A stretch of 64,000 nucleotides of DNA, taken from positions 28,143 through 92,142 of the forward strand of contig LUYE01000048.1 of NCBI GenBank assembly GCA_001602645.1. The letters are read 5' to 3'. Shown piece by piece: positions 1 through 64,000 of this stretch. The notes under the pieces are model-generated. The model saw only the letters and a program-made list of their open reading frames with translations, made no database searches and was not told where the DNA came from. Positions within the stretch are counted from its first letter, which is position 1; every line of letters begins with the position of its first letter. The translations under genes were made by a program, and so were the position numbers. The stretch is from Methanosarcinales archaeon Methan_01 (GTDB lineage: Archaea > Halobacteriota > Methanosarcinia > Methanotrichales > Methanotrichaceae).

Positions 1-84
1 ACATATCCCAGCACGGAGAGAAGGCCTATGCCTAGCGGAGAGATAGGTGGGAAGAATACCGGAGATCCGATTGGATAGAGGTGA

Positions 85-420
<336 letters not shown>

Positions 421-550
421 AGGCCAACCTTGCAACCTTCCTCCATCCTCCTTTCCTTTATAGATGCCATCTATTGAGCAGATCCGATCTCTCTTCTTCC
501 ACCTCCACCTGGTCCAAAAATCCCTATGAAGGGATCGGCCGTCTATCCCC

Positions 551-2686
551 CTATCGAGGTCGCTGCCAGATCCCCATCCTCTTCTGGACGGGGGTCACCT
601 TCGGCTCGGGGGGTACCGGGGGGTTCTTCAGGGAGACCGAGGGGTCGCCGTAGAGGTTCATGACGTACCAGTTCATCGTCGTCTCGCTGGAAGTCCCGGG
701 GTAGACGGTCCCTTTCGCCTGGTAGAGGGCGTCGCCGGCGGCAAGCTCCTGGACCTGCCTGTTCACGTACTCGTATCCGAGCCCCGAGTTTGAGGGGCTA
801 CCGTCGAAGGTGCCGTAAGCTTGATTGACGTAGTACCAGGAGACCCTCGTCGCCGAGACGGTCCCGATCCCGCCGTTCTTCAGGATGGAGTAGGCGAGGT
901 TATTGGTCGTCTCGGGCTCGGCGTTGAGGCAGGAGCACTGATAGGTGAAGGAGGGGTGGGCGTCGTCGAGGCTGGCACTCTGACTGCTTTCGAAGAGGAG
1001 ACCACCATTGCATCCGGAATAGCCTATGGACGCCGCCGTCGGGCTCCCATGGCCCCACCAGCAGACGATCCCGTAGTCGCCGGCGGCCCACCGGTCCCTC
1101 ACCGCCGTCCCTCCGTGGAGCTCCTCCTCGCTATCATACTTGGAGTCTGCACACGATCCGACCGTCCCCTGCTGGTACATCCGCCAGGAGAAGTAGCCTC
1201 CGGGGTTGAGATAATCGTCCCGCATCTGCTCGCTGAGGCGGGCCCCATCGGTCGACGAGTCGCTGAAGGCCATGGGGAGGAGGGCAGACTTCCGCCAGTC
1301 GGTGCTGGAGGAGAGCTCGTAGAGGATGATCTTCTGGAGGATCCCGTCGAGGGTCTGGTAGTCGGCGTCGTATACGGGGATCCTGCCGACGTAGACCTCG
1401 GGGGTGAAGTCGACGCCGCCGGCGACGGGATAATCCTTCCCAGACCCCCACTGGCCGTAGATCTGGTCGCCGTTCTTGTCCCAGTTCCCGGTGAGGTCGG
1501 CGTAGAAGTAGTCGGTCGGTGCATCGCGGTAGGTCGTCGCCGTCCGCCTCGGCCAGCACATCTTCATGGGGATGTCGCCCTCGCCGCTCTCGAAGGGTCG
1601 GGGATCGCCAACAAGAAGGACGTACTTTATCCCCAGGGAGGCGTAGTTCTCCTTCAGCCACTGGCGGATCTTCTCTGCCCTGTTGTTCGGGGCCTGGCCC
1701 GTCAGGGGCAAAAAGTCGCTCTCGGTGACCACGAGGACGCTGTACCCGAGCCGCTCCTTGTGGGCGATGAAGTCGTCGAGCTTTCCGCTCCCCGCGACGA
1801 TGGCGCTGGTGGTGATGATGACGTAATCGTAAGCCGCTCCCGCCCGCGCCTCGAGCCGATCATCCTCGGCCTCGGGGTACCAGGGCCTCCCGTCCTCGTA
1901 GTTGTCGAAGAGCGTGGAGGCGACCTCGTCCATGACCGCGTCCGCCGCAAGGGTATTATCTAAGGGCTCGGGGGAGGATCGATAGCTGATCTCGACGACG
2001 CAGCTCTTGACGAGGGTGAGCCTCTTTGAGACGGGGTTGTACTGGAGGGGGAAGAAGTCGACCCTCGCAAACTTCCACTTCCTCATCTCGGAGTAGGGGA
2101 GGAGGACGGCGAACGGCTCCGGGTAATTTTCGTCCCTCTCGTAGACGGCGAGGTTCCTGCCGTCGACGATCGTCTTTCCCAGGCCCCAGTATTCGGCCCA
2201 GGCCACCCCACCAAATTCGTCGTCGGCGGGGGCAGGGGCGAGGGGCCCCACCGGCCCGATCTCGTACGTCCCCTCCAGGACCTGGACCTCTTGGGAGACG
2301 ACCTCCATCGAGAGCTCCGACCCGACGGCCTCGGGCGGCACGAGGATGTTGTAGACCCGGTGGACGAGCAGGGGGTCCCCCGGGGAGGTGGTGGAGGCGA
2401 AGCCCTCCATCGCCACGACGTCGAACCCCTCCCCGTCTTCGGCGATGGATAGCTCCCCCGCCTCCAGGACGATCCGGACCTTCCCACCCGACAGATCCGA
2501 ATCTGACGGCGGTTCTGGTCCTACCGGAGATGGCCCCCCGTCCTCCGGGGCCGATAGGCCGACGAGGCTCAGTAGGAATATGACCGCGATGACGCCGACG
2601 ATGGCGGGACGAAAACCGGTGGGCGCCCTCCGGGGCGTCAGCCCGCCGTCCCTCGAACCCTGAACTCCATTAGAATCACCTGGCAT
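551..2686 (-). CDS. Secreted/membrane-anchored gingipain-like C25 family peptidase
   Basis: N-terminal TM/signal segment; YDYVIITTSAIV...FIAHKERLGYSVLVVTE, DIPMK, YVGRIPVY, WWGHGSPTA (catalytic His) and YQCSCLNAE (catalytic Cys). Confidence 0.85.
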   Translation of the reverse strand: MPGDSNGVQGSRDGGLTPRRAPTGFRPAIVGVIAVIFLLSLVGLSAPEDGGPSPVGPEPPSDSDLSGGKVRIVLEAGELSIAEDGEGFDVVAMEGFASTTSPGDPLLVHRVYNILVPPEAVGSELSMEVVSQEVQVLEGTYEIGPVGPLAPAPADDEFGGVAWAEYWGLGKTIVDGRNLAVYERDENYPEPFAVLLPYSEMRKWKFARVDFFPLQYNPVSKRLTLVKSCVVEISYRSSPEPLDNTLAADAVMDEVASTLFDNYEDGRPWYPEAEDDRLEARAGAAYDYVIITTSAIVAGSGKLDDFIAHKERLGYSVLVVTESDFLPLTGQAPNNRAEKIRQWLKENYASLGIKYVLLVGDPRPFESGEGDIPMKMCWPRRTATTYRDAPTDYFYADLTGNWDKNGDQIYGQWGSGKDYPVAGGVDFTPEVYVGRIPVYDADYQTLDGILQKIILYELSSSTDWRKSALLPMAFSDSSTDGARLSEQMRDDYLNPGGYFSWRMYQQGTVGSCADSKYDSEEELHGGTAVRDRWAAGDYGIVCWWGHGSPTAASIGYSGCNGGLLFESSQSASLDDAHPSFTYQCSCLNAEPETTNNLAYSILKNGGIGTVSATRVSWYYVNQAYGTFDGSPSNSGLGYEYVNRQVQELAAGDALYQAKGTVYPGTSSETTMNWYVMNLYGDPSVSLKNPPVPPEPKVTPVQKRMGIWQRPR

Positions 2687-3027
2687 GAAGAGAACCCCCT
2701 TCTACTTTTGCCCGATCACGCTTATAGCTCGGCGATGAGCTCCGATCCGGTCATCGATGCCCAAAAAATCAGGCCGAGGGACTCCCTTCAGGCACGGGTT
2801 TCATCGGGGCCGAACGGATCGATCTCTACTTATATCCAGGGGCTTCGGATAAATAGACTTTCCTTCTGGCCGTCTCCGGGATTCAGGGCGACCACAACTG
2901 GGTCATTCGAAGGCGCGGGCGGGGAGGCTCCAGTGGCTGAGGAGCAAGGTCGGTGGAGGCACCGGATTGATTCGACATTTCTGGTAAAGAATGTATATAA
3001 AGATATTATTCTAGTATGCTCACACCC

Positions 3028-4008
3028 TCATCCTCCACCCAGAAATCCCACCACCGCCTCCACCGTCTCCTCCGGATGGCTGATCCAGAAGAGGTGCCCC
3101 GCCCCCTCGATGATGCGAAGCTCCGCGCCGGGGATCTTCTCTGCCAGAATCAAACCGTTCTCCGGCGGGATCAGGATGTCGGAGTCGCCGGCCATGACCA
3201 GCGTCGGGGCGCGGATCTCTTCGAGCCGGTCGCCGATATCGAAGGCCCGGTAGGCGGCCAGCTGCGCCCGGTAGGCCTCGAGGCTGCTCGGGTGGGCCAT
3301 ATTCGCCTGGATCTTCCGCTCGACGATATCCGGATGAGCGTCGATGAACTCTTGGGGATACCCAGCGGGGGCGGACCACCAGAGCGCCTCGTGGAGCGTC
3401 AGGTCGAGCCGCGGCTCAAGGTATGCCTGAACCTCCGGGGGCGCGCAGACCGAGGCCTCGCCCCCGGGGCTGGTGGCGCCGAGGATCAGCCTGCCGATCC
3501 GCTCCGGATGGCGGACGGCCATCTCCTGGGCGATCATCCCTCCCATGGAGACGCCGAAGACGTCAGCCCGCCCGATCTCCAGAGCGTCGAGGAGGCCGAC
3601 GGCGTCCTCGGCCATCTCCTCGATGGAATAGGGGCCGGGGGGCTGCTCGCTCCGGCCAGAGCCCCGGTTGTCGAAGGCGATCACCGAGCGGCCCTCGGCC
3701 AGCCTCTCCGGCAGGACCCACCCCCAGTCGAGGACGTGGCCGCCGAGGCCCATGATCAGGAGGAGGGGCTCACCCTCGCCAGAAATCTCGTAATACAATC
3801 TTATCCCACCCACCGTGACCTCGCCGCTCGCCTCGGAGGAGGCTTCGCCACCCTTCACCATACCGGAGGCCTCCGCCGCAGAGGCCGAGGAGAGGAGGAC
3901 CAGAGCGAAGACGGCGGCGGCGATCGCCAGGGCCGGGGATGGGCCAGGCGATCTGAACCGAGACGGTCCGAGGAAGCTCATGCCTGGGATCGCCTTCTTC
4001 AAAGCCAT
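3028..4008 (-). CDS. Secreted alpha/beta hydrolase
   Basis: Hydrophobic N-terminus; VIAFDNRGSGRS, FGVSMGGMIAQEMA nucleophile elbow, C-terminal GAGHLFW His. Confidence 0.88.
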   Translation of the reverse strand: MALKKAIPGMSFLGPSRFRSPGPSPALAIAAAVFALVLLSSASAAEASGMVKGGEASSEASGEVTVGGIRLYYEISGEGEPLLLIMGLGGHVLDWGWVLPERLAEGRSVIAFDNRGSGRSEQPPGPYSIEEMAEDAVGLLDALEIGRADVFGVSMGGMIAQEMAVRHPERIGRLILGATSPGGEASVCAPPEVQAYLEPRLDLTLHEALWWSAPAGYPQEFIDAHPDIVERKIQANMAHPSSLEAYRAQLAAYRAFDIGDRLEEIRAPTLVMAGDSDILIPPENGLILAEKIPGAELRIIEGAGHLFWISHPEETVEAVVGFLGGG

Positions 4009-4035
4009 AAATCTCTTTCTCCGAAGAGAGGCCGG

Positions 4036-5475
4036 TCAGGGGACCTCGTCCAGGAGGTCGTGGAGGTTGAAGTGCTCAAAGCCGCCCCGCTGCGCCGGAA
4101 AGCCCCGGATCGCCAGCCACAGGTCCCCGCCCTCGGGGCGGGCGACGAGGGACCACATGTTGGCGATGTGGGCCTTGAAGGCCCCGACCGGCTCCCTCGC
4201 CCGGTAGGCGAAGTCGGGGTAGAGGGCAGAGATGGTGCAGAGGATGTTGTTCGTCCAGGAGGGAAAGCCCTCCGGCCGGACCATCCGGGTGTAGGGGTCG
4301 TAGCGGTCGCTGAGGATCTCGATGGCCACCTCGGGGGTGATCTCGCCGTAGTGGTCGTGGATCAGCTGGCCGTACCTCTCAAACCTGCTGGGAGCCTGGA
4401 CGAAGAAGTTGTACGGGTCCCGGAGGCCCGCCTGCCATCTATCGATGGTGGAGACGTCGGATAGCCCGTTGACGGGGGCCTGGTCCCTCACCATGTTGTA
4501 CCCCGAGTAGCCCATCCAGCCGGGGTAGCAGTTGGAGTGGTTCGTCTGCCAGAGGGCTTCGACCCCGTCCATGGGATGGCGGACGCAGACCCTCTTTGAG
4601 GAGGTCTCGACGACCGCCGCCTCTCTTGCGACGCCATCGGCGACGTGGTAGGCGATCCCGGCACACCGGGGATATTCCCTCAATATTCTGACGGCGTCGT
4701 CGACGGTCTTCGCCCGGGTCAGAAGAAGGCGGGTGAAGACCGCGATGCCGCAGCCGGCCATCGTCTCGTGGCGCATCGAGCTGAGCTGGGTCATCATCTC
4801 AAACCCCGCCTCATTGACGCCTCCATCTAGGCCGATCATCCCCGGATAGGTCATGAAGACGTGGCCGAACCCGTCGTCGGGAGCGGCGACCACCATCATC
4901 CGGCATTCGAGCTGGCCGGGCATGTTGAAGTTGTCCTCGTTCTTCCCGAAGATCAGCTCGCCTCCCCCCCCGGCCCCCTCGTCCCAGGCGGAGAAGCTGC
5001 TGCACCCCCCTGCAGGCGGTGCCAGGGGCGCAGGCCCCTCCCTATCCCCCTCATCGGCAACACCGCCGCCGTCTGGGCCGGGGCTGCAACTCCAAAAGTT
5101 CGGATGGCAGTAGATGCACCACTGGTCGTAGTTGGTGTTCCACAGGAGGATCTCCTCGAGGGTCGCCCTTCCGCCGCCGTCCCGGACTCCGTCGGCGATC
5201 CCCTCCATCTCCACCTTGAGCTCCTTCGGAAGATGCGGCTCGGCCCTCCTCTGGCCGATCCACAGCATCTCCTCCGCCCGGTCGAGCTCCGAGTCGGCCT
5301 GGAGGGCGACGTAGGCGGCTGTGGCCGGAAGCGTCGTCTTCACCATCAGGTCGATCTCCTTCGCCAGCAACCGGCCGTGCTGGTAGCCCATCTCGTAGGG
5401 GCTCCCGGCGAGGCGGAGGATCTTCACCCCCCTCTCCACTTTCAGCTCCGCCTTTTCCATCGCCTCATATCTCAT
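4036..5475 (-). CDS. C45-family (acyl-CoA:6-APA acyltransferase-like) Ntn hydrolase
   Basis: YEMGYQHGRLLAKEI N-terminus; GGCSSFSAW with candidate autocatalytic Cys; FGKNEDNFN; WQTNHSN. Confidence 0.8.
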   Translation of the reverse strand: MRYEAMEKAELKVERGVKILRLAGSPYEMGYQHGRLLAKEIDLMVKTTLPATAAYVALQADSELDRAEEMLWIGQRRAEPHLPKELKVEMEGIADGVRDGGGRATLEEILLWNTNYDQWCIYCHPNFWSCSPGPDGGGVADEGDREGPAPLAPPAGGCSSFSAWDEGAGGGGELIFGKNEDNFNMPGQLECRMMVVAAPDDGFGHVFMTYPGMIGLDGGVNEAGFEMMTQLSSMRHETMAGCGIAVFTRLLLTRAKTVDDAVRILREYPRCAGIAYHVADGVAREAAVVETSSKRVCVRHPMDGVEALWQTNHSNCYPGWMGYSGYNMVRDQAPVNGLSDVSTIDRWQAGLRDPYNFFVQAPSRFERYGQLIHDHYGEITPEVAIEILSDRYDPYTRMVRPEGFPSWTNNILCTISALYPDFAYRAREPVGAFKAHIANMWSLVARPEGGDLWLAIRGFPAQRGGFEHFNLHDLLDEVP

Positions 5476-5553
5476 ATCCGCCCCATCTCCCGATGAAGAT
5501 CTCTCCTCCCCGCCTCGGCCCCGGCATAAAACCCCGGCCGTTTATAGGTCCCA

Positions 5554-7599
5554 TCAGATCGCGCCATCGTCGAAGGTGGCATCAGGAGAGTGGAAATACC
5601 TGACGACGACGGACTCGGCCTCTGGATCCACCGATATCACCTGGAACTTGACGTAGCCGTCATGGCACCTGGCGACGATGGTATGCCCTTCCAGGAGAGG
5701 GGGTATCAGGGGCGATCTGTCCCATTCTGCAGGAACGGCTCTAACAGAAGCCAAATCGACCGACCCCATGTCCCTGGTCTGGCTGACCCGGTTCTGATCG
5801 TCGAGATGGGTGTTCCTCCACCAGAGGTACCCGGCGTCCCGAGGATAATCCGGATGGTCTTCGGCGCTGGGCTGCCAGCTTATGATCTCTCCATCGAAGG
5901 TGGGGTATTCGCCGGTTTCACCCAAAGAGAAGTCGAACCCCGAATGGTTGAGGGCGGCCTCTCGATACGAAGTCGCCGTCCCACTGGCGTTACCAAAAGA
6001 GACCTCTTTCACCCCTTCGGACTTCGTTCCGACGGCTCCGCCCTCCTGAGGAGCGGAACCTCTCGCCCCGAGGCCTCCGCCGACGGCCCGGAAGGAGTAG
6101 CCGACGTTGTGAGAGTTTCCCGCCAGGTCGGCGACGCCGATGTAGTACCAGCCGGGCCCGGGAGCTTCATATTTGAGGGTGGCCAGGTCCCCGGGGTTTG
6201 AGGCGTCCGCCCTGGTGATGAAGTTGAAGTTCTTCCCGTAGAGGTCGATCCTCGCCCTCATATCTTCGGGGACGGATTCGAGCTTCACCTCCAGGTCCCC
6301 TGGGCCCTCCATCCATATCTTGTAGAGGTCCACGTCCCCCGCCGGGAAGATTACTCCTCCTACAGCCTCGCTGGGGGTGATGGGGGCGGCGTCCCCTATC
6401 TCGCCGTTCGGCTCGTTTCCGTCTGTAACCTCCTCAAAGGAGGCGGCAAAGCTGTAAGGCTGGTTATGGGATTTGCCCGCCAGGTCGAGGATACCGATAT
6501 GATATACCCCAGGATCTCTTATGTTGAGGGTGAGGGTCGTCCTGTCCCCCGGGTTTGAGGCGTCAATCCTCGTGATCCAGTTGAAGCTCTTGCCGTAGAG
6601 GTCGATCCTCGTCCTCATCTCCTCGGGGAGGTCGTTCAATTTCACCTCCAAGATTCCGGGGCTCGGCGCCTCGATCTTGAAGAAGTCTACGTCCCCCTTG
6701 GAAAAGATGCGCCCCTCTATCTGATCGCCGAAGGCGATGGCCACCGCATCCCCGATCTCGCCGTTCGGCTCGTTCTCGTCGATCACCGCCTCAAAGCCCG
6801 CTTTGAAGGCGTATGGGACGTGGTAGGAGCCTCCCGAGAGGTCGACGATCCCGATGTAGTAACATACCGGATACCATCCATAAGGATTGACCACGTCATG
6901 CTTCAGGGTCACCAGATCTCCGGGGTTCGATGCGTCTTTCCTGGTGATGAAGTTGAAGTTCTTCCCGTAGAGGTCGATCCTCGTCCTCATCCCCTCAGGG
7001 ACGGATTGGGCCTTCACCTCCAGGATCCCAGGGCCGGTTACATAGACCTTGTAGATCTCCGCGTCCCCCTTCGGGAAGATGTACCCCTCGACGAGGTCGC
7101 CGAATCCGATGGATATGGCGTCCCCCGCCTCCCCGTTCGGCTCATTTACGTCGACGACGGGCTCAAAGCCGAGATTGAAGGTGTACCCAGTATCGTGGGA
7201 CTTCCCCACCAGGTCGACGATCCCGATGTAATACCGGCCCGGGTCTGCCAGATCGAGGGTCAGGGTCACCAGGTCTCCGGGGTTTGAGGCGTCAATCCTC
7301 GTGATCCAGTTGAAGTTCTTCCCGTAGAGGTCGATCCTCGCCCTCATCTCCTCGGGGAGGTCGTTCAATTTCACCTCCAGGATGCCGGGGGTGGCGACCT
7401 CAAAGCCGAAGAAGTCCAGATCCCCCGCCGGATTTATCGCCCCCGCCGCGGAACCGCCTGTGCTCATCCACGTGGCGTCTCCCAGCTCGCTGTTCGGCTC
7501 GTTGGGATCGATCTGACAGTATCCCGTCGTCGCCATCGTCAAAAATACAAAAGTTGCATAGATCAGCCCAGGGGCTGATCGTCGGAGAGTTCCCATCAT
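5554..7599 (-). CDS. Secreted protein with four tandem PPC-like (pre-peptidase C-terminal) repeats
   Basis: Signal peptide; four ~115-aa repeats beginning NEPN(G/S)E.GDA and containing RIDLYGKxFNxITRxDASNPGD. Confidence 0.8.
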   Translation of the reverse strand: MMGTLRRSAPGLIYATFVFLTMATTGYCQIDPNEPNSELGDATWMSTGGSAAGAINPAGDLDFFGFEVATPGILEVKLNDLPEEMRARIDLYGKNFNWITRIDASNPGDLVTLTLDLADPGRYYIGIVDLVGKSHDTGYTFNLGFEPVVDVNEPNGEAGDAISIGFGDLVEGYIFPKGDAEIYKVYVTGPGILEVKAQSVPEGMRTRIDLYGKNFNFITRKDASNPGDLVTLKHDVVNPYGWYPVCYYIGIVDLSGGSYHVPYAFKAGFEAVIDENEPNGEIGDAVAIAFGDQIEGRIFSKGDVDFFKIEAPSPGILEVKLNDLPEEMRTRIDLYGKSFNWITRIDASNPGDRTTLTLNIRDPGVYHIGILDLAGKSHNQPYSFAASFEEVTDGNEPNGEIGDAAPITPSEAVGGVIFPAGDVDLYKIWMEGPGDLEVKLESVPEDMRARIDLYGKNFNFITRADASNPGDLATLKYEAPGPGWYYIGVADLAGNSHNVGYSFRAVGGGLGARGSAPQEGGAVGTKSEGVKEVSFGNASGTATSYREAALNHSGFDFSLGETGEYPTFDGEIISWQPSAEDHPDYPRDAGYLWWRNTHLDDQNRVSQTRDMGSVDLASVRAVPAEWDRSPLIPPLLEGHTIVARCHDGYVKFQVISVDPEAESVVVRYFHSPDATFDDGAI

Positions 7600-7663
7600 G
7601 TCAAATAACTATCTCCGGGAAGTGCCAAAAAGTTTGCGGGATGGGGAGGAGGTGGGGACCAAG

Positions 7664-7692
7664 GGCGGACCGCCCCTCTAAGGGGGTCCGCC
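7664..7692. other. Intergenic stem-loop
   Basis: GGCGGACC-g-CCCC / GGGG-GTCCGCC inverted repeat just downstream of the stop of the 7701-9218 gene. Confidence 0.5.
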
Positions 7693-7700
7693 TCCGATGC

Positions 7701-9218
7701 CTACCCCCCGGGCCCCAGGGTCACCATCACGTTGTCTAGGCCGCCGACGTCCCTCATGTTGCTGTACTCCCCCCGGATCCAGACCTCCGAGACGTCCTTC
7801 ATCACCTCCTCGAAGCCTCTCCCACCCTCCTTGAAGCTCGAGGGGACGAGAGAGACCTGGCGGCGGGTCCAGGCCTTGCCGGGCGGGTCTGAGGACCAGG
7901 AGAGGTAAGACCCGTCGCGACCGTATATCCGGACCACGTCCCCGAAGGTGGAGCTGCCGTTACCCGACTCAATCTCGACGATCTCGAAGCTCAGAGTGCC
8001 CCCGATGTAGCCGGTCCAGTCCCCCGACCAGGAAGGCGGGGAGACGTAGTACCAGGTCTGGCCCGAACCCTGGTCCTCCCCCCGGAGATAGCCGCCGGGA
8101 TCCCCTCCGGACTCCCTCCACGAGAGGGCGACGTCCCGGCCCTCCCGCCATCCCTCGTCGCCGAGGTCGAAGGTGCTGACGAGGTCGGTTGCGACCGGTA
8201 AAGAGACCAGGACGTTGTCGATCCCCTCCAAGTCTCCCCTATCCGAGTACTCGCCCCTGATGACGACCCGATCCACCGACCTCATCACCCTCGAGAAGGC
8301 CTCATCGGTGGTCCCGAAGGCGGCGGGGGTGAGGTCGAACCGGTGGTGGGTCCAGCCCCCCTCGGGAGTCATTCCGGATGGCGAGGGTGGGATCGTGACC
8401 TCCGACCCGTCGGATCCAAAGATCTTCACCAGATCTGCCTCGTAGGCCTTCCCCTTCCCCGAGTCGAAGACCTTCAGGTCGAAGGTCAGAGACCCGCCTA
8501 CGTAAGGGGTCCAGTCCCCCGACCAGGACCGGGGCGAGGCGAAGTACCAGGTGCTGCCGTCCCCGAGGTCCCTGCCCGATAGGAAACCTCCGCCGTTTCC
8601 GCCCCCCTCAACCCAGGAGATGGAGACGTCCCCCTCGGGCCTCCACTCCCCGTCGCCGTCGTCGAAGTTCGTGGCGAGGTCCAGCCCCGAGGGCGGGGCG
8701 ACGACGACGTCGTCGAGCCCCAGGGTCGAGGCCTTCCCGGCATCGAAAACCCCGATGGAGATCCCGTCCACATATCTCATCGTCCTTCGGAAATCCGCCT
8801 CCGGGACGGCGAAGTTTGTGGCGTTGAGGACCACCTCGCGACGTTCCCAGCACCTCTCCGGCGGGGGAGAAGAGGTGGACAGGACCGTCCCGTCCGATGA
8901 GTGGATCCTCACCTTCATCCCCTCGGGCCCCGATCCTCCGGAGGCGATGAGCCTCAGATCGAAGCTCAATACGCCCCCGACGTACCGGCTCCAGTCGCCG
9001 GACCAGGATCCAGGAGACCGATAGCTCCAGCCGTCGTCGCCCTCCCCTTCCAGAAAGCCGCCCGGATCGCCCCCAAACCGCTGCCAGGTCATATGGCCTC
9101 CCCCCTCCCCACCCCATCCCTCATCCTCCTCGCCGAAGGTGCTGGCCAGGGTCGAGGCCGAGCCCTCCATGACGAGAGCGAAGAGGGCAACCATCGATAG
9201 CATACCGATTGACTTCAT
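7701..9218 (-). CDS. Secreted protein with three laminin-B (domain IV)-like repeats
   Basis: Signal peptide; three repeats of the form GDxGGFLxGxDxGxGxTWYFxSPxSWSGDWTxYxGGxLxFxL. Confidence 0.72.
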   Translation of the reverse strand: MKSIGMLSMVALFALVMEGSASTLASTFGEEDEGWGGEGGGHMTWQRFGGDPGGFLEGEGDDGWSYRSPGSWSGDWSRYVGGVLSFDLRLIASGGSGPEGMKVRIHSSDGTVLSTSSPPPERCWERREVVLNATNFAVPEADFRRTMRYVDGISIGVFDAGKASTLGLDDVVVAPPSGLDLATNFDDGDGEWRPEGDVSISWVEGGGNGGGFLSGRDLGDGSTWYFASPRSWSGDWTPYVGGSLTFDLKVFDSGKGKAYEADLVKIFGSDGSEVTIPPSPSGMTPEGGWTHHRFDLTPAAFGTTDEAFSRVMRSVDRVVIRGEYSDRGDLEGIDNVLVSLPVATDLVSTFDLGDEGWREGRDVALSWRESGGDPGGYLRGEDQGSGQTWYYVSPPSWSGDWTGYIGGTLSFEIVEIESGNGSSTFGDVVRIYGRDGSYLSWSSDPPGKAWTRRQVSLVPSSFKEGGRGFEEVMKDVSEVWIRGEYSNMRDVGGLDNVMVTLGPGG

Positions 9219-9479
9219 ATCCTCTGCTCCTCCTCCCTACTTTTGCATATGTCATATAATATCTTTTATCCTTCAACGCATAACTTCAATATATTTCTTC
9301 CTGAGATTTTGATCTATGAGTTCCGTTATCCCTTCAAAAGATGGAAGGAAACCCATACAAAGATAATCTGAAAAAGTGGAAGAGATCTCCGGCCTCCCCC
9401 CCGGGGAGCTATTTTCAAAAAGACGCAACTGCAGGTCATGTTTCGCAACAACTAAATATTGATCCCGCAAACCATCTCC

Positions 9480-10340
9480 GAGATGTTCGAGGCCTGGGAC
9501 GAGTACCATCTGATCAACGGGGAGCTTTTGAGGCTGACGGAGAGGCTTCCGGCCTCGGGGCTGGGGGAGGTGATCAGGTACGTCCTCACCACCCCCGGAA
9601 AGCGGGTCAGGCCCCTCATCCTCGTCCTCTCCTCGAAGGCCTTCGGCTGCGACGCGGCCGAATCGGTCAGAGCCGCCCTCGCCCTGGAGCTGGTCCACGC
9701 CGCCTCCCTCGTCCACGATGACATCCTCGACGGAGGGACGGAGCGGAGGGGAGTCGAGAGCGCCCTCAAGAGGTACGGGATGGAGGCGGCCCTCCTCTGC
9801 GGCGACTACCTGATATCCAGGTCCATTGGCCTCATCTCCGGCTACAGCCAGGAGGTGATCGAGGCCTTCTCCCAGGCCTGCGTCGAGATGTCGGAGGGGG
9901 AGATGCTCGACCTCGCCAGCAGGACGAGGCCCGAGGATTACTACCTCTGCATATGCAAGAAGACGGCCTCGCTCATCTCCGCCTCCTCCAAGATCGGTTG
10001 CCTCATAGCCGGCGCTCGCGCCGACGACGTCGCCCTCTTCGAGAGCTACGGTATGCACCTGGGCCTCGCCTACCAGGTCGCCGACGACCTGAACGAATTT
10101 CTGGGGATGGAGAAGGGGAAGTCTTCGGCGAAGACCTCCGCCACCCTCCCCGTGATATACCGGAGAGACCACTCGGCGGAGGCGACGGTCCGCCTCTGCG
10201 CCGAGGCGATCCGGGTGCACTGCCGCGCCGCGAAGAGGGCCCTGGCCGAGGCGGGGGGGGACGAGGAGGTCAAGGGGAGGCTTGGAAGCATAGTCGACAA
10301 ATGGGGAGAGGAATGCAAGTCGCTGAAAGACCGCTATTGA
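9480..10340 (+). CDS. Polyprenyl (long-chain) diphosphate synthase
   Basis: LVHAASLVHDDILDGGTERRG first Asp-rich motif; GLAYQVADDLNEF second motif. ATG at 9480 chosen over TTG 9459 because TAAATATT lies about 25-30 nt upstream. Confidence 0.9.
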   Translation, partial: EMFEAWDEYHLINGELLRLTERLPASGLGEVIRYVLTTPGKRVRPLILVLSSKAFGCDAAESVRAALALELVHAASLVHDDILDGGTERRGVESALKRYGMEAALLCGDYLISRSIGLISGYSQEVIEAFSQACVEMSEGEMLDLASRTRPEDYYLCICKKTASLISASSKIGCLIAGARADDVALFESYGMHLGLAYQVADDLNEFLGMEKGKSSAKTSATLPVIYRRDHSAEATVRLCAEAIRVHCRAAKRALAEAGGDEEVKGRLGSIVDKWGEECKSLKDRY

Positions 10341-11464
10341 AGATAGAGGCCGACGCCGAAGGCGGCAAGATTGCCTTCCGGGCGACGGGCCCCCTCTCTC
10401 GGGTCGCTGCCCCCGTCATCAGGAAGATCAACGAGACCTTCGCCGGCGAGAAGCCTATCAGCTCCGGCCCCGACCGGATCATCTTCTCCACCTGGATCCC
10501 CCCCGCCCCGAGCCCCGCCTTCGATCGGATGGTCTCCTCCCAGGTGGCAGCCCTGACCCGGAGGAGGATCCCCGACCAGGCGTCCATCGGGATCGTCCGA
10601 GCCTGCCCTAACGACTGCCTCCACTGCAGCGCTCCCTCCCGAAGAGGGGACGTCCTCTCCTCCGAGGATATATTGAGGGTGATCGGGGAGGCCCTCGACC
10701 TCGGATCCTACATGATCTCCTTCGATGGCGGCGAGCCGATGCTGAGGCACGACCTGCCGACCCTCGTGGCCGGGGTAGACGAGAGGGCGATCGCCGCCTC
10801 CTTTTCCAGCGGCTTCGGCCTCACCGAGGAGCGGGGGAGGGACCTGAAAAGGGCGGGGCTCTACGCCGTCAGGGTCTCCATCGACAGCCCCCACCCCGAG
10901 GAACACGACCGGTTCCGCGGCCGGGAGGGGGCCTTCTCCGACGCCCTCGTCGGGATAAGAAACGCCCTCGAGGCGGGGCTGATGGTCGACCTCTTCATGG
11001 TCGCCTCTCCGATGAACATCGACGATCTGGAAGACGCGTACTCCCTGGCGGCGGAGCTCTCGGTCCAGGAGCTCTCCCTCTACGAGATCGTGGCGGTGGG
11101 GAGGTGGTCCTCCCACGCCGACGAGGTCCTGACCGGGGCGGACGTCGAGAGGCTCCGCCGGTTCCACTTAGAGAAGAACCGCCGCCCTGAGGGGCCCCGG
11201 GTCTCCGCCTTCCCCTACCTCCTCGGACCCGAGATGTTCGGCTGCTTTGCGGGGAGGAGGTGGCTCCACGTCGACGCCTCCGGGGACGTCCTCCCTTGCG
11301 CCTACATGCCCACCCCCTTCGGGAACGTCCGGGATAGGAGCCTCCGGGATATCTGGAGGGATATGGGCCGGGACCGTTGGCTCCGGAGAAGGCCCAGGGG
11401 GTGCATGATGAAGGACGAGGAGTTCAGGCGGGCCCATCCCGGGATATTCGATCTGGATAAATAA
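10313..11464 (+). CDS. Radical SAM protein with SPASM-like C-terminus
   Basis: CPNDCLHC (CxxxCxxC), SFDGGEPMLRHD, C-terminal CFAGRRWLHVDASGDVLPCAYMPTPFGNVRDRSLRDIW; overlaps the prenyl synthase 3' end. Confidence 0.88.
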   Translation: MQVAERPLLKIEADAEGGKIAFRATGPLSRVAAPVIRKINETFAGEKPISSGPDRIIFSTWIPPAPSPAFDRMVSSQVAALTRRRIPDQASIGIVRACPNDCLHCSAPSRRGDVLSSEDILRVIGEALDLGSYMISFDGGEPMLRHDLPTLVAGVDERAIAASFSSGFGLTEERGRDLKRAGLYAVRVSIDSPHPEEHDRFRGREGAFSDALVGIRNALEAGLMVDLFMVASPMNIDDLEDAYSLAAELSVQELSLYEIVAVGRWSSHADEVLTGADVERLRRFHLEKNRRPEGPRVSAFPYLLGPEMFGCFAGRRWLHVDASGDVLPCAYMPTPFGNVRDRSLRDIWRDMGRDRWLRRRPRGCMMKDEEFRRAHPGIFDLDK

Positions 11465-11544
11465 CATCTTCCGACGCCGATTTTCGAAGACAAAACGGTT
11501 TTATACTCTGAAGTTCATCCACCAGGAACGGGGGTTAAAATTGG

Positions 11545-12237
11545 ATGATAAAAGGTAAGAGAGCTCTGCTATCTCTGGCTATCTTCATATCCATCGCCTC
11601 TCCGGGCCAGGCCGCCGAGGACTGGCTCGGAGGGAGCATGGGCATCTCAGACGTTCACAACACCGCCGAGTACATCGCGAAGGTCGGGAGCGCCCAAGGA
11701 AGCGGCACGAAATTGAACTCCTCCGAAGGCGGCATCGCCACCGTCCCGACCGCCGCGGTCCAGCAGGAGGTCTACTCCATCGGCAAAACTGGATCCTCAT
11801 CCGAAGCGGTGGCCTCAGAAGAGGCTATTGAGCCCTCCAACTTCTCAGGAAGATGGTCCCTCGCGATCACGGAGAGGAGCACCCGATCCCTCGACCTCGC
11901 CCTCTACCAGACGGGAGATCTAGTCTTCGGGAAGGGAGTTTTAGGGTCGTCGGAGAGCTCGGAGGCCAGCGGATCCTCCTCCGAAGACCGGGGGATCGAC
12001 TCGATGATCGAGTGGCTGAACCTGCCCCCCTCCTCCCTCGAATCCGCATCCCAGGCCGCCGCTAGCGGCACCGTCGAAGGTGACAGGCTCCACCTCGACC
12101 TCATCTCCCTCGAGTCGTTATCTCTATACAGGTTCGAGCTCAACCTCACCGGCGACCTCGTATCCGGGAGCTACTCCGCCTACGGGACCGATGGGTCGAC
12201 CTGGGCTGGGACCGCCACCGGCGCCCGAAGGGCCTGA
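11545..12237 (+). CDS. Secreted protein, tandem paralog 1
   Basis: Signal peptide; core FSGRWSLAITERSTRSLDLALYQTGDLVFGKGVL shared with the next two genes. Confidence 0.7.
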   Translation: MIKGKRALLSLAIFISIASPGQAAEDWLGGSMGISDVHNTAEYIAKVGSAQGSGTKLNSSEGGIATVPTAAVQQEVYSIGKTGSSSEAVASEEAIEPSNFSGRWSLAITERSTRSLDLALYQTGDLVFGKGVLGSSESSEASGSSSEDRGIDSMIEWLNLPPSSLESASQAAASGTVEGDRLHLDLISLESLSLYRFELNLTGDLVSGSYSAYGTDGSTWAGTATGARRA

Positions 12238-12301
12238 TCCCCAGGAGGCCGAGGCCGCTGGCCTGGCCCATTCCCATCATGAACAAGGAGGTTTGCGACA
12301 G

Positions 12302-12928
12302 ATGAAACTCCAAAAGGCTTTGACGTTGACCCTCATCACCCTCGCTGCCATCACATCTCCAGGATCGGCCGACGGCCTGAACCTGGACAACATGACAGGA
12401 AGCCAGATCCGAGAGGATATCAGGGAGTCCTTCAAGGACGAGTCCCTATTTTACATCAATCCCGTCACCGGGATGAGCCCCGGTGCCTCCGGCGGAAGCT
12501 CCGTATACACCCCGCCGACGACCACGGGGTCGCCCTGGTCTAACGTCGCCGGAAGGTGGACTCTCAACCTGATGGACACGGAATCGAGGAGCTTGGACCT
12601 CACCGTCTACCAGATCGGAAACGAGGTCTTCGGAAGGGGAGTGATGACCACGGGGGCCAACTCCCAGGAGATGACCGCCGCAGGGTCGATCGAAGGGACT
12701 GCCCTCACCCTCCGCCTCGTAAGCGTCGGCGGAGACAACATGTACAGGCTCCGGACGGCGGCGGGAGGAGACAGCATCTTCGGCACCTACACCGCCTTCT
12801 CCTCGTACGGCGTCACCTGGACCGGAAACTGCAATGGGAACCGCTTCTATCCTTCGTCCCTCGCCTCCCCGGCGGACTCTGCCGGCACCGTCAGGGTCGG
12901 GGCATCGGGCGGAAACGCCATGGCCTGA
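12302..12928 (+). CDS. Secreted protein, tandem paralog 2
   Basis: Signal peptide from ATG 12302; core VAGRWTLNLMDTESRSLDLTVYQIGNEVFGRGVM. Confidence 0.72.
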   Translation: MKLQKALTLTLITLAAITSPGSADGLNLDNMTGSQIREDIRESFKDESLFYINPVTGMSPGASGGSSVYTPPTTTGSPWSNVAGRWTLNLMDTESRSLDLTVYQIGNEVFGRGVMTTGANSQEMTAAGSIEGTALTLRLVSVGGDNMYRLRTAAGGDSIFGTYTAFSSYGVTWTGNCNGNRFYPSSLASPADSAGTVRVGASGGNAMA

Positions 12929-12944
12929 CCGGAGGCCCTTCGGC

Positions 12945-12953
12945 TTTTTTTTT
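12945..12953 (+). terminator. Oligo-T tract, candidate archaeal terminator
   Basis: Run of nine T directly downstream of the paralog 2 stop codon. Confidence 0.45.
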
Positions 12954-12981
12954 AATTCAGGATTTTCGGGGGTTTTGTGAT

Positions 12982-13581
12982 ATGAAAATTCTTCTGGCTT
13001 TGACGGCTGCGATCTTCGCCGCCTCCCTTCCGGCGTCGGCTTACGGATTGTACGGGGACGAATGGCTCGGGATCGAGGGGCTGAGGATCGCCGACGTCCA
13101 TCATACCGAGGGCTACATCCGCGGGATCATGAACCTATCCGGCGAGAGGTGGACCCCGACGCTCGGGACGGGGACTTCCGACGTCGCAGGAGTCTGGTCC
13201 TTCACCCTGACGGGGGAGGTGTCGCGGAGGCTGGACCTCACCCTCTACCAGGCCGAGGGCGAGGTCTTCGGCGAGGGCACTTTGGCCGCCGACGGCGCTG
13301 CCTGGCAGGTCGCCGTCGCTGGAGAGAGGGCCTACAACCAGCTGGACCTCCGCTGCGTCGTCCTGGGAAGCCCGTCCCTCATCAGGCTCTGGCTCGGCCT
13401 CTCGACGAGCCCGGCTCGGGGGACCTACGCCATCTATACGCCGGCCGGGCCTGCTGGAGCCGGCGTCGCGTACGGATCCAAGGCCGCGCCGCTGGGAGGA
13501 AGCCCCTCCTCCCTCCCATCCGGGGGGGTCCTGCCGCCCTATCCGTCGGGGAGCCCGGCCTCCGGGCTGGGGGCGATCTGA
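12982..13581 (+). CDS. Secreted protein, tandem paralog 3
   Basis: Signal peptide from ATG 12982; core VAGVWSFTLTGEVSRRLDLTLYQAEGEVFGEGTL. Confidence 0.72.
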   Translation: MKILLALTAAIFAASLPASAYGLYGDEWLGIEGLRIADVHHTEGYIRGIMNLSGERWTPTLGTGTSDVAGVWSFTLTGEVSRRLDLTLYQAEGEVFGEGTLAADGAAWQVAVAGERAYNQLDLRCVVLGSPSLIRLWLGLSTSPARGTYAIYTPAGPAGAGVAYGSKAAPLGGSPSSLPSGGVLPPYPSGSPASGLGAI

Positions 13582-13626
13582 CCCGGCAGCAAAAGAGTTA
13601 TCCATCCGCCCGGAGATGGTGGGTCG

Positions 13627-14541
13627 ATGGAAAGGAAGCCTTTGAGGAAGGGCTCGGTCAAGGAGGTCTACGACCTCGGCCGGGTGCTGGAGTTCAGGTT
13701 CACAGACAGGATATCCGTCTTCGACAAGGTGATCCCGACCCTCATCCCCCACAAGGGGGAGACCCTCTGCAGAGAGGGGGTCCACTGGTTCAACCGGGCG
13801 AAGGAGATGGGGATCCCGACCCACTTCGAAGAGTTTCTCCCCCCCAACGGGATGCGGGTCAAGAAGGTGGACGTGATCCAGCCCCAGGATATCAGGCCAA
13901 TGTCGAAGAATTACCTGATACCCCTGGAGGTGATCTGCCGGTGGTATGCGGCGGGATCGATCTTTGACAGGCTCGTCGCCGGCAAGGTGAGGGCCGAGGA
14001 GCTGGGCTTCTCGAAGGGCCACATGGTCGAGTACGGGGAACCCCTCCCAGACCCCTTCATCGAGGTATCGACGAAGCTGGAGAGGGTGGACCGGCTCCTC
14101 GACCGGGGCGAGGCCCTGAAGCTCGCCGGCCTATCCCCCGAGGAGTACGACGCCATCTGCGAGACGGTCCTCAAGATCGACGAGAATATAAAACAAGAGG
14201 TCGAGCCGAGGGGGCTCATCCACGTCGACGGGAAGAAGGAGTTCGCCTTCGACGAAGATAGGCAGATCATGGTCATCGACGTCTTCGGGACCGCCGACGA
14301 GGACCGGTTCTGGGACAGGGCGAAGTACCAGGAGGGAGAGTTCGTCGACCTCTCCAAGGAGCACGTCCGCCAGCACTACCGGAGGATCGGCTACAAGGAC
14401 CGCCTCTACGGGGCCCGAGATGGGGGGGAAGCGGAGCCCGATATACCGCCCCTCCCCGAGGAGGTCGTCGCCACGACGAGCGAGATATACATCAGGCTCT
14501 TTGAGATGATCACAGGGGAGAAGTTCAAGAGCTCCGGCTGA
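13627..14541 (+). CDS. purC: Phosphoribosylaminoimidazole-succinocarboxamide synthase (SAICAR synthetase)
   Basis: KGSVKEVYDLG, FRFTDRISVFDKVIPTLIPHKGE, VICRWYAAGSIFDR, VEPRGLIHVDGKKEFAFDE. Confidence 0.93.
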   Translation: MERKPLRKGSVKEVYDLGRVLEFRFTDRISVFDKVIPTLIPHKGETLCREGVHWFNRAKEMGIPTHFEEFLPPNGMRVKKVDVIQPQDIRPMSKNYLIPLEVICRWYAAGSIFDRLVAGKVRAEELGFSKGHMVEYGEPLPDPFIEVSTKLERVDRLLDRGEALKLAGLSPEEYDAICETVLKIDENIKQEVEPRGLIHVDGKKEFAFDEDRQIMVIDVFGTADEDRFWDRAKYQEGEFVDLSKEHVRQHYRRIGYKDRLYGARDGGEAEPDIPPLPEEVVATTSEIYIRLFEMITGEKFKSSG

Positions 14542-14572
14542 GGAAGGCCCGCCATTGACCGACTCGAGAAAG

Positions 14573-15499
14573 ATGTCCAGGTCTTCGATCGCCGCCCAAG
14601 GGGCCGAAGGAGGGGGGCAGGTTCTGAAGAGGATATTGCTGGTGGTGGCCCTGGCAGCCGCGGCCCTCGCCGGGTGCGTCGACGATGATAGGGGCGAGGC
14701 CAAAAAGTTGATGGCGGGGGCGGCCGAAGAGGTCGAATCATATCGGTTCGAGATCGAGATGGACCAGACCGTCGAGTATCGAAACTTCAGCGGTCAGGGG
14801 TCCCTGGAGGGGGAGAAGGTCGCCCTTTGGTGGCAGGGTGAGATCAACCTCACCGATAACAGCTCTATGGAGGCGATCAGCTCGAAGAGGACGACCCTAG
14901 CCGGCGACCGAACAGCCGACGACGCCGTCGAGGTCTACTTCTTGAACGACACCCGCTATCAGAGGATGGGAGGAGAGTGGATCGGCCTTCTGGAGCCCGA
15001 CCCGGTCCACCGGATCGAGAACTCCGACCAGCTCGCCCACCTTTTGGAGATGATCGAGAGGGCGGAGGTGGAGGTCGCGGGGACCGAGAGGGTCGGAGGG
15101 GATAGGGTTCGCAGGCTGAAGGTCGTCCCCGACGACGACACCGCCTTCGGGATCATGCTGGGGCAGATCAGCTCCATCGACCCCCGGATCCCCCTGATGA
15201 TCGATATGAACGTCCTCATGGAGAGAGGGACAGAGCTGGAATGGACCGTCCTCGTATCGGAGGAGACGGGGCTCCCGACGGAGAGCCGGATATCTGCCGT
15301 CTATTCCGCTGGTCCGGGGGTCCTGAGGGTCCCCCCGGAGGCGGCCGGAGGGATGGAGATCGTGATCGAAACGACGGAGGTGAGGAGGTTTGGGGGCTAC
15401 GGGGAGCCTGTGACGATAATCCTGCCGGAAGAGGCGCGGGCAGCCCCCATCCTCCCGCCGGATCTCCCCGAGGGGGAGGAGCCAGAGCCGCTGACGTGA
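14573..15499 (+). CDS. Putative lipoprotein, LolA/LppX-like fold suspected
   Basis: Lipobox-like LAAAALAGC; YRFEIEMDQTVEYRNFSGQGSLEGEKVALWWQGEIN pattern. Confidence 0.6.
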   Translation: MSRSSIAAQGAEGGGQVLKRILLVVALAAAALAGCVDDDRGEAKKLMAGAAEEVESYRFEIEMDQTVEYRNFSGQGSLEGEKVALWWQGEINLTDNSSMEAISSKRTTLAGDRTADDAVEVYFLNDTRYQRMGGEWIGLLEPDPVHRIENSDQLAHLLEMIERAEVEVAGTERVGGDRVRRLKVVPDDDTAFGIMLGQISSIDPRIPLMIDMNVLMERGTELEWTVLVSEETGLPTESRISAVYSAGPGVLRVPPEAAGGMEIVIETTEVRRFGGYGEPVTIILPEEARAAPILPPDLPEGEEPEPLT

Positions 15500-15524
15500 T
15501 CTCGATCGGAGGGGCGGTGATGGG

Positions 15525-15992
15525 ATGAAAAGGGAGATTGCGTTCTTCTTTTTGAGGGAGAAGCCGGCGATGGCCCTCCTCGCCATCCGGGAGCTGGATC
15601 CCGCCTACGTCTCCGCCGTGGCGAAGGCGGTCGACTCCAACGTCCCCCACACCCTGAAGGTCCTGGCCGAGATGGAGGCGGCGGGGCTGATCCGCTCGGA
15701 GCCGCAGGGAAGGATCCGGAGGCTCAATCTCACGGACCGGGGGGTGAGGGCAGCGGCCGCCATATCCGGCCTCATCGACGCCCTAAAGGACGACCCCCTC
15801 CGAAGGAGGCTCGCCCGGCTGGAGGAGGCGGTCCTGGAGGCGAAGGACCTGTCGGCGGAGGAGGCAGAGCTCCGGATCGGACCCCTCCGGCGGGATCTGG
15901 CGAAGCTTTTGGCCGCCGAGGGGGAGGAGGTCCGAGAGGCAGCCCGGGACCTCGACCGGAGGATAGTCTCCACCCTGGGGGGAGGAGGGTGA
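15525..15992 (+). CDS. Winged-helix transcriptional regulator
   Basis: HTH-like VAKAVDSNVPHTLKVLAEMEAAGLIRSEPQGRIRRLNLTDRG. Confidence 0.75.
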   Translation: MKREIAFFFLREKPAMALLAIRELDPAYVSAVAKAVDSNVPHTLKVLAEMEAAGLIRSEPQGRIRRLNLTDRGVRAAAAISGLIDALKDDPLRRRLARLEEAVLEAKDLSAEEAELRIGPLRRDLAKLLAAEGEEVREAARDLDRRIVSTLGGGG

Positions 15993-16717
15993 AGACGAGG
16001 ACGGATCTGGGAGATGATGCCGACCTTGATGAAGGGGCCATCGCCGTAGCCTCCTGGACCGGGGGGAAGGACGGGTGCCTTGCGGCCTACAGGGCGATGG
16101 TGGCGGGGGTGAAGGTTGGATATCTCCTCTCCTTCTGGAATATGGGCCGGGAGGGGGCCCACGAGGTGAACCCCGCCCTCCTCGCCGCCCAGGCGGAATC
16201 GATCGGGATGCCCTTGATCAGGACCGGCTTTGTCTCATACGAGGAGGAGTTCAAGCGGGTCGTTCGCCAGCTCGAGGAGGTCGAGAGGGGCCGGGGAAGG
16301 TGGATCGGGACCGCCATCTTCGGCCACATAAAGACCCACGACGCCCTCGTCCATCGGATCTCTGCCGACCTCGGGATCGAGCCGATGATGCCGATCTGGA
16401 TGATGGACTCTGAGGAGATCATCGGGGAGCTTCTCGCCTCCGGCTTTGAGGCGGCGATCGTCGGGGTCCGGTCCGACCTCCTCGGCGACGAGTGGCTCGG
16501 CCGCCGGATCGACAGAAGCTTCGTCTCGGAGCTGAAAGCCCTCAACCCCGCCATCGACCCCTGCGGCGAGAATGGCGAGTTTCATTCTATCGTCCTCGAC
16601 GGCCCGATCTTCAAAAAGAGGCTCCGGATCGAGGAGGCGGAGGCGGTCTCTCGGGGGATGCTCCGGTTCCTCGAGATAAAGAAGTTCGCCGTCGTGAATA
16701 AGGGGCGCAAGGAATGA
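15989..16717 (+). CDS. Diphthine-ammonia ligase-like ATP pyrophosphatase
   Basis: SWTGGKDGCLAAYRA PP-motif; FGHIKTHDALVHR; LDPCGENGEFHS-type C-terminus (IDPCGENGEFHSIVLDGP). GTGA overlap with the upstream gene. Confidence 0.88.
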   Translation: MKTRTDLGDDADLDEGAIAVASWTGGKDGCLAAYRAMVAGVKVGYLLSFWNMGREGAHEVNPALLAAQAESIGMPLIRTGFVSYEEEFKRVVRQLEEVERGRGRWIGTAIFGHIKTHDALVHRISADLGIEPMMPIWMMDSEEIIGELLASGFEAAIVGVRSDLLGDEWLGRRIDRSFVSELKALNPAIDPCGENGEFHSIVLDGPIFKKRLRIEEAEAVSRGMLRFLEIKKFAVVNKGRKE

Positions 16718-16908
16718 ACAGCCCCATATCTGCTCACTCCCAAGGGGGGAGCATCTGGATATTTTATCAACGTAGCTTCCGAAGTACGGCGTCAAATACC
16801 CCTCCAGGTGGTGGGAGGTGAGGCGATAGGGTCCAATAATTAGATATAGTGATGCCGCCGAGGGGGCCGAAAGGTTTGAAGGCATGAAGAAGAAAGAAGG
16901 AAGGCCCC

Positions 16909-17532
16909 ATGGATAAGACGTTGTACAGAATATATAGAACGGGGTTCTGGTCTGCCCTCGTAGCCTTCGTCGCCGCCGCCAGCTACTCCGTCTTCCAGAT
17001 CCTCCAGATCGCAGGCCTCATCGGCCGCCCCTGGGACGAGGTCCTCATCTACGGGACCTCCCTCCTCATCGCCGCGCCCTTCATGCTCGCCCTCCTCGCC
17101 CTCCACCACGTTGCGCCGGACGATAGGAGATATTGGAGCCACGCCGCGGTCCTCTTCGCCGTCATCTACGTCACCTACGTCTCCCTCAACTACGCCGTCC
17201 AGCTGACGGCGGTCCTTCCCCACCCCGACGCCGATCCCGTCCTCATCCAGACCCCCCACTCGCTATTCTGGACCGTCGACGCCCTGGGGTACATCGCCCT
17301 GGGGCTGGCGACCCTCTTCGCCGTCCCCGTCTTCGAGAGGTCGGGGCCGGACCGGTGGGTCCGGCGGTTCTTCCTCGCCAACGGCCTGATCATCCCCCTC
17401 TTTCTCATCGTCTACTTCTACCCCACCTTCTCCACCCGGCTCCTCCTCCTGGGCCTCCCCTGGATCGTCACCGCTCCGGGGTCGATCTTGATGCTGGCGC
17501 TATATTTCAGGAGAGGATCGGAGAGGGGATAG
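16909..17532 (+). CDS. Multi-pass membrane protein of unknown function
   Basis: Six or so hydrophobic segments in 207 aa. Confidence 0.7.
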   Translation: MDKTLYRIYRTGFWSALVAFVAAASYSVFQILQIAGLIGRPWDEVLIYGTSLLIAAPFMLALLALHHVAPDDRRYWSHAAVLFAVIYVTYVSLNYAVQLTAVLPHPDADPVLIQTPHSLFWTVDALGYIALGLATLFAVPVFERSGPDRWVRRFFLANGLIIPLFLIVYFYPTFSTRLLLLGLPWIVTAPGSILMLALYFRRGSERG

Positions 17533-18785
17533 TGGACAGGAGGCTTGAGGCGGGTCTTGAGGCGGGTGAGGCAAAGCCCCGAGGGGAAGAGGCGGGCTCT
17601 GGAAGAAGGCTCTACTTCGTCGACAACATCCGCTCCTTCGTCATAGTCCAGGTCGTCGTCCTCCACGCCGCCGTCACCTACTCGGGCCTGGGGATGTGGT
17701 ACTACCAAGAGGCTGCGGCCCTTGAACCCCTCACCGCCCTCTCCTTCGGGATCATCCAATCCTTCATCCAGGCCTACTCCCTGGGCCTCCTCTTCCTCGT
17801 CGCCGGCTACTTCGTCCCCGCCTCCTTCCGCCGGAAGGGCGGGGCCAGGTTCCTCCGGGACCGGGCGGTCCGCCTCGGGGTCCCGGCCCTGATCTACATG
17901 CTCATGATCAACCCGGCGATTCTATACTACGTGACGAGCCTCTCGGCTCCAAATCCGACTCCTGCTCCGACTCCGGGAGGGTTTTACCTCGGATACATCC
18001 TCGGCCTCCAATTCCTCGGCGGCTCGGGGCCGATGTGGTTTGCCATCGCCCTCCTCGTCTTCTCGACAGCCTTTGCCGCGGCGAGGCTCCTTCGGGGAGA
18101 TCAGGAGAAGAAGGACGAGGAGGCGGCGGAAGGAACGGAAGGGCCAGAAGGGGCGGGAGATGATGCGAAGCTTCCCGACCACAGAGACGTCATCAAACTC
18201 ATCCTCGTCATCGCAGCCGCAGCCTTCGCGATCCGCCTCGTCCAGCCGATCGGGACGGCGGTCCTGAACATGCAGCTCTCCTTCTTCGCCTCCTACGTCG
18301 CCCTCTTCGTCGTCGGGATCGCCGCCCGCCGGCGGCGCTGGCTCGCGAGGATCCCCTATCCCTTCGGGATCGTCTGGCTCAAGGCCGCCCTCGTCGGCGG
18401 GACCGCCTTCTGGCTCGCCCTCTTCCTCTTCGGGATCGGGCCGGAGGGCGATATATCGATGATCAATGGCGGCCTCTATTGGCAGAGCGCCGCCTACGCC
18501 CTCTGGGAGGCCTTCTTCTGCGTGGGGGTCTGCCTCGGCATCGTCGTAGTATTCCGGGAGCGTTTCAACTCCGGCGGGAGGCTTCCCCGGTTCATGGCCG
18601 ATAACAGCTTCGCCGTCTACTTCTTCCACCCGGTGATCCTGATCCTCGTCACCGCCGCCCTTCGGGGGTTCGCGTGGCACCCCCTCGCCAAGTTCGCCGT
18701 GGCGGCGGCGGTGGCGGTGCCGCTCTGCTTTGTGGCGAGCGAGCTGGTGCTGAGGCGGATTCCGCTGCTGAAGGAGGTTTTGTAA
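17532..18785 (+). CDS. Acyltransferase 3 family membrane protein
   Basis: RRLYFVDNIRSFVIVQVVVLHAAVTYSG, multiple TM helices. GTG start at 17532 overlaps the upstream stop. Confidence 0.75.
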   Translation: MDRRLEAGLEAGEAKPRGEEAGSGRRLYFVDNIRSFVIVQVVVLHAAVTYSGLGMWYYQEAAALEPLTALSFGIIQSFIQAYSLGLLFLVAGYFVPASFRRKGGARFLRDRAVRLGVPALIYMLMINPAILYYVTSLSAPNPTPAPTPGGFYLGYILGLQFLGGSGPMWFAIALLVFSTAFAAARLLRGDQEKKDEEAAEGTEGPEGAGDDAKLPDHRDVIKLILVIAAAAFAIRLVQPIGTAVLNMQLSFFASYVALFVVGIAARRRRWLARIPYPFGIVWLKAALVGGTAFWLALFLFGIGPEGDISMINGGLYWQSAAYALWEAFFCVGVCLGIVVVFRERFNSGGRLPRFMADNSFAVYFFHPVILILVTAALRGFAWHPLAKFAVAAAVAVPLCFVASELVLRRIPLLKEVL

Positions 18786-18846
18786 AAGAAGGGTCTTGCG
18801 GCGTGGCTGGCGCCGGAGCTTATAAATCAAAATGAGTGCAGGAACG

Positions 18847-21800
18847 CTATTTTGTGCTCTCTTCCACGATGGCGATCTCATCCTCGGTGAGGTTGTACAG
18901 TTCGTAGACCAAGGCATCTATCTGCTTGTCCGTATAATCGATCTGATTTTGGATGCGCGTTTTTTCATGCGGCGTTCCGACTTCCTGGAGCTGCTTATGC
19001 AGGTCGAGCATCGTCTCCACGAGGCTCACCATCTTGTCGTGGCGGGCGACGTCCTGGGGGTCGGAGAAGTCGATGGTCCGTACTGGAAGCTGAGATAAAA
19101 ATTGCCTATTGGCAGACAGCCACCCACCACGGAACGGAGCGCTCACGAACGGGAAATACCACCTGAATAACTTGGAATTAAGTAAACCAAGAATATATCG
19201 GAAACCCTGGTTTTGATATTTTGATTTTAATATTATACCTCCGACGTCAACATTGTCCAAGAAATGAGACCCATCTGCATCATATGCGGCGTACAGACTT
19301 TCAACTAAACGTGGCACACAAATTTTCTCTATTGACTGTTTAGACATATTTTTCAAGTAGATATATCCATACCAACCCGAACCTTTTGCTTTCCCCTTTT
19401 CTCGGCCCTCGAGTAAGTTCTTATTTTTTAATAGATATGCCGTGGTTTTCGGATAATTTTCAAGTAGTTTATTAAAATCGATCAATTTAACAGTATGGCA
19501 GTCAACCATATATGGGAATAGTATGTATTGGCGTGATGGAAGCTGTTTATATCGATTAACATCGGTTCCACTAACCAACGGAAATAAAAGACCCTTTTCA
19601 AATTCCCACTCTTCATTGAGTGCTTTTGATTTCAATTTCAGGCAATCAGATTTTTCTTCTATTAAGTCCAAAATAAATACTTTATCTGCACTTGTTTGTA
19701 AACCTACAAATATATCTGCTATATCACCCAATTTCGAGTCTAAGCTATATAATTTTTCAAATATTTTGGCGTCTTTTCCTACCACAAAATTCCATTCTCT
19801 GTCAGATATATTATCAGCAGAAATTGTACCAATTATGGATCTTCCACTGGTGCGCCATTCGACTAAATCGTCTACTTTCACAAACTCAAAATTGTCACTA
19901 TGGGATTTACATAAAAAGAGGAGGCAAGTATAAGTAGTAGCTCCAGGAAACACTTGCTCGTGATTGAAATGGACAATTTTACTGACGTGATTGCTTACTG
20001 ATAACACACTTCGCAATGGTTGTCCATATTGGGAGTTGAAGAATTTGTTTGGCAGGATGAAGCCTAAACGGCCGCTTTCGTTCAGGAGGCCCAGCCCCTT
20101 CTCGACGAAGACGACGTAAATATCGTAATTCCCTTTCTCGGCGGCCTGGTAATGCTCTTTGTAAAATTCCACCTCTACAGGAGCCCATTCCTTCATCATT
20201 TGAATCCTAATATACGGCGGATTTCCAATTACCGCATCAAAACCGCCTTTGGCGAAGACATCGTTAAATTCATCCTCCCACATAAAAGGATTTATCCTCT
20301 CCAGCTCTTCCTGGGAGAGACCAGGCCTATCTTCAAGGATATCCCAACCGATGAGGGAATTGCCACATTTTATATTATTCCCTAGATCTGGCAAAGCCCT
20401 CTCGTCGGAATACATGTTGAGATCGGTGATGGTGGCCTTATTCTCTCCTTCCAAGACCTTGAGGAGCAAAGAGAGCTTTGTGACCTCCACGGCCTGAGTG
20501 TCGATATCCACGCCATAGATGTTGTTGAGGAGGATCCTCTTCCTCTCGGCGGTCTTCAGATGCCATTCTCCCGCCCTCTCCTCGATGGGGAGGGTCGCCA
20601 CCGAAGCCCTCTCCCAGATCTTCTTCGATCGGAACCTGGCGTTCTTCCCCGGCTTCTCGATCGGAGACGGGAGGAGATCCTGCACCCCTTTTGATGTCGA
20701 CTTCTCTCCAGCATCCAAGAGAGGGACGAGACGGGCCTTGTACCAGTCGAGGTGCCAATCCAAGAGGTGCTGATAGGCCACTATCAGAAACGACCCCGAA
20801 CCGCAGGCGGGATCGAGGATGCGAAGGTCAGAGGCCTCCTTGGGCGTCTTCCCCTCCAAAAGCTTGCCGACGGTGTTTTTAACGATATAATCTACAATAT
20901 ATGGTGGAGTATAATAAACGCCTCCGGCCTTCCTCACCTCAGGCTTCTCCACCACGCTCACTTTGTGGCTCTCGTCCAGCTGGATGACCTTCCCCAGGAA
21001 CTGCTCGTAAACGTGACCAAGAATATCGGCAGGGATCTCGGAGAAGACGTAAGGGCTGTCGGGATAGTATAAGCTTTGAATTATATTCTTAAGAACATTG
21101 TCCTCGATCTTTATCGACGGGGTGATGGCGTCGAAGTTGTTCCTCTCCTCCTCTGGATGGAAGTGAAACAGCCCCGAATTGTACCTCTTATCGGCCTCTT
21201 CGAAGAGCTCAAACAGCCTCTTATATACATCATCCCCATCAAGAAGCCCCTTCAACCGCTCGCTGTCCTCAATAGACCGATCCTCACAGATCCTGAGAAA
21301 TAGAATCCTGTCGATCGTCATCTGGACGGCATAGTTAAGGCTCTTCTGAGAGATCTCTGGATTCATCTTAGTGATGCTCGCCGCCAGAGCATTTCGCCAA
21401 TCAGAGATGTCCTCCAATAGGGCATCATCGACCTTGTCTCCCTTGGGCGGAGGGATGGAGCCCAAGGAGCCCTTCTGGACTGATTCTTTGGAGAACAACG
21501 AGGCGATCTCGTCCCATCGCTTTTCATATTCATAATATTTTATTAATAATAATCTAGACTTTTGTGGCTTATCAAATTTGAACGGTTTGATCCTGCAATC
21601 GTAAACGGCAAACTCCTCAAAGTCGGTTACAATGGCAAGCGGCAGGGTAGAAGAATATGCATAACGCTTTATCTGAAACGCTGGGGTTATTCCTCCTTCA
21701 ATATTCACCGAAGGTTTTTTGGCGTCCAGAAAGAACTTCCTCTCCCTGTCAAGCCAGAAGCTGTAATCGGGCCTCTGGGTCTCCCCCTCTGACCTCAAGG

Positions 21801-21990
21801 TATCTTCAAACCTGACCTCTCTCTGATCTGGGGGCTTATTGCTCTTATTTCGGACATCCCAGCCTAGAGCTTCAAAGAAGGGATTTATAAATTCAATTTT
21901 AATTTCTTCTTCTTTATAACTAGATTTATATTTATCAATGACCAGATCGAATCTTTCAACCAACTCAAGGATCTTCTCCGGAACGGCCAC
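18847..21990 (-). CDS. Type IIG restriction-modification enzyme (fused nuclease-N6-adenine methyltransferase-specificity)
   Basis: N-terminal PDYSFWLDRERKFFLDAKKP (PD-ExK-like), GVYYTPPYIVDYIV, DPACGSGSFL, GNPPYIRIQ; C-terminal coiled coil and TRD-like region. Confidence 0.9.
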   Translation of the reverse strand: MAVPEKILELVERFDLVIDKYKSSYKEEEIKIEFINPFFEALGWDVRNKSNKPPDQREVRFEDTLRSEGETQRPDYSFWLDRERKFFLDAKKPSVNIEGGITPAFQIKRYAYSSTLPLAIVTDFEEFAVYDCRIKPFKFDKPQKSRLLLIKYYEYEKRWDEIASLFSKESVQKGSLGSIPPPKGDKVDDALLEDISDWRNALAASITKMNPEISQKSLNYAVQMTIDRILFLRICEDRSIEDSERLKGLLDGDDVYKRLFELFEEADKRYNSGLFHFHPEEERNNFDAITPSIKIEDNVLKNIIQSLYYPDSPYVFSEIPADILGHVYEQFLGKVIQLDESHKVSVVEKPEVRKAGGVYYTPPYIVDYIVKNTVGKLLEGKTPKEASDLRILDPACGSGSFLIVAYQHLLDWHLDWYKARLVPLLDAGEKSTSKGVQDLLPSPIEKPGKNARFRSKKIWERASVATLPIEERAGEWHLKTAERKRILLNNIYGVDIDTQAVEVTKLSLLLKVLEGENKATITDLNMYSDERALPDLGNNIKCGNSLIGWDILEDRPGLSQEELERINPFMWEDEFNDVFAKGGFDAVIGNPPYIRIQMMKEWAPVEVEFYKEHYQAAEKGNYDIYVVFVEKGLGLLNESGRLGFILPNKFFNSQYGQPLRSVLSVSNHVSKIVHFNHEQVFPGATTYTCLLFLCKSHSDNFEFVKVDDLVEWRTSGRSIIGTISADNISDREWNFVVGKDAKIFEKLYSLDSKLGDIADIFVGLQTSADKVFILDLIEEKSDCLKLKSKALNEEWEFEKGLLFPLVSGTDVNRYKQLPSRQYILFPYMVDCHTVKLIDFNKLLENYPKTTAYLLKNKNLLEGREKGKAKGSGWYGYIYLKNMSKQSIEKICVPRLVESLYAAYDADGSHFLDNVDVGGIILKSKYQNQGFRYILGLLNSKLFRWYFPFVSAPFRGGWLSANRQFLSQLPVRTIDFSDPQDVARHDKMVSLVETMLDLHKQLQEVGTPHEKTRIQNQIDYTDKQIDALVYELYNLTEDEIAIVEESTK

Positions 21991-22186
21991 ACTCTACATC
22001 TCCAAGGCTCCGATATCAGTAATACCCGAAAAAGCTTCCGATGGATTTCGATCGGGATCGGCTGAATTCCTGCCGACTGCCTGATCGTCCCGCCCATCGA
22101 CACCCTATTATATCCCCCCGACGGAATTCCTCCTCCGACTCCGCCCGCCCTTCGGCGCCGCAATTCTCCCGAATATGAGGTCTCCC

Positions 22187-23587
22187 ATGAATATCATCGA
22201 GAAGCTCCGCGATATCGTCGGCGAGAGGGCCTCCGCCTCCCCCGCCGAGAGGCTCTGCTACTCCTCCGACGCCTCCCAGGTGAGGGGGACGCCCGACTGC
22301 GTAGTCCGCCCCCTCTCGACGGCGGAGGTCTCATCGGTGGTGGAACTGGCCGCCGCCGAAGGCGTTCCGGTGACGGCCCGGGGCGCCGGGACGGGCCTGG
22401 CTGGCGGGGCGGTGCCCCTGCGGGGCGGGATCGTCCTCGACCTCTCGGGGATGGACCGGATCGTCGAGCTCGATTTATCGAACCTCGCCGTCGTCGTCGA
22501 GCCGGGGGTCGTCCAGGCGCGGCTGAATGAACGGCTGCGGCCTCGCGGCTTCTTCTTTCCCCCCGACCCCGGCTCGGCGGCCTTCTGCACCATCGGCGGC
22601 CTCATCGCGAACAACGGCTCCGGGATGAGGTCCGTCAAGTACGGGACGACCCGTAACTACGTCCTCGACCTGGAGGTCGTCCTCGCCGACGGCTCCGTCG
22701 TCAGGACCGGCTCTCGGACCCTCAAGGCGGCGGCGGGCTACGATTTAACGAGGCTATTCATCGGCTCGGAGGGAACCCTGGGGATCATCACCCAGGCGGT
22801 CCTGCGGGTCGCGCCGCTGCCGAAGGCCCGCAGGCTCGTCATCGCCGCCTTCGATTCGGCGGAGGAGGCGGGCCGGACCGTCGCCGCCACCTTCGCCGCC
22901 GGGATCGTCCCCTCCGCCTGCGAGATCCTGGACAGGACGACGGTGGCGGTCCTCCGGCGGTGCGACCCCACCCTCAGGCTCCCGGACGGCGACGTCCTCC
23001 TCTTCGAGGTGGACGGGTCCGAGGGGGCCGCGGCGGAGGCGGCGGCGGAGATCGCCGCCCTCTCCTCGACGACGGCAGCTTCGGTGGCCGTCGTCGCCGG
23101 GGCCGAGGAGATGGAGGAGATCTGGGCCGCCCGCCGCCTCGTCGGGGCGGCCATCTCCCGCCTCGACCCCGCGAAGAGCCGGATCTACGTCGGGGAAGAC
23201 GTCGGCGTCCCCATCAAGGAGATCCCGGCCCTGATAAGGGAGGTCTCGGAGATCTCGGACCGGTTCGGGATCCCGGCGATGAAGTACGGCCACATCGGCG
23301 ACGGAAACCTCCACGTCGCCCTCTTCATCGACGTCTTGGATGACGGAGAGTGGGCGAGGCTCGCCGGGGCGGCCGACGCCATCCACCGGGCGGCGATCCG
23401 CCTCGGAGGAACGGTCAGCTCCGAGCACGGGATCGGCGCCGCCCGGTCGGAGTACATGAATGAACAGCTCGGCTCTTCCGCCCTTTCGGTGATGAGGGCG
23501 ATAAAGGGGGCGTTGGACCCGCGAGGGATCATGAACCCCGGAAAGCTCGGCCTCGACGACGGACCCTCCCCGGGAGGCTATGGATGA
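22187..23587 (+). CDS. glcD: FAD-binding glycolate/D-lactate dehydrogenase subunit
   Basis: VTARGAGTGLAGGAVPLRGGIVLDLSGM, IGGLIANNGSG, YGHIGDGNLHV, SSEHGIGAARSEYM. Upstream in-frame ATG at 22175 is also possible. Confidence 0.9.
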   Translation: MNIIEKLRDIVGERASASPAERLCYSSDASQVRGTPDCVVRPLSTAEVSSVVELAAAEGVPVTARGAGTGLAGGAVPLRGGIVLDLSGMDRIVELDLSNLAVVVEPGVVQARLNERLRPRGFFFPPDPGSAAFCTIGGLIANNGSGMRSVKYGTTRNYVLDLEVVLADGSVVRTGSRTLKAAAGYDLTRLFIGSEGTLGIITQAVLRVAPLPKARRLVIAAFDSAEEAGRTVAATFAAGIVPSACEILDRTTVAVLRRCDPTLRLPDGDVLLFEVDGSEGAAAEAAAEIAALSSTTAASVAVVAGAEEMEEIWAARRLVGAAISRLDPAKSRIYVGEDVGVPIKEIPALIREVSEISDRFGIPAMKYGHIGDGNLHVALFIDVLDDGEWARLAGAADAIHRAAIRLGGTVSSEHGIGAARSEYMNEQLGSSALSVMRAIKGALDPRGIMNPGKLGLDDGPSPGGYG

Positions 23588-24738
23588 TTGAGATGAGGAG
23601 AGAGGTGGAGGATTCGAGGAGCGGGACCGAGACGAAGACCGAGACGAAGGAGACGAAGGTCGAGACGGCCGAGATCTCCATCGACCCGAGAACAATCGAG
23701 CTCTGCGTCCGGTGCGGCACCTGCCGGTCGGTCTGCCCCGCCTTCGAGGTCCTCGGCTGGGAGTCGAAGAACACCCGGGGCCGGGTCATGGTGGCTAAAG
23801 CCCTCGGCGAAGGGCTCGCCCCCGACGCCTCCGTCCTCGACAGCCTCAACACCTGCACCACCTGCGGGATCTGCGCCGCCAAATGCCCCGCGGGGGCAAA
23901 TCCCCCGGCGATCGTCCAGTCTGCGAGGATGGGGCTCGTCTCCCAGGGCGTCATGACCGAGGCCCAGGCCGGGTTCAGGACGAGGATCGCGGAGAGCGGC
24001 AACACCTTCGGCGAGGGAGGGGACCGGCTCGGCTGGCTCTCAGATCCCGATCGGGAGGGCTTGAAGGAGAGTTCGGACCTCGTCTACTTCGTGGGCTGCC
24101 TCGACTCTTATCGGTATCCGGAGGTGGCAAAAAAGACCTTCGACCTCCTCAAGCGGTTCGGCGCCACCCTTCTTCCCGAGGAGGTCTGCTGCGGCTCGCC
24201 CCTCATCAGGACCGGCTCCGACGCGGGAAAGTTCGTGGACAGAAACCTCCGCCAGATCAAGATGATCGGAGCAAAGACCGTCATCACGGGATGCGCTGGC
24301 TGCTATTCGACCCTCAAAAAAGACTACCCTCCGGAGTTCGAGGTGGTCAGCGTCCCCGAGTTTCTGGCAGAGCACCTGGCAGAGCTGGACTTGAGACGGC
24401 TCGATTTGACCGTCACCTACCACGACCCCTGCCACCTGGGACGAGGGAGCGGGATCTTCGACCCCCCCAGGGAGGTGATAAAGGCGATCTGCCGCCTCGA
24501 AGAGATGAGGTCTAACCGGCAGGACGCGAGGTGCTGCGGCGGAGGCGGCGGGGTCCGGGCCGGCTACCCGGATCTATCCCTGGAGATCGCAAAGCTCAGG
24601 CTCCAGGACGTGCCGGCTGGCGTCGATGCCATCGTCTCCTGCTGCCCCCTCTGCATCCGAAACCTCTCGGACGCCAGCTCCGAGGTCGAGGTGATCGACC
24701 TCGTCGATCTGGTCGAAAGAGCGATCGTCCCGCCCTGA
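23584..24738 (+). CDS. Fe-S/CCG-domain heterodisulfide reductase D/GlcF-like protein
   Basis: CVRCGTCRSVCP and CTTCGICAAKCP ferredoxin motifs; two CCG domains (CCGSPLIRTG...GCAGC; CHLGRGSG...CCGGGGG). ATGA overlap with glcD. Confidence 0.9.
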   Translation: MIEMRREVEDSRSGTETKTETKETKVETAEISIDPRTIELCVRCGTCRSVCPAFEVLGWESKNTRGRVMVAKALGEGLAPDASVLDSLNTCTTCGICAAKCPAGANPPAIVQSARMGLVSQGVMTEAQAGFRTRIAESGNTFGEGGDRLGWLSDPDREGLKESSDLVYFVGCLDSYRYPEVAKKTFDLLKRFGATLLPEEVCCGSPLIRTGSDAGKFVDRNLRQIKMIGAKTVITGCAGCYSTLKKDYPPEFEVVSVPEFLAEHLAELDLRRLDLTVTYHDPCHLGRGSGIFDPPREVIKAICRLEEMRSNRQDARCCGGGGGVRAGYPDLSLEIAKLRLQDVPAGVDAIVSCCPLCIRNLSDASSEVEVIDLVDLVERAIVPP

Positions 24739-24796
24739 GCTGGCCTACGAGATGAGGCCCTCGCCGACGTATCCCAGGCCTTCGGGGTGGGAGCCG

Positions 24797-25447
24797 TCAG
24801 GTGAGCCCCGCCATCCCGGCGTATATGTTCCAGGCGCCGACTGCGACGAAGTTGACGGCGATCGCCCCCAGGAGGAGGCCCATGATCCTCGTCATCACCA
24901 TGATCCCCGTAAGCCCCAGGATCCGGTCGACGTACTCCGAGGACCGGAGGATGAGGTAGGTGGCGGCGAAGGTCGCGGTGATGGCGAGGAGGACCGCCCC
25001 CTTCTCGGCAACCCCCGAAGCCGTTCCCATCAGGACGATGACGGTGGTGATCGCCCCTGGCCCCGTCAGGAGGGGCGTCGCCAGGGGGAAGACCGAGACG
25101 TCATCCCGGTCGCTGGCGTCGGCCAGCTCCGCCTCCGTCACCTTCCTCCGGGGCTTCGCCTTCAGCATCTCGATCGCCATGATGAAGAGGAGGATCCCTC
25201 CGGCGACCCGGAGGGAGTCGACGGTCGCCCCGAAGAACTGGAGGACGTGGTCCCCCGAGAGGGCGAAGAGAAGGGCGATGACGTAGGCGACGGACGCCGC
25301 CCGGAAGGATATCCTCGCCCTCTCCCCGGCGGAGGCCTCGGGGGTGAGGGAGACGAATACTATCGTCGCCTCCACGGGGTTTACTATGATGAAGACCGAG
25401 GCAAGGGCGTAGAAGAAGTAAGCCACATGGCCTGCAAACTCCACCAT
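24797..25447 (-). CDS. MarC family integral membrane protein
   Basis: FIIVNPVEATIVFVSLTP, FPLATPLLTGPGAITTVIVL, VMTRIMGLLLGAIAVNF. Confidence 0.9.
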   Translation of the reverse strand: MVEFAGHVAYFFYALASVFIIVNPVEATIVFVSLTPEASAGERARISFRAASVAYVIALLFALSGDHVLQFFGATVDSLRVAGGILLFIMAIEMLKAKPRRKVTEAELADASDRDDVSVFPLATPLLTGPGAITTVIVLMGTASGVAEKGAVLLAITATFAATYLILRSSEYVDRILGLTGIMVMTRIMGLLLGAIAVNFVAVGAWNIYAGMAGLT

Positions 25448-25543
25448 CGACGATCACCCCCCCATGCCTTTCGACCTCGAAGCCCAGATCGGCTCTGCCC
25501 AAGACCGGCCCCAGCTATGCGAGCCGAGGGGAACCAGCGGGCA

Positions 25544-26044
25544 TCAGGGAGAACCGCCGGGCTCCGATCGGCTGGCTCCGCCCTCAGGATAGACTAGGCG
25601 CGGCGCCTTGACCTCTTTCTCAGAATCGTCCTCGCCGATCGCCTTTCCCATCTTCCCCAGGAGGAGAAGGAAGGCGGTCATAGACCATCCGGTGAGGAGG
25701 GCATTTCTCCCGTCCCTCTTTTTATTGGCGACGAGGGCGGTGGCGAGCCCCGCGATAGCCGATACCAGGTACTCGGGGGCGTCGCTGAGGAGGTGGCCCA
25801 GGGGGTCGGCCTCGGCGTCGGCGATGTCCCGGTGGAGGACCCACCGGTCCGGGAACTCGTGGACGTGGGACCCCTCCGGCCCCCGGAGCTGCCGGACCGA
25901 TCCGGGCACCGACTCGCCGAGGAGCGTCTCCTTGAAGCACGGAGGGAGAGTCGGGTACCCCTCCTTCTTGAGGACGTACTTTCGGTGGTGGGGCAGGGTC
26001 TTCAGCCACTGACAGAACTCCCGGCAGGGCTCGCTGCATTCCAT
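25544..26044 (-). CDS. Conserved hypothetical protein with C-terminal hydrophobic segment
   Basis: 166-aa ORF; TATA-like TTTAAGG sequence about 25-30 nt upstream on the minus strand. Confidence 0.55.
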   Translation of the reverse strand: MECSEPCREFCQWLKTLPHHRKYVLKKEGYPTLPPCFKETLLGESVPGSVRQLRGPEGSHVHEFPDRWVLHRDIADAEADPLGHLLSDAPEYLVSAIAGLATALVANKKRDGRNALLTGWSMTAFLLLLGKMGKAIGEDDSEKEVKAPRLVYPEGGASRSEPGGSP

Positions 26045-26142
26045 GACAATCCATACGATGTCCAGCCTTAAATACCATGCTGAATGGTCGGCGTTCTAAT
26101 ATAACGAGGGTTTGGACATAAAAAACCACACCAAGAGGCATT

Positions 26143-26277
26143 ATGCCACGTGATGGCACTTATGAGAGCAAATCAAATGAGATCAACCTCCCTCATGTCG
26201 CCCAGATGATCTGGGATGGTGGTACCCACTCCGTTGAGGTACACTGCCAGACGGCGGGGAGCCAAAATAAGGGGTGA
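26143..26277 (+). CDS. Unlisted small ORF, 44 aa (MPRDGTYESKSNEINLPHVAQMIWDGGTHSVEVHCQTAGSQNKG)
   Basis: Below the ORF-track cutoff; GAGG SD-like element upstream of ATG; TATA-like CTAATATAAC at 26096-26105, about 40 nt upstream. Confidence 0.5.
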   Translation: MPRDGTYESKSNEINLPHVAQMIWDGGTHSVEVHCQTAGSQNKG

Positions 26278-26300
26278 TCTGCTTTTATACCCAGAAAATT

Positions 26301-26705
26301 CTATATTCCGCCGCGCCGTCCCCAGATCCAAACTGCAGGCAGGGCTAATAAACCCATAGCTACAGCCGTATTAGGTGTAGCTGCCTCGCGATCATCCCTT
26401 ATGCTGAAATGCGTCTCCTCCTCATGTCCATCGCTGGAGACGACGAACCTCCAGTCTCCCGTCCCCTTTTCCGGCAGAACCATGCTGAAAGATCCCGCGT
26501 AATCCGTCTTGTTCTCGGAATACAGCGATCCATCCCGGAAGACCTGGATGGACGCCTCTATAGCCGGCTCACCGTCGTCGTATATCGCGGAGAGGCTCAC
26601 GGTCATTCTCTGGCCTACGAACATCCTATGGCCGGCGGCATTCATGCTGCCTCCAATCAGTGCCAAGATCAATGCCAATACAACGAGAGATCTCAATTTC
26701 ATCAC
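26301..26705 (-). CDS. Small secreted Ig-like/carboxypeptidase-regulatory-like protein with C-terminal TM
   Basis: Signal peptide; MTVSLSAIYDDGEPAIEASIQVFRDGSLYSENKTDYAGSFSMVLPEKG. Confidence 0.65.
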   Translation of the reverse strand: MMKLRSLVVLALILALIGGSMNAAGHRMFVGQRMTVSLSAIYDDGEPAIEASIQVFRDGSLYSENKTDYAGSFSMVLPEKGTGDWRFVVSSDGHEEETHFSIRDDREAATPNTAVAMGLLALPAVWIWGRRGGI

Positions 26706-26780
26706 CGTATGAGCTGATTATAATCTGTGACTTTGAGGGATTCCTTTGAATAAAAAAGAAATTTGGATCTGGGATGGCGG

Positions 26781-27578
26781 TTACTTCCTCACCCAGACCG
26801 AGAGGACTGTGGAGTATCTGGTGGTGTTGTACGGAACCGTATCTCCGGTCTTGAATGCCCCGCTGCTGTGGTCGTAGGTTGCCGTCCACTCTCCATCGCC
26901 CGGAACGTCGTAGCGGCAGGTGAGAAGCCACAGGCCCGTCTGGTTGAAGGAGATAACGAAGGAGTCCGAGTCCCCAGTGAACCCACTCTGAACGTTTTTC
27001 TCCGTCATCTGCGGGTAGGCGGAGTAGGTGGCATTGACCTGCTGATCGTTGTACTTGACCGAAAAGGTGACATTATCCTTGTTCATTATCTGATATAGGG
27101 GCTTGTCGGGGGTGATCTCGACGGGCAGCCCGGACTTGAAGCTGCTGGAGCCGTCGTCGCCGGCATTGATGACGGCCTCAGCGGCGCTGTACGTCAGCCT
27201 GTAGGTTGTGTTGCTGTACGAGGGGGCACGCTGTGCTACGAAGACGTAGTTGCCCGGCCAGAAGGTGGTCAGAGGGCTGATGCCAACGTCTCCAACCCGG
27301 CCGTACCCTGCAAACCACTTTCCAACCTCCTTGTCCAGCTTCGTATTGATCTTCTGGCCGTCGGGGGTCACCAGATAAGTTTGATCCATGACGGGAAGGG
27401 CAAATGATGCCGGATCGTGGCCATGGCCATAGAAGACATAAGCTTCCTGGCTCTCGCCGACTTCCGCCAGATCGTTCAGCTCCACCCAGATTCCGTGGCC
27501 GCTTGCGTTCATGGTTGCCGCTCCAATGAGGAGCAGGAGTAGGATTAATGCCGCTCTCGTGTTAATCACCGCATTCAT
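26781..27578 (-). CDS. Secreted DUF4198-like (NikK-like) protein
   Basis: Signal peptide; GHGIWVELND...EAYVFYGHGHDP...YLVTPDGQK...YVFVAQRAP. Confidence 0.7.
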   Translation of the reverse strand: MNAVINTRAALILLLLLIGAATMNASGHGIWVELNDLAEVGESQEAYVFYGHGHDPASFALPVMDQTYLVTPDGQKINTKLDKEVGKWFAGYGRVGDVGISPLTTFWPGNYVFVAQRAPSYSNTTYRLTYSAAEAVINAGDDGSSSFKSGLPVEITPDKPLYQIMNKDNVTFSVKYNDQQVNATYSAYPQMTEKNVQSGFTGDSDSFVISFNQTGLWLLTCRYDVPGDGEWTATYDHSSGAFKTGDTVPYNTTRYSTVLSVWVRK

Positions 27579-27893
27579 AGTGCTACTTTAAGTATATACA
27601 TCTGTTGGTTAGTATTACATATACCGCGTATCCGCACCAACGCTCCAATTCATCGCATTTCAATCAAGGCTTCTCGGCAAAGGGATATGCATCGGGCTAT
27701 CCTTCCCCCATCCAGATATTGCGGGCATCTGAATCGGCTGGCCAGGGCTCTGCCCGCCCTTCGAGATAGTTCCATCGGACTTTGATCACTCCGGCCTATT
27801 TGCCAGCTCAGAATCGAAGAGTATCATTTGATAATCAGTGGATATAGGATGCTGACGACATTTCTTAAAAAAGACACCGGGAATTCTATCCCG

Positions 27894-27989
27894 TCACCTG
27901 GTGTAGTAGACCACAATCAGCATGATCATTAAGAACAGGCTGAAGACGACGATGCAGGGATACCGGCGGAGGGTCTCTCTTATGTCCAT
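27894..27989 (-). CDS. Small single-TM protein, 31 aa (MDIRETLRRYPCIVVFSLFLMIMLIVVYYTR)
   Basis: SD-like AGAAGGTG a few nt upstream of ATG; TATA-like GATATAAAT at about 28023-28031, about 36 nt upstream. Confidence 0.6.
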   Translation of the reverse strand: MDIRETLRRYPCIVVFSLFLMIMLIVVYYTR

Positions 27990-28044
27990 GAAAACACCTT
28001 CTGTATATTTCGCCTTTTTCAGATTTATATCTTTTCGGGGGTGC

Positions 28045-28680
28045 TCACCAGTACTCCTCCAGCCTGGAGGCGACATCTCCGATCCGCCGGTCGACCTCCC
28101 GGGATCCGATGGCCCCGACGGGGATGGCCTCCAGGATCGCCCCGACGTACTTCCTCTTCGCCTCCATCAGGCCGGCGACGTCGGCTTCGGCTATATCGGC
28201 GAGAAGGGCCTCCGCCGCCTCCCTCGATCGGTCGAGGGAGGCCTCCAGCTCCTTCATCAACATCTCGGGATCCACGACTTCGGAGGGACCCTCCCGGATC
28301 GAGTGGACCTCCCCCGCAAGGTCGATGACCGCCTCGATGAGCTGGCCGAAGGCCGAGGCGTCGGCGTCGCACCTGCCGCCGTGGGTCTCGGCGTAGCCGC
28401 AACCTTGGCAGCGGCACCCGCCCGCGTTCTGGACGCAGAAGGGGCAGGCCTCAGGCCTGAGAGGCAGCGAGTCGAGGAGAAACATCGCCGTCGCCATCGC
28501 GAATCGGGCAGCCTCCCGGGCGGTCCGGACCTTTGATAGCCCCGCCTCGAGCCGGTCCAACCTCATGAGGAAGAGGAGGCTTCGTGCCTCCACCGCTCCC
28601 CTCGCCTCCTCCAGGGACCGGGGTTCGATCTTCGCCACAGCCCCCGCCTTGTCCTCAGGGCTCGCCATAGCTGACCCCAT
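28045..28680 (-). CDS. Hypothetical protein with Cys cluster and helical C-terminal half
   Basis: CPFCVQNAGGCRCQGCGYAETHGGRC cluster in a 211-aa ORF. Confidence 0.65.
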   Translation of the reverse strand: MGSAMASPEDKAGAVAKIEPRSLEEARGAVEARSLLFLMRLDRLEAGLSKVRTAREAARFAMATAMFLLDSLPLRPEACPFCVQNAGGCRCQGCGYAETHGGRCDADASAFGQLIEAVIDLAGEVHSIREGPSEVVDPEMLMKELEASLDRSREAAEALLADIAEADVAGLMEAKRKYVGAILEAIPVGAIGSREVDRRIGDVASRLEEYW

Positions 28681-28799
28681 CGAACCTCTGGGTCATAAGC
28701 CCTTTCTCCCTCGATCCGGCCATCTCCACCCTCCGGGCGAAATCAGCAAACGGGATATATGACGGCTGCAGATCTCCCGGAGGAGGAAGGAGGAAAGAG

Positions 28800-31700
28800 T
28801 TGAGAATACAGATCCTGCGGGGCCCCGCCCTCTCGGGGAAGACGGAACGGCTGATGGCGGCGATGGCGGAGGCCCACCGGGAGGACCCCACCTCCTACAC
28901 CTTCATCGCCCCAAGCCCGGAGGAGGCGGCTAGCTTCGCCGAGAGGTTCTCGCGGGCCGTCAAGGGTCCCGTCCCCGCCGGAAACTTCGTCACCCTCTCG
29001 AAGGTCGCCGAAGACCTCCATCGGCTCGCCCACCCCGGCGAGGTGCTCCTCAGCAGGGGCGTGGTGAACCTCCTCGCCGCCGACGCCTTCTCCGACCTCC
29101 CCGACGAGGAGCTGGGGGTCTTCGCGCCCCTCCGGGCCTCGCCAGCCTTCGCCCGCTCCGCCGCCGAGGCGGCCTGGGACCTCGCCATCAGGGGCGATGC
29201 CGAGATGGCCGACCTCCTCGCCTCCGAGGAGGCGCTCAATCTCGCGAGGGCGGTCCGGAGGTGTGTCGAACGGGTCCGGGGGCGGGGGGTCTTCGACCTG
29301 GCCGACGCCTGCCGCGGATTCGATCCGGAAGGCGCGAGGGGGTACCTCCGGGAGAGGTACGGGACCCGCCTCTTCGCCGACGGCCTCGCCGACCTCCCCG
29401 GGGCGGAGATGGGGTTTCTATCCCGTCTTATGCCCTTATTCGAGGATGCGACGATCACCCTCGACCCCGCCCTCTGGAGCCGAGGAGGGCTGGAGGAGTT
29501 CCTCGCCCTTCTGGCCGAACGGGGGTTCGAGGAGATCGAGTGCCACCCCCGGGACGAGCCGCTATCGAAGGCCCTCGACTCCTTCCTCCTGGACGGCCCA
29601 CCTCTAACGGCCTCCGACCTCCGGGGCCTCGTCTCCGTCGCGAGCCATTCGGACCCGGAGGCTGAGACCCTCGCCATCTGCCGGGAGGCGAAGAGGCTGA
29701 TCTCCGAAGGGCTCCGCCCCGAGGATATATCGATCGTCGTCGCCGAGCCCTCCACCCGGGGGCGCGAGTTCCTCCGGGCCCTATCGGCCGGAGGCGTCCC
29801 GGCGAGGCTCCTCGCCGGGGAGAACCTCCTGGAGACGAAGATAGTACAGCTGCTCCTCCTGCCCTTCAGGGCGGCGGCCGCGGGGTACCCGCCCGAGATG
29901 ATCCTCGCCCTCCTCGACGGCTGCCTCCCCGCCTCGCCCCGGGACCTGGAGGCCGTCGCCTCCGCCGCCGGCCTCCTCCTCCTGCCGGCTGGCGACCTCT
30001 CGGCGAAGAGGCGAGGTTGGATGGAGGCCCTGGCGGAGCACCAGTCCGCCCTCCAGGAGAAGGGCCGCCTCCTCGCCGCCGACGAGACGGTTCTGGATGG
30101 CGAGGTGGCGGCGGCGGCCCGGCGGGCCGAGCTCTGCGCCACTATTATGATCCGATCCGAGGAGCTCTTCGACCGCCTAGCTCGGATGGAGGCGGCGATC
30201 GATGGGTCAGGCCTCGAGGGGATCGCCTCCGAACTCCGGCGGATGATCGAGCTTCTGGAGCCGGGGCTCGCCGACCTGGAGGAGGAGAGGCTCGCCCTCG
30301 ATAGGTTTGAGGAGGCGCTGACGAGGACCGCCCTGGCGCTCTCGGCCCTCGGCCGGGGCGAGCTCCCCCTCGACCGGCTCCTCTCCATCCTGGCGAATGC
30401 CCTATCGGACCCGGCCTGGTCCGGCTCTGCCCAACCCGGGGCCGTCGAGATCCTCTCCCCAGCCCTCTCCTCGAGGAGGTACCGACGGGTGAAGTTCGTG
30501 GCGGGGTTCAACGATGGCCACTTCCCCAGCCGTTCGGCGAATCCCCTCTACCAGCTGAGCGACTTCTCCGCCGGCAAGGGGGAGAAGAACCTCCACCAGA
30601 GGAGCGACAAGGTGGAGCGGTCTCGGCTCCGGAAGGCCATCGCCGCCTCCTCCCGGGTCGTCGTCTCCTATCCGAGGGCGTCCCGGGAGGGAGCGCCCCT
30701 CGTCCCTTCCCTCTGGCTTTTCAGGATGGCGGGGCTCGGCCCCCTGGAGGGGGAGGCCGGACCGGGGCCGAAGGACCCCCCGGCGATCCTGAGCCGGAGG
30801 GATCTCCGGGTGGAGTACGCCCTAGCCCTCGCCCGGGGCGAGAGGCTGGAGGTCCCGAAAGAACTCCTCCAGGAGGTGGAGCCCCTCCGCCTCCGGGCTG
30901 AAATGGACCGGTTCCGCTGGAGGATCGACGACCCCGAGATATGTCGGGTCCTCTTCGGCAGAAGCTTCAGCTACTCCAAGCTCCGGGAGTATCGGAGCTG
31001 CCCCTTCCGGTTCTTTCTCATTCGGGGCCTGGGGATCGAGGAGCCGACCGCCGAGAGGTTCGAGCTCACCCCCCTGGAGAGGGGAACCGCCTACCACGCC
31101 ATCCTCCGGGCCGTCGGCGGAGGCGATGCCGGGGTAGAGGAGGTCGTCCGTGAGGAGGCGGAGAGGACGGCAGCGAGGTTCCTCGCCGACCAGAAGGTCA
31201 GGACGGTGGAGGCGGTCCGCCGGAGGATCGTCGGGGCCGTCGCCTCCGAGGTCCTCGGCTATCTGAGATTCGAGGCGGAGGATCCCGTCAGGGCCTCCGT
31301 CGGCCGCCGCCGGATGACGGAGGTCCCCTTCAGCCTCCAGCTCCGGAGGATGGGAGACCTCCTACCCCGCTCCTCCTCCGAGTACGGGGACCTGACCTTC
31401 CGGGGGAGGATCGACCGGATCGACCTGGACGCCCCAGGCAAAAAGAGGAGGATCGACGTCGTCCTCTCCGACTACAAATCCTCCGACTCCGGCGCCGAGT
31501 GGGAGCAGCTCCAGCTCTACTCCCTCGCCCTCCTCGCCCTCGGCCTCCCCGACGTCCCTGCGGAGCCGGGATCGATGAGGGCGATCTTCAGGATCGTCCG
31601 ACGGCCGGGGATCTCCCGAATCCTGGAGGTCTCTGCCGACGAGGGGAGGATGGTCCGGCAGAGGTCGAAGCCAAACCCCACCTTCGACGAGGTGGATGGA

Positions 31701-31859
31701 GAGCTCCTGGAGGCTCTGGATGGGATCTTCAAGGGGAGCGGGGAGTTCCGACGGGGCGCCGACCAGGAGGGATCGAAGAAGGGGTGCTGGGGATGCCCCT
31801 TCGAGGCGGAGCCCTGCGCCATCGCCGCCTGGCTGGAGGAGGAGGAGGGGTCTCGGTGA
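28800..31859 (+). CDS. addB: AddB-like nuclease/inactive-helicase subunit
   Basis: N-terminal Walker A GPALSGKTE; C-terminal GRIDRID...VVLSDYKSS...QLQLYSLAL nuclease; Cys set RSCPF...GCWGCPFEAEPC. TTG start after GGAGGAAGGAGG. Confidence 0.85.
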   Translation: MRIQILRGPALSGKTERLMAAMAEAHREDPTSYTFIAPSPEEAASFAERFSRAVKGPVPAGNFVTLSKVAEDLHRLAHPGEVLLSRGVVNLLAADAFSDLPDEELGVFAPLRASPAFARSAAEAAWDLAIRGDAEMADLLASEEALNLARAVRRCVERVRGRGVFDLADACRGFDPEGARGYLRERYGTRLFADGLADLPGAEMGFLSRLMPLFEDATITLDPALWSRGGLEEFLALLAERGFEEIECHPRDEPLSKALDSFLLDGPPLTASDLRGLVSVASHSDPEAETLAICREAKRLISEGLRPEDISIVVAEPSTRGREFLRALSAGGVPARLLAGENLLETKIVQLLLLPFRAAAAGYPPEMILALLDGCLPASPRDLEAVASAAGLLLLPAGDLSAKRRGWMEALAEHQSALQEKGRLLAADETVLDGEVAAAARRAELCATIMIRSEELFDRLARMEAAIDGSGLEGIASELRRMIELLEPGLADLEEERLALDRFEEALTRTALALSALGRGELPLDRLLSILANALSDPAWSGSAQPGAVEILSPALSSRRYRRVKFVAGFNDGHFPSRSANPLYQLSDFSAGKGEKNLHQRSDKVERSRLRKAIAASSRVVVSYPRASREGAPLVPSLWLFRMAGLGPLEGEAGPGPKDPPAILSRRDLRVEYALALARGERLEVPKELLQEVEPLRLRAEMDRFRWRIDDPEICRVLFGRSFSYSKLREYRSCPFRFFLIRGLGIEEPTAERFELTPLERGTAYHAILRAVGGGDAGVEEVVREEAERTAARFLADQKVRTVEAVRRRIVGAVASEVLGYLRFEAEDPVRASVGRRRMTEVPFSLQLRRMGDLLPRSSSEYGDLTFRGRIDRIDLDAPGKKRRIDVVLSDYKSSDSGAEWEQLQLYSLALLALGLPDVPAEPGSMRAIFRIVRRPGISRILEVSADEGRMVRQRSKPNPTFDEVDGELLEALDGIFKGSGEFRRGADQEGSKKGCWGCPFEAEPCAIAAWLEEEEGSR

Positions 31860-34800
31860 AGGGGGACCTATTCATATCGGCGAGCGCCGGGACGGGGAAG
31901 ACCTACACCATCTCCAAGAGGTACGTCGAGATCTTCGAGGAGGCCCTCCAGGCAGGGGAGGCGATCTCCGTCGGAGAGGTGGCGGCGATAACCTTCACCA
32001 GGAAGGCAGCGGCGGAGATGAAGAGGAGGATCGTCGAGATGATCGCCGACAAGGCCGAAGCCGACGAACGGTGGACGGGCCTTCTTTCCTCCATCCCCTT
32101 CGCCTGGATCGGGACGATCGACTCCTTCGCCGGCCGGATCCTGGCGGAGAACGGGGCCCTCGCCGGGGTTGATCCCGGCCTCCGGGTCGAGGCCCCCTCC
32201 GGCTCTTCGATCCTCGTCCGGAGGGCGGCCCTCCGGGCGGTCTGGGAGAACGAGGCCCTTGCGGAGCCGATCCTGAGGGCCGTGGGCGTCGACGACCTCG
32301 TCAAGGCCCTATGTCTCGGGGCGGAGGGGAGGGCGAAGGTCATCGCCGCAAGGCCGGCGGAGGCCGTCGAGGGAGACCTCCCCCTCCACCAGGATGCGAG
32401 CCTCGCAGCGGAGATCGCCGAGGCGAACCGCGCCTTCCTCGAGCTCTTCCGCCGCTTCGACGCAGTCCGCCGCCGGGAGATGGAGAGGCTCGGCCGGACG
32501 GACTTTCTCGGGGTCCTCCTCTCCCTCCGGGATCTCCTCCTGGAGAGACCCGCCCTGAGGGCCCGGCTCAGAAGCCAGTTCCGATACATCATCGTCGACG
32601 AGTTCCAGGACACCGACCACCTTCAGAAGGAGATCGTCGACCTCCTCCGAGGAGAAAAGACGCGGATCGTCTACGTCGGCGACGGGAAGCAGTCGATATA
32701 CAGGTTCCGGGGGGCAGAGGTGGAGGTCTTCGCCAAGGCGAGGCGGGAGGTGGAGGCGAGGTCCGGGACCGTCCGGGAGCTTGCGACGAACTACCGGTCC
32801 CATCCGGGGGTCCTCGACTTCTGTAACCGCTTCTTCGCTGGGATCTTCGATGGAGCCGACGGCTCCAGCGTCCGGGGATACTGGCCGGTGGCGCCCCTGC
32901 CGGTGGTGGGGGAGACCGGCGACCTCCCTCGGGCGAAGATCCTCTTCCACCCCGAGGACGAGGGGAAGGCCGCCGCCCTCTTCATAAGGAAGATGGTGGG
33001 AAGGGAGTTCGACTTTCTGATGAGGGAGGCGGACGGCTCCGGCGGCGTGAACCTCATCCCGGAGAGGCGAAAGGTCAGATACAAAGACTTCGCCATCCTC
33101 CTGAGAAAGCTCCGGGGCGGGACGGGGGACCGGTATGCAAGTGCCCTGAGGGAGATGGGGATCCCCTGCTACGTCGTCGGTGAGGCGGGGTTCTTCGACC
33201 TCCCCGAGATCAAAGGCATCTTATCCATCCTCAAAGTCCTGGCAGATCCGGCCGACGACCTCTCCCTGACGACGGCCCTCCTCTCCCCAGCCGTCGGCCT
33301 CGACCTCCAGGACCTGGCCCGGCTTAAGGCGAGGGCGAAGGCCATCGCCGAGGAGGGCGACCCCCGCCCCGGCGGGAGCCGGAGAGCCCCACTCTTCGAC
33401 TCCCTCGGCGGGATCGAGGAGGGGGACCTCTCCCCCGAGAAGGCGAGGCGGGTCGGGCGGCTGAGGGAGGTCCTGGACCATTTCGCAGATCGTAAAGACC
33501 TCCTGACCCCCTCCGCCATCCTGGAGGAGGCGGCAGAGCTCCTCGATTACGAGGCCCACCTCGCCCTCGCCGACCCCCTGAGGAGGAGGACCGCAAACCT
33601 CCGGAAGCTGATGGAGGCCTCGAAGGCCCTGGACGAGGCGGGGCTCTCCTTGAGGGAGGTGATCGGAAGGCTCGAAGGCCCCGGGTTCGAGGACGTGGAG
33701 CCAGCCTCCGTCGAGAGCGAGGAGACGGACGCGGTGAAGGTGATGACCGTCCACAAGGCGAAGGGGCTCGAGTTTCCGATCGTCATCGTCGCTGAGACCT
33801 CCTGGAGCGATCGGGCGACACCGCCCCCCTTCCTCCTGAGGAGGGGCGAAGGAGGGGGGAGAGAGCTCGTCATCTCCCTCCTCCCGGAAGAGAAGTCCGG
33901 GGAGGGGACATTTCTCTCCGAGATGGCGGAGGAGGAGAGGAGGCGGGAGGCCGAAGAGGAGGAGAGGACCCTCTACGTCGCCGCCACCAGGGCGAGGGAC
34001 CTCTTGGCCATCACCCTATCCGCCCCCAAGAGGCGGGGGCCGAGGCCCTGGCGGGACCTCCTCGCTCCCATCATCGCCGGCGAGGATGAAAGCCCGGAGG
34101 CCGCCCCCGACTTCTTGGGGGTCCTCGAGGTCGTCAGGGCGGCGGATCTGGAGCCTGGGGAGGACGGCCCCGCCCTCCGGGGCGATGGGTCGGCCATCGT
34201 CCCAGACCTCACCCTCATCGATCCGATCGAGGTCGAGGACGGGAGCCTCCGGATCTCTCCGACCCGCCTCGTCGATCCGGAGGAGCACCAGCCATTCCTG
34301 CCGGGGCTGGCCTCTGCTCGCAAGCCTGAGGCGGCAGAGCTGGAGCTGGAGCCCGAGGCGGCGGCCCTCGCTGATGAGGAGGAGCCCCTGGAGCCGAAGG
34401 ACCTGGGGAGGCTCGCCCACCAGATTCTGGAGGGGCTCGGCGTCGGCGGCCAGACCCTCGACGACCTCGGCTCGGCAGAGCGGCCCCGCCGCCCCCCTCA
34501 CCTCCAGGCCGGGATCTTCGGCGACGACGAGCTCCGGGAGGTCTGGACCGTCCTCGACCGGCTGAAGGGCCACCGCCTCGTGAGGGAGATCGAGGCCGCC
34601 GGAAAGACGAGGACGGAGTACGAGATTCTCCGCCCCTTCGGGCGGCACACCCTCGTCGGGAGGGTCGATAAGCTGGTGAAGACGAGAGAGGGGTGGCATA
34701 TCGTCGACTTCAAGTTCGCCGACTCCTCTGCCCACGCTCCCGCCTACGAGTTTCAGATGAGGTTCTACCTCTACCTCGCCCGGGAGATATTCCGGCCGAT

Positions 34801-34951
34801 GGTGGGGGCGCGGCTCTTCTACCTCAAGGACGGGGGCGTCCGGGATCTCCGGCTCGAAGACGGGGAGGTGGAGGGGTTTGAGGAGGAGCTCCGGAGGAGG
34901 ATCGAGAGGCTTGGGGACGCCTCTGGCACAGAACTTAATTATCCGGACTGA
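31856..34951 (+). CDS. addA: AddA-like UvrD/RecB-family helicase-nuclease
   Basis: SASAGTGKTYTI, AAITFTRKAAAEM, VDEFQDTD, VGDGKQSIYRFRGAEV, MTVHKAKGLEFPIVI, VAATRARDLL; C-terminal GRVDKLV...IVDFKF nuclease. GTGA overlap with addB. Confidence 0.92.
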   Translation: MKGDLFISASAGTGKTYTISKRYVEIFEEALQAGEAISVGEVAAITFTRKAAAEMKRRIVEMIADKAEADERWTGLLSSIPFAWIGTIDSFAGRILAENGALAGVDPGLRVEAPSGSSILVRRAALRAVWENEALAEPILRAVGVDDLVKALCLGAEGRAKVIAARPAEAVEGDLPLHQDASLAAEIAEANRAFLELFRRFDAVRRREMERLGRTDFLGVLLSLRDLLLERPALRARLRSQFRYIIVDEFQDTDHLQKEIVDLLRGEKTRIVYVGDGKQSIYRFRGAEVEVFAKARREVEARSGTVRELATNYRSHPGVLDFCNRFFAGIFDGADGSSVRGYWPVAPLPVVGETGDLPRAKILFHPEDEGKAAALFIRKMVGREFDFLMREADGSGGVNLIPERRKVRYKDFAILLRKLRGGTGDRYASALREMGIPCYVVGEAGFFDLPEIKGILSILKVLADPADDLSLTTALLSPAVGLDLQDLARLKARAKAIAEEGDPRPGGSRRAPLFDSLGGIEEGDLSPEKARRVGRLREVLDHFADRKDLLTPSAILEEAAELLDYEAHLALADPLRRRTANLRKLMEASKALDEAGLSLREVIGRLEGPGFEDVEPASVESEETDAVKVMTVHKAKGLEFPIVIVAETSWSDRATPPPFLLRRGEGGGRELVISLLPEEKSGEGTFLSEMAEEERRREAEEEERTLYVAATRARDLLAITLSAPKRRGPRPWRDLLAPIIAGEDESPEAAPDFLGVLEVVRAADLEPGEDGPALRGDGSAIVPDLTLIDPIEVEDGSLRISPTRLVDPEEHQPFLPGLASARKPEAAELELEPEAAALADEEEPLEPKDLGRLAHQILEGLGVGGQTLDDLGSAERPRRPPHLQAGIFGDDELREVWTVLDRLKGHRLVREIEAAGKTRTEYEILRPFGRHTLVGRVDKLVKTREGWHIVDFKFADSSAHAPAYEFQMRFYLYLAREIFRPMVGARLFYLKDGGVRDLRLEDGEVEGFEEELRRRIERLGDASGTELNYPD

Positions 34952-34979
34952 TATAGGGAAGGCGACGAGGTCGGCAGAG

Positions 34980-35894
34980 GTGGCGGTTCCAGATTTCCAG
35001 AGCTTGATGCTCCCCCTCTTGAAGGTCTTGGGAGATGGTGACGAGCACAGCCTTCACGAGGTGATAGAGACTCTGGCAGATCAGTTTGGGCTGATCGAAG
35101 AGGAGAGGCGCGAACTCCTCCCCAGCGGAAGGCAGGCGAAGCTAGCCAACCGGGTGGGGTGGGCGAGGACGTACATGAAGAAGGCTGGCCTCTTGGAGAG
35201 CACGGGAAGGGGCAAGTTCCGGATTAACGATCGGGGTCTTGCAGTCTTGAGATCCGACCCGGCTGAGATCAACGTCAAGTTTCTTGAGCAGTTTCCAGAG
35301 TTTCAGGAATTTCATCGTGGGACCTCCAAAGATGGCCAGAGCGATCCGAACGACGATGCCACCGAGAAGACGAGAACCCCTGAGGAGGTCCTGGAGGCAG
35401 GCTACCAGAACCTGAGGAGGGATCTGGCCCAGGAGCTTCTCGATCGGATAATGGGATGCTCTCCCGAGTTCTTCGAGAGGCTCGTGGTAGACCTGCTGGT
35501 GGCGATGGGATACGGCGGCTCCCGAAGAGATGCGGGCGAGGCTGTCGGCAGGAGCGGCGACGGCGGGATCGACGGGATCATCAAGGAGGATAAGCTCGGC
35601 CTCGACGCCGTCTACATCCAGGCCAAGAGGTGGGAGGGGACGGTGGGCAGGCCGGCGGTCCAGGCCTTCGCCGGAAGCCTGATGGGGAACCGGGCGGGGA
35701 AGGGGGTCTTCATTACGACGTCTCAGTTCACGAAGGAGGCGAACGATTATGTCAAAGGGATCCAGCAGCCTAAGATAGTCCTGATCGATGGGGAGCAGCT
35801 CGCCCAGTTCATGATCGACCATGACATCGGCGTCGCCGACGTCGCCACCTACAGGGTGAAGAGGGTCGACCTGGACTACTTTGGGGAGGAGTGA
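34980..35894 (+). CDS. mrr: Mrr-family restriction endonuclease
   Basis: N-terminal winged-helix Mrr_N-like region; catalytic GRSGDGGIDGIIKEDKLGLDAVYIQAKRW...FITTSQFTKEA. Start codon uncertain. Confidence 0.88.
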   Translation: MAVPDFQSLMLPLLKVLGDGDEHSLHEVIETLADQFGLIEEERRELLPSGRQAKLANRVGWARTYMKKAGLLESTGRGKFRINDRGLAVLRSDPAEINVKFLEQFPEFQEFHRGTSKDGQSDPNDDATEKTRTPEEVLEAGYQNLRRDLAQELLDRIMGCSPEFFERLVVDLLVAMGYGGSRRDAGEAVGRSGDGGIDGIIKEDKLGLDAVYIQAKRWEGTVGRPAVQAFAGSLMGNRAGKGVFITTSQFTKEANDYVKGIQQPKIVLIDGEQLAQFMIDHDIGVADVATYRVKRVDLDYFGEE

Positions 35895-35954
35895 TTCGAG
35901 GCTTGCCGCCTTGAGATGGCGCGATCTCGCTTGAGCATCCGAACCGACGGTCTT

Positions 35955-35994
35955 GGCTTGGAGAGGACTCCCGGATGATCCGGGGGTCCAAGCC
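35955..35994. terminator. Stem-loop between convergent genes
   Basis: GGCTTGGA...CCCGGATgATCCGGG...TCCAAGCC inverted repeat in the mrr/36032 convergent gap. Confidence 0.5.
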
Positions 35995-36031
35995 GCCGAA
36001 TAGAGCTCGCGTTTAGATCTCTTCTTTCCCC

Positions 36032-37237
36032 TCACCCCGCCAGCTGGAGGAGGACCACCCTCACCGAGCCGAAGCCGCTCGAGGTGATGACGTCGGGGTT
36101 GTACTCCTGGCGGATCGAGACGAGCCTCCCGGTCGGGTCGTAGGTGAAGACCTCCCGGAAGTCGACCTGGTTTGTCATCTCCACGACGATCGCGGTCTCG
36201 TCGTTCTGGACCACGCTGACCCTCATCCCGGTGTCGGGGTCGACGTCGACGACGCCGGTGCCGAGGGATCCCGCCTCGGGGGGGATGAAGCCACCCATCA
36301 GCTGACAGACCCCGTAGACCGTATAGACGTAGGGCTGGGCCGCCGCCTCCTGGGTGAAGGTCTCCTCCCCCGCCTCAACGAATCGGTGGTGGACGTCTCC
36401 GACCGTCGTCTGGACCGCCAGGGGGGAGGCCGAGGGGGCTGCCCCCTGGATCTGGATCTGGGACTGGCCCTGGTAATAGCTCGTCTCCCCCTCCTCAAGC
36501 CAGGACGGGACGCTTCCATCCGCCCAGGGGACCTTCACCTCCCGGAGGTTCTTCAGCTCGTAGATGGCGGAGGTGCTCCGGGAGCCGGTTGCCGCCCCGC
36601 CCGCCGTCCCTACCGAGTGGTAGTCCACGGCATGGTATAGCAAAAGCCCCGACGCCAGGTCGTAGACGAGGGCCATCTCCAGGCCATCGTTCCGGTAATC
36701 GAACCTGATTGCCTGATGCTCCTCCCCCCCGACGGTCGCGGGGAGGCGCTGGACCGTCAGCCTCTCGCCGGCCATCTCGGGGATCATCTTCAACGCCTCG
36801 GGGCTCGCCCAGAAGTCGCCGCAGCCCTCCGGGACGACCGATCCGAAGCCGACGAGCTTCCTCATCGCCCCCTGGGCGTCGGGGGCGTAGGGCTGGGTGT
36901 GGGTGGCGGCAACCCCTTCCTCCAGGGCCACCACGTCCACTTGAGATAAACCGTACCCCGGAGATCCGGTTGTCCACTCAATATTCTCGCTGTACTCGGA
37001 ATCGGCGGTGCTGGCGATGACGGAGTAGGTGGCCCTCATCCCCTCGGCGAGCCAGGAGGGGGCCGGGGCGGAGGCGAGGTCGGGATAGCTCAAAGGCAGG
37101 GGGTTCTCCATGCCGCTCGGGAGGTTAGAGGCTCCTAAGGCCGCCTGAGACGCGGCGACCATGAGGAGCAGAAGCATCAACGGTTTGACAGTGATATCAA
37201 TTCTCATTGGATTTCTCCTCTGAAAGCTTCTTGACAT
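36032..37237 (-). CDS. Secreted protein of unknown function
   Basis: Signal peptide; 401 aa; no confidently recognised domain. Confidence 0.65.
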   Translation of the reverse strand: MSRSFQRRNPMRIDITVKPLMLLLLMVAASQAALGASNLPSGMENPLPLSYPDLASAPAPSWLAEGMRATYSVIASTADSEYSENIEWTTGSPGYGLSQVDVVALEEGVAATHTQPYAPDAQGAMRKLVGFGSVVPEGCGDFWASPEALKMIPEMAGERLTVQRLPATVGGEEHQAIRFDYRNDGLEMALVYDLASGLLLYHAVDYHSVGTAGGAATGSRSTSAIYELKNLREVKVPWADGSVPSWLEEGETSYYQGQSQIQIQGAAPSASPLAVQTTVGDVHHRFVEAGEETFTQEAAAQPYVYTVYGVCQLMGGFIPPEAGSLGTGVVDVDPDTGMRVSVVQNDETAIVVEMTNQVDFREVFTYDPTGRLVSIRQEYNPDVITSSGFGSVRVVLLQLAG

Positions 37238-37472
37238 TAAAACTGACTGGAGGCTTCGAAGATGACAGACTTGGGCCTACCTGCGGTTCCGCTTTCGACC
37301 TCCTATAAGATAAATTTTTTGATCCCGATGAAAGGCAGCCTCCAGACCATCGGACCAGAAAGCCGCTCGGGATCGGGATCGGGATCGTGAGCTCTTATCC
37401 CGACCCTCGGGTCCGAACCGGACCTCTCCCCTTTACCCCAGGGGACGAGCCTGAGACGAACCTTATAGATGA

Positions 37473-38339
37473 TTACCGGTCCGCCGCAGCCTTGGCGGCG
37501 ATGAACTCCCGGATCAGCTTCGCGCCCAGGGAAGCCGTCTGCCCCCCGTCGTACTGAGGGGCGATCTCGTTCGCGTCCAGGCCGACGGCCTTTGGCGCCA
37601 CCCTATCGACGACGTATCGGACGTCCCAGGAGGAGAGGCCGAAGGGCTCGGGGGTCCCGACCCCCGGAGCGAAGGCGGGATCGATGGCGTCGAAGTCGAT
37701 GGAGAGGTAGATCTCGTCGGTGCCCACCTCCGCCAGGGCCTCCTCCAGGACCGCCTCGATCCCCCTCTCCCGGACCTCGTCGCTGGTATGGTAGCTGACG
37801 CCCCGCTCCTCGGCGTAGAGGTACTCCTTCAGGTCGCCGGACCGGATCCCGATGGAGGCGTAGCCAGAAACCCCCGAAAGCTCCAGGATCCGGCGGCTGG
37901 CGCAGGCGTGGCTGTACCTCGTCCCGCCGTACTCGTCCCGGAGGTCGAGGTGGGCGTCGAGGACGATGACGCCTATCTCCCCGCGCCTGCGGGCCACCTC
38001 GGAGACGATCGGCGGGGTTATGGAGTGCTCCCCGCCGATGAATATCGGGATCGCCCCCTCGGGGATGAAGGCGAAGCCGTCCCCGATCGTCTCCATGGCG
38101 TAGGCAGGGTCCGACCCCAGGTCGAGGTCCCCGAGGTCGGCTACCTGGAGATCCCTAAAATCGATGGAGTGGCGATGAACGTAAGTCTCGAAGTTATAAG
38201 ATGCCCGCCGGACGGCTTCGGGGCCTTCGCGGGTCCCGGACCTAAAGCTGGTGGTGGCATCGAAGGGAGCCCCCACGATGACGAAATCCGCCACCTCCGG
38301 GTCGGCGTTGGCATCAGCAAAATTGTGAATGTTGAACAT
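37473..38339 (-). CDS. speB: Agmatinase (ureohydrolase)
   Basis: FIGGEHSIT, VIVLDAHLDLRDEY, SHACASRRI, LSIDFDAIDPAFAPGVGTPEPFG. ATG at 38337-38339; the longer ORF upstream is spurious. Confidence 0.93.
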   Translation of the reverse strand: MFNIHNFADANADPEVADFVIVGAPFDATTSFRSGTREGPEAVRRASYNFETYVHRHSIDFRDLQVADLGDLDLGSDPAYAMETIGDGFAFIPEGAIPIFIGGEHSITPPIVSEVARRRGEIGVIVLDAHLDLRDEYGGTRYSHACASRRILELSGVSGYASIGIRSGDLKEYLYAEERGVSYHTSDEVRERGIEAVLEEALAEVGTDEIYLSIDFDAIDPAFAPGVGTPEPFGLSSWDVRYVVDRVAPKAVGLDANEIAPQYDGGQTASLGAKLIREFIAAKAAADR

Positions 38340-38344
38340 TGGGG

Positions 38345-38728
38345 TTAACGGATATCCATCTTCGTCCTGCCCATGACGAGCAGGTATGGGACTTCCTTCC
38401 CCTCCTCCAGCTTCTCGCGGTCCTCTTCGGTGATGGGAACGTCGATGGTGCTGTAGTCGCTGAGGTCCATCAGCTGGGCGGAGCTCTCGCCTATCGTCAG
38501 AACCTGGCCGGACTTCCTCTCGACGATCGGGACGTAGACCTTGGCCGTCACTGGCTGGACGGTCGACCTCTTCTGGCCGTCGAAGATCCCGATGGCGTCG
38601 ACCCTCGCCTTGGCGGCGCCGTGCTTTCCGGGCTTGGACTTGGCTATGCTCTTGATGACGCAAGGCTCGTCGTCGATGATCACGTACCTTCCCTCTTTCA
38701 GCTCTCTCGTCTCCACCTGCTCTTTCAT
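38345..38728 (-). CDS. Translation initiation factor aIF-5A
   Basis: 128-codon ORF with hypusination loop KSKPGKHGAAKARVDAIGIFDGQKR. Confidence 0.95.
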   Translation of the reverse strand: MKEQVETRELKEGRYVIIDDEPCVIKSIAKSKPGKHGAAKARVDAIGIFDGQKRSTVQPVTAKVYVPIVERKSGQVLTIGESSAQLMDLSDYSTIDVPITEEDREKLEEGKEVPYLLVMGRTKMDIR

Positions 38729-38760
38729 CTCGTCACCTTCCGGACGAATGCCACAGCTCC

Positions 38761-38769
38761 TATTTAAAG
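38761..38769 (-). promoter_or_regulatory. TATA-like element for aIF-5A
   Basis: CTTTAAATA on the minus strand about 33-41 nt upstream of the aIF-5A ATG, overlapping the upstream gene's stop. Confidence 0.5.
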
Positions 38770-39867
38770 AATTTCTCTCATCCTCTCCAGGGCGGTTTTT
38801 ATATCCTCCATCGAGGCGGCATAGGATATCCTGATGTGCTCTCTACCGACGGACCCGAAGGCGGTGCCCGGAACCACCACGACCCCCTTTTTGATCAGCC
38901 TCGTGGCGACGTCGTTTCCGTCCCCCACCCTCGGGAAGGCGTAGAAGGCGCCGGCGGGCTTCTCCATCTCGACCCCCATCGACCGGAGCCCCTCCACCAG
39001 GACGTCCCTCCTCCGCCGGAACTCCTCCCTCATCATTCGGACGCAGTCCTGAGGGCCGCTGACGGCGGCGAGAGCCGCCCTCTGGCTGATGGAGGAGGCG
39101 CAGGCCTGGACGTACTGGTGGATCTTTAGCATGTTCTCCAAGGCCTCGCCCCGAGCCGCCAGGTAGCCGAGCCTCCAGCCGGTCATGGCGTAGGTCTTGG
39201 AGACGGCGTTGATGGTGATGACGTTCTCGGAGTAGAGGGCGGGGCTCGCGTGCTCCCCCTCGTAGATGAACTGCTCGTATACCTCGTCGGATATCAGGGC
39301 AAAATCGTGATCCTCGGCCAGCTCCGCCAGCGCCCGGAGCTCCTCCCTCGTCTGGACGGAGCCGGTGGGGTTGTTGGGGGAGTTGACGATGAGGGCCCTC
39401 GTCCTCGGAGTCACCCTCTCGGCGACCGCCTCAGCGGTGAGGTGGAACCTCCCGTCCATGGGGACGGAAACCGCCCGCCCGTGGGTCACCCTGGCGATGG
39501 CCGAGTAAGAGACGAAGCCGGGGTCGCCGATCAGGACCTCGTCGCCCTTCTCGACGACGGCGGCGATGGCGAGAAATAGGGCCTCGCTGGCTCCGCTCGT
39601 GACCATGATCTCGCTCGGGGCGTAATCGAGGCCGTTCTCCCGCCGGAACTTCTCGGCCAAGGCCGCTCGGAGCTCGGCGGTCCCCAGGTTCATGGTGTAT
39701 CCCGTGAACCCCTCCTCGATCGCCTCGATCGCCGCCCGCTTGATATGGTCAGGGGTGTCGAAGTCGGGCTGCCCGAGGCCGAGGTTGATCGCCCCCGGCC
39801 CCGCCCCCTCAAAGCTCTTCCTTATCCCGGAGATGTCTATCTCCTCGACGTGGCATGCAAACTTCAT
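38764..39867 (-). CDS. Pyridoxal phosphate-dependent class I/II aminotransferase
   Basis: INLGLGQPDFDTP, VNSPNNPTGSV, SDEVYEQFIY, INAVSKTYAMTGWRLGY. Confidence 0.93.
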   Translation of the reverse strand: MKFACHVEEIDISGIRKSFEGAGPGAINLGLGQPDFDTPDHIKRAAIEAIEEGFTGYTMNLGTAELRAALAEKFRRENGLDYAPSEIMVTSGASEALFLAIAAVVEKGDEVLIGDPGFVSYSAIARVTHGRAVSVPMDGRFHLTAEAVAERVTPRTRALIVNSPNNPTGSVQTREELRALAELAEDHDFALISDEVYEQFIYEGEHASPALYSENVITINAVSKTYAMTGWRLGYLAARGEALENMLKIHQYVQACASSISQRAALAAVSGPQDCVRMMREEFRRRRDVLVEGLRSMGVEMEKPAGAFYAFPRVGDGNDVATRLIKKGVVVVPGTAFGSVGREHIRISYAASMEDIKTALERMREIL

Positions 39868-39918
39868 GGTCAGGACCTCTTTTTCCGAGGTTTGGAAGGG
39901 GAGATAAAAATAGTTAAG

Positions 39919-39947
39919 CCCGAGAGAGAAGCGGTCCTTCTCTCGGG
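39919..39947. repeat. Inverted repeat upstream of aminotransferase
   Basis: CCCGAGAGA ... TCTCTCGGG, 9-bp arms. Confidence 0.45.
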
Positions 39948-40119
39948 AGGGCGGGATGAGGGCATCGGGTTTGGGGAGGCGGGGGAACTGACTTGGGGGC
40001 GGACTCGGCAGAGATCGCGGCGAAGATGGCAGGGGATTTATATAATTTACCTGCTAAGCAAGAAGCGTTATCTTTTTATGTTAATACTACATCTTAAACA
40101 TGTAATGTGGGAGATTGAT

Positions 40120-41844
40120 ATGAAATTGCGAATAGGATTGATTTTTCTTTCATTGATTATGACCTCATTTGCAGGAGTTCTATGCACATCCCAGCCAGAT
40201 TATGGGCTAGTCGATCTCAATGCTACAGCGGTCCCCGATCATGTCACGTTATCATGGACCAGCGACCCTATGACTACCCAAACAGTGACCTGGAGGACGG
40301 ATAGCACTGTCCAGAATGGCAGCGTCGAATACAGCATGGATCCAAATCTCAAGGATAAGGAATCTATCGCGGCCAATGTAAGCACCCTGAAGACTGATCT
40401 TGGTGACCAGAACATCCACACAGCCACGATCACCGGTTTGGCGCCCGGAAACCGATATTACTATAGGGTCGGCGATGGGACAAAAGATTGGAGCCCCGTA
40501 TATTCCTTCATGACTGAGGCCGAAGATACCAATAGCTTTAAGTTCTTGGTCTTCGGGGACACCCAGGGCGATGATGACGCGAATCCGGACTATAGCCTCT
40601 GGCAGTCCACGCTCCATAATGCATATAAAGCCAATCCTGATGCCAGGTTCTTCACGGTAGTGGGGGATGAGGCGCAAGCGGGATTGTCCAATCTTCATTG
40701 GAACCACTGGTTTGCTGCATGCAAAGGCGTTATTGAATCCATCTCTTACGTGCCAGTCGCGGGAAACACAGAATGCCGTGATATGGCCAGAGATCATGCA
40801 GATCCGAGCATCTACATGGGTCAGTTCAACGTGCCAAACAACGGTCCTTATAGCAACGATCAGGCATATTCATTCGACTATGGAAACATGCATATTATAG
40901 TGCTGGACAGCCAGCTTCGTGAAGAACAGGAGATTAATCCAGATCTACTGAATGATCAAAAGCTTTGGCTGGATAAAGACCTGAGCCGGACCACGAAGGA
41001 ATGGAAAATGGCTATCTGGCACAAGCCGCCTTATTACACCAGGGTCATCAGAACAAACGAAGGCATCAAGGCCGCTTTTGCTCCGATCATTGACAAGTAT
41101 CATGTAGACCTGGTGTTTAATGGCCATGACCATGCTTATTCCCGAACCTATCCCATTAACAACGATTCGATAGTAAGCACTCCAGCGTTGGGCACAGTTT
41201 ATGTAGTAGCAGGAAGAAGCGGCCAAAAAGTCATAGATGATAATGTGCAAAACATATGGTGTGCTAGCTTCTACAACCCGCAGGATATGCCCAACTACAT
41301 TGTAGTAGAAGTTAACGGATCCCGCATGGAGATGAAGTGCTTTAAGATGGATGGAACGCTCATCGACGATTACATCATAGACAAAACAAGTGGAGACACG
41401 CCGCGAACGATAGTACCTGTCAAATACAACGAACCAAGGCTGGCGATCAATGGTGTCTTGCTCAATGAGCCTATGCTACCCACATCGCCATCTAAGATCA
41501 ACGGCAAATGGTACTTCCCCATCAAACCTGTGGTGCTGTATCTTGGCGGCTCCGAGTCTGTCTCAGGCGAAAATGAGACCCTTTCCCTCCGAGTGAAGAA
41601 TTACATCGGGCCAGGGATAGTCTGGTCAGACAAGAAGGTACATGCTATAGTCTTAACCAACGCCAGCACCAAAGCAACCCTGGACAATACTACGATCTCA
41701 CTTCCAGATAGGGTCATAGTCGACGACGACAAGAATTTCCTCATCTCGGCAGATGATATGAAAACGCTCTGTGGCTTCACCTGGAAGTACGACTCAGACA
41801 TGAACATACTATTCCTGATCAACCCCAGTAAGCCTGGGGAGTAG
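40120..41844 (+). CDS. Secreted purple-acid-phosphatase-like metallophosphoesterase with C-terminal copper-amine-oxidase-N-like domain
   Basis: Signal peptide at ATG 40120; FLVFGDTQGDD, VVGDEA, GNTE, FNGHDHAYSRTYP; C-terminal YFPIKPVVLYLGG...WKYDSDMNILFL. Confidence 0.82.
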   Translation: MKLRIGLIFLSLIMTSFAGVLCTSQPDYGLVDLNATAVPDHVTLSWTSDPMTTQTVTWRTDSTVQNGSVEYSMDPNLKDKESIAANVSTLKTDLGDQNIHTATITGLAPGNRYYYRVGDGTKDWSPVYSFMTEAEDTNSFKFLVFGDTQGDDDANPDYSLWQSTLHNAYKANPDARFFTVVGDEAQAGLSNLHWNHWFAACKGVIESISYVPVAGNTECRDMARDHADPSIYMGQFNVPNNGPYSNDQAYSFDYGNMHIIVLDSQLREEQEINPDLLNDQKLWLDKDLSRTTKEWKMAIWHKPPYYTRVIRTNEGIKAAFAPIIDKYHVDLVFNGHDHAYSRTYPINNDSIVSTPALGTVYVVAGRSGQKVIDDNVQNIWCASFYNPQDMPNYIVVEVNGSRMEMKCFKMDGTLIDDYIIDKTSGDTPRTIVPVKYNEPRLAINGVLLNEPMLPTSPSKINGKWYFPIKPVVLYLGGSESVSGENETLSLRVKNYIGPGIVWSDKKVHAIVLTNASTKATLDNTTISLPDRVIVDDDKNFLISADDMKTLCGFTWKYDSDMNILFLINPSKPGE

Positions 41845-41880
41845 GAATATATCTCGTGGTATGCTTCCAAATTGCGGTGA

Positions 41881-41917
41881 TAAGGTCGGATCCGAATTCG
41901 CCCTGGATCCGACCTTA
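41881..41917. terminator. Perfect 13-bp inverted repeat hairpin
   Basis: TAAGGTCGGATCC - 11 nt loop - GGATCCGACCTTA, 36 nt after the phosphatase stop. Confidence 0.6.
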
Positions 41918-42032
41918 AAGATCCCTCCCAAAAGTGAAGCTGTGAAGGCAAGAGGTCGATGATCCGAGAAGTCTGCTATGCAGGAATTTCGGGACTCTAC
42001 ATCCAGATAAATCGCTCAAGGTGGTTATCTAA

Positions 42033-42403
42033 TGGAAGTTCAATTGGCTCTTTTCGAGACGTACCGGATATGCAGATCTCGATGAGCGGTTAGCATCAAC
42101 AGATGCGAATCGAGATGGGTTACTCAAAGTGCTCGATTATCCGTTCATACCATTCCATAATAATGAGGCAGAGATTGTCATCCGCGAAGGAGTCATCAAG
42201 AGGAAGATAAGCTATGTAACCAGATCTGAGCTGGGCAAAAGGGCATGGGAGAACATGTCTATATAATGTATACATGCCGCAAGCAGGGGGTAAACTTCTT
42301 CCACTATCTTAATGGAATGTTTTCATCTCGGAATGATATCCAGAAGCTGTCCAACTTAATTTATACCATGGCGCGATATAATATTTTATTGAGCTTGTTC
42401 GCG
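42033..42403 (+). pseudogene. IS66-like transposase C-terminal remnant, frameshifted
   Basis: One frame: TGYADLDERLASTDANRDGLLKVLDYPFIPFHNNEAEIVIREGVIKRKISYVTRSELGKRAWENMSI*; shifted frame: YTCRKQGVNFFHYLNGMFSSRNDIQKLSNLI. Confidence 0.8.
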
Positions 42404-42419
42404 GGGGAGATACAGCGAG

Positions 42420-43703
42420 TCATCCGCCGGCAGCACACACCTGCCGGTTGACATCGAGACCCGTCTCGCTCAGGGCATCGGTCACGTAACAGTAGATGGG
42501 AATCATGCTGCCCCGGAGTCCGCCGGTCGGGAAGGGCGTCATATTCCGGATGACCGGATAAAACTGCCGGTAGTAAGGATCGTCGCGTACCGATGGCAGC
42601 GCGTAGAACTCCTCGGATGCCGGCAGCAGGTAACGCGGGACCAGCGGGCGTGCCGGGTCCGTATCCAAGGATAGCGCGATCATCTCCTTCACCTCAGGAC
42701 TGTTGTAGAAGTCGATAAACCGAATCGCTTGGTCCATCTTTTTTTGGCTGGTGTGTTTGTTGATCACAAACCCGTCAACCCATGCAAGGGACGGCGCCGG
42801 GTCCCTGCCAAAGGGGGTGCCAGTGATTTGGATAGACTGGTTCCGCACGGCAGGATTGCTTTTGAGGATCCGGTACAGCATCTCCGAGTACCCTACATAT
42901 CGGTCCGTCATCCCTGCCCCGAACTCCTCCGCAGCGGTATCATGCTCGAGGTAGTAGCCGTCCATACACAGGTTCTCTCCGGACGTTCCGGTGCAGGCCG
43001 AAAAGCGTTCAGAGAGTGCGGCGATAACCCCGGGATCCGGTGCACCGGCTGCCGCATCTATTATGGCGGCATCAAGAAGGGCAGGATCGGTACCATATGC
43101 TGACGCATAGGACGAGAGATAGAGATCTGGCAGGACCATCACCGAACTGAAATCCGCAGCCATCGGGGCTGTCCCGGGTGGCGAACGCTCAAAGGTGTAA
43201 AATGCACACAGCCAGGTCGGGACAAAGTAGACCATTCCTCCTTTGACCCCGATATCCCGGTACGGCCCGACTACCCCCCGCAGGTTTTCCCTTAACATTT
43301 GTTGTTCCGACTGAGAATCCGTTGCGAACGGCCGAATATACCCTCCAGCGATGAGGTTGTCAAGCTCCGTCTGTTCCACTTCCAGTAGGTCGGCGTCAGC
43401 GGCTTCGAACGACGCAGAGAGGTTGAGACTGTTTTCAAAATAGAGCGATTTTGCCGGATCAATGAATATCTCCACGCGGTCGTCCGGGTACTTCTCCTCG
43501 TATCTTCTGGTGAGGAGGGCAATCGTCCGAGCATGGTCATCCTCATTGACATCATCGAGGAACGGGTAGAGCGAAACGATGAGGGGAGGCGCTTCGGCCA
43601 CCTCCTCCAGGGAAGCAGCCGCAAGAGGCGGAGATTGGACCGAGACGCACCCGGCAGTCAGCAGGATGAGCGCAAGGATAAGGCAGGGGCCAGACAGTCT
43701 CAT
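42420..43703 (-). CDS. Lipoprotein of periplasmic-binding/thiaminase-I-like fold
   Basis: Lipobox LLTAGC; PPLIVSLYPFLDDVNEDDHARTIALLTRRYEEKYPD, DLLEVEQTELDNLIAGGYI, GGMVYFVPTWLCAFYTF. Confidence 0.65.
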   Translation of the reverse strand: MRLSGPCLILALILLTAGCVSVQSPPLAAASLEEVAEAPPLIVSLYPFLDDVNEDDHARTIALLTRRYEEKYPDDRVEIFIDPAKSLYFENSLNLSASFEAADADLLEVEQTELDNLIAGGYIRPFATDSQSEQQMLRENLRGVVGPYRDIGVKGGMVYFVPTWLCAFYTFERSPPGTAPMAADFSSVMVLPDLYLSSYASAYGTDPALLDAAIIDAAAGAPDPGVIAALSERFSACTGTSGENLCMDGYYLEHDTAAEEFGAGMTDRYVGYSEMLYRILKSNPAVRNQSIQITGTPFGRDPAPSLAWVDGFVINKHTSQKKMDQAIRFIDFYNSPEVKEMIALSLDTDPARPLVPRYLLPASEEFYALPSVRDDPYYRQFYPVIRNMTPFPTGGLRGSMIPIYCYVTDALSETGLDVNRQVCAAGG

Positions 43704-43829
43704 GATAAACAGATCCTCAGTTGTGATTATGGGCCTTAATTTTTCCCGCTAAAAACGTATCGCTCTATTGGCAGGACCGGATGCAGGAGGAGATATTTCC
43801 GCTCCCGTTTAAGACCGGAGGGTAACTTG

Positions 43830-44605
43830 CCGATGATACGCTGGCTCTTTATCTTTACGGACAAAAGGGTGAGCGACCCGACGGTGCGGGTATCCTCCCG
43901 ATACCGGCAATCGCGAAATGGAGGTCGAAGACGTTGCCGGAGAGCATGGTGCTCCACACCGGCTCCTGGAACTCCCCGCCCAGGGGGTTTGCCTTGTGGG
44001 CGCCGATGAGGTTGTGGACGAAGGGGACCCGCCTCGTCATCCACGGTGCTCCGCTCCCCGTAAACCACGAAGTTGTGGTGGCCGATCCCCTGCAGCCCCC
44101 CGTACCCGCTGCGGACGGCACTTGCGGTGCCCTCTTTTCCGTAGCGGTGCGCGGTTTTGAGGTCGTAGGCGAAGGCCCCGATGACCCCGTTACTGACAAA
44201 ATCGATCCGCTGGGTCGGCACCCTTCCGCGTGCCCCGTCGAGCATCGCTGCAAGAAGCCCGCGAGCCGCTTCGGGTTCCACGACAAGGCGGGGATCGTAT
44301 GCCAGCGGGACCCTCGGAAGGTCAGCCGGGTCCGGCGGTCCGCCTCAGTCCTGCGGGGTTGCCAGCTCCCCGTTCGCGATAGTCGCTTTGAGGCGGGCCC
44401 GCCACTCGGCCGGGTTGGTGGTGCTCGATGAGCCGATCCTGCCCTCGTGGATCGTGTAGATACCAAGACCGCAGTCGCGGGTGGCAGTCGCACGACTCAC
44501 CTTCTTCTGCTTCAGTTCGGCTGCAACGCTCTCGCCCTCGACAAAGAATACCTCGTCCTCGTCGACACTCTGTTCCGCTTCCCGGATCAGTTCCTCAATC
44601 CACAC
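43830..44605 (-). pseudogene. pmbA: pmbA/tldE-like gene, frameshifted and internally deleted
   Basis: Pieces in different frames: IREAEQSVDEDEVFFVEGESVAAELKQKK...; IDFVSNGVIGAFAYDLKTAHRYGKEGTASAVRSGYGG...; FVHNLIGAHKANPLGGEFQEPVWSTMLSGNVFDLHFAIAGIG. Confidence 0.75.
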
Positions 44606-44890
44606 CACTGCCAACCACCATCGCATCGCCCAGGAGAATAAACGGGGCACCGTCGCTCACCGGCATGCTCTGGCCCCCTTTGCTGCAATACCCCGGGCTC
44701 ATCTTCCGCTCATTCCAGCACAGGGATATCTAGTGCAACGTGGAGAGGATGTCCCTGGAGAAGGAGACGTCCCGGACCATCTTCGTACACTCGCCATCCT
44801 CGACGAGGTAATCGTACTCGGCGTTGAACTGGAAGAAGCCCCGGCTCGGGTCCACCTGCGCCCACTGCGGGAGCCCACAAGGTTTCCACG
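44600..44890 (-). pseudogene. tldD: tldD-like C-terminal remnant with in-frame stop
   Basis: Minus-strand reading: CGLPQWAQVDPSRGFFQFNAEYDYLVEDGECTKMVRDVSFSRDILSTLH*...KMSPGYCSKGGQSMPVSDGAPFILL. Confidence 0.75.
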
Positions 44891-44982
44891 CCTGAAAAGG
44901 TGTGGCGCAATTTCAAGCGATTCTCCGAAGGGCGCTACCATAGATCTGGCCGGAGGATCTCGTTCGATCATCCCCTCCCTCG

Positions 44983-45468
44983 CTATCTTTCATGCCTCGA
45001 ATCGAAGGCGATGAGATACCCGATCGCCCTCTCGGCAAGGGGGTACCTTCGGACCAGCTCCCTGAATCTCCTGTTGTGGCTCGGCTCGATGAGGTGGGAG
45101 AGCTCGTGGACGACGACGTAGTCCTCGACCCACTGGGGCGCGTCCCTCAGCCGGGAGCTGATCCTGATCGTCCCGTCCTCGAGGGTGCAGCTCCCAAACC
45201 TCTTCATCTGTCGGTCGGAGTAGCATATCGATCTCCAGCGGAGGTGGCCGTCGAAGTACTTCTGGTTGAGGTGCTCGGCCCTCCTCTCCAGGTGGGCGTC
45301 GTCCCTCTCCCCCATCTTCTGCGCCATCCTCGCCCGAAACCGCGATACGTGCTCTGTCAGCTCCCGGTCCGATATGGCCGCTGGAGCCATCACCACCAGG
45401 GTACCCTCCACCATCCGGGCCTGGACCGTCTTCTTCCGCCGGGCCGACCTCTTGACGATCACGTCCAT
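44983..45468 (-). CDS. YgjP/WLM-like M48-type metallopeptidase
   Basis: RFGSCTLEDGTIRISSRLRDAPQWVEDYVVVHELSHLIEPSHNRRF. Confidence 0.88.
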   Translation of the reverse strand: MDVIVKRSARRKKTVQARMVEGTLVVMAPAAISDRELTEHVSRFRARMAQKMGERDDAHLERRAEHLNQKYFDGHLRWRSICYSDRQMKRFGSCTLEDGTIRISSRLRDAPQWVEDYVVVHELSHLIEPSHNRRFRELVRRYPLAERAIGYLIAFDSRHER

Positions 45469-45664
45469 CCTACATCTCCACTAATGTGTTGATGTTATGA
45501 TATGAATCTCTTTCGGCGATCGGCCGTTTTGGTCCCCGACCATCCGGGCGACGACCGATTTCCGAGATTAGGATCCCTTCTTAAAAGTTCCTACAAATTG
45601 TGAAAACATCTCAAACAAATACATATTAAGCCGACTCCAAAACAACTTCAAGAGGCGGTGAGGT

Positions 45665-45991
45665 ATGCAGGCAAGAGATTTGATAGATTGCGATGGAGAT
45701 TCTGAGGCGGGCGAAGTCTTCTGCGTCGTATCGAACGTGATCTACGGCCCCAACTTCTCCTGGGTCGTCTCCGGCTCCTCCGACGGGGAGGTGGTGATGA
45801 AGATCACCGGCTGCCCCCTCCTGAAGGAGGCGATGGAGATCGGAGCGGATTATGGGGGGCTGGCCGGGACCTGCCAGGAGTACGTGAGGTCCGCCGTCGA
45901 GAACCTCAACCCCCGATGCACCTCCAGGTACACCAAGTGCATGTGCTCCGGCGACGACTGCTGCGAGAACGTGATCGGAGCCCGGCCGTGA
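45665..45991 (+). CDS. Small cysteine-rich protein of unknown function
   Basis: 108 aa; CPLLKEAMEIGADYGGLAGTCQEYV...CTSRYTKCMCSGDDCCENVIG; AT-rich TATA-like upstream region. Confidence 0.65.
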   Translation: MQARDLIDCDGDSEAGEVFCVVSNVIYGPNFSWVVSGSSDGEVVMKITGCPLLKEAMEIGADYGGLAGTCQEYVRSAVENLNPRCTSRYTKCMCSGDDCCENVIGARP

Positions 45992-46153
45992 TGGAGAGAC
46001 CTTCTGCTCAGCTCTCCCCTCCAGAGGTTGAAGGAAAGGATAGCGCCCCTGAAGCTCTCCCCGACATGAGGCCGAAACCCTTGGAGGGGCCTTGCGACCG
46101 GGGGCTCCGGGAGCCTCCGGCATAAAACTGCCCCATCAAATCTTCGTTCAGCC

Positions 46154-46933
46154 CTAATGGTCGTATATGTACCAGTAGATCGCCCCTACGAAGAGCCCGC
46201 CGCCGACGATGTTCCCCAGGGTCACCGGGATCAGGTTGACGATGAAGAAGTCGGCCCAGGTGACGGCGGCCCCGTACATGATCCCCGCGGGGATGAAGAA
46301 CATGTTGGCGACGCTGTGCTCAAACCCGATGGCGACGAAGGCCATGATCGGAAACCAGACCCCAAAGATCTTGCTCGCGACGTCGTCGGAGGCGATGGCG
46401 AGCCAGACGGCGAGGCAGACGAGCCAGTTGCACCCGACCCCCTTGAAGAAGAGGGGCCAGAACCCTTGGGAGACCTTCGCCTCGGCGATGCCGGTGATGC
46501 TCGAAAGCCATGGATCGGAGGCGAAGAGGCCGGTCATATAGGTGAGGAAGAGAACGACGAACAGCGAGCCGATGAGGTTCCCGACGTAGGAGAACGTCCA
46601 GTTCCTCGCGAGCCCCGACCAGGACGCCTTCCCGGAGAGGACCGCTGGGATGCAGCAGGCGGTGTTGCCGGTGAAGAGCTCCGCTCCAGCCACCACCACC
46701 AGGATGAGCCCCACCGGGAAGACGGCCCCGAAGATGAACTTCTGGAGCCCGGGATTTGCCAGCTTGATATCGGGGACCCCCCCGCCGACGATCACCGCCA
46801 GGAGCCCTCCGAAGGCGATGAAGGCTCCGGCGAGAAAACCGAGAGCCAGAAGAGGTCCCATGGCCATACCGATCTTGTTGCATCCGATGTTGTCGACCGA
46901 GCAGGTCGTCTCCTTTGGCGATTTGAATCCCAT
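46154..46933 (-). CDS. fdhC: Formate/nitrite transporter family protein
   Basis: 260-codon multi-pass protein; GAELFTGN, NWTFSYVGNLIGS, GFEHSVANMFFIPAG. Confidence 0.92.
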   Translation of the reverse strand: MGFKSPKETTCSVDNIGCNKIGMAMGPLLALGFLAGAFIAFGGLLAVIVGGGVPDIKLANPGLQKFIFGAVFPVGLILVVVAGAELFTGNTACCIPAVLSGKASWSGLARNWTFSYVGNLIGSLFVVLFLTYMTGLFASDPWLSSITGIAEAKVSQGFWPLFFKGVGCNWLVCLAVWLAIASDDVASKIFGVWFPIMAFVAIGFEHSVANMFFIPAGIMYGAAVTWADFFIVNLIPVTLGNIVGGGLFVGAIYWYIYDH

Positions 46934-46997
46934 CGATCATTCTCCCTGAAATCTATCTCATCTCAAAGACGGACCATATGAAAAATGGTGGTTATAG

Positions 46998-47040
46998 GCC
47001 CCTCGAGCCCCAAGCCACCCTCAGGCCGAGCTCGAGGGGC
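46998..47040. repeat. Perfect 11-bp inverted repeat
   Basis: GCCCCTCGAGC ... GCTCGAGGGGC in the fdhC/sudA intergenic region. Confidence 0.55.
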
Positions 47041-47087
47041 TGAGAGATCCAGCCTCGTCCAGGCCGAGGACCCAAGCCGGATAAGGC

Positions 47088-48512
47088 TTAGCTGGACCAA
47101 GGCCCATCCTCTCGGAGCCAGCGGTCGATGTCCTCGGCCGCCCTCTTCCCGGCGCCCATGGCGCTGATGACGGTGGCGCCGCCGGTGGTTATGTCCCCTC
47201 CGGCCCAGACCCCCTTCCGGGAGGTCCTCCCGGCGTCGTCGACGACTATGGTGCCCCACCGGGTCGTCTCGAGCCCCGGGGTGTTCCCCGGGACGAGGGG
47301 GTTTGGGGTGGTCCCGACGGCGATGATGACGGTGTCGACGTCGACGATCCTCTCGGAGCCCTTCTCGACGACGGGCCTCCGCCTCCCGCTCTCATCCGGC
47401 TCGCCGAGGACCATCCTCACCACCTCCATCCCCGCCACCCTCCCCCGGTCGTCTGCCACAAACCGGGTGGGGTTTGTCAGGAAGTCGAAGATCACCCCCT
47501 CCTCCTTGGCGTTCTCGATCTCCTCTAGCCTCGCCGGCATCTCCGCCTCCGACCGGCGGTATACCACGTGGACCGCCTCCGCCCCCAGCCTGACGGCGCA
47601 CCTCGCCGCGTCCATGGCGACGTTCCCGCCGCCGACGACCGCCACCCTCTTCCCCTGCCTGATGGGGGTGTCGTACTCGGGGAACCGGTAGGCCTTCATC
47701 AGGTTGACCCGGGTGAGGTACTCGTTGGCGGAGTAGACGCCGTTGAGGTTCTCGCCGGGGACATTGAGGAAGCGGGGCGCTCCGGCGCCGATGCCGAGGA
47801 ATACGGCATCAAAGCCGTTCTTCAGAAGCTCATCGACCTGGACGAGCCTCCCCACCACCGAGTCGAGCTCGAAGGTGACCCCGAGGCTCTTGACGTACTC
47901 GACCTCCGACCGGACGATCTCCTTGGGGAGGCGAAACTCCGGGATCCCGTATATCAGAACCCCCCCGGCGTCGTGGAGCGCCTCAAAGACGGTGACCTGG
48001 TGGCCCATCCTGGCGAGGTCGGCGGCGGCGGTGATCCCCGCGGGGCCGGCGCCGACGACCGCCACCCTCTTCCCCCTCGGAGGCTTGGCCGACGAGCGGG
48101 ACCCCTCCGGGAGGGCGTTCTTCGACTCCCAGTCGGCGACGAACCTCTCCAGACGTCCGATGGCGATGGGAGCGCCCTTCTTCCCCAGGACGCACCGGCT
48201 CTCGCACTGGACCTCCTGGGGGCAGACCCGTCCGCATATCCCGGGGAGGCTGTTTTTGGCCTTGATCGTCGAGACGGCCTCCACCATATCGCCATCTCGG
48301 ACCGCCCTTATAAAAGCCGGGATATCTATCCCCACTGGACAGCCGTCCATACATCTCGGGTTCTTGCACTGGAGGCACCTCTCGGCCTCTTCCGCGGCCT
48401 GATCCTCGGCGTAGCCGAGAGCCACCTCGGAGAAGTTGTGCCGCCGCTCCTCCGGAGACTGCTTGGGCATCGATACCCGGTTCAGGTTCAGCTTCTTCTT
48501 ATTATCAGACAT
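47088..48512 (-). CDS. Glutamate synthase small subunit/SudA/NfnB-like NAD(P)H oxidoreductase
   Basis: AERCLQCKNPRCMDGCPVGIDIPAFI, GICGRVCPQEVQCESRCV, VAVVGAGPAGITAAADLA, VAVVGGGNVAMDAARCA. Confidence 0.9.
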   Translation of the reverse strand: MSDNKKKLNLNRVSMPKQSPEERRHNFSEVALGYAEDQAAEEAERCLQCKNPRCMDGCPVGIDIPAFIRAVRDGDMVEAVSTIKAKNSLPGICGRVCPQEVQCESRCVLGKKGAPIAIGRLERFVADWESKNALPEGSRSSAKPPRGKRVAVVGAGPAGITAAADLARMGHQVTVFEALHDAGGVLIYGIPEFRLPKEIVRSEVEYVKSLGVTFELDSVVGRLVQVDELLKNGFDAVFLGIGAGAPRFLNVPGENLNGVYSANEYLTRVNLMKAYRFPEYDTPIRQGKRVAVVGGGNVAMDAARCAVRLGAEAVHVVYRRSEAEMPARLEEIENAKEEGVIFDFLTNPTRFVADDRGRVAGMEVVRMVLGEPDESGRRRPVVEKGSERIVDVDTVIIAVGTTPNPLVPGNTPGLETTRWGTIVVDDAGRTSRKGVWAGGDITTGGATVISAMGAGKRAAEDIDRWLREDGPWSS

Positions 48513-48943
48513 CTTACCCCGCTTCGATATGCTGATGCTCTCCCGGCTCTTCGGATGACGCCGTCCTGCCGCCGTCAAAGTTCTTCGTGGTGGCCCCCCT
48601 CCGCCTCGACTGAAGCGGCGACAGATGGGGGACCCTCTGGCTTGCTGCCATCGAAATCCTCCTTTCGATGGGCTGTGGCATTCAACCTAATCCAGGATAT
48701 TTAAATCTTTTCGGTTTTCGCCTCCGGAGTCCCACGATCGCCACCGGGCGAAACCCTTTTTGGAGTAGACCTCACCGAGCCGGACTGACCTTTCCGGCTC
48801 ATCAGTACATATATGTTGCCTACCCTGACGTCCATCGCCCCGTTTGATTCAAATACACCATCGAGAAGTTCCATTTCAAGCAGAAAATCGAGAGCAACAT
48901 AGAAATATGACGACGGAACTCCTAAAACTGCGCGGTGGTGTAA

Positions 48944-51694
48944 GTGGACGAGATCGCCCTAACCATTGATGGACGGAAGGTCAGGACCAGGAGAGGAGCC
49001 ACGGTGCTGGAAGCTGCCCGAGGGGCTGGGGTCTACATACCAGCTTTATGCGACCATCCGGACCTAGCGCCCATCGGATCGTGCAAGCTCTGCATCGTCG
49101 AGATCGAGGGAGAGAGCCTCCGCCCCACCTCCTGCACCACCCTGGCCGAGGAGGGGATGGTGATCCTGACCAGGACGGAGGAGCTCCAGGAGATGCGCCG
49201 ATCCGCCCTGGAGATGATCCTCGCCATCACCCACCACCCGACGAGCTGCCTATTCTGCGATCGGAAGGAGGACTGCTCCGACCTCCGGGAGTGCATGAGA
49301 AAGTTTCCCGTGGCGGTGGGGTGCAAATACTGTCCCAACGACGGCCGATGCGAGCTGCAGGATGTGGTGGAGTACGTCGGCCTGGAGAGGATCAGGTACG
49401 AAACGAGCTACCGAAACCAGCCAGTCCTCCGGGAGCCCTTCTTCGACCGCGACTACAACCTCTGCATCCTCTGCAGCCGGTGCGTCAGGACCTGCCAGGA
49501 GGTGAGGGGGGAGGGGGTCCTCACCTTCGACGTCAACTACCATCACCACCACACCATCGGGCCGGTCTCCCTCTTCGAGTCGGAGTGCAAGTTCTGCGGC
49601 GCCTGCGTCGACGTCTGTCCTACGGGGGCGCTCTTCGCCAGGGCCGAGAGGTGGGGGAGGCCCGAGGAGACCGTCACCACCGTCTGCCCCTTCTGCGGCG
49701 TCGGCTGCGTCATGGAGCTCGGCGTTCTGGACGGACACATCGTCACGATCCGGGGGAAGAGGGGCGAGACCCCGAACAATGGCCAGCTCTGCGTCAAGGG
49801 GAGGTTCGGCCTCGACTTCGTCGAGAGCCCTGAGCGGCTGAAGACCCCCCTCATCCGGAAGGAGGGAGAGCTCGTCCCCTCCACCTGGGAGGAGGCGCTC
49901 TCGGTCGTCGTCGATAGGTTCTCCCGCGCCAAAGGCGATCGCTTCGCCCTCCTCTCCTCCGCCAAATGCACCAACGAGGAGAACTACCTCGCCCAGAAGC
50001 TCGCGCGGCTGGTGATGGAGACGAACAACGTCGACCACTGCGCCCGGCTCTGTCACGCCTCCACCGTCGCCGCCCTGGCGGCGACCTTCGGGAGCGGGGC
50101 GATGACCAACTCCATCGAGGAGCTGGCGGACGCGAGGTGCATCCTGATCATAGGATCGAACACCACCGAGCAGCATCCCGTCATCGCCCTCAGGATCAAG
50201 GAGGCGAAGAGGAGGGGCGCGAAGATCATCGTCGCCAACCCCCGGTGGATCGAGCTCTGTAAATTTGCAGACGTATGGTTGAGACAGACCCCGGGGACCG
50301 ACGTCCCCCTCATCCTCTCCCTCTGCAAGGTGATCCTGGTGGAGGGGCTCCTCGACGAGGAGTTCATCGAGGAGAGGTGCGAGGGGTTCGAGGAGTTCCG
50401 GGAGTCCCTTGCCGCCTTATCCCTGGAGGAGGCTGCCACCATCACCGGCGTCGAGGTCGGTCTGATCGAGGAGGCGGCCCGGATCTACGCCTCGAGCGGC
50501 CCCTCGTCGATCGTCTACTCCATGGGGATAACCCAGCACTCCCACGGCACCGAGAACATCCTCGCCCTCGCAGACCTTGCGATGATGACCGGAAACCTCG
50601 GAAAGCCCTCCAGCGGCATAAACCCCCTCCGGGGCCAGAACAACGTCCAGGGGGCGTGCGACATGGGCGCCCTCCCCAACGTCTTCCCAGGCTACCAGGC
50701 GGTGACGAACGACGACCTGAGGAGGAAGTTTGAGGCGCGTTGGGGAAGAGAGCTCCCGAAGAGGCCGGGGCTCACCCTGATGGAGATCTTCAACGCCGTC
50801 CACGACGGAGCCGTCGACGTCCTTTACATCATCGGCGAGAACCCCCAGATCAGCGACCCCGACGCCGCCCACGTCGCCGAGGCGCTGGAGAAGGTCGACT
50901 TCCTCGTCGTCCAGGAGATCTTCCTATCGGAGACGGCGAGGCATGCCGACGTGGTTCTTCCGGCCACGAGCTTCGCCGAGAAGGACGGGACCTTCACCAA
51001 CACCGAGCGGCGGGTCCAGAGGGTGAGGCGGGCGGTCCCGCCGCCGGGGGAGGCGAGGCCCGACTGGATGATCCTCTCGGAGATCGGGAGGAGGATGGGG
51101 TACGCGGATCAGTTCTCCTACTCCCACCCCTCGGAGATCATGGCGGAGATCGCCCCCCTCACCCCCAGCTACGGCGGGATCGGCTACGAGAGGATCGCGG
51201 GAGCTGGGCTCCAGTGGCCTTGCCCCAGCCCCGGCCACCCCGGGACGAAGTACCTCCACAAAGACGGCTTCACCCGGGGTAAGGGGCTCTTCACCCCCCT
51301 ATCATACCGCCCCTCGGCGGAGCTCCCCGACGGAGATTACCCCTTCATCCTCACCACCGGGAGGGTCCTCTGCCACTTCCACACCGGAACGATGACGAGG
51401 AAGGTGGCAGGCCTGAACTACCTCAGGGGCGAGGAGCTGGTGGAGATAAACCCCGGGGACGGGGAGGCCCTGGGGATCGAGGATGGCGACCTGGTGGAGG
51501 TCGCCTCCCGGAGGGGGAAGGTGAGGGCGAAGGCGAGGCTGACGGAGAAGTCGTCCCCGGGAGTCGTCTTCATGACCTTCCACTTCGCCGAGACCCCCAC
51601 CAACGTCCTGACGAACCCGGCCCTAGACCCCGTCGCCAAGATCCCCGAGCTGAAGGTCTGCGCCGTCAGCCTATCCAAAGCGGTTGGTGATTGA
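48944..51694 (+). CDS. fdhA: Formate dehydrogenase alpha subunit with NuoG-like N-terminal Fe-S domains
   Basis: N-terminal [2Fe-2S] CDHPDLAPIGSCKLC and 4Fe-4S clusters; CPFCGVGC; catalytic-type DHCARLCHASTVAALAATFGSGAMTNS (Cys form). Confidence 0.92.
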   Translation: MDEIALTIDGRKVRTRRGATVLEAARGAGVYIPALCDHPDLAPIGSCKLCIVEIEGESLRPTSCTTLAEEGMVILTRTEELQEMRRSALEMILAITHHPTSCLFCDRKEDCSDLRECMRKFPVAVGCKYCPNDGRCELQDVVEYVGLERIRYETSYRNQPVLREPFFDRDYNLCILCSRCVRTCQEVRGEGVLTFDVNYHHHHTIGPVSLFESECKFCGACVDVCPTGALFARAERWGRPEETVTTVCPFCGVGCVMELGVLDGHIVTIRGKRGETPNNGQLCVKGRFGLDFVESPERLKTPLIRKEGELVPSTWEEALSVVVDRFSRAKGDRFALLSSAKCTNEENYLAQKLARLVMETNNVDHCARLCHASTVAALAATFGSGAMTNSIEELADARCILIIGSNTTEQHPVIALRIKEAKRRGAKIIVANPRWIELCKFADVWLRQTPGTDVPLILSLCKVILVEGLLDEEFIEERCEGFEEFRESLAALSLEEAATITGVEVGLIEEAARIYASSGPSSIVYSMGITQHSHGTENILALADLAMMTGNLGKPSSGINPLRGQNNVQGACDMGALPNVFPGYQAVTNDDLRRKFEARWGRELPKRPGLTLMEIFNAVHDGAVDVLYIIGENPQISDPDAAHVAEALEKVDFLVVQEIFLSETARHADVVLPATSFAEKDGTFTNTERRVQRVRRAVPPPGEARPDWMILSEIGRRMGYADQFSYSHPSEIMAEIAPLTPSYGGIGYERIAGAGLQWPCPSPGHPGTKYLHKDGFTRGKGLFTPLSYRPSAELPDGDYPFILTTGRVLCHFHTGTMTRKVAGLNYLRGEELVEINPGDGEALGIEDGDLVEVASRRGKVRAKARLTEKSSPGVVFMTFHFAETPTNVLTNPALDPVAKIPELKVCAVSLSKAVGD

Positions 51695-51696
51695 AT

Positions 51697-52614
51697 ATGT
51701 ACCAGATAGTCGAGAAGGAGGCCCTCGTCCCCAACATCATCTACCTGAAGATCAGGGCCCCCAAGGTCGCAAAAGTCGCCCGCCCTGGCCAGTTTGTGAT
51801 CATCAGGGTCGACGAGACCGGCGAGAGGATCCCGATGGGCCTCTCCGGCTGGGACGAAAGAGAGGGGACGATCGAGATCGTCTTCTACGTCCTGGGAACG
51901 TCCACCATGAAGCTCGGGACCTTGCGGGTGGGGGACTCCGTCCTCAACCTCGCGGGCCCCCTGGGGACCCCCACCGAGGTCGGCAACTTCGGTACGGTGA
52001 TCTGTGCCTGCGGCTGCTTCGGGATCGGCCCCTCCATGCCCCTGATAAAGGCCCTCAAGGAGGCGGGAAACCGGGTGATAACCGCGGTGGAGGGGCGGAG
52101 CCGGGAGTTCATCTTCTGGGGAGATAGGTTGAAAGAGGCGAGCGACGAGGTCGTGATCCTGGCGGGGGACGGAAGCTGCGGCGAGGCGGGGTGGACGAAC
52201 GACTTCATCAAACGGCGGCTCGTGGAGGAGAGGATCGACCGGATCTTCGTCCACGGCTGCCCCTTCATGATGATGGAGGCGGCGAAGGCGAGCAAGCCCT
52301 TCGGGGTCAAGACGATCGTCAGCCTCACCCCCTTGATGGTAGACGGGACCGGGATGTGCGGAGCCTGCCGGGTCGAGGTGGGGGGAGAGACGAAGTTCGC
52401 CTGCGTTGACGGCCCGGACTTCGACGGCCACCAGGTCAACTGGGAGACCCTCTCCCTCCGACTCCGCCAGTTCATCCCCGAGGAGGACAGGTCCTCCATG
52501 CTCTGGGAGCGGGATAACTGGCACAGGCTGGTGGAGCTGGCGCCCCAGGCTCTGAACCCCACCCTGGGGAGGTCCGAGGAGAGGAATAAGAAGAAGGCGG
52601 CCTGCTCCAGCTAA
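51697..52614 (+). CDS. SudB/NfnA-like ferredoxin-NAD(P)H reductase flavoprotein
   Basis: VARPGQFVIIRVDE, LAGPLGTPTEV, CACGCFGIGPSMPLIKAL, C-terminal GTGMCGACRVEVGGETKFACVDGPDFDGHQV. Confidence 0.9.
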   Translation: MYQIVEKEALVPNIIYLKIRAPKVAKVARPGQFVIIRVDETGERIPMGLSGWDEREGTIEIVFYVLGTSTMKLGTLRVGDSVLNLAGPLGTPTEVGNFGTVICACGCFGIGPSMPLIKALKEAGNRVITAVEGRSREFIFWGDRLKEASDEVVILAGDGSCGEAGWTNDFIKRRLVEERIDRIFVHGCPFMMMEAAKASKPFGVKTIVSLTPLMVDGTGMCGACRVEVGGETKFACVDGPDFDGHQVNWETLSLRLRQFIPEEDRSSMLWERDNWHRLVELAPQALNPTLGRSEERNKKKAACSS

Positions 52615-52662
52615 GGCCGTTTCACAACGTAATTCGAGACGAAATATTTCTGGTCAGATCTC

Positions 52663-52914
52663 TCATCTGACCAGCTCTATCCTCGTGGCGAACTTGTGAG
52701 GGGATGCCGCCACAGCCTCTACGTCGCCGATGATCCCCAAGCTCTCGGCATCCTCGAGGTGGAACCAGGACGCCTCCTCCAAGCCGGTCGATGGCCTCCT
52801 CGGGGGTGGCGCGCCTATGATAGTATATGTCATCCCCATGAGGAATGCCCATTCCTCCAGCCGATCTGGCGCGAAGGGGGAGAGGACGAGGCGAGGATGA
52901 AAAAAAGAGGGCAA
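52663..52914 (-). pseudogene. Possible degraded small gene
   Basis: Protein-like segments fall in two frames (LEEWAFLMGMTYTIIGAP; TPEEAIDRL; ASWFHLEDAESLGIIGDVEAVAASPHKFATRIELVR). Confidence 0.3.
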
Positions 52915-52996
52915 ATTGGGAGGATCGGATCCTCCCCGGCGATCATATTGTGAGCCTTCCCGTTTATTCTCCTCTGGTTGGTGAGAAGGAAGGCGG

Positions 52997-54259
52997 CTAC
53001 TCTGTCCCGACCCAGCCGCGGATCCTCATCGCCTCGACGACGCGGCTGACGGCTACGACGTAGGCCGCCTGGCGCATATTGATCTTGTAAACCCTGGAGG
53101 TCTCGAGGACGGAGTGGTAGGCCCGGGTCATCCTGGCGTCGAGCTTCTTTCGGACCTCTTCGACGTCCCAGCAGTACCGGTCGATGTTCTGGACCATCTC
53201 GAAGTAGGAGACGGTGACGCCTCCGGCGTTGCAGAGGAAGTCGGGGATGACGTGGACCCCCTTATTGTGGAGGATCTCATCCGCCTCGGGGGTGGTGGGG
53301 CCGTTGGCGAGCTCCGCGACGATCTTCGCCTTTATCCTGGGGGCGTTCTCCTTGGTGATGACGTTCTCGAGGGCGGCGACGATCAGGATGTCGACGTCGA
53401 GCTCCAGGAGCTCCTCGTTGGTGATCTTGGCCGTCGTCTTCCTCGGGGAATTGACGACGGTGCAGGTATCTTTCTTGACGCTGCAGGCGAGCTCCAGATC
53501 GAGGCCGTCCTTGTTGTATATCCCGCCCTTGGAGTCGCTGATCGCCACCACCTTGGATCCGAAGAGCTCCCGGCAGAGGAAGGAGGCATGGCACCCGGCG
53601 TTCCCGTATCCCTGGATGGCGACCGTTGCCCGAGAGAGGTCGATCCCCAGCTCCTTAGCCGCCTCGCGGATGGTGAACATGCCGCCCCGGGCCGTGGCGT
53701 CGTCGCGGCCGCAGGAGCCGCCTATGCAGAGGGGCTTTCCGGTGATGCAGCCGAACTCGTTCTTCCCCGTGATCTTCGAGTACTCGTCCATCATCCAGGC
53801 CATGATCTGGGGGGTGGTGTAGACGTCGGGGGCGGGGACGTCCTTATCGGGGCCTATGAACTGCCAGATTCGGTCGATGTACCCCCTGCTGAGCCGCTCC
53901 AGCTCATCCTGGGAGAGCTCCTTGGGGTTGCAGATGACGCCGCCCTTCCCCCCGCCGAGGGGGAGGTCGAGGAGGGAGCACTTCCAGGTCATCCAGGCGG
54001 CGAGGGCCCGGACGGTGTCGATAGTCTCATCGGGGTGGAACCTGATCCCCCCCTTCGTCGGCCCCTTTGCGTCGTTGTACTGGACCCGGAACCCCTGGAA
54101 GACCTTGGTGCTTCCATCGTCCATCCGGACAGGAATGGCGACGTGAAGCTCTCGCATGGGGTGCTTCAGCACCTCGCTGACGCCGTCACTCAAATTCATT
54201 ATTTTTGCACAGTTATCCAGCTGCTCTTTAGCTATCTCAAATGGGTTGAGTTCTGCCAT
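52997..54259 (-). CDS. gdhA: Glutamate (Glu/Leu/Phe/Val) dehydrogenase
   Basis: [47 protein letters not shown]. Confidence 0.93.
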
Positions 54260-54650
54260 CCCTATATCACCCTACTTGGCTTCCGCCAAACCATCGATCA
54301 CAACGAGTTAGGAGGAAGGCCATGTCTGCAACCCATAGTTAAATCTTGTGAGTAACATTTATTTATGGCCAAATGGACCATCCAGGCCGTAAACTAATAT
54401 TTAAGCATTCTGGATAGCGGGGCGGAGGGGGGAAAGAATGTCAGAAGTTTAATGTTATTAATGAAAAATGATAGTTGATGACAATTCGAACGTCCTGCGG
54501 TTCGACCGCCCGCGGAAGGCTCCGTCGCCGCCGGATAATTGAGATTTGGCTGGGGGAAGGGAGCTCTTCGGCGTTTGGAGGATCCTTGGGGGATCGCCGG
54601 AGCCGCTCCCGGCCCCCTCTCATCATTCGCCAGAGCGGAAGCTCCGGCCT

Positions 54651-56330
54651 TCAGCCGTCGAGGATCTCCTCGGCGACGTCCCGGTAGGCTTCCATGACGT
54701 AGGGTATCCCGCAGACCCGGGATGCCTCTTCGGTGAGGGCCATGACGTCGTTTCTCGATATGGTCTTGAGGCTGAAGTTCCTGCTCCCGGCCATCAGCTG
54801 CTGGAGGCCTACCTGGAACCTCTGGGCGTAGGTGTAGATCCCCATCGCCCCCAGGGGCATCTCCTCTACCTCCCTTCCGTACTTCTCGGCCAGCTCCTCG
54901 TAGGTGACGAAGAGCTGCTTTGCGGTCGTCCCGTACTTGGAGACGGACTTGGGAAGCTCTCCAGCCCCGATCCACTTCTGGATGTTCTTTCCGACCATCC
55001 CGGGGATCATCAGCGCCCTGCCCATGCAGACCGCCCTGAAGTAGGGGGCGCCGATGGCGATCGCCTTGAATACCCCGTCCTCGGAGGAGAAGCCGCCGGC
55101 GATGGCGAGGTCGGGGACCCTCATCCCCCTCTTGCTGAGCCGCTCTGCGAACTCCCGGGCGAGGGACTGGAGGTAGAAGGTGGGGATCCCCCACTCATTC
55201 ATCATCGGCCAGGGGCTCATCCCCGTCCCGCCGGGGGCGCCGTCTATGGTGAGGAGGTCTATCTTCGCCTCCGAGCCGTACCGGAGGGCCATGGCGAGCT
55301 CCGCCATGGAGTAGGCCCCGGTCTTGAGGGTTATCCTCTTGAACCCCAGGTCCCTGAGCCGGTCCACCTCTTCGATGAAGCTTTCTTTGGTGACGAAGCC
55401 GAGGCGGGAGTGCCGCTCGAACTCCTTTATCGCCCCGTCCCGGAAGGCCTGCTGGACTTCCCTCTTGGAGGGGTCGGGCCTCACGATGTAGCCCCTCTTC
55501 TGCAGCTCCAGAGCCCTCTCCAGGGACCGGACCTTGATCTCGCCCCCGATGCACTTTGCCCCCTGCCCCCACTTCAGCTCCAGGGTGTCCAGCTCGTGCC
55601 TCATCGAGACGTACTCGGCGGTCCCGAGGCGGGTGTCCTCGACGTTCATCTGGACGAGGATCTCCCCGTATCCCTCGTGAAACCGCTTATAGGTCTCGAT
55701 CCTCCGGTCCATCTCCGGGGACCGGGAGACCTTCCCCCTGCCGTCGAGGACGAGGTCCGGATCGACGCCGCAGACGTTTTCGCCACAGACGAGGGTGATC
55801 CCCGATATGGCGGCGCCGATGGCGAAGTGCTCCCAGTTCGCCCCGGCGATGTCGGTGGAGCCGAGGGCTCCGGTGAAGATCGGGACCTTCATCTTCACCT
55901 TTCTGTCCCAGCCGTACTCGGTCTCGGTATCGACCCCGTTGAAGACGGCGGTGTCAGGGTTCCCCTCGACCCCCGAGGGGAGGCCCCGGGCGCCGACGGC
56001 GTACCCCTGGATGTTTATATGAGAGTAATCGATGGGATAGTTCTTGTCCGCCCCGGCGGTGATCTCGCCGAAGGGGCCGGGATAGAGGACCTCCCGCCCT
56101 CGGAAAGAGGATAACCAGATGTCACAGCCGCCCCTGCAGCCGTCGATACATCGGGTGCAGATCCCGGACATCGGGGCGACGTTCCTCGACCGGTTGAACG
56201 TCCCGATCGCTTCGTTGGCGTTTGGCTGTCTGAGGTTCATAAAATCCACCATAAATCTCCAGATCATCTCGCTCGGGGGCGGGATCCGCCCCGAGGAGGG
56301 ACGTTTTGCCAGAATGAATCTTCCGGTCAA
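54651..56330 (-). CDS. FMN-binding glutamate synthase family protein (archaeal type)
   Basis: GAPGGTGMSPWPMMNEWGIP, IAGGFSSEDGVFKAIAIGAPYFRAVCMGRA, N-terminal Cys set CTRCIDGCRGGCDIW. Confidence 0.88.
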   Translation of the reverse strand: MTGRFILAKRPSSGRIPPPSEMIWRFMVDFMNLRQPNANEAIGTFNRSRNVAPMSGICTRCIDGCRGGCDIWLSSFRGREVLYPGPFGEITAGADKNYPIDYSHINIQGYAVGARGLPSGVEGNPDTAVFNGVDTETEYGWDRKVKMKVPIFTGALGSTDIAGANWEHFAIGAAISGITLVCGENVCGVDPDLVLDGRGKVSRSPEMDRRIETYKRFHEGYGEILVQMNVEDTRLGTAEYVSMRHELDTLELKWGQGAKCIGGEIKVRSLERALELQKRGYIVRPDPSKREVQQAFRDGAIKEFERHSRLGFVTKESFIEEVDRLRDLGFKRITLKTGAYSMAELAMALRYGSEAKIDLLTIDGAPGGTGMSPWPMMNEWGIPTFYLQSLAREFAERLSKRGMRVPDLAIAGGFSSEDGVFKAIAIGAPYFRAVCMGRALMIPGMVGKNIQKWIGAGELPKSVSKYGTTAKQLFVTYEELAEKYGREVEEMPLGAMGIYTYAQRFQVGLQQLMAGSRNFSLKTISRNDVMALTEEASRVCGIPYVMEAYRDVAEEILDG

Positions 56331-56435
56331 CTGATATATAAGGATTTCTTGGCGAAGCGCGGAAGTGGCATAAAAGGGGGAGGATTCCGAGGGGCTGGGG
56401 CTATGCCCCCATATCTTCGAGGTTTCGATGATGGG

Positions 56436-56927
56436 TCAGGTCCCGTCCCCACCCTTCAGCCCTACGATCTTCTGGACCTCGACGAGCTTCCAGATGAGGG
56501 ACCTCTCCTCCTCGACGATCGATTTGAGGGGGTCCTCGGGAGAGTGGCCGAGGGCCATGAGGACGTTTCGAGAGAGGTCCTTCCTCCGGATCAGATCGAC
56601 GAACCCCTCCCGGACGCCCCTCTTCTCCTGGGGGTCAGAGACCTCGGCGAGACGGCCCCGCAAGGTGACGAATCGATAGCTTGAGAGGTCCGGAGCGTAC
56701 CGCTCCACCTCCACCGAGACGTGGGGATCTTTTCGGAAGAAATCGATCTTGCTGCCGTACTTAGTCGATAAGAAGTACATGAACCGCCCGTCAAATAGGT
56801 AAACGAAGGGAGCTATGTGGGGGTATCTCTCCCCCCGGAAGGCGATCCTGCAGAGGTGCTCCTCCTCGATCAGCCGGTCGCGCTCGCCCTTCTCCATCCT
56901 CAGGATCTTGACAACTTCCACAGCCAT
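56436..56927 (-). CDS. Pyridoxamine 5'-phosphate oxidase-like flavin-binding protein
   Basis: EEHLCRIAFRGERYPHIAPFVYLFDGRFMYFLSTKYGSKIDFFRKDPHVSVEVE. Confidence 0.85.
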   Translation of the reverse strand: MAVEVVKILRMEKGERDRLIEEEHLCRIAFRGERYPHIAPFVYLFDGRFMYFLSTKYGSKIDFFRKDPHVSVEVERYAPDLSSYRFVTLRGRLAEVSDPQEKRGVREGFVDLIRRKDLSRNVLMALGHSPEDPLKSIVEEERSLIWKLVEVQKIVGLKGGDGT

Positions 56928-57051
56928 CTCCTCAAAACAAATTTGAGTTCAGATTGTATTTAAAGCCCCCACTGAGAAGCGGATCTCCGGGACGAAGAGT
57001 CCGGATGGGAGGAACAAAAAACGGAACCGAATCTCCCGGGCGAGGGATGTT

Positions 57052-57408
57052 TCACCGGTTGGGGACCCTCTCCCTTATGAGGGCCTTCAGAGCCTCCTCC
57101 GCCTCGGGGGTGACGGGCGGCTTCTGCCGCATGGTGCACCTCGCCGGCATTGGGATCAGCCCCTCGTCAAGAAGGGTGCAGTAGACCTCCTCCAAGCTCA
57201 TCTCGCCCGCGGCGTACCTTCTCAGCATCGCGACCGCCTCGGTCCGCTCCTTCAACCCGAGGGCGTCAAGCCTTTTTGCAAGCTGCTCTATCTCTTCCAG
57301 CAATCTGAACGCCTCGGTCCAGGACGATACCTCCTGGGATATAGCCCTTGCCGAAAACCCCAGGCCATAAATACCATCGAGGAGAACCGTCGAGGAGATA
57401 CCACTCAT
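57052..57408 (-). CDS. Small hypothetical protein, start uncertain
   Basis: 118-aa ORF divergent from HMG-CoA synthase; the 5' part overlaps that gene's likely promoter, so the true start is probably internal. Confidence 0.45.
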   Translation of the reverse strand: MSGISSTVLLDGIYGLGFSARAISQEVSSWTEAFRLLEEIEQLAKRLDALGLKERTEAVAMLRRYAAGEMSLEEVYCTLLDEGLIPMPARCTMRQKPPVTPEAEEALKALIRERVPNR

Positions 57409-57422
57409 ACGAGGAGATCACC

Positions 57423-58796
57423 ATGAGAGATCTGCGCAACTCTGCCGTCGGGATCGACGACATTGCCGTAGCCGTCCCAAAGCTATTTGTATCGACCCTC
57501 GGCGAGTTCGCGAGGGAGAGGGGGATTGAAGCTGAAAAGCTATCCCGGGGGATCGGGGTCAAGAAGATGGCCGTACCCGACGCCCACCAGGACGCCGCCA
57601 CCCTCGCCGCCACTTCGACCCTGGAGCTTATGGAGAAGAACGACCTCCGCCCCCAAGAGGTGGGGAGGATCTACATCGGGACCGAGTCGGGGGTCGACGA
57701 GGCGAAGGCCATCGGGACCTACGTCGTCGGGATGCTGGAACAAGTCTACGGCCCCGGGTCCTTCTCGGAATGCTCCACCGTCGAGTTCAAGTCCGCCTGC
57801 ATCGGCGCCACTCACGCCCTGGAGAACGTCGCCTGCTGGCTGAAGATGGGAGAGGACGAGGACGGGTCCTCTGGCCGGAGGCGGGGGATTGTGGGGATCG
57901 TGGTGGCGACGGACGTCGCCCGCTATGAGATGAAGACACCAGGTGAGTACACCCAGGGGGCGGGCTCCGTCGCCCTCCTCGTCGATAAAGATCCGAGGAT
58001 CCTCGCCCTCGACCCCGTCATGGGGGTCTACACCAGAGACGTGAACGACTTCTTCCGGCCCATCGGGATGAGGTGCGCCGTCGTCAACGGCAAGTACAGC
58101 AACCACTGCTACCTGACGGCGATGGAAGGAGCCTTCTCCTCCTTTCAGAGGAGAGCCCTTTCCCGGGGGATGATCCGCCTCGCAGAAGGCGAATGCGTCA
58201 CAGACCACCTCCAACACATCATATTCCACATCCCCTACCCCAGGATGGCAGAGTACGCGGCGGCATCGTTATTCCGGCTTGAGTGGCGGGGCCTCCCCCG
58301 GTGGCGAGAGGTGGAGGAGGAGATAGGGCCTGAGCCCGAGGCCTCGGATTTCTCGGATGAGAAGGTGAGGCTATCAACCGAGTACAACAGGAGGTTCTCC
58401 CGGTCGGCGCAGTTCCTGGAGGCGTACGAGAAGAAAGTGAAGCCTTCGACCATGGCATCCTCGATCGTCGGAAACATATATACCGGATCGATCTACCTCG
58501 GCCTGGCAAGCCTCCTAGAGGAGGGCCGCCTCACCCACGAGACGCGGCTCGGCCTCGGCTCCTACGGGAGCGGCTGCTCTGCCTCCTTCTTCTCTGGGTT
58601 GGTCGGAGAGGGCGTCGGGTCCCTGCCCAAAGGCCGCCTCCTCAAGCAGCTCGATGATAGGGTCGAGATCGGCCTAGAGGACTACCAGCTCCTCCACGAT
58701 GGCAAGCGGCGGGAGAGCGTTGTACCGCCGTCGGGAGAGTTCGCCCTTATGGATATCGACAAGGACGGGTACAGAAGGTACGAATTCGTCAGCTGA
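57423..58796 (+). CDS. HMG-CoA synthase, bacterial/eukaryotic-like family
   Basis: IGTESGVDEAKA, STVEFKSACIGATHALEN (catalytic Cys), HIPYPRMAEYA, GSYGSGCSASFFS. Confidence 0.87.
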   Translation: MRDLRNSAVGIDDIAVAVPKLFVSTLGEFARERGIEAEKLSRGIGVKKMAVPDAHQDAATLAATSTLELMEKNDLRPQEVGRIYIGTESGVDEAKAIGTYVVGMLEQVYGPGSFSECSTVEFKSACIGATHALENVACWLKMGEDEDGSSGRRRGIVGIVVATDVARYEMKTPGEYTQGAGSVALLVDKDPRILALDPVMGVYTRDVNDFFRPIGMRCAVVNGKYSNHCYLTAMEGAFSSFQRRALSRGMIRLAEGECVTDHLQHIIFHIPYPRMAEYAAASLFRLEWRGLPRWREVEEEIGPEPEASDFSDEKVRLSTEYNRRFSRSAQFLEAYEKKVKPSTMASSIVGNIYTGSIYLGLASLLEEGRLTHETRLGLGSYGSGCSASFFSGLVGEGVGSLPKGRLLKQLDDRVEIGLEDYQLLHDGKRRESVVPPSGEFALMDIDKDGYRRYEFVS

Positions 58797-58844
58797 GGGG
58801 CGGAATCAAGCGGTGGTTCTTCGACATGCCACAGATATTCGAAC

Positions 58845-58883
58845 TCTCGAATGCTGTTAGACCTGCGGAGCTCGCATTCGAGA
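58845..58883. terminator. Stem-loop between convergent genes
   Basis: TCTCGAATGC ... GCATTCGAGA, 10-bp perfect arms. Confidence 0.5.
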
Positions 58884-59002
58884 ATAGCCCCAGATCCAGG
58901 AAAAAAGCGACTCCCGTCAGCGATTTGAAAAAATAGAGAAGATCGGTGAGCGTTGGTCCCACCGCCCATTTTATCCCATCACGCCCTGGGTGACGAGCTC
59001 CC

Positions 59003-60874
59003 CTACACAAGCACCTTTCCTACAACGCTCATGGGTTCCCTCATCTGGACCACGGTCCTATTCAGGGGAGCAATGGATAGGATTTTTGGCTCCGTCGTCA
59101 CTTGGTTCGACGTGTACTCCTCATCGCATCGCCGGTCCTTCAGCACCACATATACGCCCTTGGGTGGTGTCTCACCCTTCTTCACGGCAAACCACAGGTT
59201 CTGCAGATCCGATGGGGAAGAGAGAGCGCAGAACCCGTAAAGTCGTATTCCACTGGCATCGTAGATGTCCACCCAAGTCCGAGAGGACTCCGTGTTCAGG
59301 CCGCAGGGTGGCAGATCCGGAGCAGCTTCGAACAGCTCTCCAGGATAGGCGTTCCAGTTGGTCACCGAGAGCTTGTACCTGGTAAACTCTCCGCCACTGG
59401 CGGTATAATCTTCGGTTCCGGTAAGGGTCAGCTTGGGACTTGGAAGGTTGGAATAACACTCGTATTGGAGACACTGGTGGTAGACGTTGGCCTTGTTCAG
59501 GCCGCTCTCGATCAGTTGGGGCACATTCCAGCCGAGGATGCGGGTGACGTCGTTGTCCCAAGCATACTGGTGGGCCTCGCCAAAGGAGATCCTGCCGTCT
59601 CCATTCGTGTCAGCAGATGGGATGCTGAAAGCCATCATGTAGCCGTATATGCTCTCGCTTCCGGTGTCCGCCGGGTTTGGATCTGACCCATCGTCGATAT
59701 CAGGCCATGAGGAGGTGTCGGTGGATGCCGAGGTGAAGACCACCCGGTTGGTCTCACCGTCGCCGGTCAGCTCGTTCTCTCCAGCCGCGTAGGTTCCGTC
59801 CTTGTACTTGCCTATGAAGCTCCCACTATGGCAGGCCTCGATGATGATGGCCATCTCCTTACAGCTGATGGCGTCGAGCCAGTTGTCCATCTCATCGGCC
59901 GTTATGGAGCCGCCGTCCGGGCTGCCTGGCACGCAGGATACGAAGTTGACGTTGCCATGAGAGCTGTAGAGAAATAGCACCTTGTCCTTGATGTCGGATC
60001 GGGCTGCCACCTCATTGATGGCCCACTGGACGTTGCTCCTGCTCGTCGGCCTGTCCACGCCAGCGTGACCCGCATGGGGGCTGACGTAGAAGATGTGGTC
60101 ATCAGGAACGCCCAAGTTTTTGAGGACGGAGTACATCCCATTGGTGTCGTCATCGAAGCTGTCGGGCAGGTCGTTGTAGCCGCAGACCAGAACCGCCCAG
60201 ACGTCGCAGTTGATCAGGGGCTTGATCTCCCCCACCTGACCTAACGCCCCATAAGAGGTGCTGAGCTTCACCTCAGCGGCGGGCTTTTTGTAAAAGGTGG
60301 TGAGCTTTGGATCGGTCCGGATGGTCTCCGTATCGAATAGCTGGACGTCGTTGACCTTTGGCCACCAGTCGGTCTCCATCTCCTGCTGCTCTCCTGTGGC
60401 CGCGTCTACCAATACCAGCTTGACCGGATGGGCGAAGTGGGCCCCCGGCAGCTCGTCGACCATGAACAGCCAGCTCTGATTCTGAGCTACCATCCTCCTG
60501 GAGGGACCGCCCAAGGGGGCAAAGGCCGGCTCTATCACGGCCCCTTCCGCCAGCATCTCATCATGCTGCAGCACCCTCATCCCCTGGCGTTGGTCGGCCC
60601 GCTCCCACAGGGGAGCGACGACAGCGTCTTGGACCAGCCGGGCAGCTGTCTCCCGGTTCAGGAGCTCCAGGCTGGCGATGGCAGGAGATCTCTGAATCAG
60701 CTCGGCTCTCTTCAGCATCGGGCTTGTTTTGAGGACGGCGGTCGTCTCCTTCACGTCGTCCGTCGATTCTAGGGATGCGCCCAGGGATAGACCTGCCGAG
60801 CATAATAGCAGCAGAGAGACGGTCACCGCCCAGGTCGTGGCTGCCAATAATTTGCGAGATTCATTTGATCTCAT
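59003..60874 (-). CDS. Secreted C13 (legumain-like) clan CD cysteine peptidase
   Basis: Signal peptide at ATG 60874; WAVLVCGYND, LFLYSSHGNVNF (His), IIIEACHSGSF (Cys), DTNGDGRISFGEA Ca-binding-like loop. Confidence 0.87.
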   Translation of the reverse strand: MRSNESRKLLAATTWAVTVSLLLLCSAGLSLGASLESTDDVKETTAVLKTSPMLKRAELIQRSPAIASLELLNRETAARLVQDAVVAPLWERADQRQGMRVLQHDEMLAEGAVIEPAFAPLGGPSRRMVAQNQSWLFMVDELPGAHFAHPVKLVLVDAATGEQQEMETDWWPKVNDVQLFDTETIRTDPKLTTFYKKPAAEVKLSTSYGALGQVGEIKPLINCDVWAVLVCGYNDLPDSFDDDTNGMYSVLKNLGVPDDHIFYVSPHAGHAGVDRPTSRSNVQWAINEVAARSDIKDKVLFLYSSHGNVNFVSCVPGSPDGGSITADEMDNWLDAISCKEMAIIIEACHSGSFIGKYKDGTYAAGENELTGDGETNRVVFTSASTDTSSWPDIDDGSDPNPADTGSESIYGYMMAFSIPSADTNGDGRISFGEAHQYAWDNDVTRILGWNVPQLIESGLNKANVYHQCLQYECYSNLPSPKLTLTGTEDYTASGGEFTRYKLSVTNWNAYPGELFEAAPDLPPCGLNTESSRTWVDIYDASGIRLYGFCALSSPSDLQNLWFAVKKGETPPKGVYVVLKDRRCDEEYTSNQVTTEPKILSIAPLNRTVVQMREPMSVVGKVLV

Positions 60875-60995
60875 CTCAAAGACCTTCCGCAATACATCAT
60901 CATATAGGGAGCAAAGGGAGCAAGATGGTCTTTCTGCCGAAGGATCAGCCTCGGAGATGCGACGGCGACCATCCTTTGGCCCCCCGTCCATTTTC

Positions 60996-61517
60996 TTAGA
61001 AATTCGGCTCCTTCTCAAAGACGATCGTCTCCGGATCCTGCCTCTCCGTCTCGTTCTCGAAGGCGGGCTGGATTATGACCGGCCACCACTGACCATCCAT
61101 GGATTGGATCTCCCCAGTTATGGCATCTAGCACCGCTATTATCACTGGATGAGCGAAATGAGCTCCGGGAGCCAGGTCCAGGAAGAATAGCCAGCTGGCA
61201 TTCTGGCAGAGCAAGAGACCCGATGGCTCAAGTTCATCCTGGTTTGCCTCCATCACCCGGGTGCCAGAATCCAGCAGATCCTGGTGCTGATTGACTCTCA
61301 GGCCCATCTCAAGCTCGGAACTCTCGGTCAGGTTCCTGACCAGGGTGTCGATGATCATCCTGGACGCCTCCTCCCTGGAGATCACTGACGGGTTTATGGC
61401 GTCCTCTGCCTGAGGAGAACCGAGGCATAGACTCACAGAGGCCAAGATCGCTATCATAAGGCCAGCAGCCCTGAACAAATTCAAAGGCCATTTATCACCA
61501 TTCGGCTTTAGGTTCAT
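60996..61517 (-). CDS. Secreted stand-alone homolog of the C13 peptidase N-terminal domain
   Basis: LVRNLTESSELEMGLRVNQHQDLLDSG...QNASWLFFLDLAPGAHFAHPVIIAVLDAITGE aligns by eye with the N-domain of the adjacent peptidase. Confidence 0.75.
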   Translation of the reverse strand: MNLKPNGDKWPLNLFRAAGLMIAILASVSLCLGSPQAEDAINPSVISREEASRMIIDTLVRNLTESSELEMGLRVNQHQDLLDSGTRVMEANQDELEPSGLLLCQNASWLFFLDLAPGAHFAHPVIIAVLDAITGEIQSMDGQWWPVIIQPAFENETERQDPETIVFEKEPNF

Positions 61518-61830
61518 AAGACCCCCAAACTTGATGAATTTTCTGTGGATAAATAACTTTTGATTCATCTCCGCTTTGAGGGTCGGGAAGCTGCCAGGGC
61601 TGAGGAGAGGTTAAAGAAGCTCAAAACCGAGACGATAAGCAGATCTGGCCGCCGGAGATCCCAAGCCTGCTGTCTGGATCGGCGGAACCATCCCGAACCT
61701 TGAACCCAAAAAATTAAAGGCGGCTGCCCGCGGATTCGGTCGAGCTGGCAGCCCTTCAGCCACCATCCCGGCCTGATAATTCAAATATTTTATATAGATT
61801 GGACGACCCTCTCGTTACCGGTGGAGGAAG

Positions 61831-62451
61831 ATGGAGAGATCCCCAGCCCTGCTGGATCGGCGGGAACTGAGCCTGGCAGTCCTGGTGGTCCTGGCAGGGA
61901 TATTTGTCTTCGGCTGGACGATCTTCTCGGGCATCTCGGGGATCGACGAAGAGCTGGTTCAAGTGATAGCGCCGGGAAATGCCGACCTCGATCTCGAGGA
62001 GGCTGGAGATTATACAATCTTCTATGAGAACATGACCTTCTTCGAAAATGAACTCTATTCAACGGGGAGAACCTTCCCCTCAGGGCTGGAGATCGAGGTG
62101 GTGGACCTCTCCTCCGGCGAAAAAGCTGATCTCCGGCCTCCGACGGGGAGCTCCACCTACACCATCGGTGGGCGCTCCGGCAGGTCGATCGCGACATTTA
62201 AAGTCGATCATCCTGGCATCTATAGGATGACAACCCGGTACTCCCCGGGGAGGGAAGGGCCCGAGGTGGTCCTGGCGGTAGGTCACGAATTCATGATGAG
62301 GATATTTTCAGCGATGTTGATCTCCTTTACCGCCTTCTTTGGATCGATCGTCCTTGCCGCCGTCATCCTCATCTCGGCCAGGAGAAAGAGAGAAGAGGCG
62401 GAGAAACGGCATCGAGAGGAGGAAAGGATGATCCGGGGCCAAGGACCATGA
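61831..62451 (+). CDS. Membrane protein with N- and C-terminal TM segments and extracytoplasmic beta domain
   Basis: LAVLVVLAGIFVFGWTIF and MLISFTAFFGSIVLAAVILI hydrophobic segments. Confidence 0.7.
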   Translation: MERSPALLDRRELSLAVLVVLAGIFVFGWTIFSGISGIDEELVQVIAPGNADLDLEEAGDYTIFYENMTFFENELYSTGRTFPSGLEIEVVDLSSGEKADLRPPTGSSTYTIGGRSGRSIATFKVDHPGIYRMTTRYSPGREGPEVVLAVGHEFMMRIFSAMLISFTAFFGSIVLAAVILISARRKREEAEKRHREEERMIRGQGP

Positions 62452-62469
62452 TAAGATACAAAAATGGGA

Positions 62470-62485
62470 GGGGATCTGCATCCCC
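62470..62485. terminator. Small perfect hairpin between convergent genes
   Basis: GGGGAT-CTGC-ATCCCC. Confidence 0.45.
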
Positions 62486-62561
62486 AGCCTCAAAGCCGGG
62501 GACTCGCCCCCCTCGGCTCCCCATCCCTTTTTAGCCCAGAGCAAGAAGATATGGTGTGGCG

Positions 62562-63230
62562 TTACCTCCTGAGGAGATATGCTCGGTTTACATCCCCTGA
62601 AGCATTGTGCTTCGACATTAGATCCCGCATCGACCTGTCGAGGGGGGTGCCGTAATCATCATCATCGCTAATCGATGAACCCATCAGTGGTATGCCAAAT
62701 ATGCTAGTCGAGATTATAGGAGAATAATCCACCGTTATGCTGTTCAGCAGGCTCTCAGTTCCTTGGTTCCATGGATACATCGAACCAATCTCTACCATGA
62801 TGTGTCCACTGTCATCATAAGTCCTAGAATAGGCAGCGATGAAGAGTTGCGCATCTTGGAGATCCATAACCCCTAGAACAGCCTCCTGACCATCGATGTT
62901 CCGCCCGTAATAACGAACCTCATCCTCTGGCAGACCGCTTGTGAACAATTCATTGAACGAATAGTTCACCCATAATTGCAGGGAAGGAAGATCAATAACA
63001 AGATCCTCTTCAATGGGATATGTATATAAATATGCAAAGCTATCTTCACTCAAGATCCAAAGGTCTAGGTAACCTGCGTTCGCTTTGGATTCGTTTACTT
63101 CCCACTGGTATGGAGTAGTCGTGCCCAAGTCAAAAGATACCTGATACGGTCCTGCATCGACCAATTCTTCATCTGCCGCCGCTACCATCACCAGCAATGA
63201 TGTCACCAACAGCATTAAGCAACTTCTCAT
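62562..63230 (-). CDS. Secreted protein of unknown function
   Basis: Signal peptide MRSCLMLLVTSLLVMVAAADEE; no recognised domain. Confidence 0.6.
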   Translation of the reverse strand: MRSCLMLLVTSLLVMVAAADEELVDAGPYQVSFDLGTTTPYQWEVNESKANAGYLDLWILSEDSFAYLYTYPIEEDLVIDLPSLQLWVNYSFNELFTSGLPEDEVRYYGRNIDGQEAVLGVMDLQDAQLFIAAYSRTYDDSGHIMVEIGSMYPWNQGTESLLNSITVDYSPIISTSIFGIPLMGSSISDDDDYGTPLDRSMRDLMSKHNASGDVNRAYLLRR

Positions 63231-63611
63231 ACTAAGCCCCTTCAGCGATTCTTGACAGGCTACTATGACCGATATTGCTTTGTTGAACACCCATCTCCGA
63301 TGAAGATCCAGAGGCTATCGACTTAAAGCTAGATCCAGCTACTGCCCAAATTGCCTTTTGATTTGTTGGAGCAATTCAATAAAGCAACACAGATCCGCCT
63401 ATCTATAGTTGCTAGTCATTACCATATAAAGATTTCCTGAATTGTTAACGGGAACTCCTATTTACCATTCCCATTCTTTAATTATCTCCTATCCATCTCT
63501 GATTTTAGCTCGATCCTCGCTCTTAATCGATTCTCGTTCCGTTTCCTCGTTTTTCGTCGATGGCTACCGCTATTTAGAGACGATTTCAGCATTTTTAAGT
63601 GTACATAGCTG

Positions 63612-64000
63612 TTATAAGTCGAAAGCGAAGGCAGTGAATACCATTTTGACGTGAACTCTCGGGATCGTCGTCACCATGACAGGGGCGCTTCGGAACACTC
63701 TTTTAATAACGGCAAACTGACGTTCGCCCGGAGATCTCAGTCTGCTGATCAAGCGGTTTCGCAGCTGATCGAGATCGCTTAGGGGATGACCCGCTGCTGC
63801 ACGCTTCATAATGAAGTCGTTTCCCTTAGCCTTCACACCGAAATATCCTTTGTCCCTGAGGACCACCTCACCTTCAACCGATAGATCAACCCGACTATCG
63901 TGAACCGAAGCAGTTGTCGATTCGATGCTCCTTATCAGGCCGTAATCGATATCGACTTTAGAATGAAGTTTATAACCAAAATGTAGTTCCTCCCCCTTCT
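63612..64000 (-). mobile_element. IS5-like transposase C-terminal part, truncated by the window edge
   Basis: Continuous reading KGEELHFGYKLHSKVDIDYGLIRSIESTTASVHDSRVDL...VVLRDKGYFGVKAKG...RSPGERQFAVIKRVF. Confidence 0.82.

Follow-up and report, generated by a model that had tools for sequence, protein, structure and literature searches.

Previous studies of the B. subtilis enzyme described Chi recognition and an ionic latch (E129-R629) in AddAB (PMC4824097). This is the bacterial complex that the addB and addA genes analyzed here resemble most closely. Like the B. subtilis type, they encode a two-gene helicase-nuclease with a nuclease domain in each subunit, and the AddB subunit shares the four-cysteine set and the Walker A motif of bacterial AddB, which is also its best fold match. 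Unlike that type, the pair has an archaeal host and the last AddB cysteine follows a spacing of x6; the position of latch residue R629 falls on a phenylalanine here in a weak and uncertain alignment. Archaea process DNA ends with another motor-nuclease pair, HerA-NurA (PMC12977600), whose proteins are unrelated to AddAB although both systems carry out end processing, and NurA is encoded in the same genome. AddAB-like pairs (PD-(D/E)XK plus UvrD) with the same gene order and domain types are found on haloarchaeal plasmids, which differ in that they form a separate AddA branch and often stand beside BREX genes. The third gene of the locus resembles the type IV restriction enzyme Mrr in its Mrr_N and Mrr_cat domains and its GIDG...QAK residues, and no difference was apparent when the two were compared by sequence.

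Results

The locus and its host

The window (the whole stretch of 64,000 nucleotides analyzed) belongs to a genome of 2.6 Mb in 85 contigs from the Methanotrichaceae (Methanocrinis/Methanothrix harundinacea group). A contig scan with the alignment as query found the same AddB in Candidatus Methanocrinis natronophilus, Methanothrix harundinacea and other Methanotrichaceae, and these named relatives confirm the archaeal host proposed by the sequence-only reading. The open reading frames, the starts and the GTGA overlap also lie where that reading had placed them. The features are as follows:

28048..28680, minus strand: divergent Cys-rich gene adjoining addB, no Pfam match
28744..28760, plus strand: CAGCAAACGGGATATAT, a BRE/TATA-like candidate promoter of addB, some 40 nt upstream of the TTG start
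28800..31859, plus strand: addB-like gene, 1019 aa, start TTG, stop TGA
30999..31001, plus strand: AddB C734 (CPFRFF), the first presumed Fe-S cysteine, conserved in every sequence of alignments A1 and A3
31785..31817, plus strand: AddB C996-x2-C999-x6-C1006, the other three presumed Fe-S cysteines
31856..31859, plus strand: GTGA overlap of the addA start and the addB stop, read in the sequence
31856..34951, plus strand: addA-like gene, 1031 aa, start GTG at 31856, stop TGA at 34951
34935..34942, plus strand: putative mrr TATA box TTAATTAT, within the last codons of addA
34980..35894, plus strand: mrr, 304 aa, best start GTG, 28 nt past addA

The mrr start is most likely GTG 34980 because the relatives begin at the same residues. 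A near-identical sequence of the CAGCAAACGGGATATAT type precedes addB in six Methanocrinis genomes. By tblastn synteny, the divergent Cys-rich gene adjoins addB in all seven AddB-bearing genomes of the genus (truncated in two of them by the end of a contig or a gap), and in G009 it adjoins mrr instead. Elsewhere in the window, at 18847-21990 on the minus strand, there is a type IIG restriction-methyltransferase gene with a G+C content of 0.456, compared with 0.61 for the window.

Identity of the three proteins

AddB consists of a helicase-like N-terminal part with a Walker A motif (GPALSGKT at residue 8) and a C-terminal PD-(D/E)XK nuclease (Pfam PDDEXK_1 at 722-1002, 4.6e-26) with the motifs GRIDRID...DYK. 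C996 and C999 are invariant and the third cysteine is kept in G017 with shifted spacing; the four cysteines of the nuclease presumably form an Fe-S cluster site. Sequence similarity to bacterial AddB is weak, and TIGR02773 (Gram-positive AddB, NCBIfam) gives 30.8 bits, far below its cut-off of 903.7. In Foldseek, the best five PDB matches of the AddB model, a model of low confidence (pLDDT 57.6), were all B. subtilis AddB (E 1.5e-19 to 7e-18). Domain, Walker A motif, cysteines and fold matches thus agree with the earlier naming of this protein as AddB, and the Walker A motif, both nucleases and the cysteines are intact across the genus.

AddA has UvrD N- and C-domains followed by a C-terminal PD-(D/E)XK nuclease (Pfam), its helicase motifs and nuclease residues are in place (VGRVDKL...IVDFKFA), and it matches AddA of B. 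subtilis by sequence at 7.4e-45, while TIGR02785 (Gram-positive AddA, NCBIfam) scores 227.8 bits, far below its cut-off of 707.65. Pfam and motifs therefore bear out its assignment as an UvrD-type SF1 helicase with a nuclease. Within the genus the branching of AddA matches that of neighbouring genes, as far as tested; outside it the tree, with long branches and few bacterial sequences, did not resolve the donor of addBA. In G011 the addA gene appears as two overlapping frames split in the linker before the nuclease (L013 4489-8582), through a sequencing error or a real frameshift. Near inserted genes, the 3' ends of addA, of speB and of the divergent gene occur in duplicate (L014 3428-3760, L017 18349-18471, L013 16386-16574), as if cassettes had been added at gene ends.

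Mrr likewise proved to be what it had been called, with Mrr_N (6.4e-33) and Mrr_cat (2.7e-37) in Pfam and its nuclease residues present, and PADLOC matched it to mREase_IV at 5.4e-95.

Linkage of addBA and mrr

Among the genomes of the genus that hold both on unbroken sequence, mrr follows addA on the same strand in four of four (G000, the genome of the window, G011, G012, G008). It abuts addA only in G000 and G011, the latter with the same order and tight spacing, and in G008 and G012 an SDR gene stands between addA and mrr, the pair and mrr lying within about 2.5 kb. In G009 mrr occupies the corresponding site, with addBA absent. AddB was found without an Mrr match in G007 and G014, both fragmented assemblies, and G017 has AddB and Mrr on separate contigs. 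An apparent distance of 650 kb between addBA and mrr in G013 was rejected; the gene positions there are not usable as evidence because both pieces are bounded by the N runs that join them. The addB-addA-mrr synteny expected from the window therefore exists in some relatives, but it is not a constant linkage of three genes, as mrr occurs without addBA in G009 and elsewhere and the SDR gene intervenes in G008 and G012.

Mrr is also frequent in genomes of the family without AddB. A full-length Mrr is present in 6 of 8 family genomes with AddB versus 13 of 42 without it; Fisher's test, with no correction for how related or complete the genomes are, gives p 0.04. A search of 21 loci outside the genus that hold AddAB-type genes or their remnants turned up no Mrr relative.

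The leader of mrr

The putative TATA box TTAATTAT is the sole A/T run of at least 7 bases in 28700-36000. The sequence GCACAGMACTTAATTATCYGGACTGADATAGG (IUPAC) is common to the region 5' of mrr in G000, G011, G012, G013 and G009, and G049, of another genus, has a diverged copy of the leader. Only in G000 and G011 is this leader the end of addA; a conserved TATA-like leader precedes mrr also where addA is not adjacent, which probably argues for a separate mrr promoter. On these sequence comparisons, the simplest reading is that the leader is an mrr promoter predating the present end of addA. Because the leader forms the last addA codons here, the close abutment of the two genes resembles the scar of a deletion. 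In G008 the decayed remnant of an addA 3' end, most similar to the addA of G008 itself, immediately precedes mrr, and the G008 Mrr branches apart from the remaining Mrr sequences of the genus, with modest support. This decayed end, together with the same-strand position of mrr 3' of addA in four of four genomes, indicates that the order may predate a recent deletion.

A dedicated module of Mrr and AddAB, as first suggested from the sequence, is not supported, given the persistence of mrr where addBA is missing (G009, many family genomes), the TATA-like leader of mrr in genomes whose addA is not adjacent, and the 21 loci without an Mrr relative.

Distribution of AddAB and NurA

AddB is present in 7 of the 9 genomes of the genus and was not found in the other two, G009 and G010. 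Across 238 genomes of the class, AddB outside the genus amounts to one full-length copy in G017 (another genus) and a fragment in G048. Partial genes lie in other genera, addA in G003 (L076 5124-6191) and addA with addB in G048 (L077 1320-2830), suggesting decayed copies. In the phylum, AddAB-like genes of other types occur more widely than AddB of the window's type: 29 of 394 phylum genomes had a match at 1e-20 to an AddB query from haloarchaea. The tblastn comparison of P0001 with the plasmid collection gave no match because the haloarchaeal plasmid AddB is so diverged. Archaeal addAB genes were reportedly described by Cromie in 2009. AddAB-like pairs are not exotic in archaea, although the initial view described AddAB as a bacterial complex.

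That view had also assumed that archaea use HerA-NurA instead of AddAB, a premise that fails here: NurA occurs in 9 of 9 genomes of the genus. A replacement of NurA by AddAB was rejected, and since NurA is also present, AddAB is an addition. In genus g8 few genomes gave a match to the NurA model, through either absence or divergence of the gene. A viral source of AddAB was rejected as well: with the patterns used, viral contigs contained no AddB relative, and phage AddA matches were partial. L063, filed under Candidatus Nanosynbacter, shares its AddB match with Methanosaeta L064, and its assignment is probably a binning error.

Evolutionary rates

Single NG86 estimates of dN/dS between G000 and four relatives were 0.37-0.55 for addB, 0.29-0.52 for addA and 0.10-0.13 for mrr. 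Among the neighbours, marC gave 0.17-0.28, DUF25544 0.18-0.29, eIF5A 0.05-0.15 and glcD 0.27-0.31, while two reach into the range of addA, speB at 0.28-0.32 and a further gene at 0.34. Thus addBA evolves faster than most neighbours, which could also reflect relaxed constraint; the divergent Cys-rich gene, without known defence function, reaches values as high as those of addBA (0.33-0.47). Between G012 and G013 the synonymous difference is lower in addBA (0.09-0.10) than in mrr (0.25) and part of speB (0.20), which may be due to exchange between species or to metagenome binning.

Neighbours of other AddAB-like pairs

In a small inspected sample, which is not a survey, the AddAB pair of G017 (L018, 599-4165 and 4140-10456) adjoins Shango-type SngB (2.7e-160) and SngC (5e-240), and PD-(D/E)XK plus UvrD pairs stand beside BREX genes (PglX, PglZ, BrxA, BrxB or BrxL) on haloarchaeal plasmids L073, L088, L089, L093, L094, L095, L096 and L098. 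No BREX gene occurs in the stretch read of L092, L097 and L099. The pairs of haloarchaea and G017 are branches separate from the Methanocrinis one.

Discussion

On balance, we consider it probable that the locus holds an accessory, partly defensive, end-degrading AddAB beside an independent Mrr. By analogy with bacterial AddAB, addB and addA would form a two-subunit helicase-nuclease that binds a DNA end, translocates by the AddA motor and uses its two nuclease domains to cut both strands. We infer that it serves one archaeal genus as an accessory besides NurA, most likely degrading linear DNA (broken, replicating or invading) and not performing an essential repair step. The mrr gene would be a type IV restriction gene in its own right that probably has a promoter to itself, and the simplest cause of its abutting addA in G000 and one sister would be deletion of what lay between. 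If Mrr cuts modified DNA and AddAB chews the ends, such cooperation would be incidental. What the sequences show directly is the identity of the genes, their motifs, the variation in gene order and the conserved leader of mrr, while the activities, the function of the promoters, the direction of the deletion and the accessory role are inferences.

This account has to be weighed against a single defence operon in which AddAB degrades, from its ends, the modified foreign DNA that Mrr has cut. The 28-nt spacing, the same order in G011, the proximity of pair and mrr in G012 and G008, the decayed addA remnant that precedes mrr in G008 and the type IIG enzyme elsewhere in the window would all suit such an operon, and a shared defence role of AddAB and Mrr is possible. 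However, G009 keeps mrr in place in the absence of addBA, Mrr is common in the family without AddB, the mrr leader is conserved independently of addA, the 21 other AddAB-type loci have no Mrr relative nearby, and mrr evolves at a different rate from addBA; we therefore regard the operon as quite improbable. AddAB could instead be mainly a recombination-repair enzyme of bacterial origin that supplies the archaeal recombinase with 3' ends and may use a Chi-like signal; mrr would then be unrelated. Intact motors, nucleases, Walker A motif and cysteines throughout the genus, together with an AddA branching that agrees with that of neighbouring genes as far as tested, are consistent with this. We nevertheless find it rather unlikely, given NurA in every genome of the genus, AddB missing from G009 and G010, the rarity of this AddB type in the class, and the defence-type neighbours of the relatives in G017 and haloarchaea.

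Returning to an accessory AddAB beside an independent Mrr, a defensive role of AddAB is possible, and it is hinted at more by the BREX and Shango neighbours of its relatives than by Mrr. As a reading that is less likely than not, archaeal AddAB-like pairs might be mobile accessories for DNA degradation that repeatedly associate with different front-line defences, such as BREX in haloarchaea, Shango in a Methanothrix and perhaps Mrr and restriction-modification here. The operon-based story is corrected by these comparisons, as the tight spacing coincides with an mrr leader that relatives keep without addA. Archaeal AddAB-like enzymes emerge as possible defence accessories that are open to haloarchaeal genetics.
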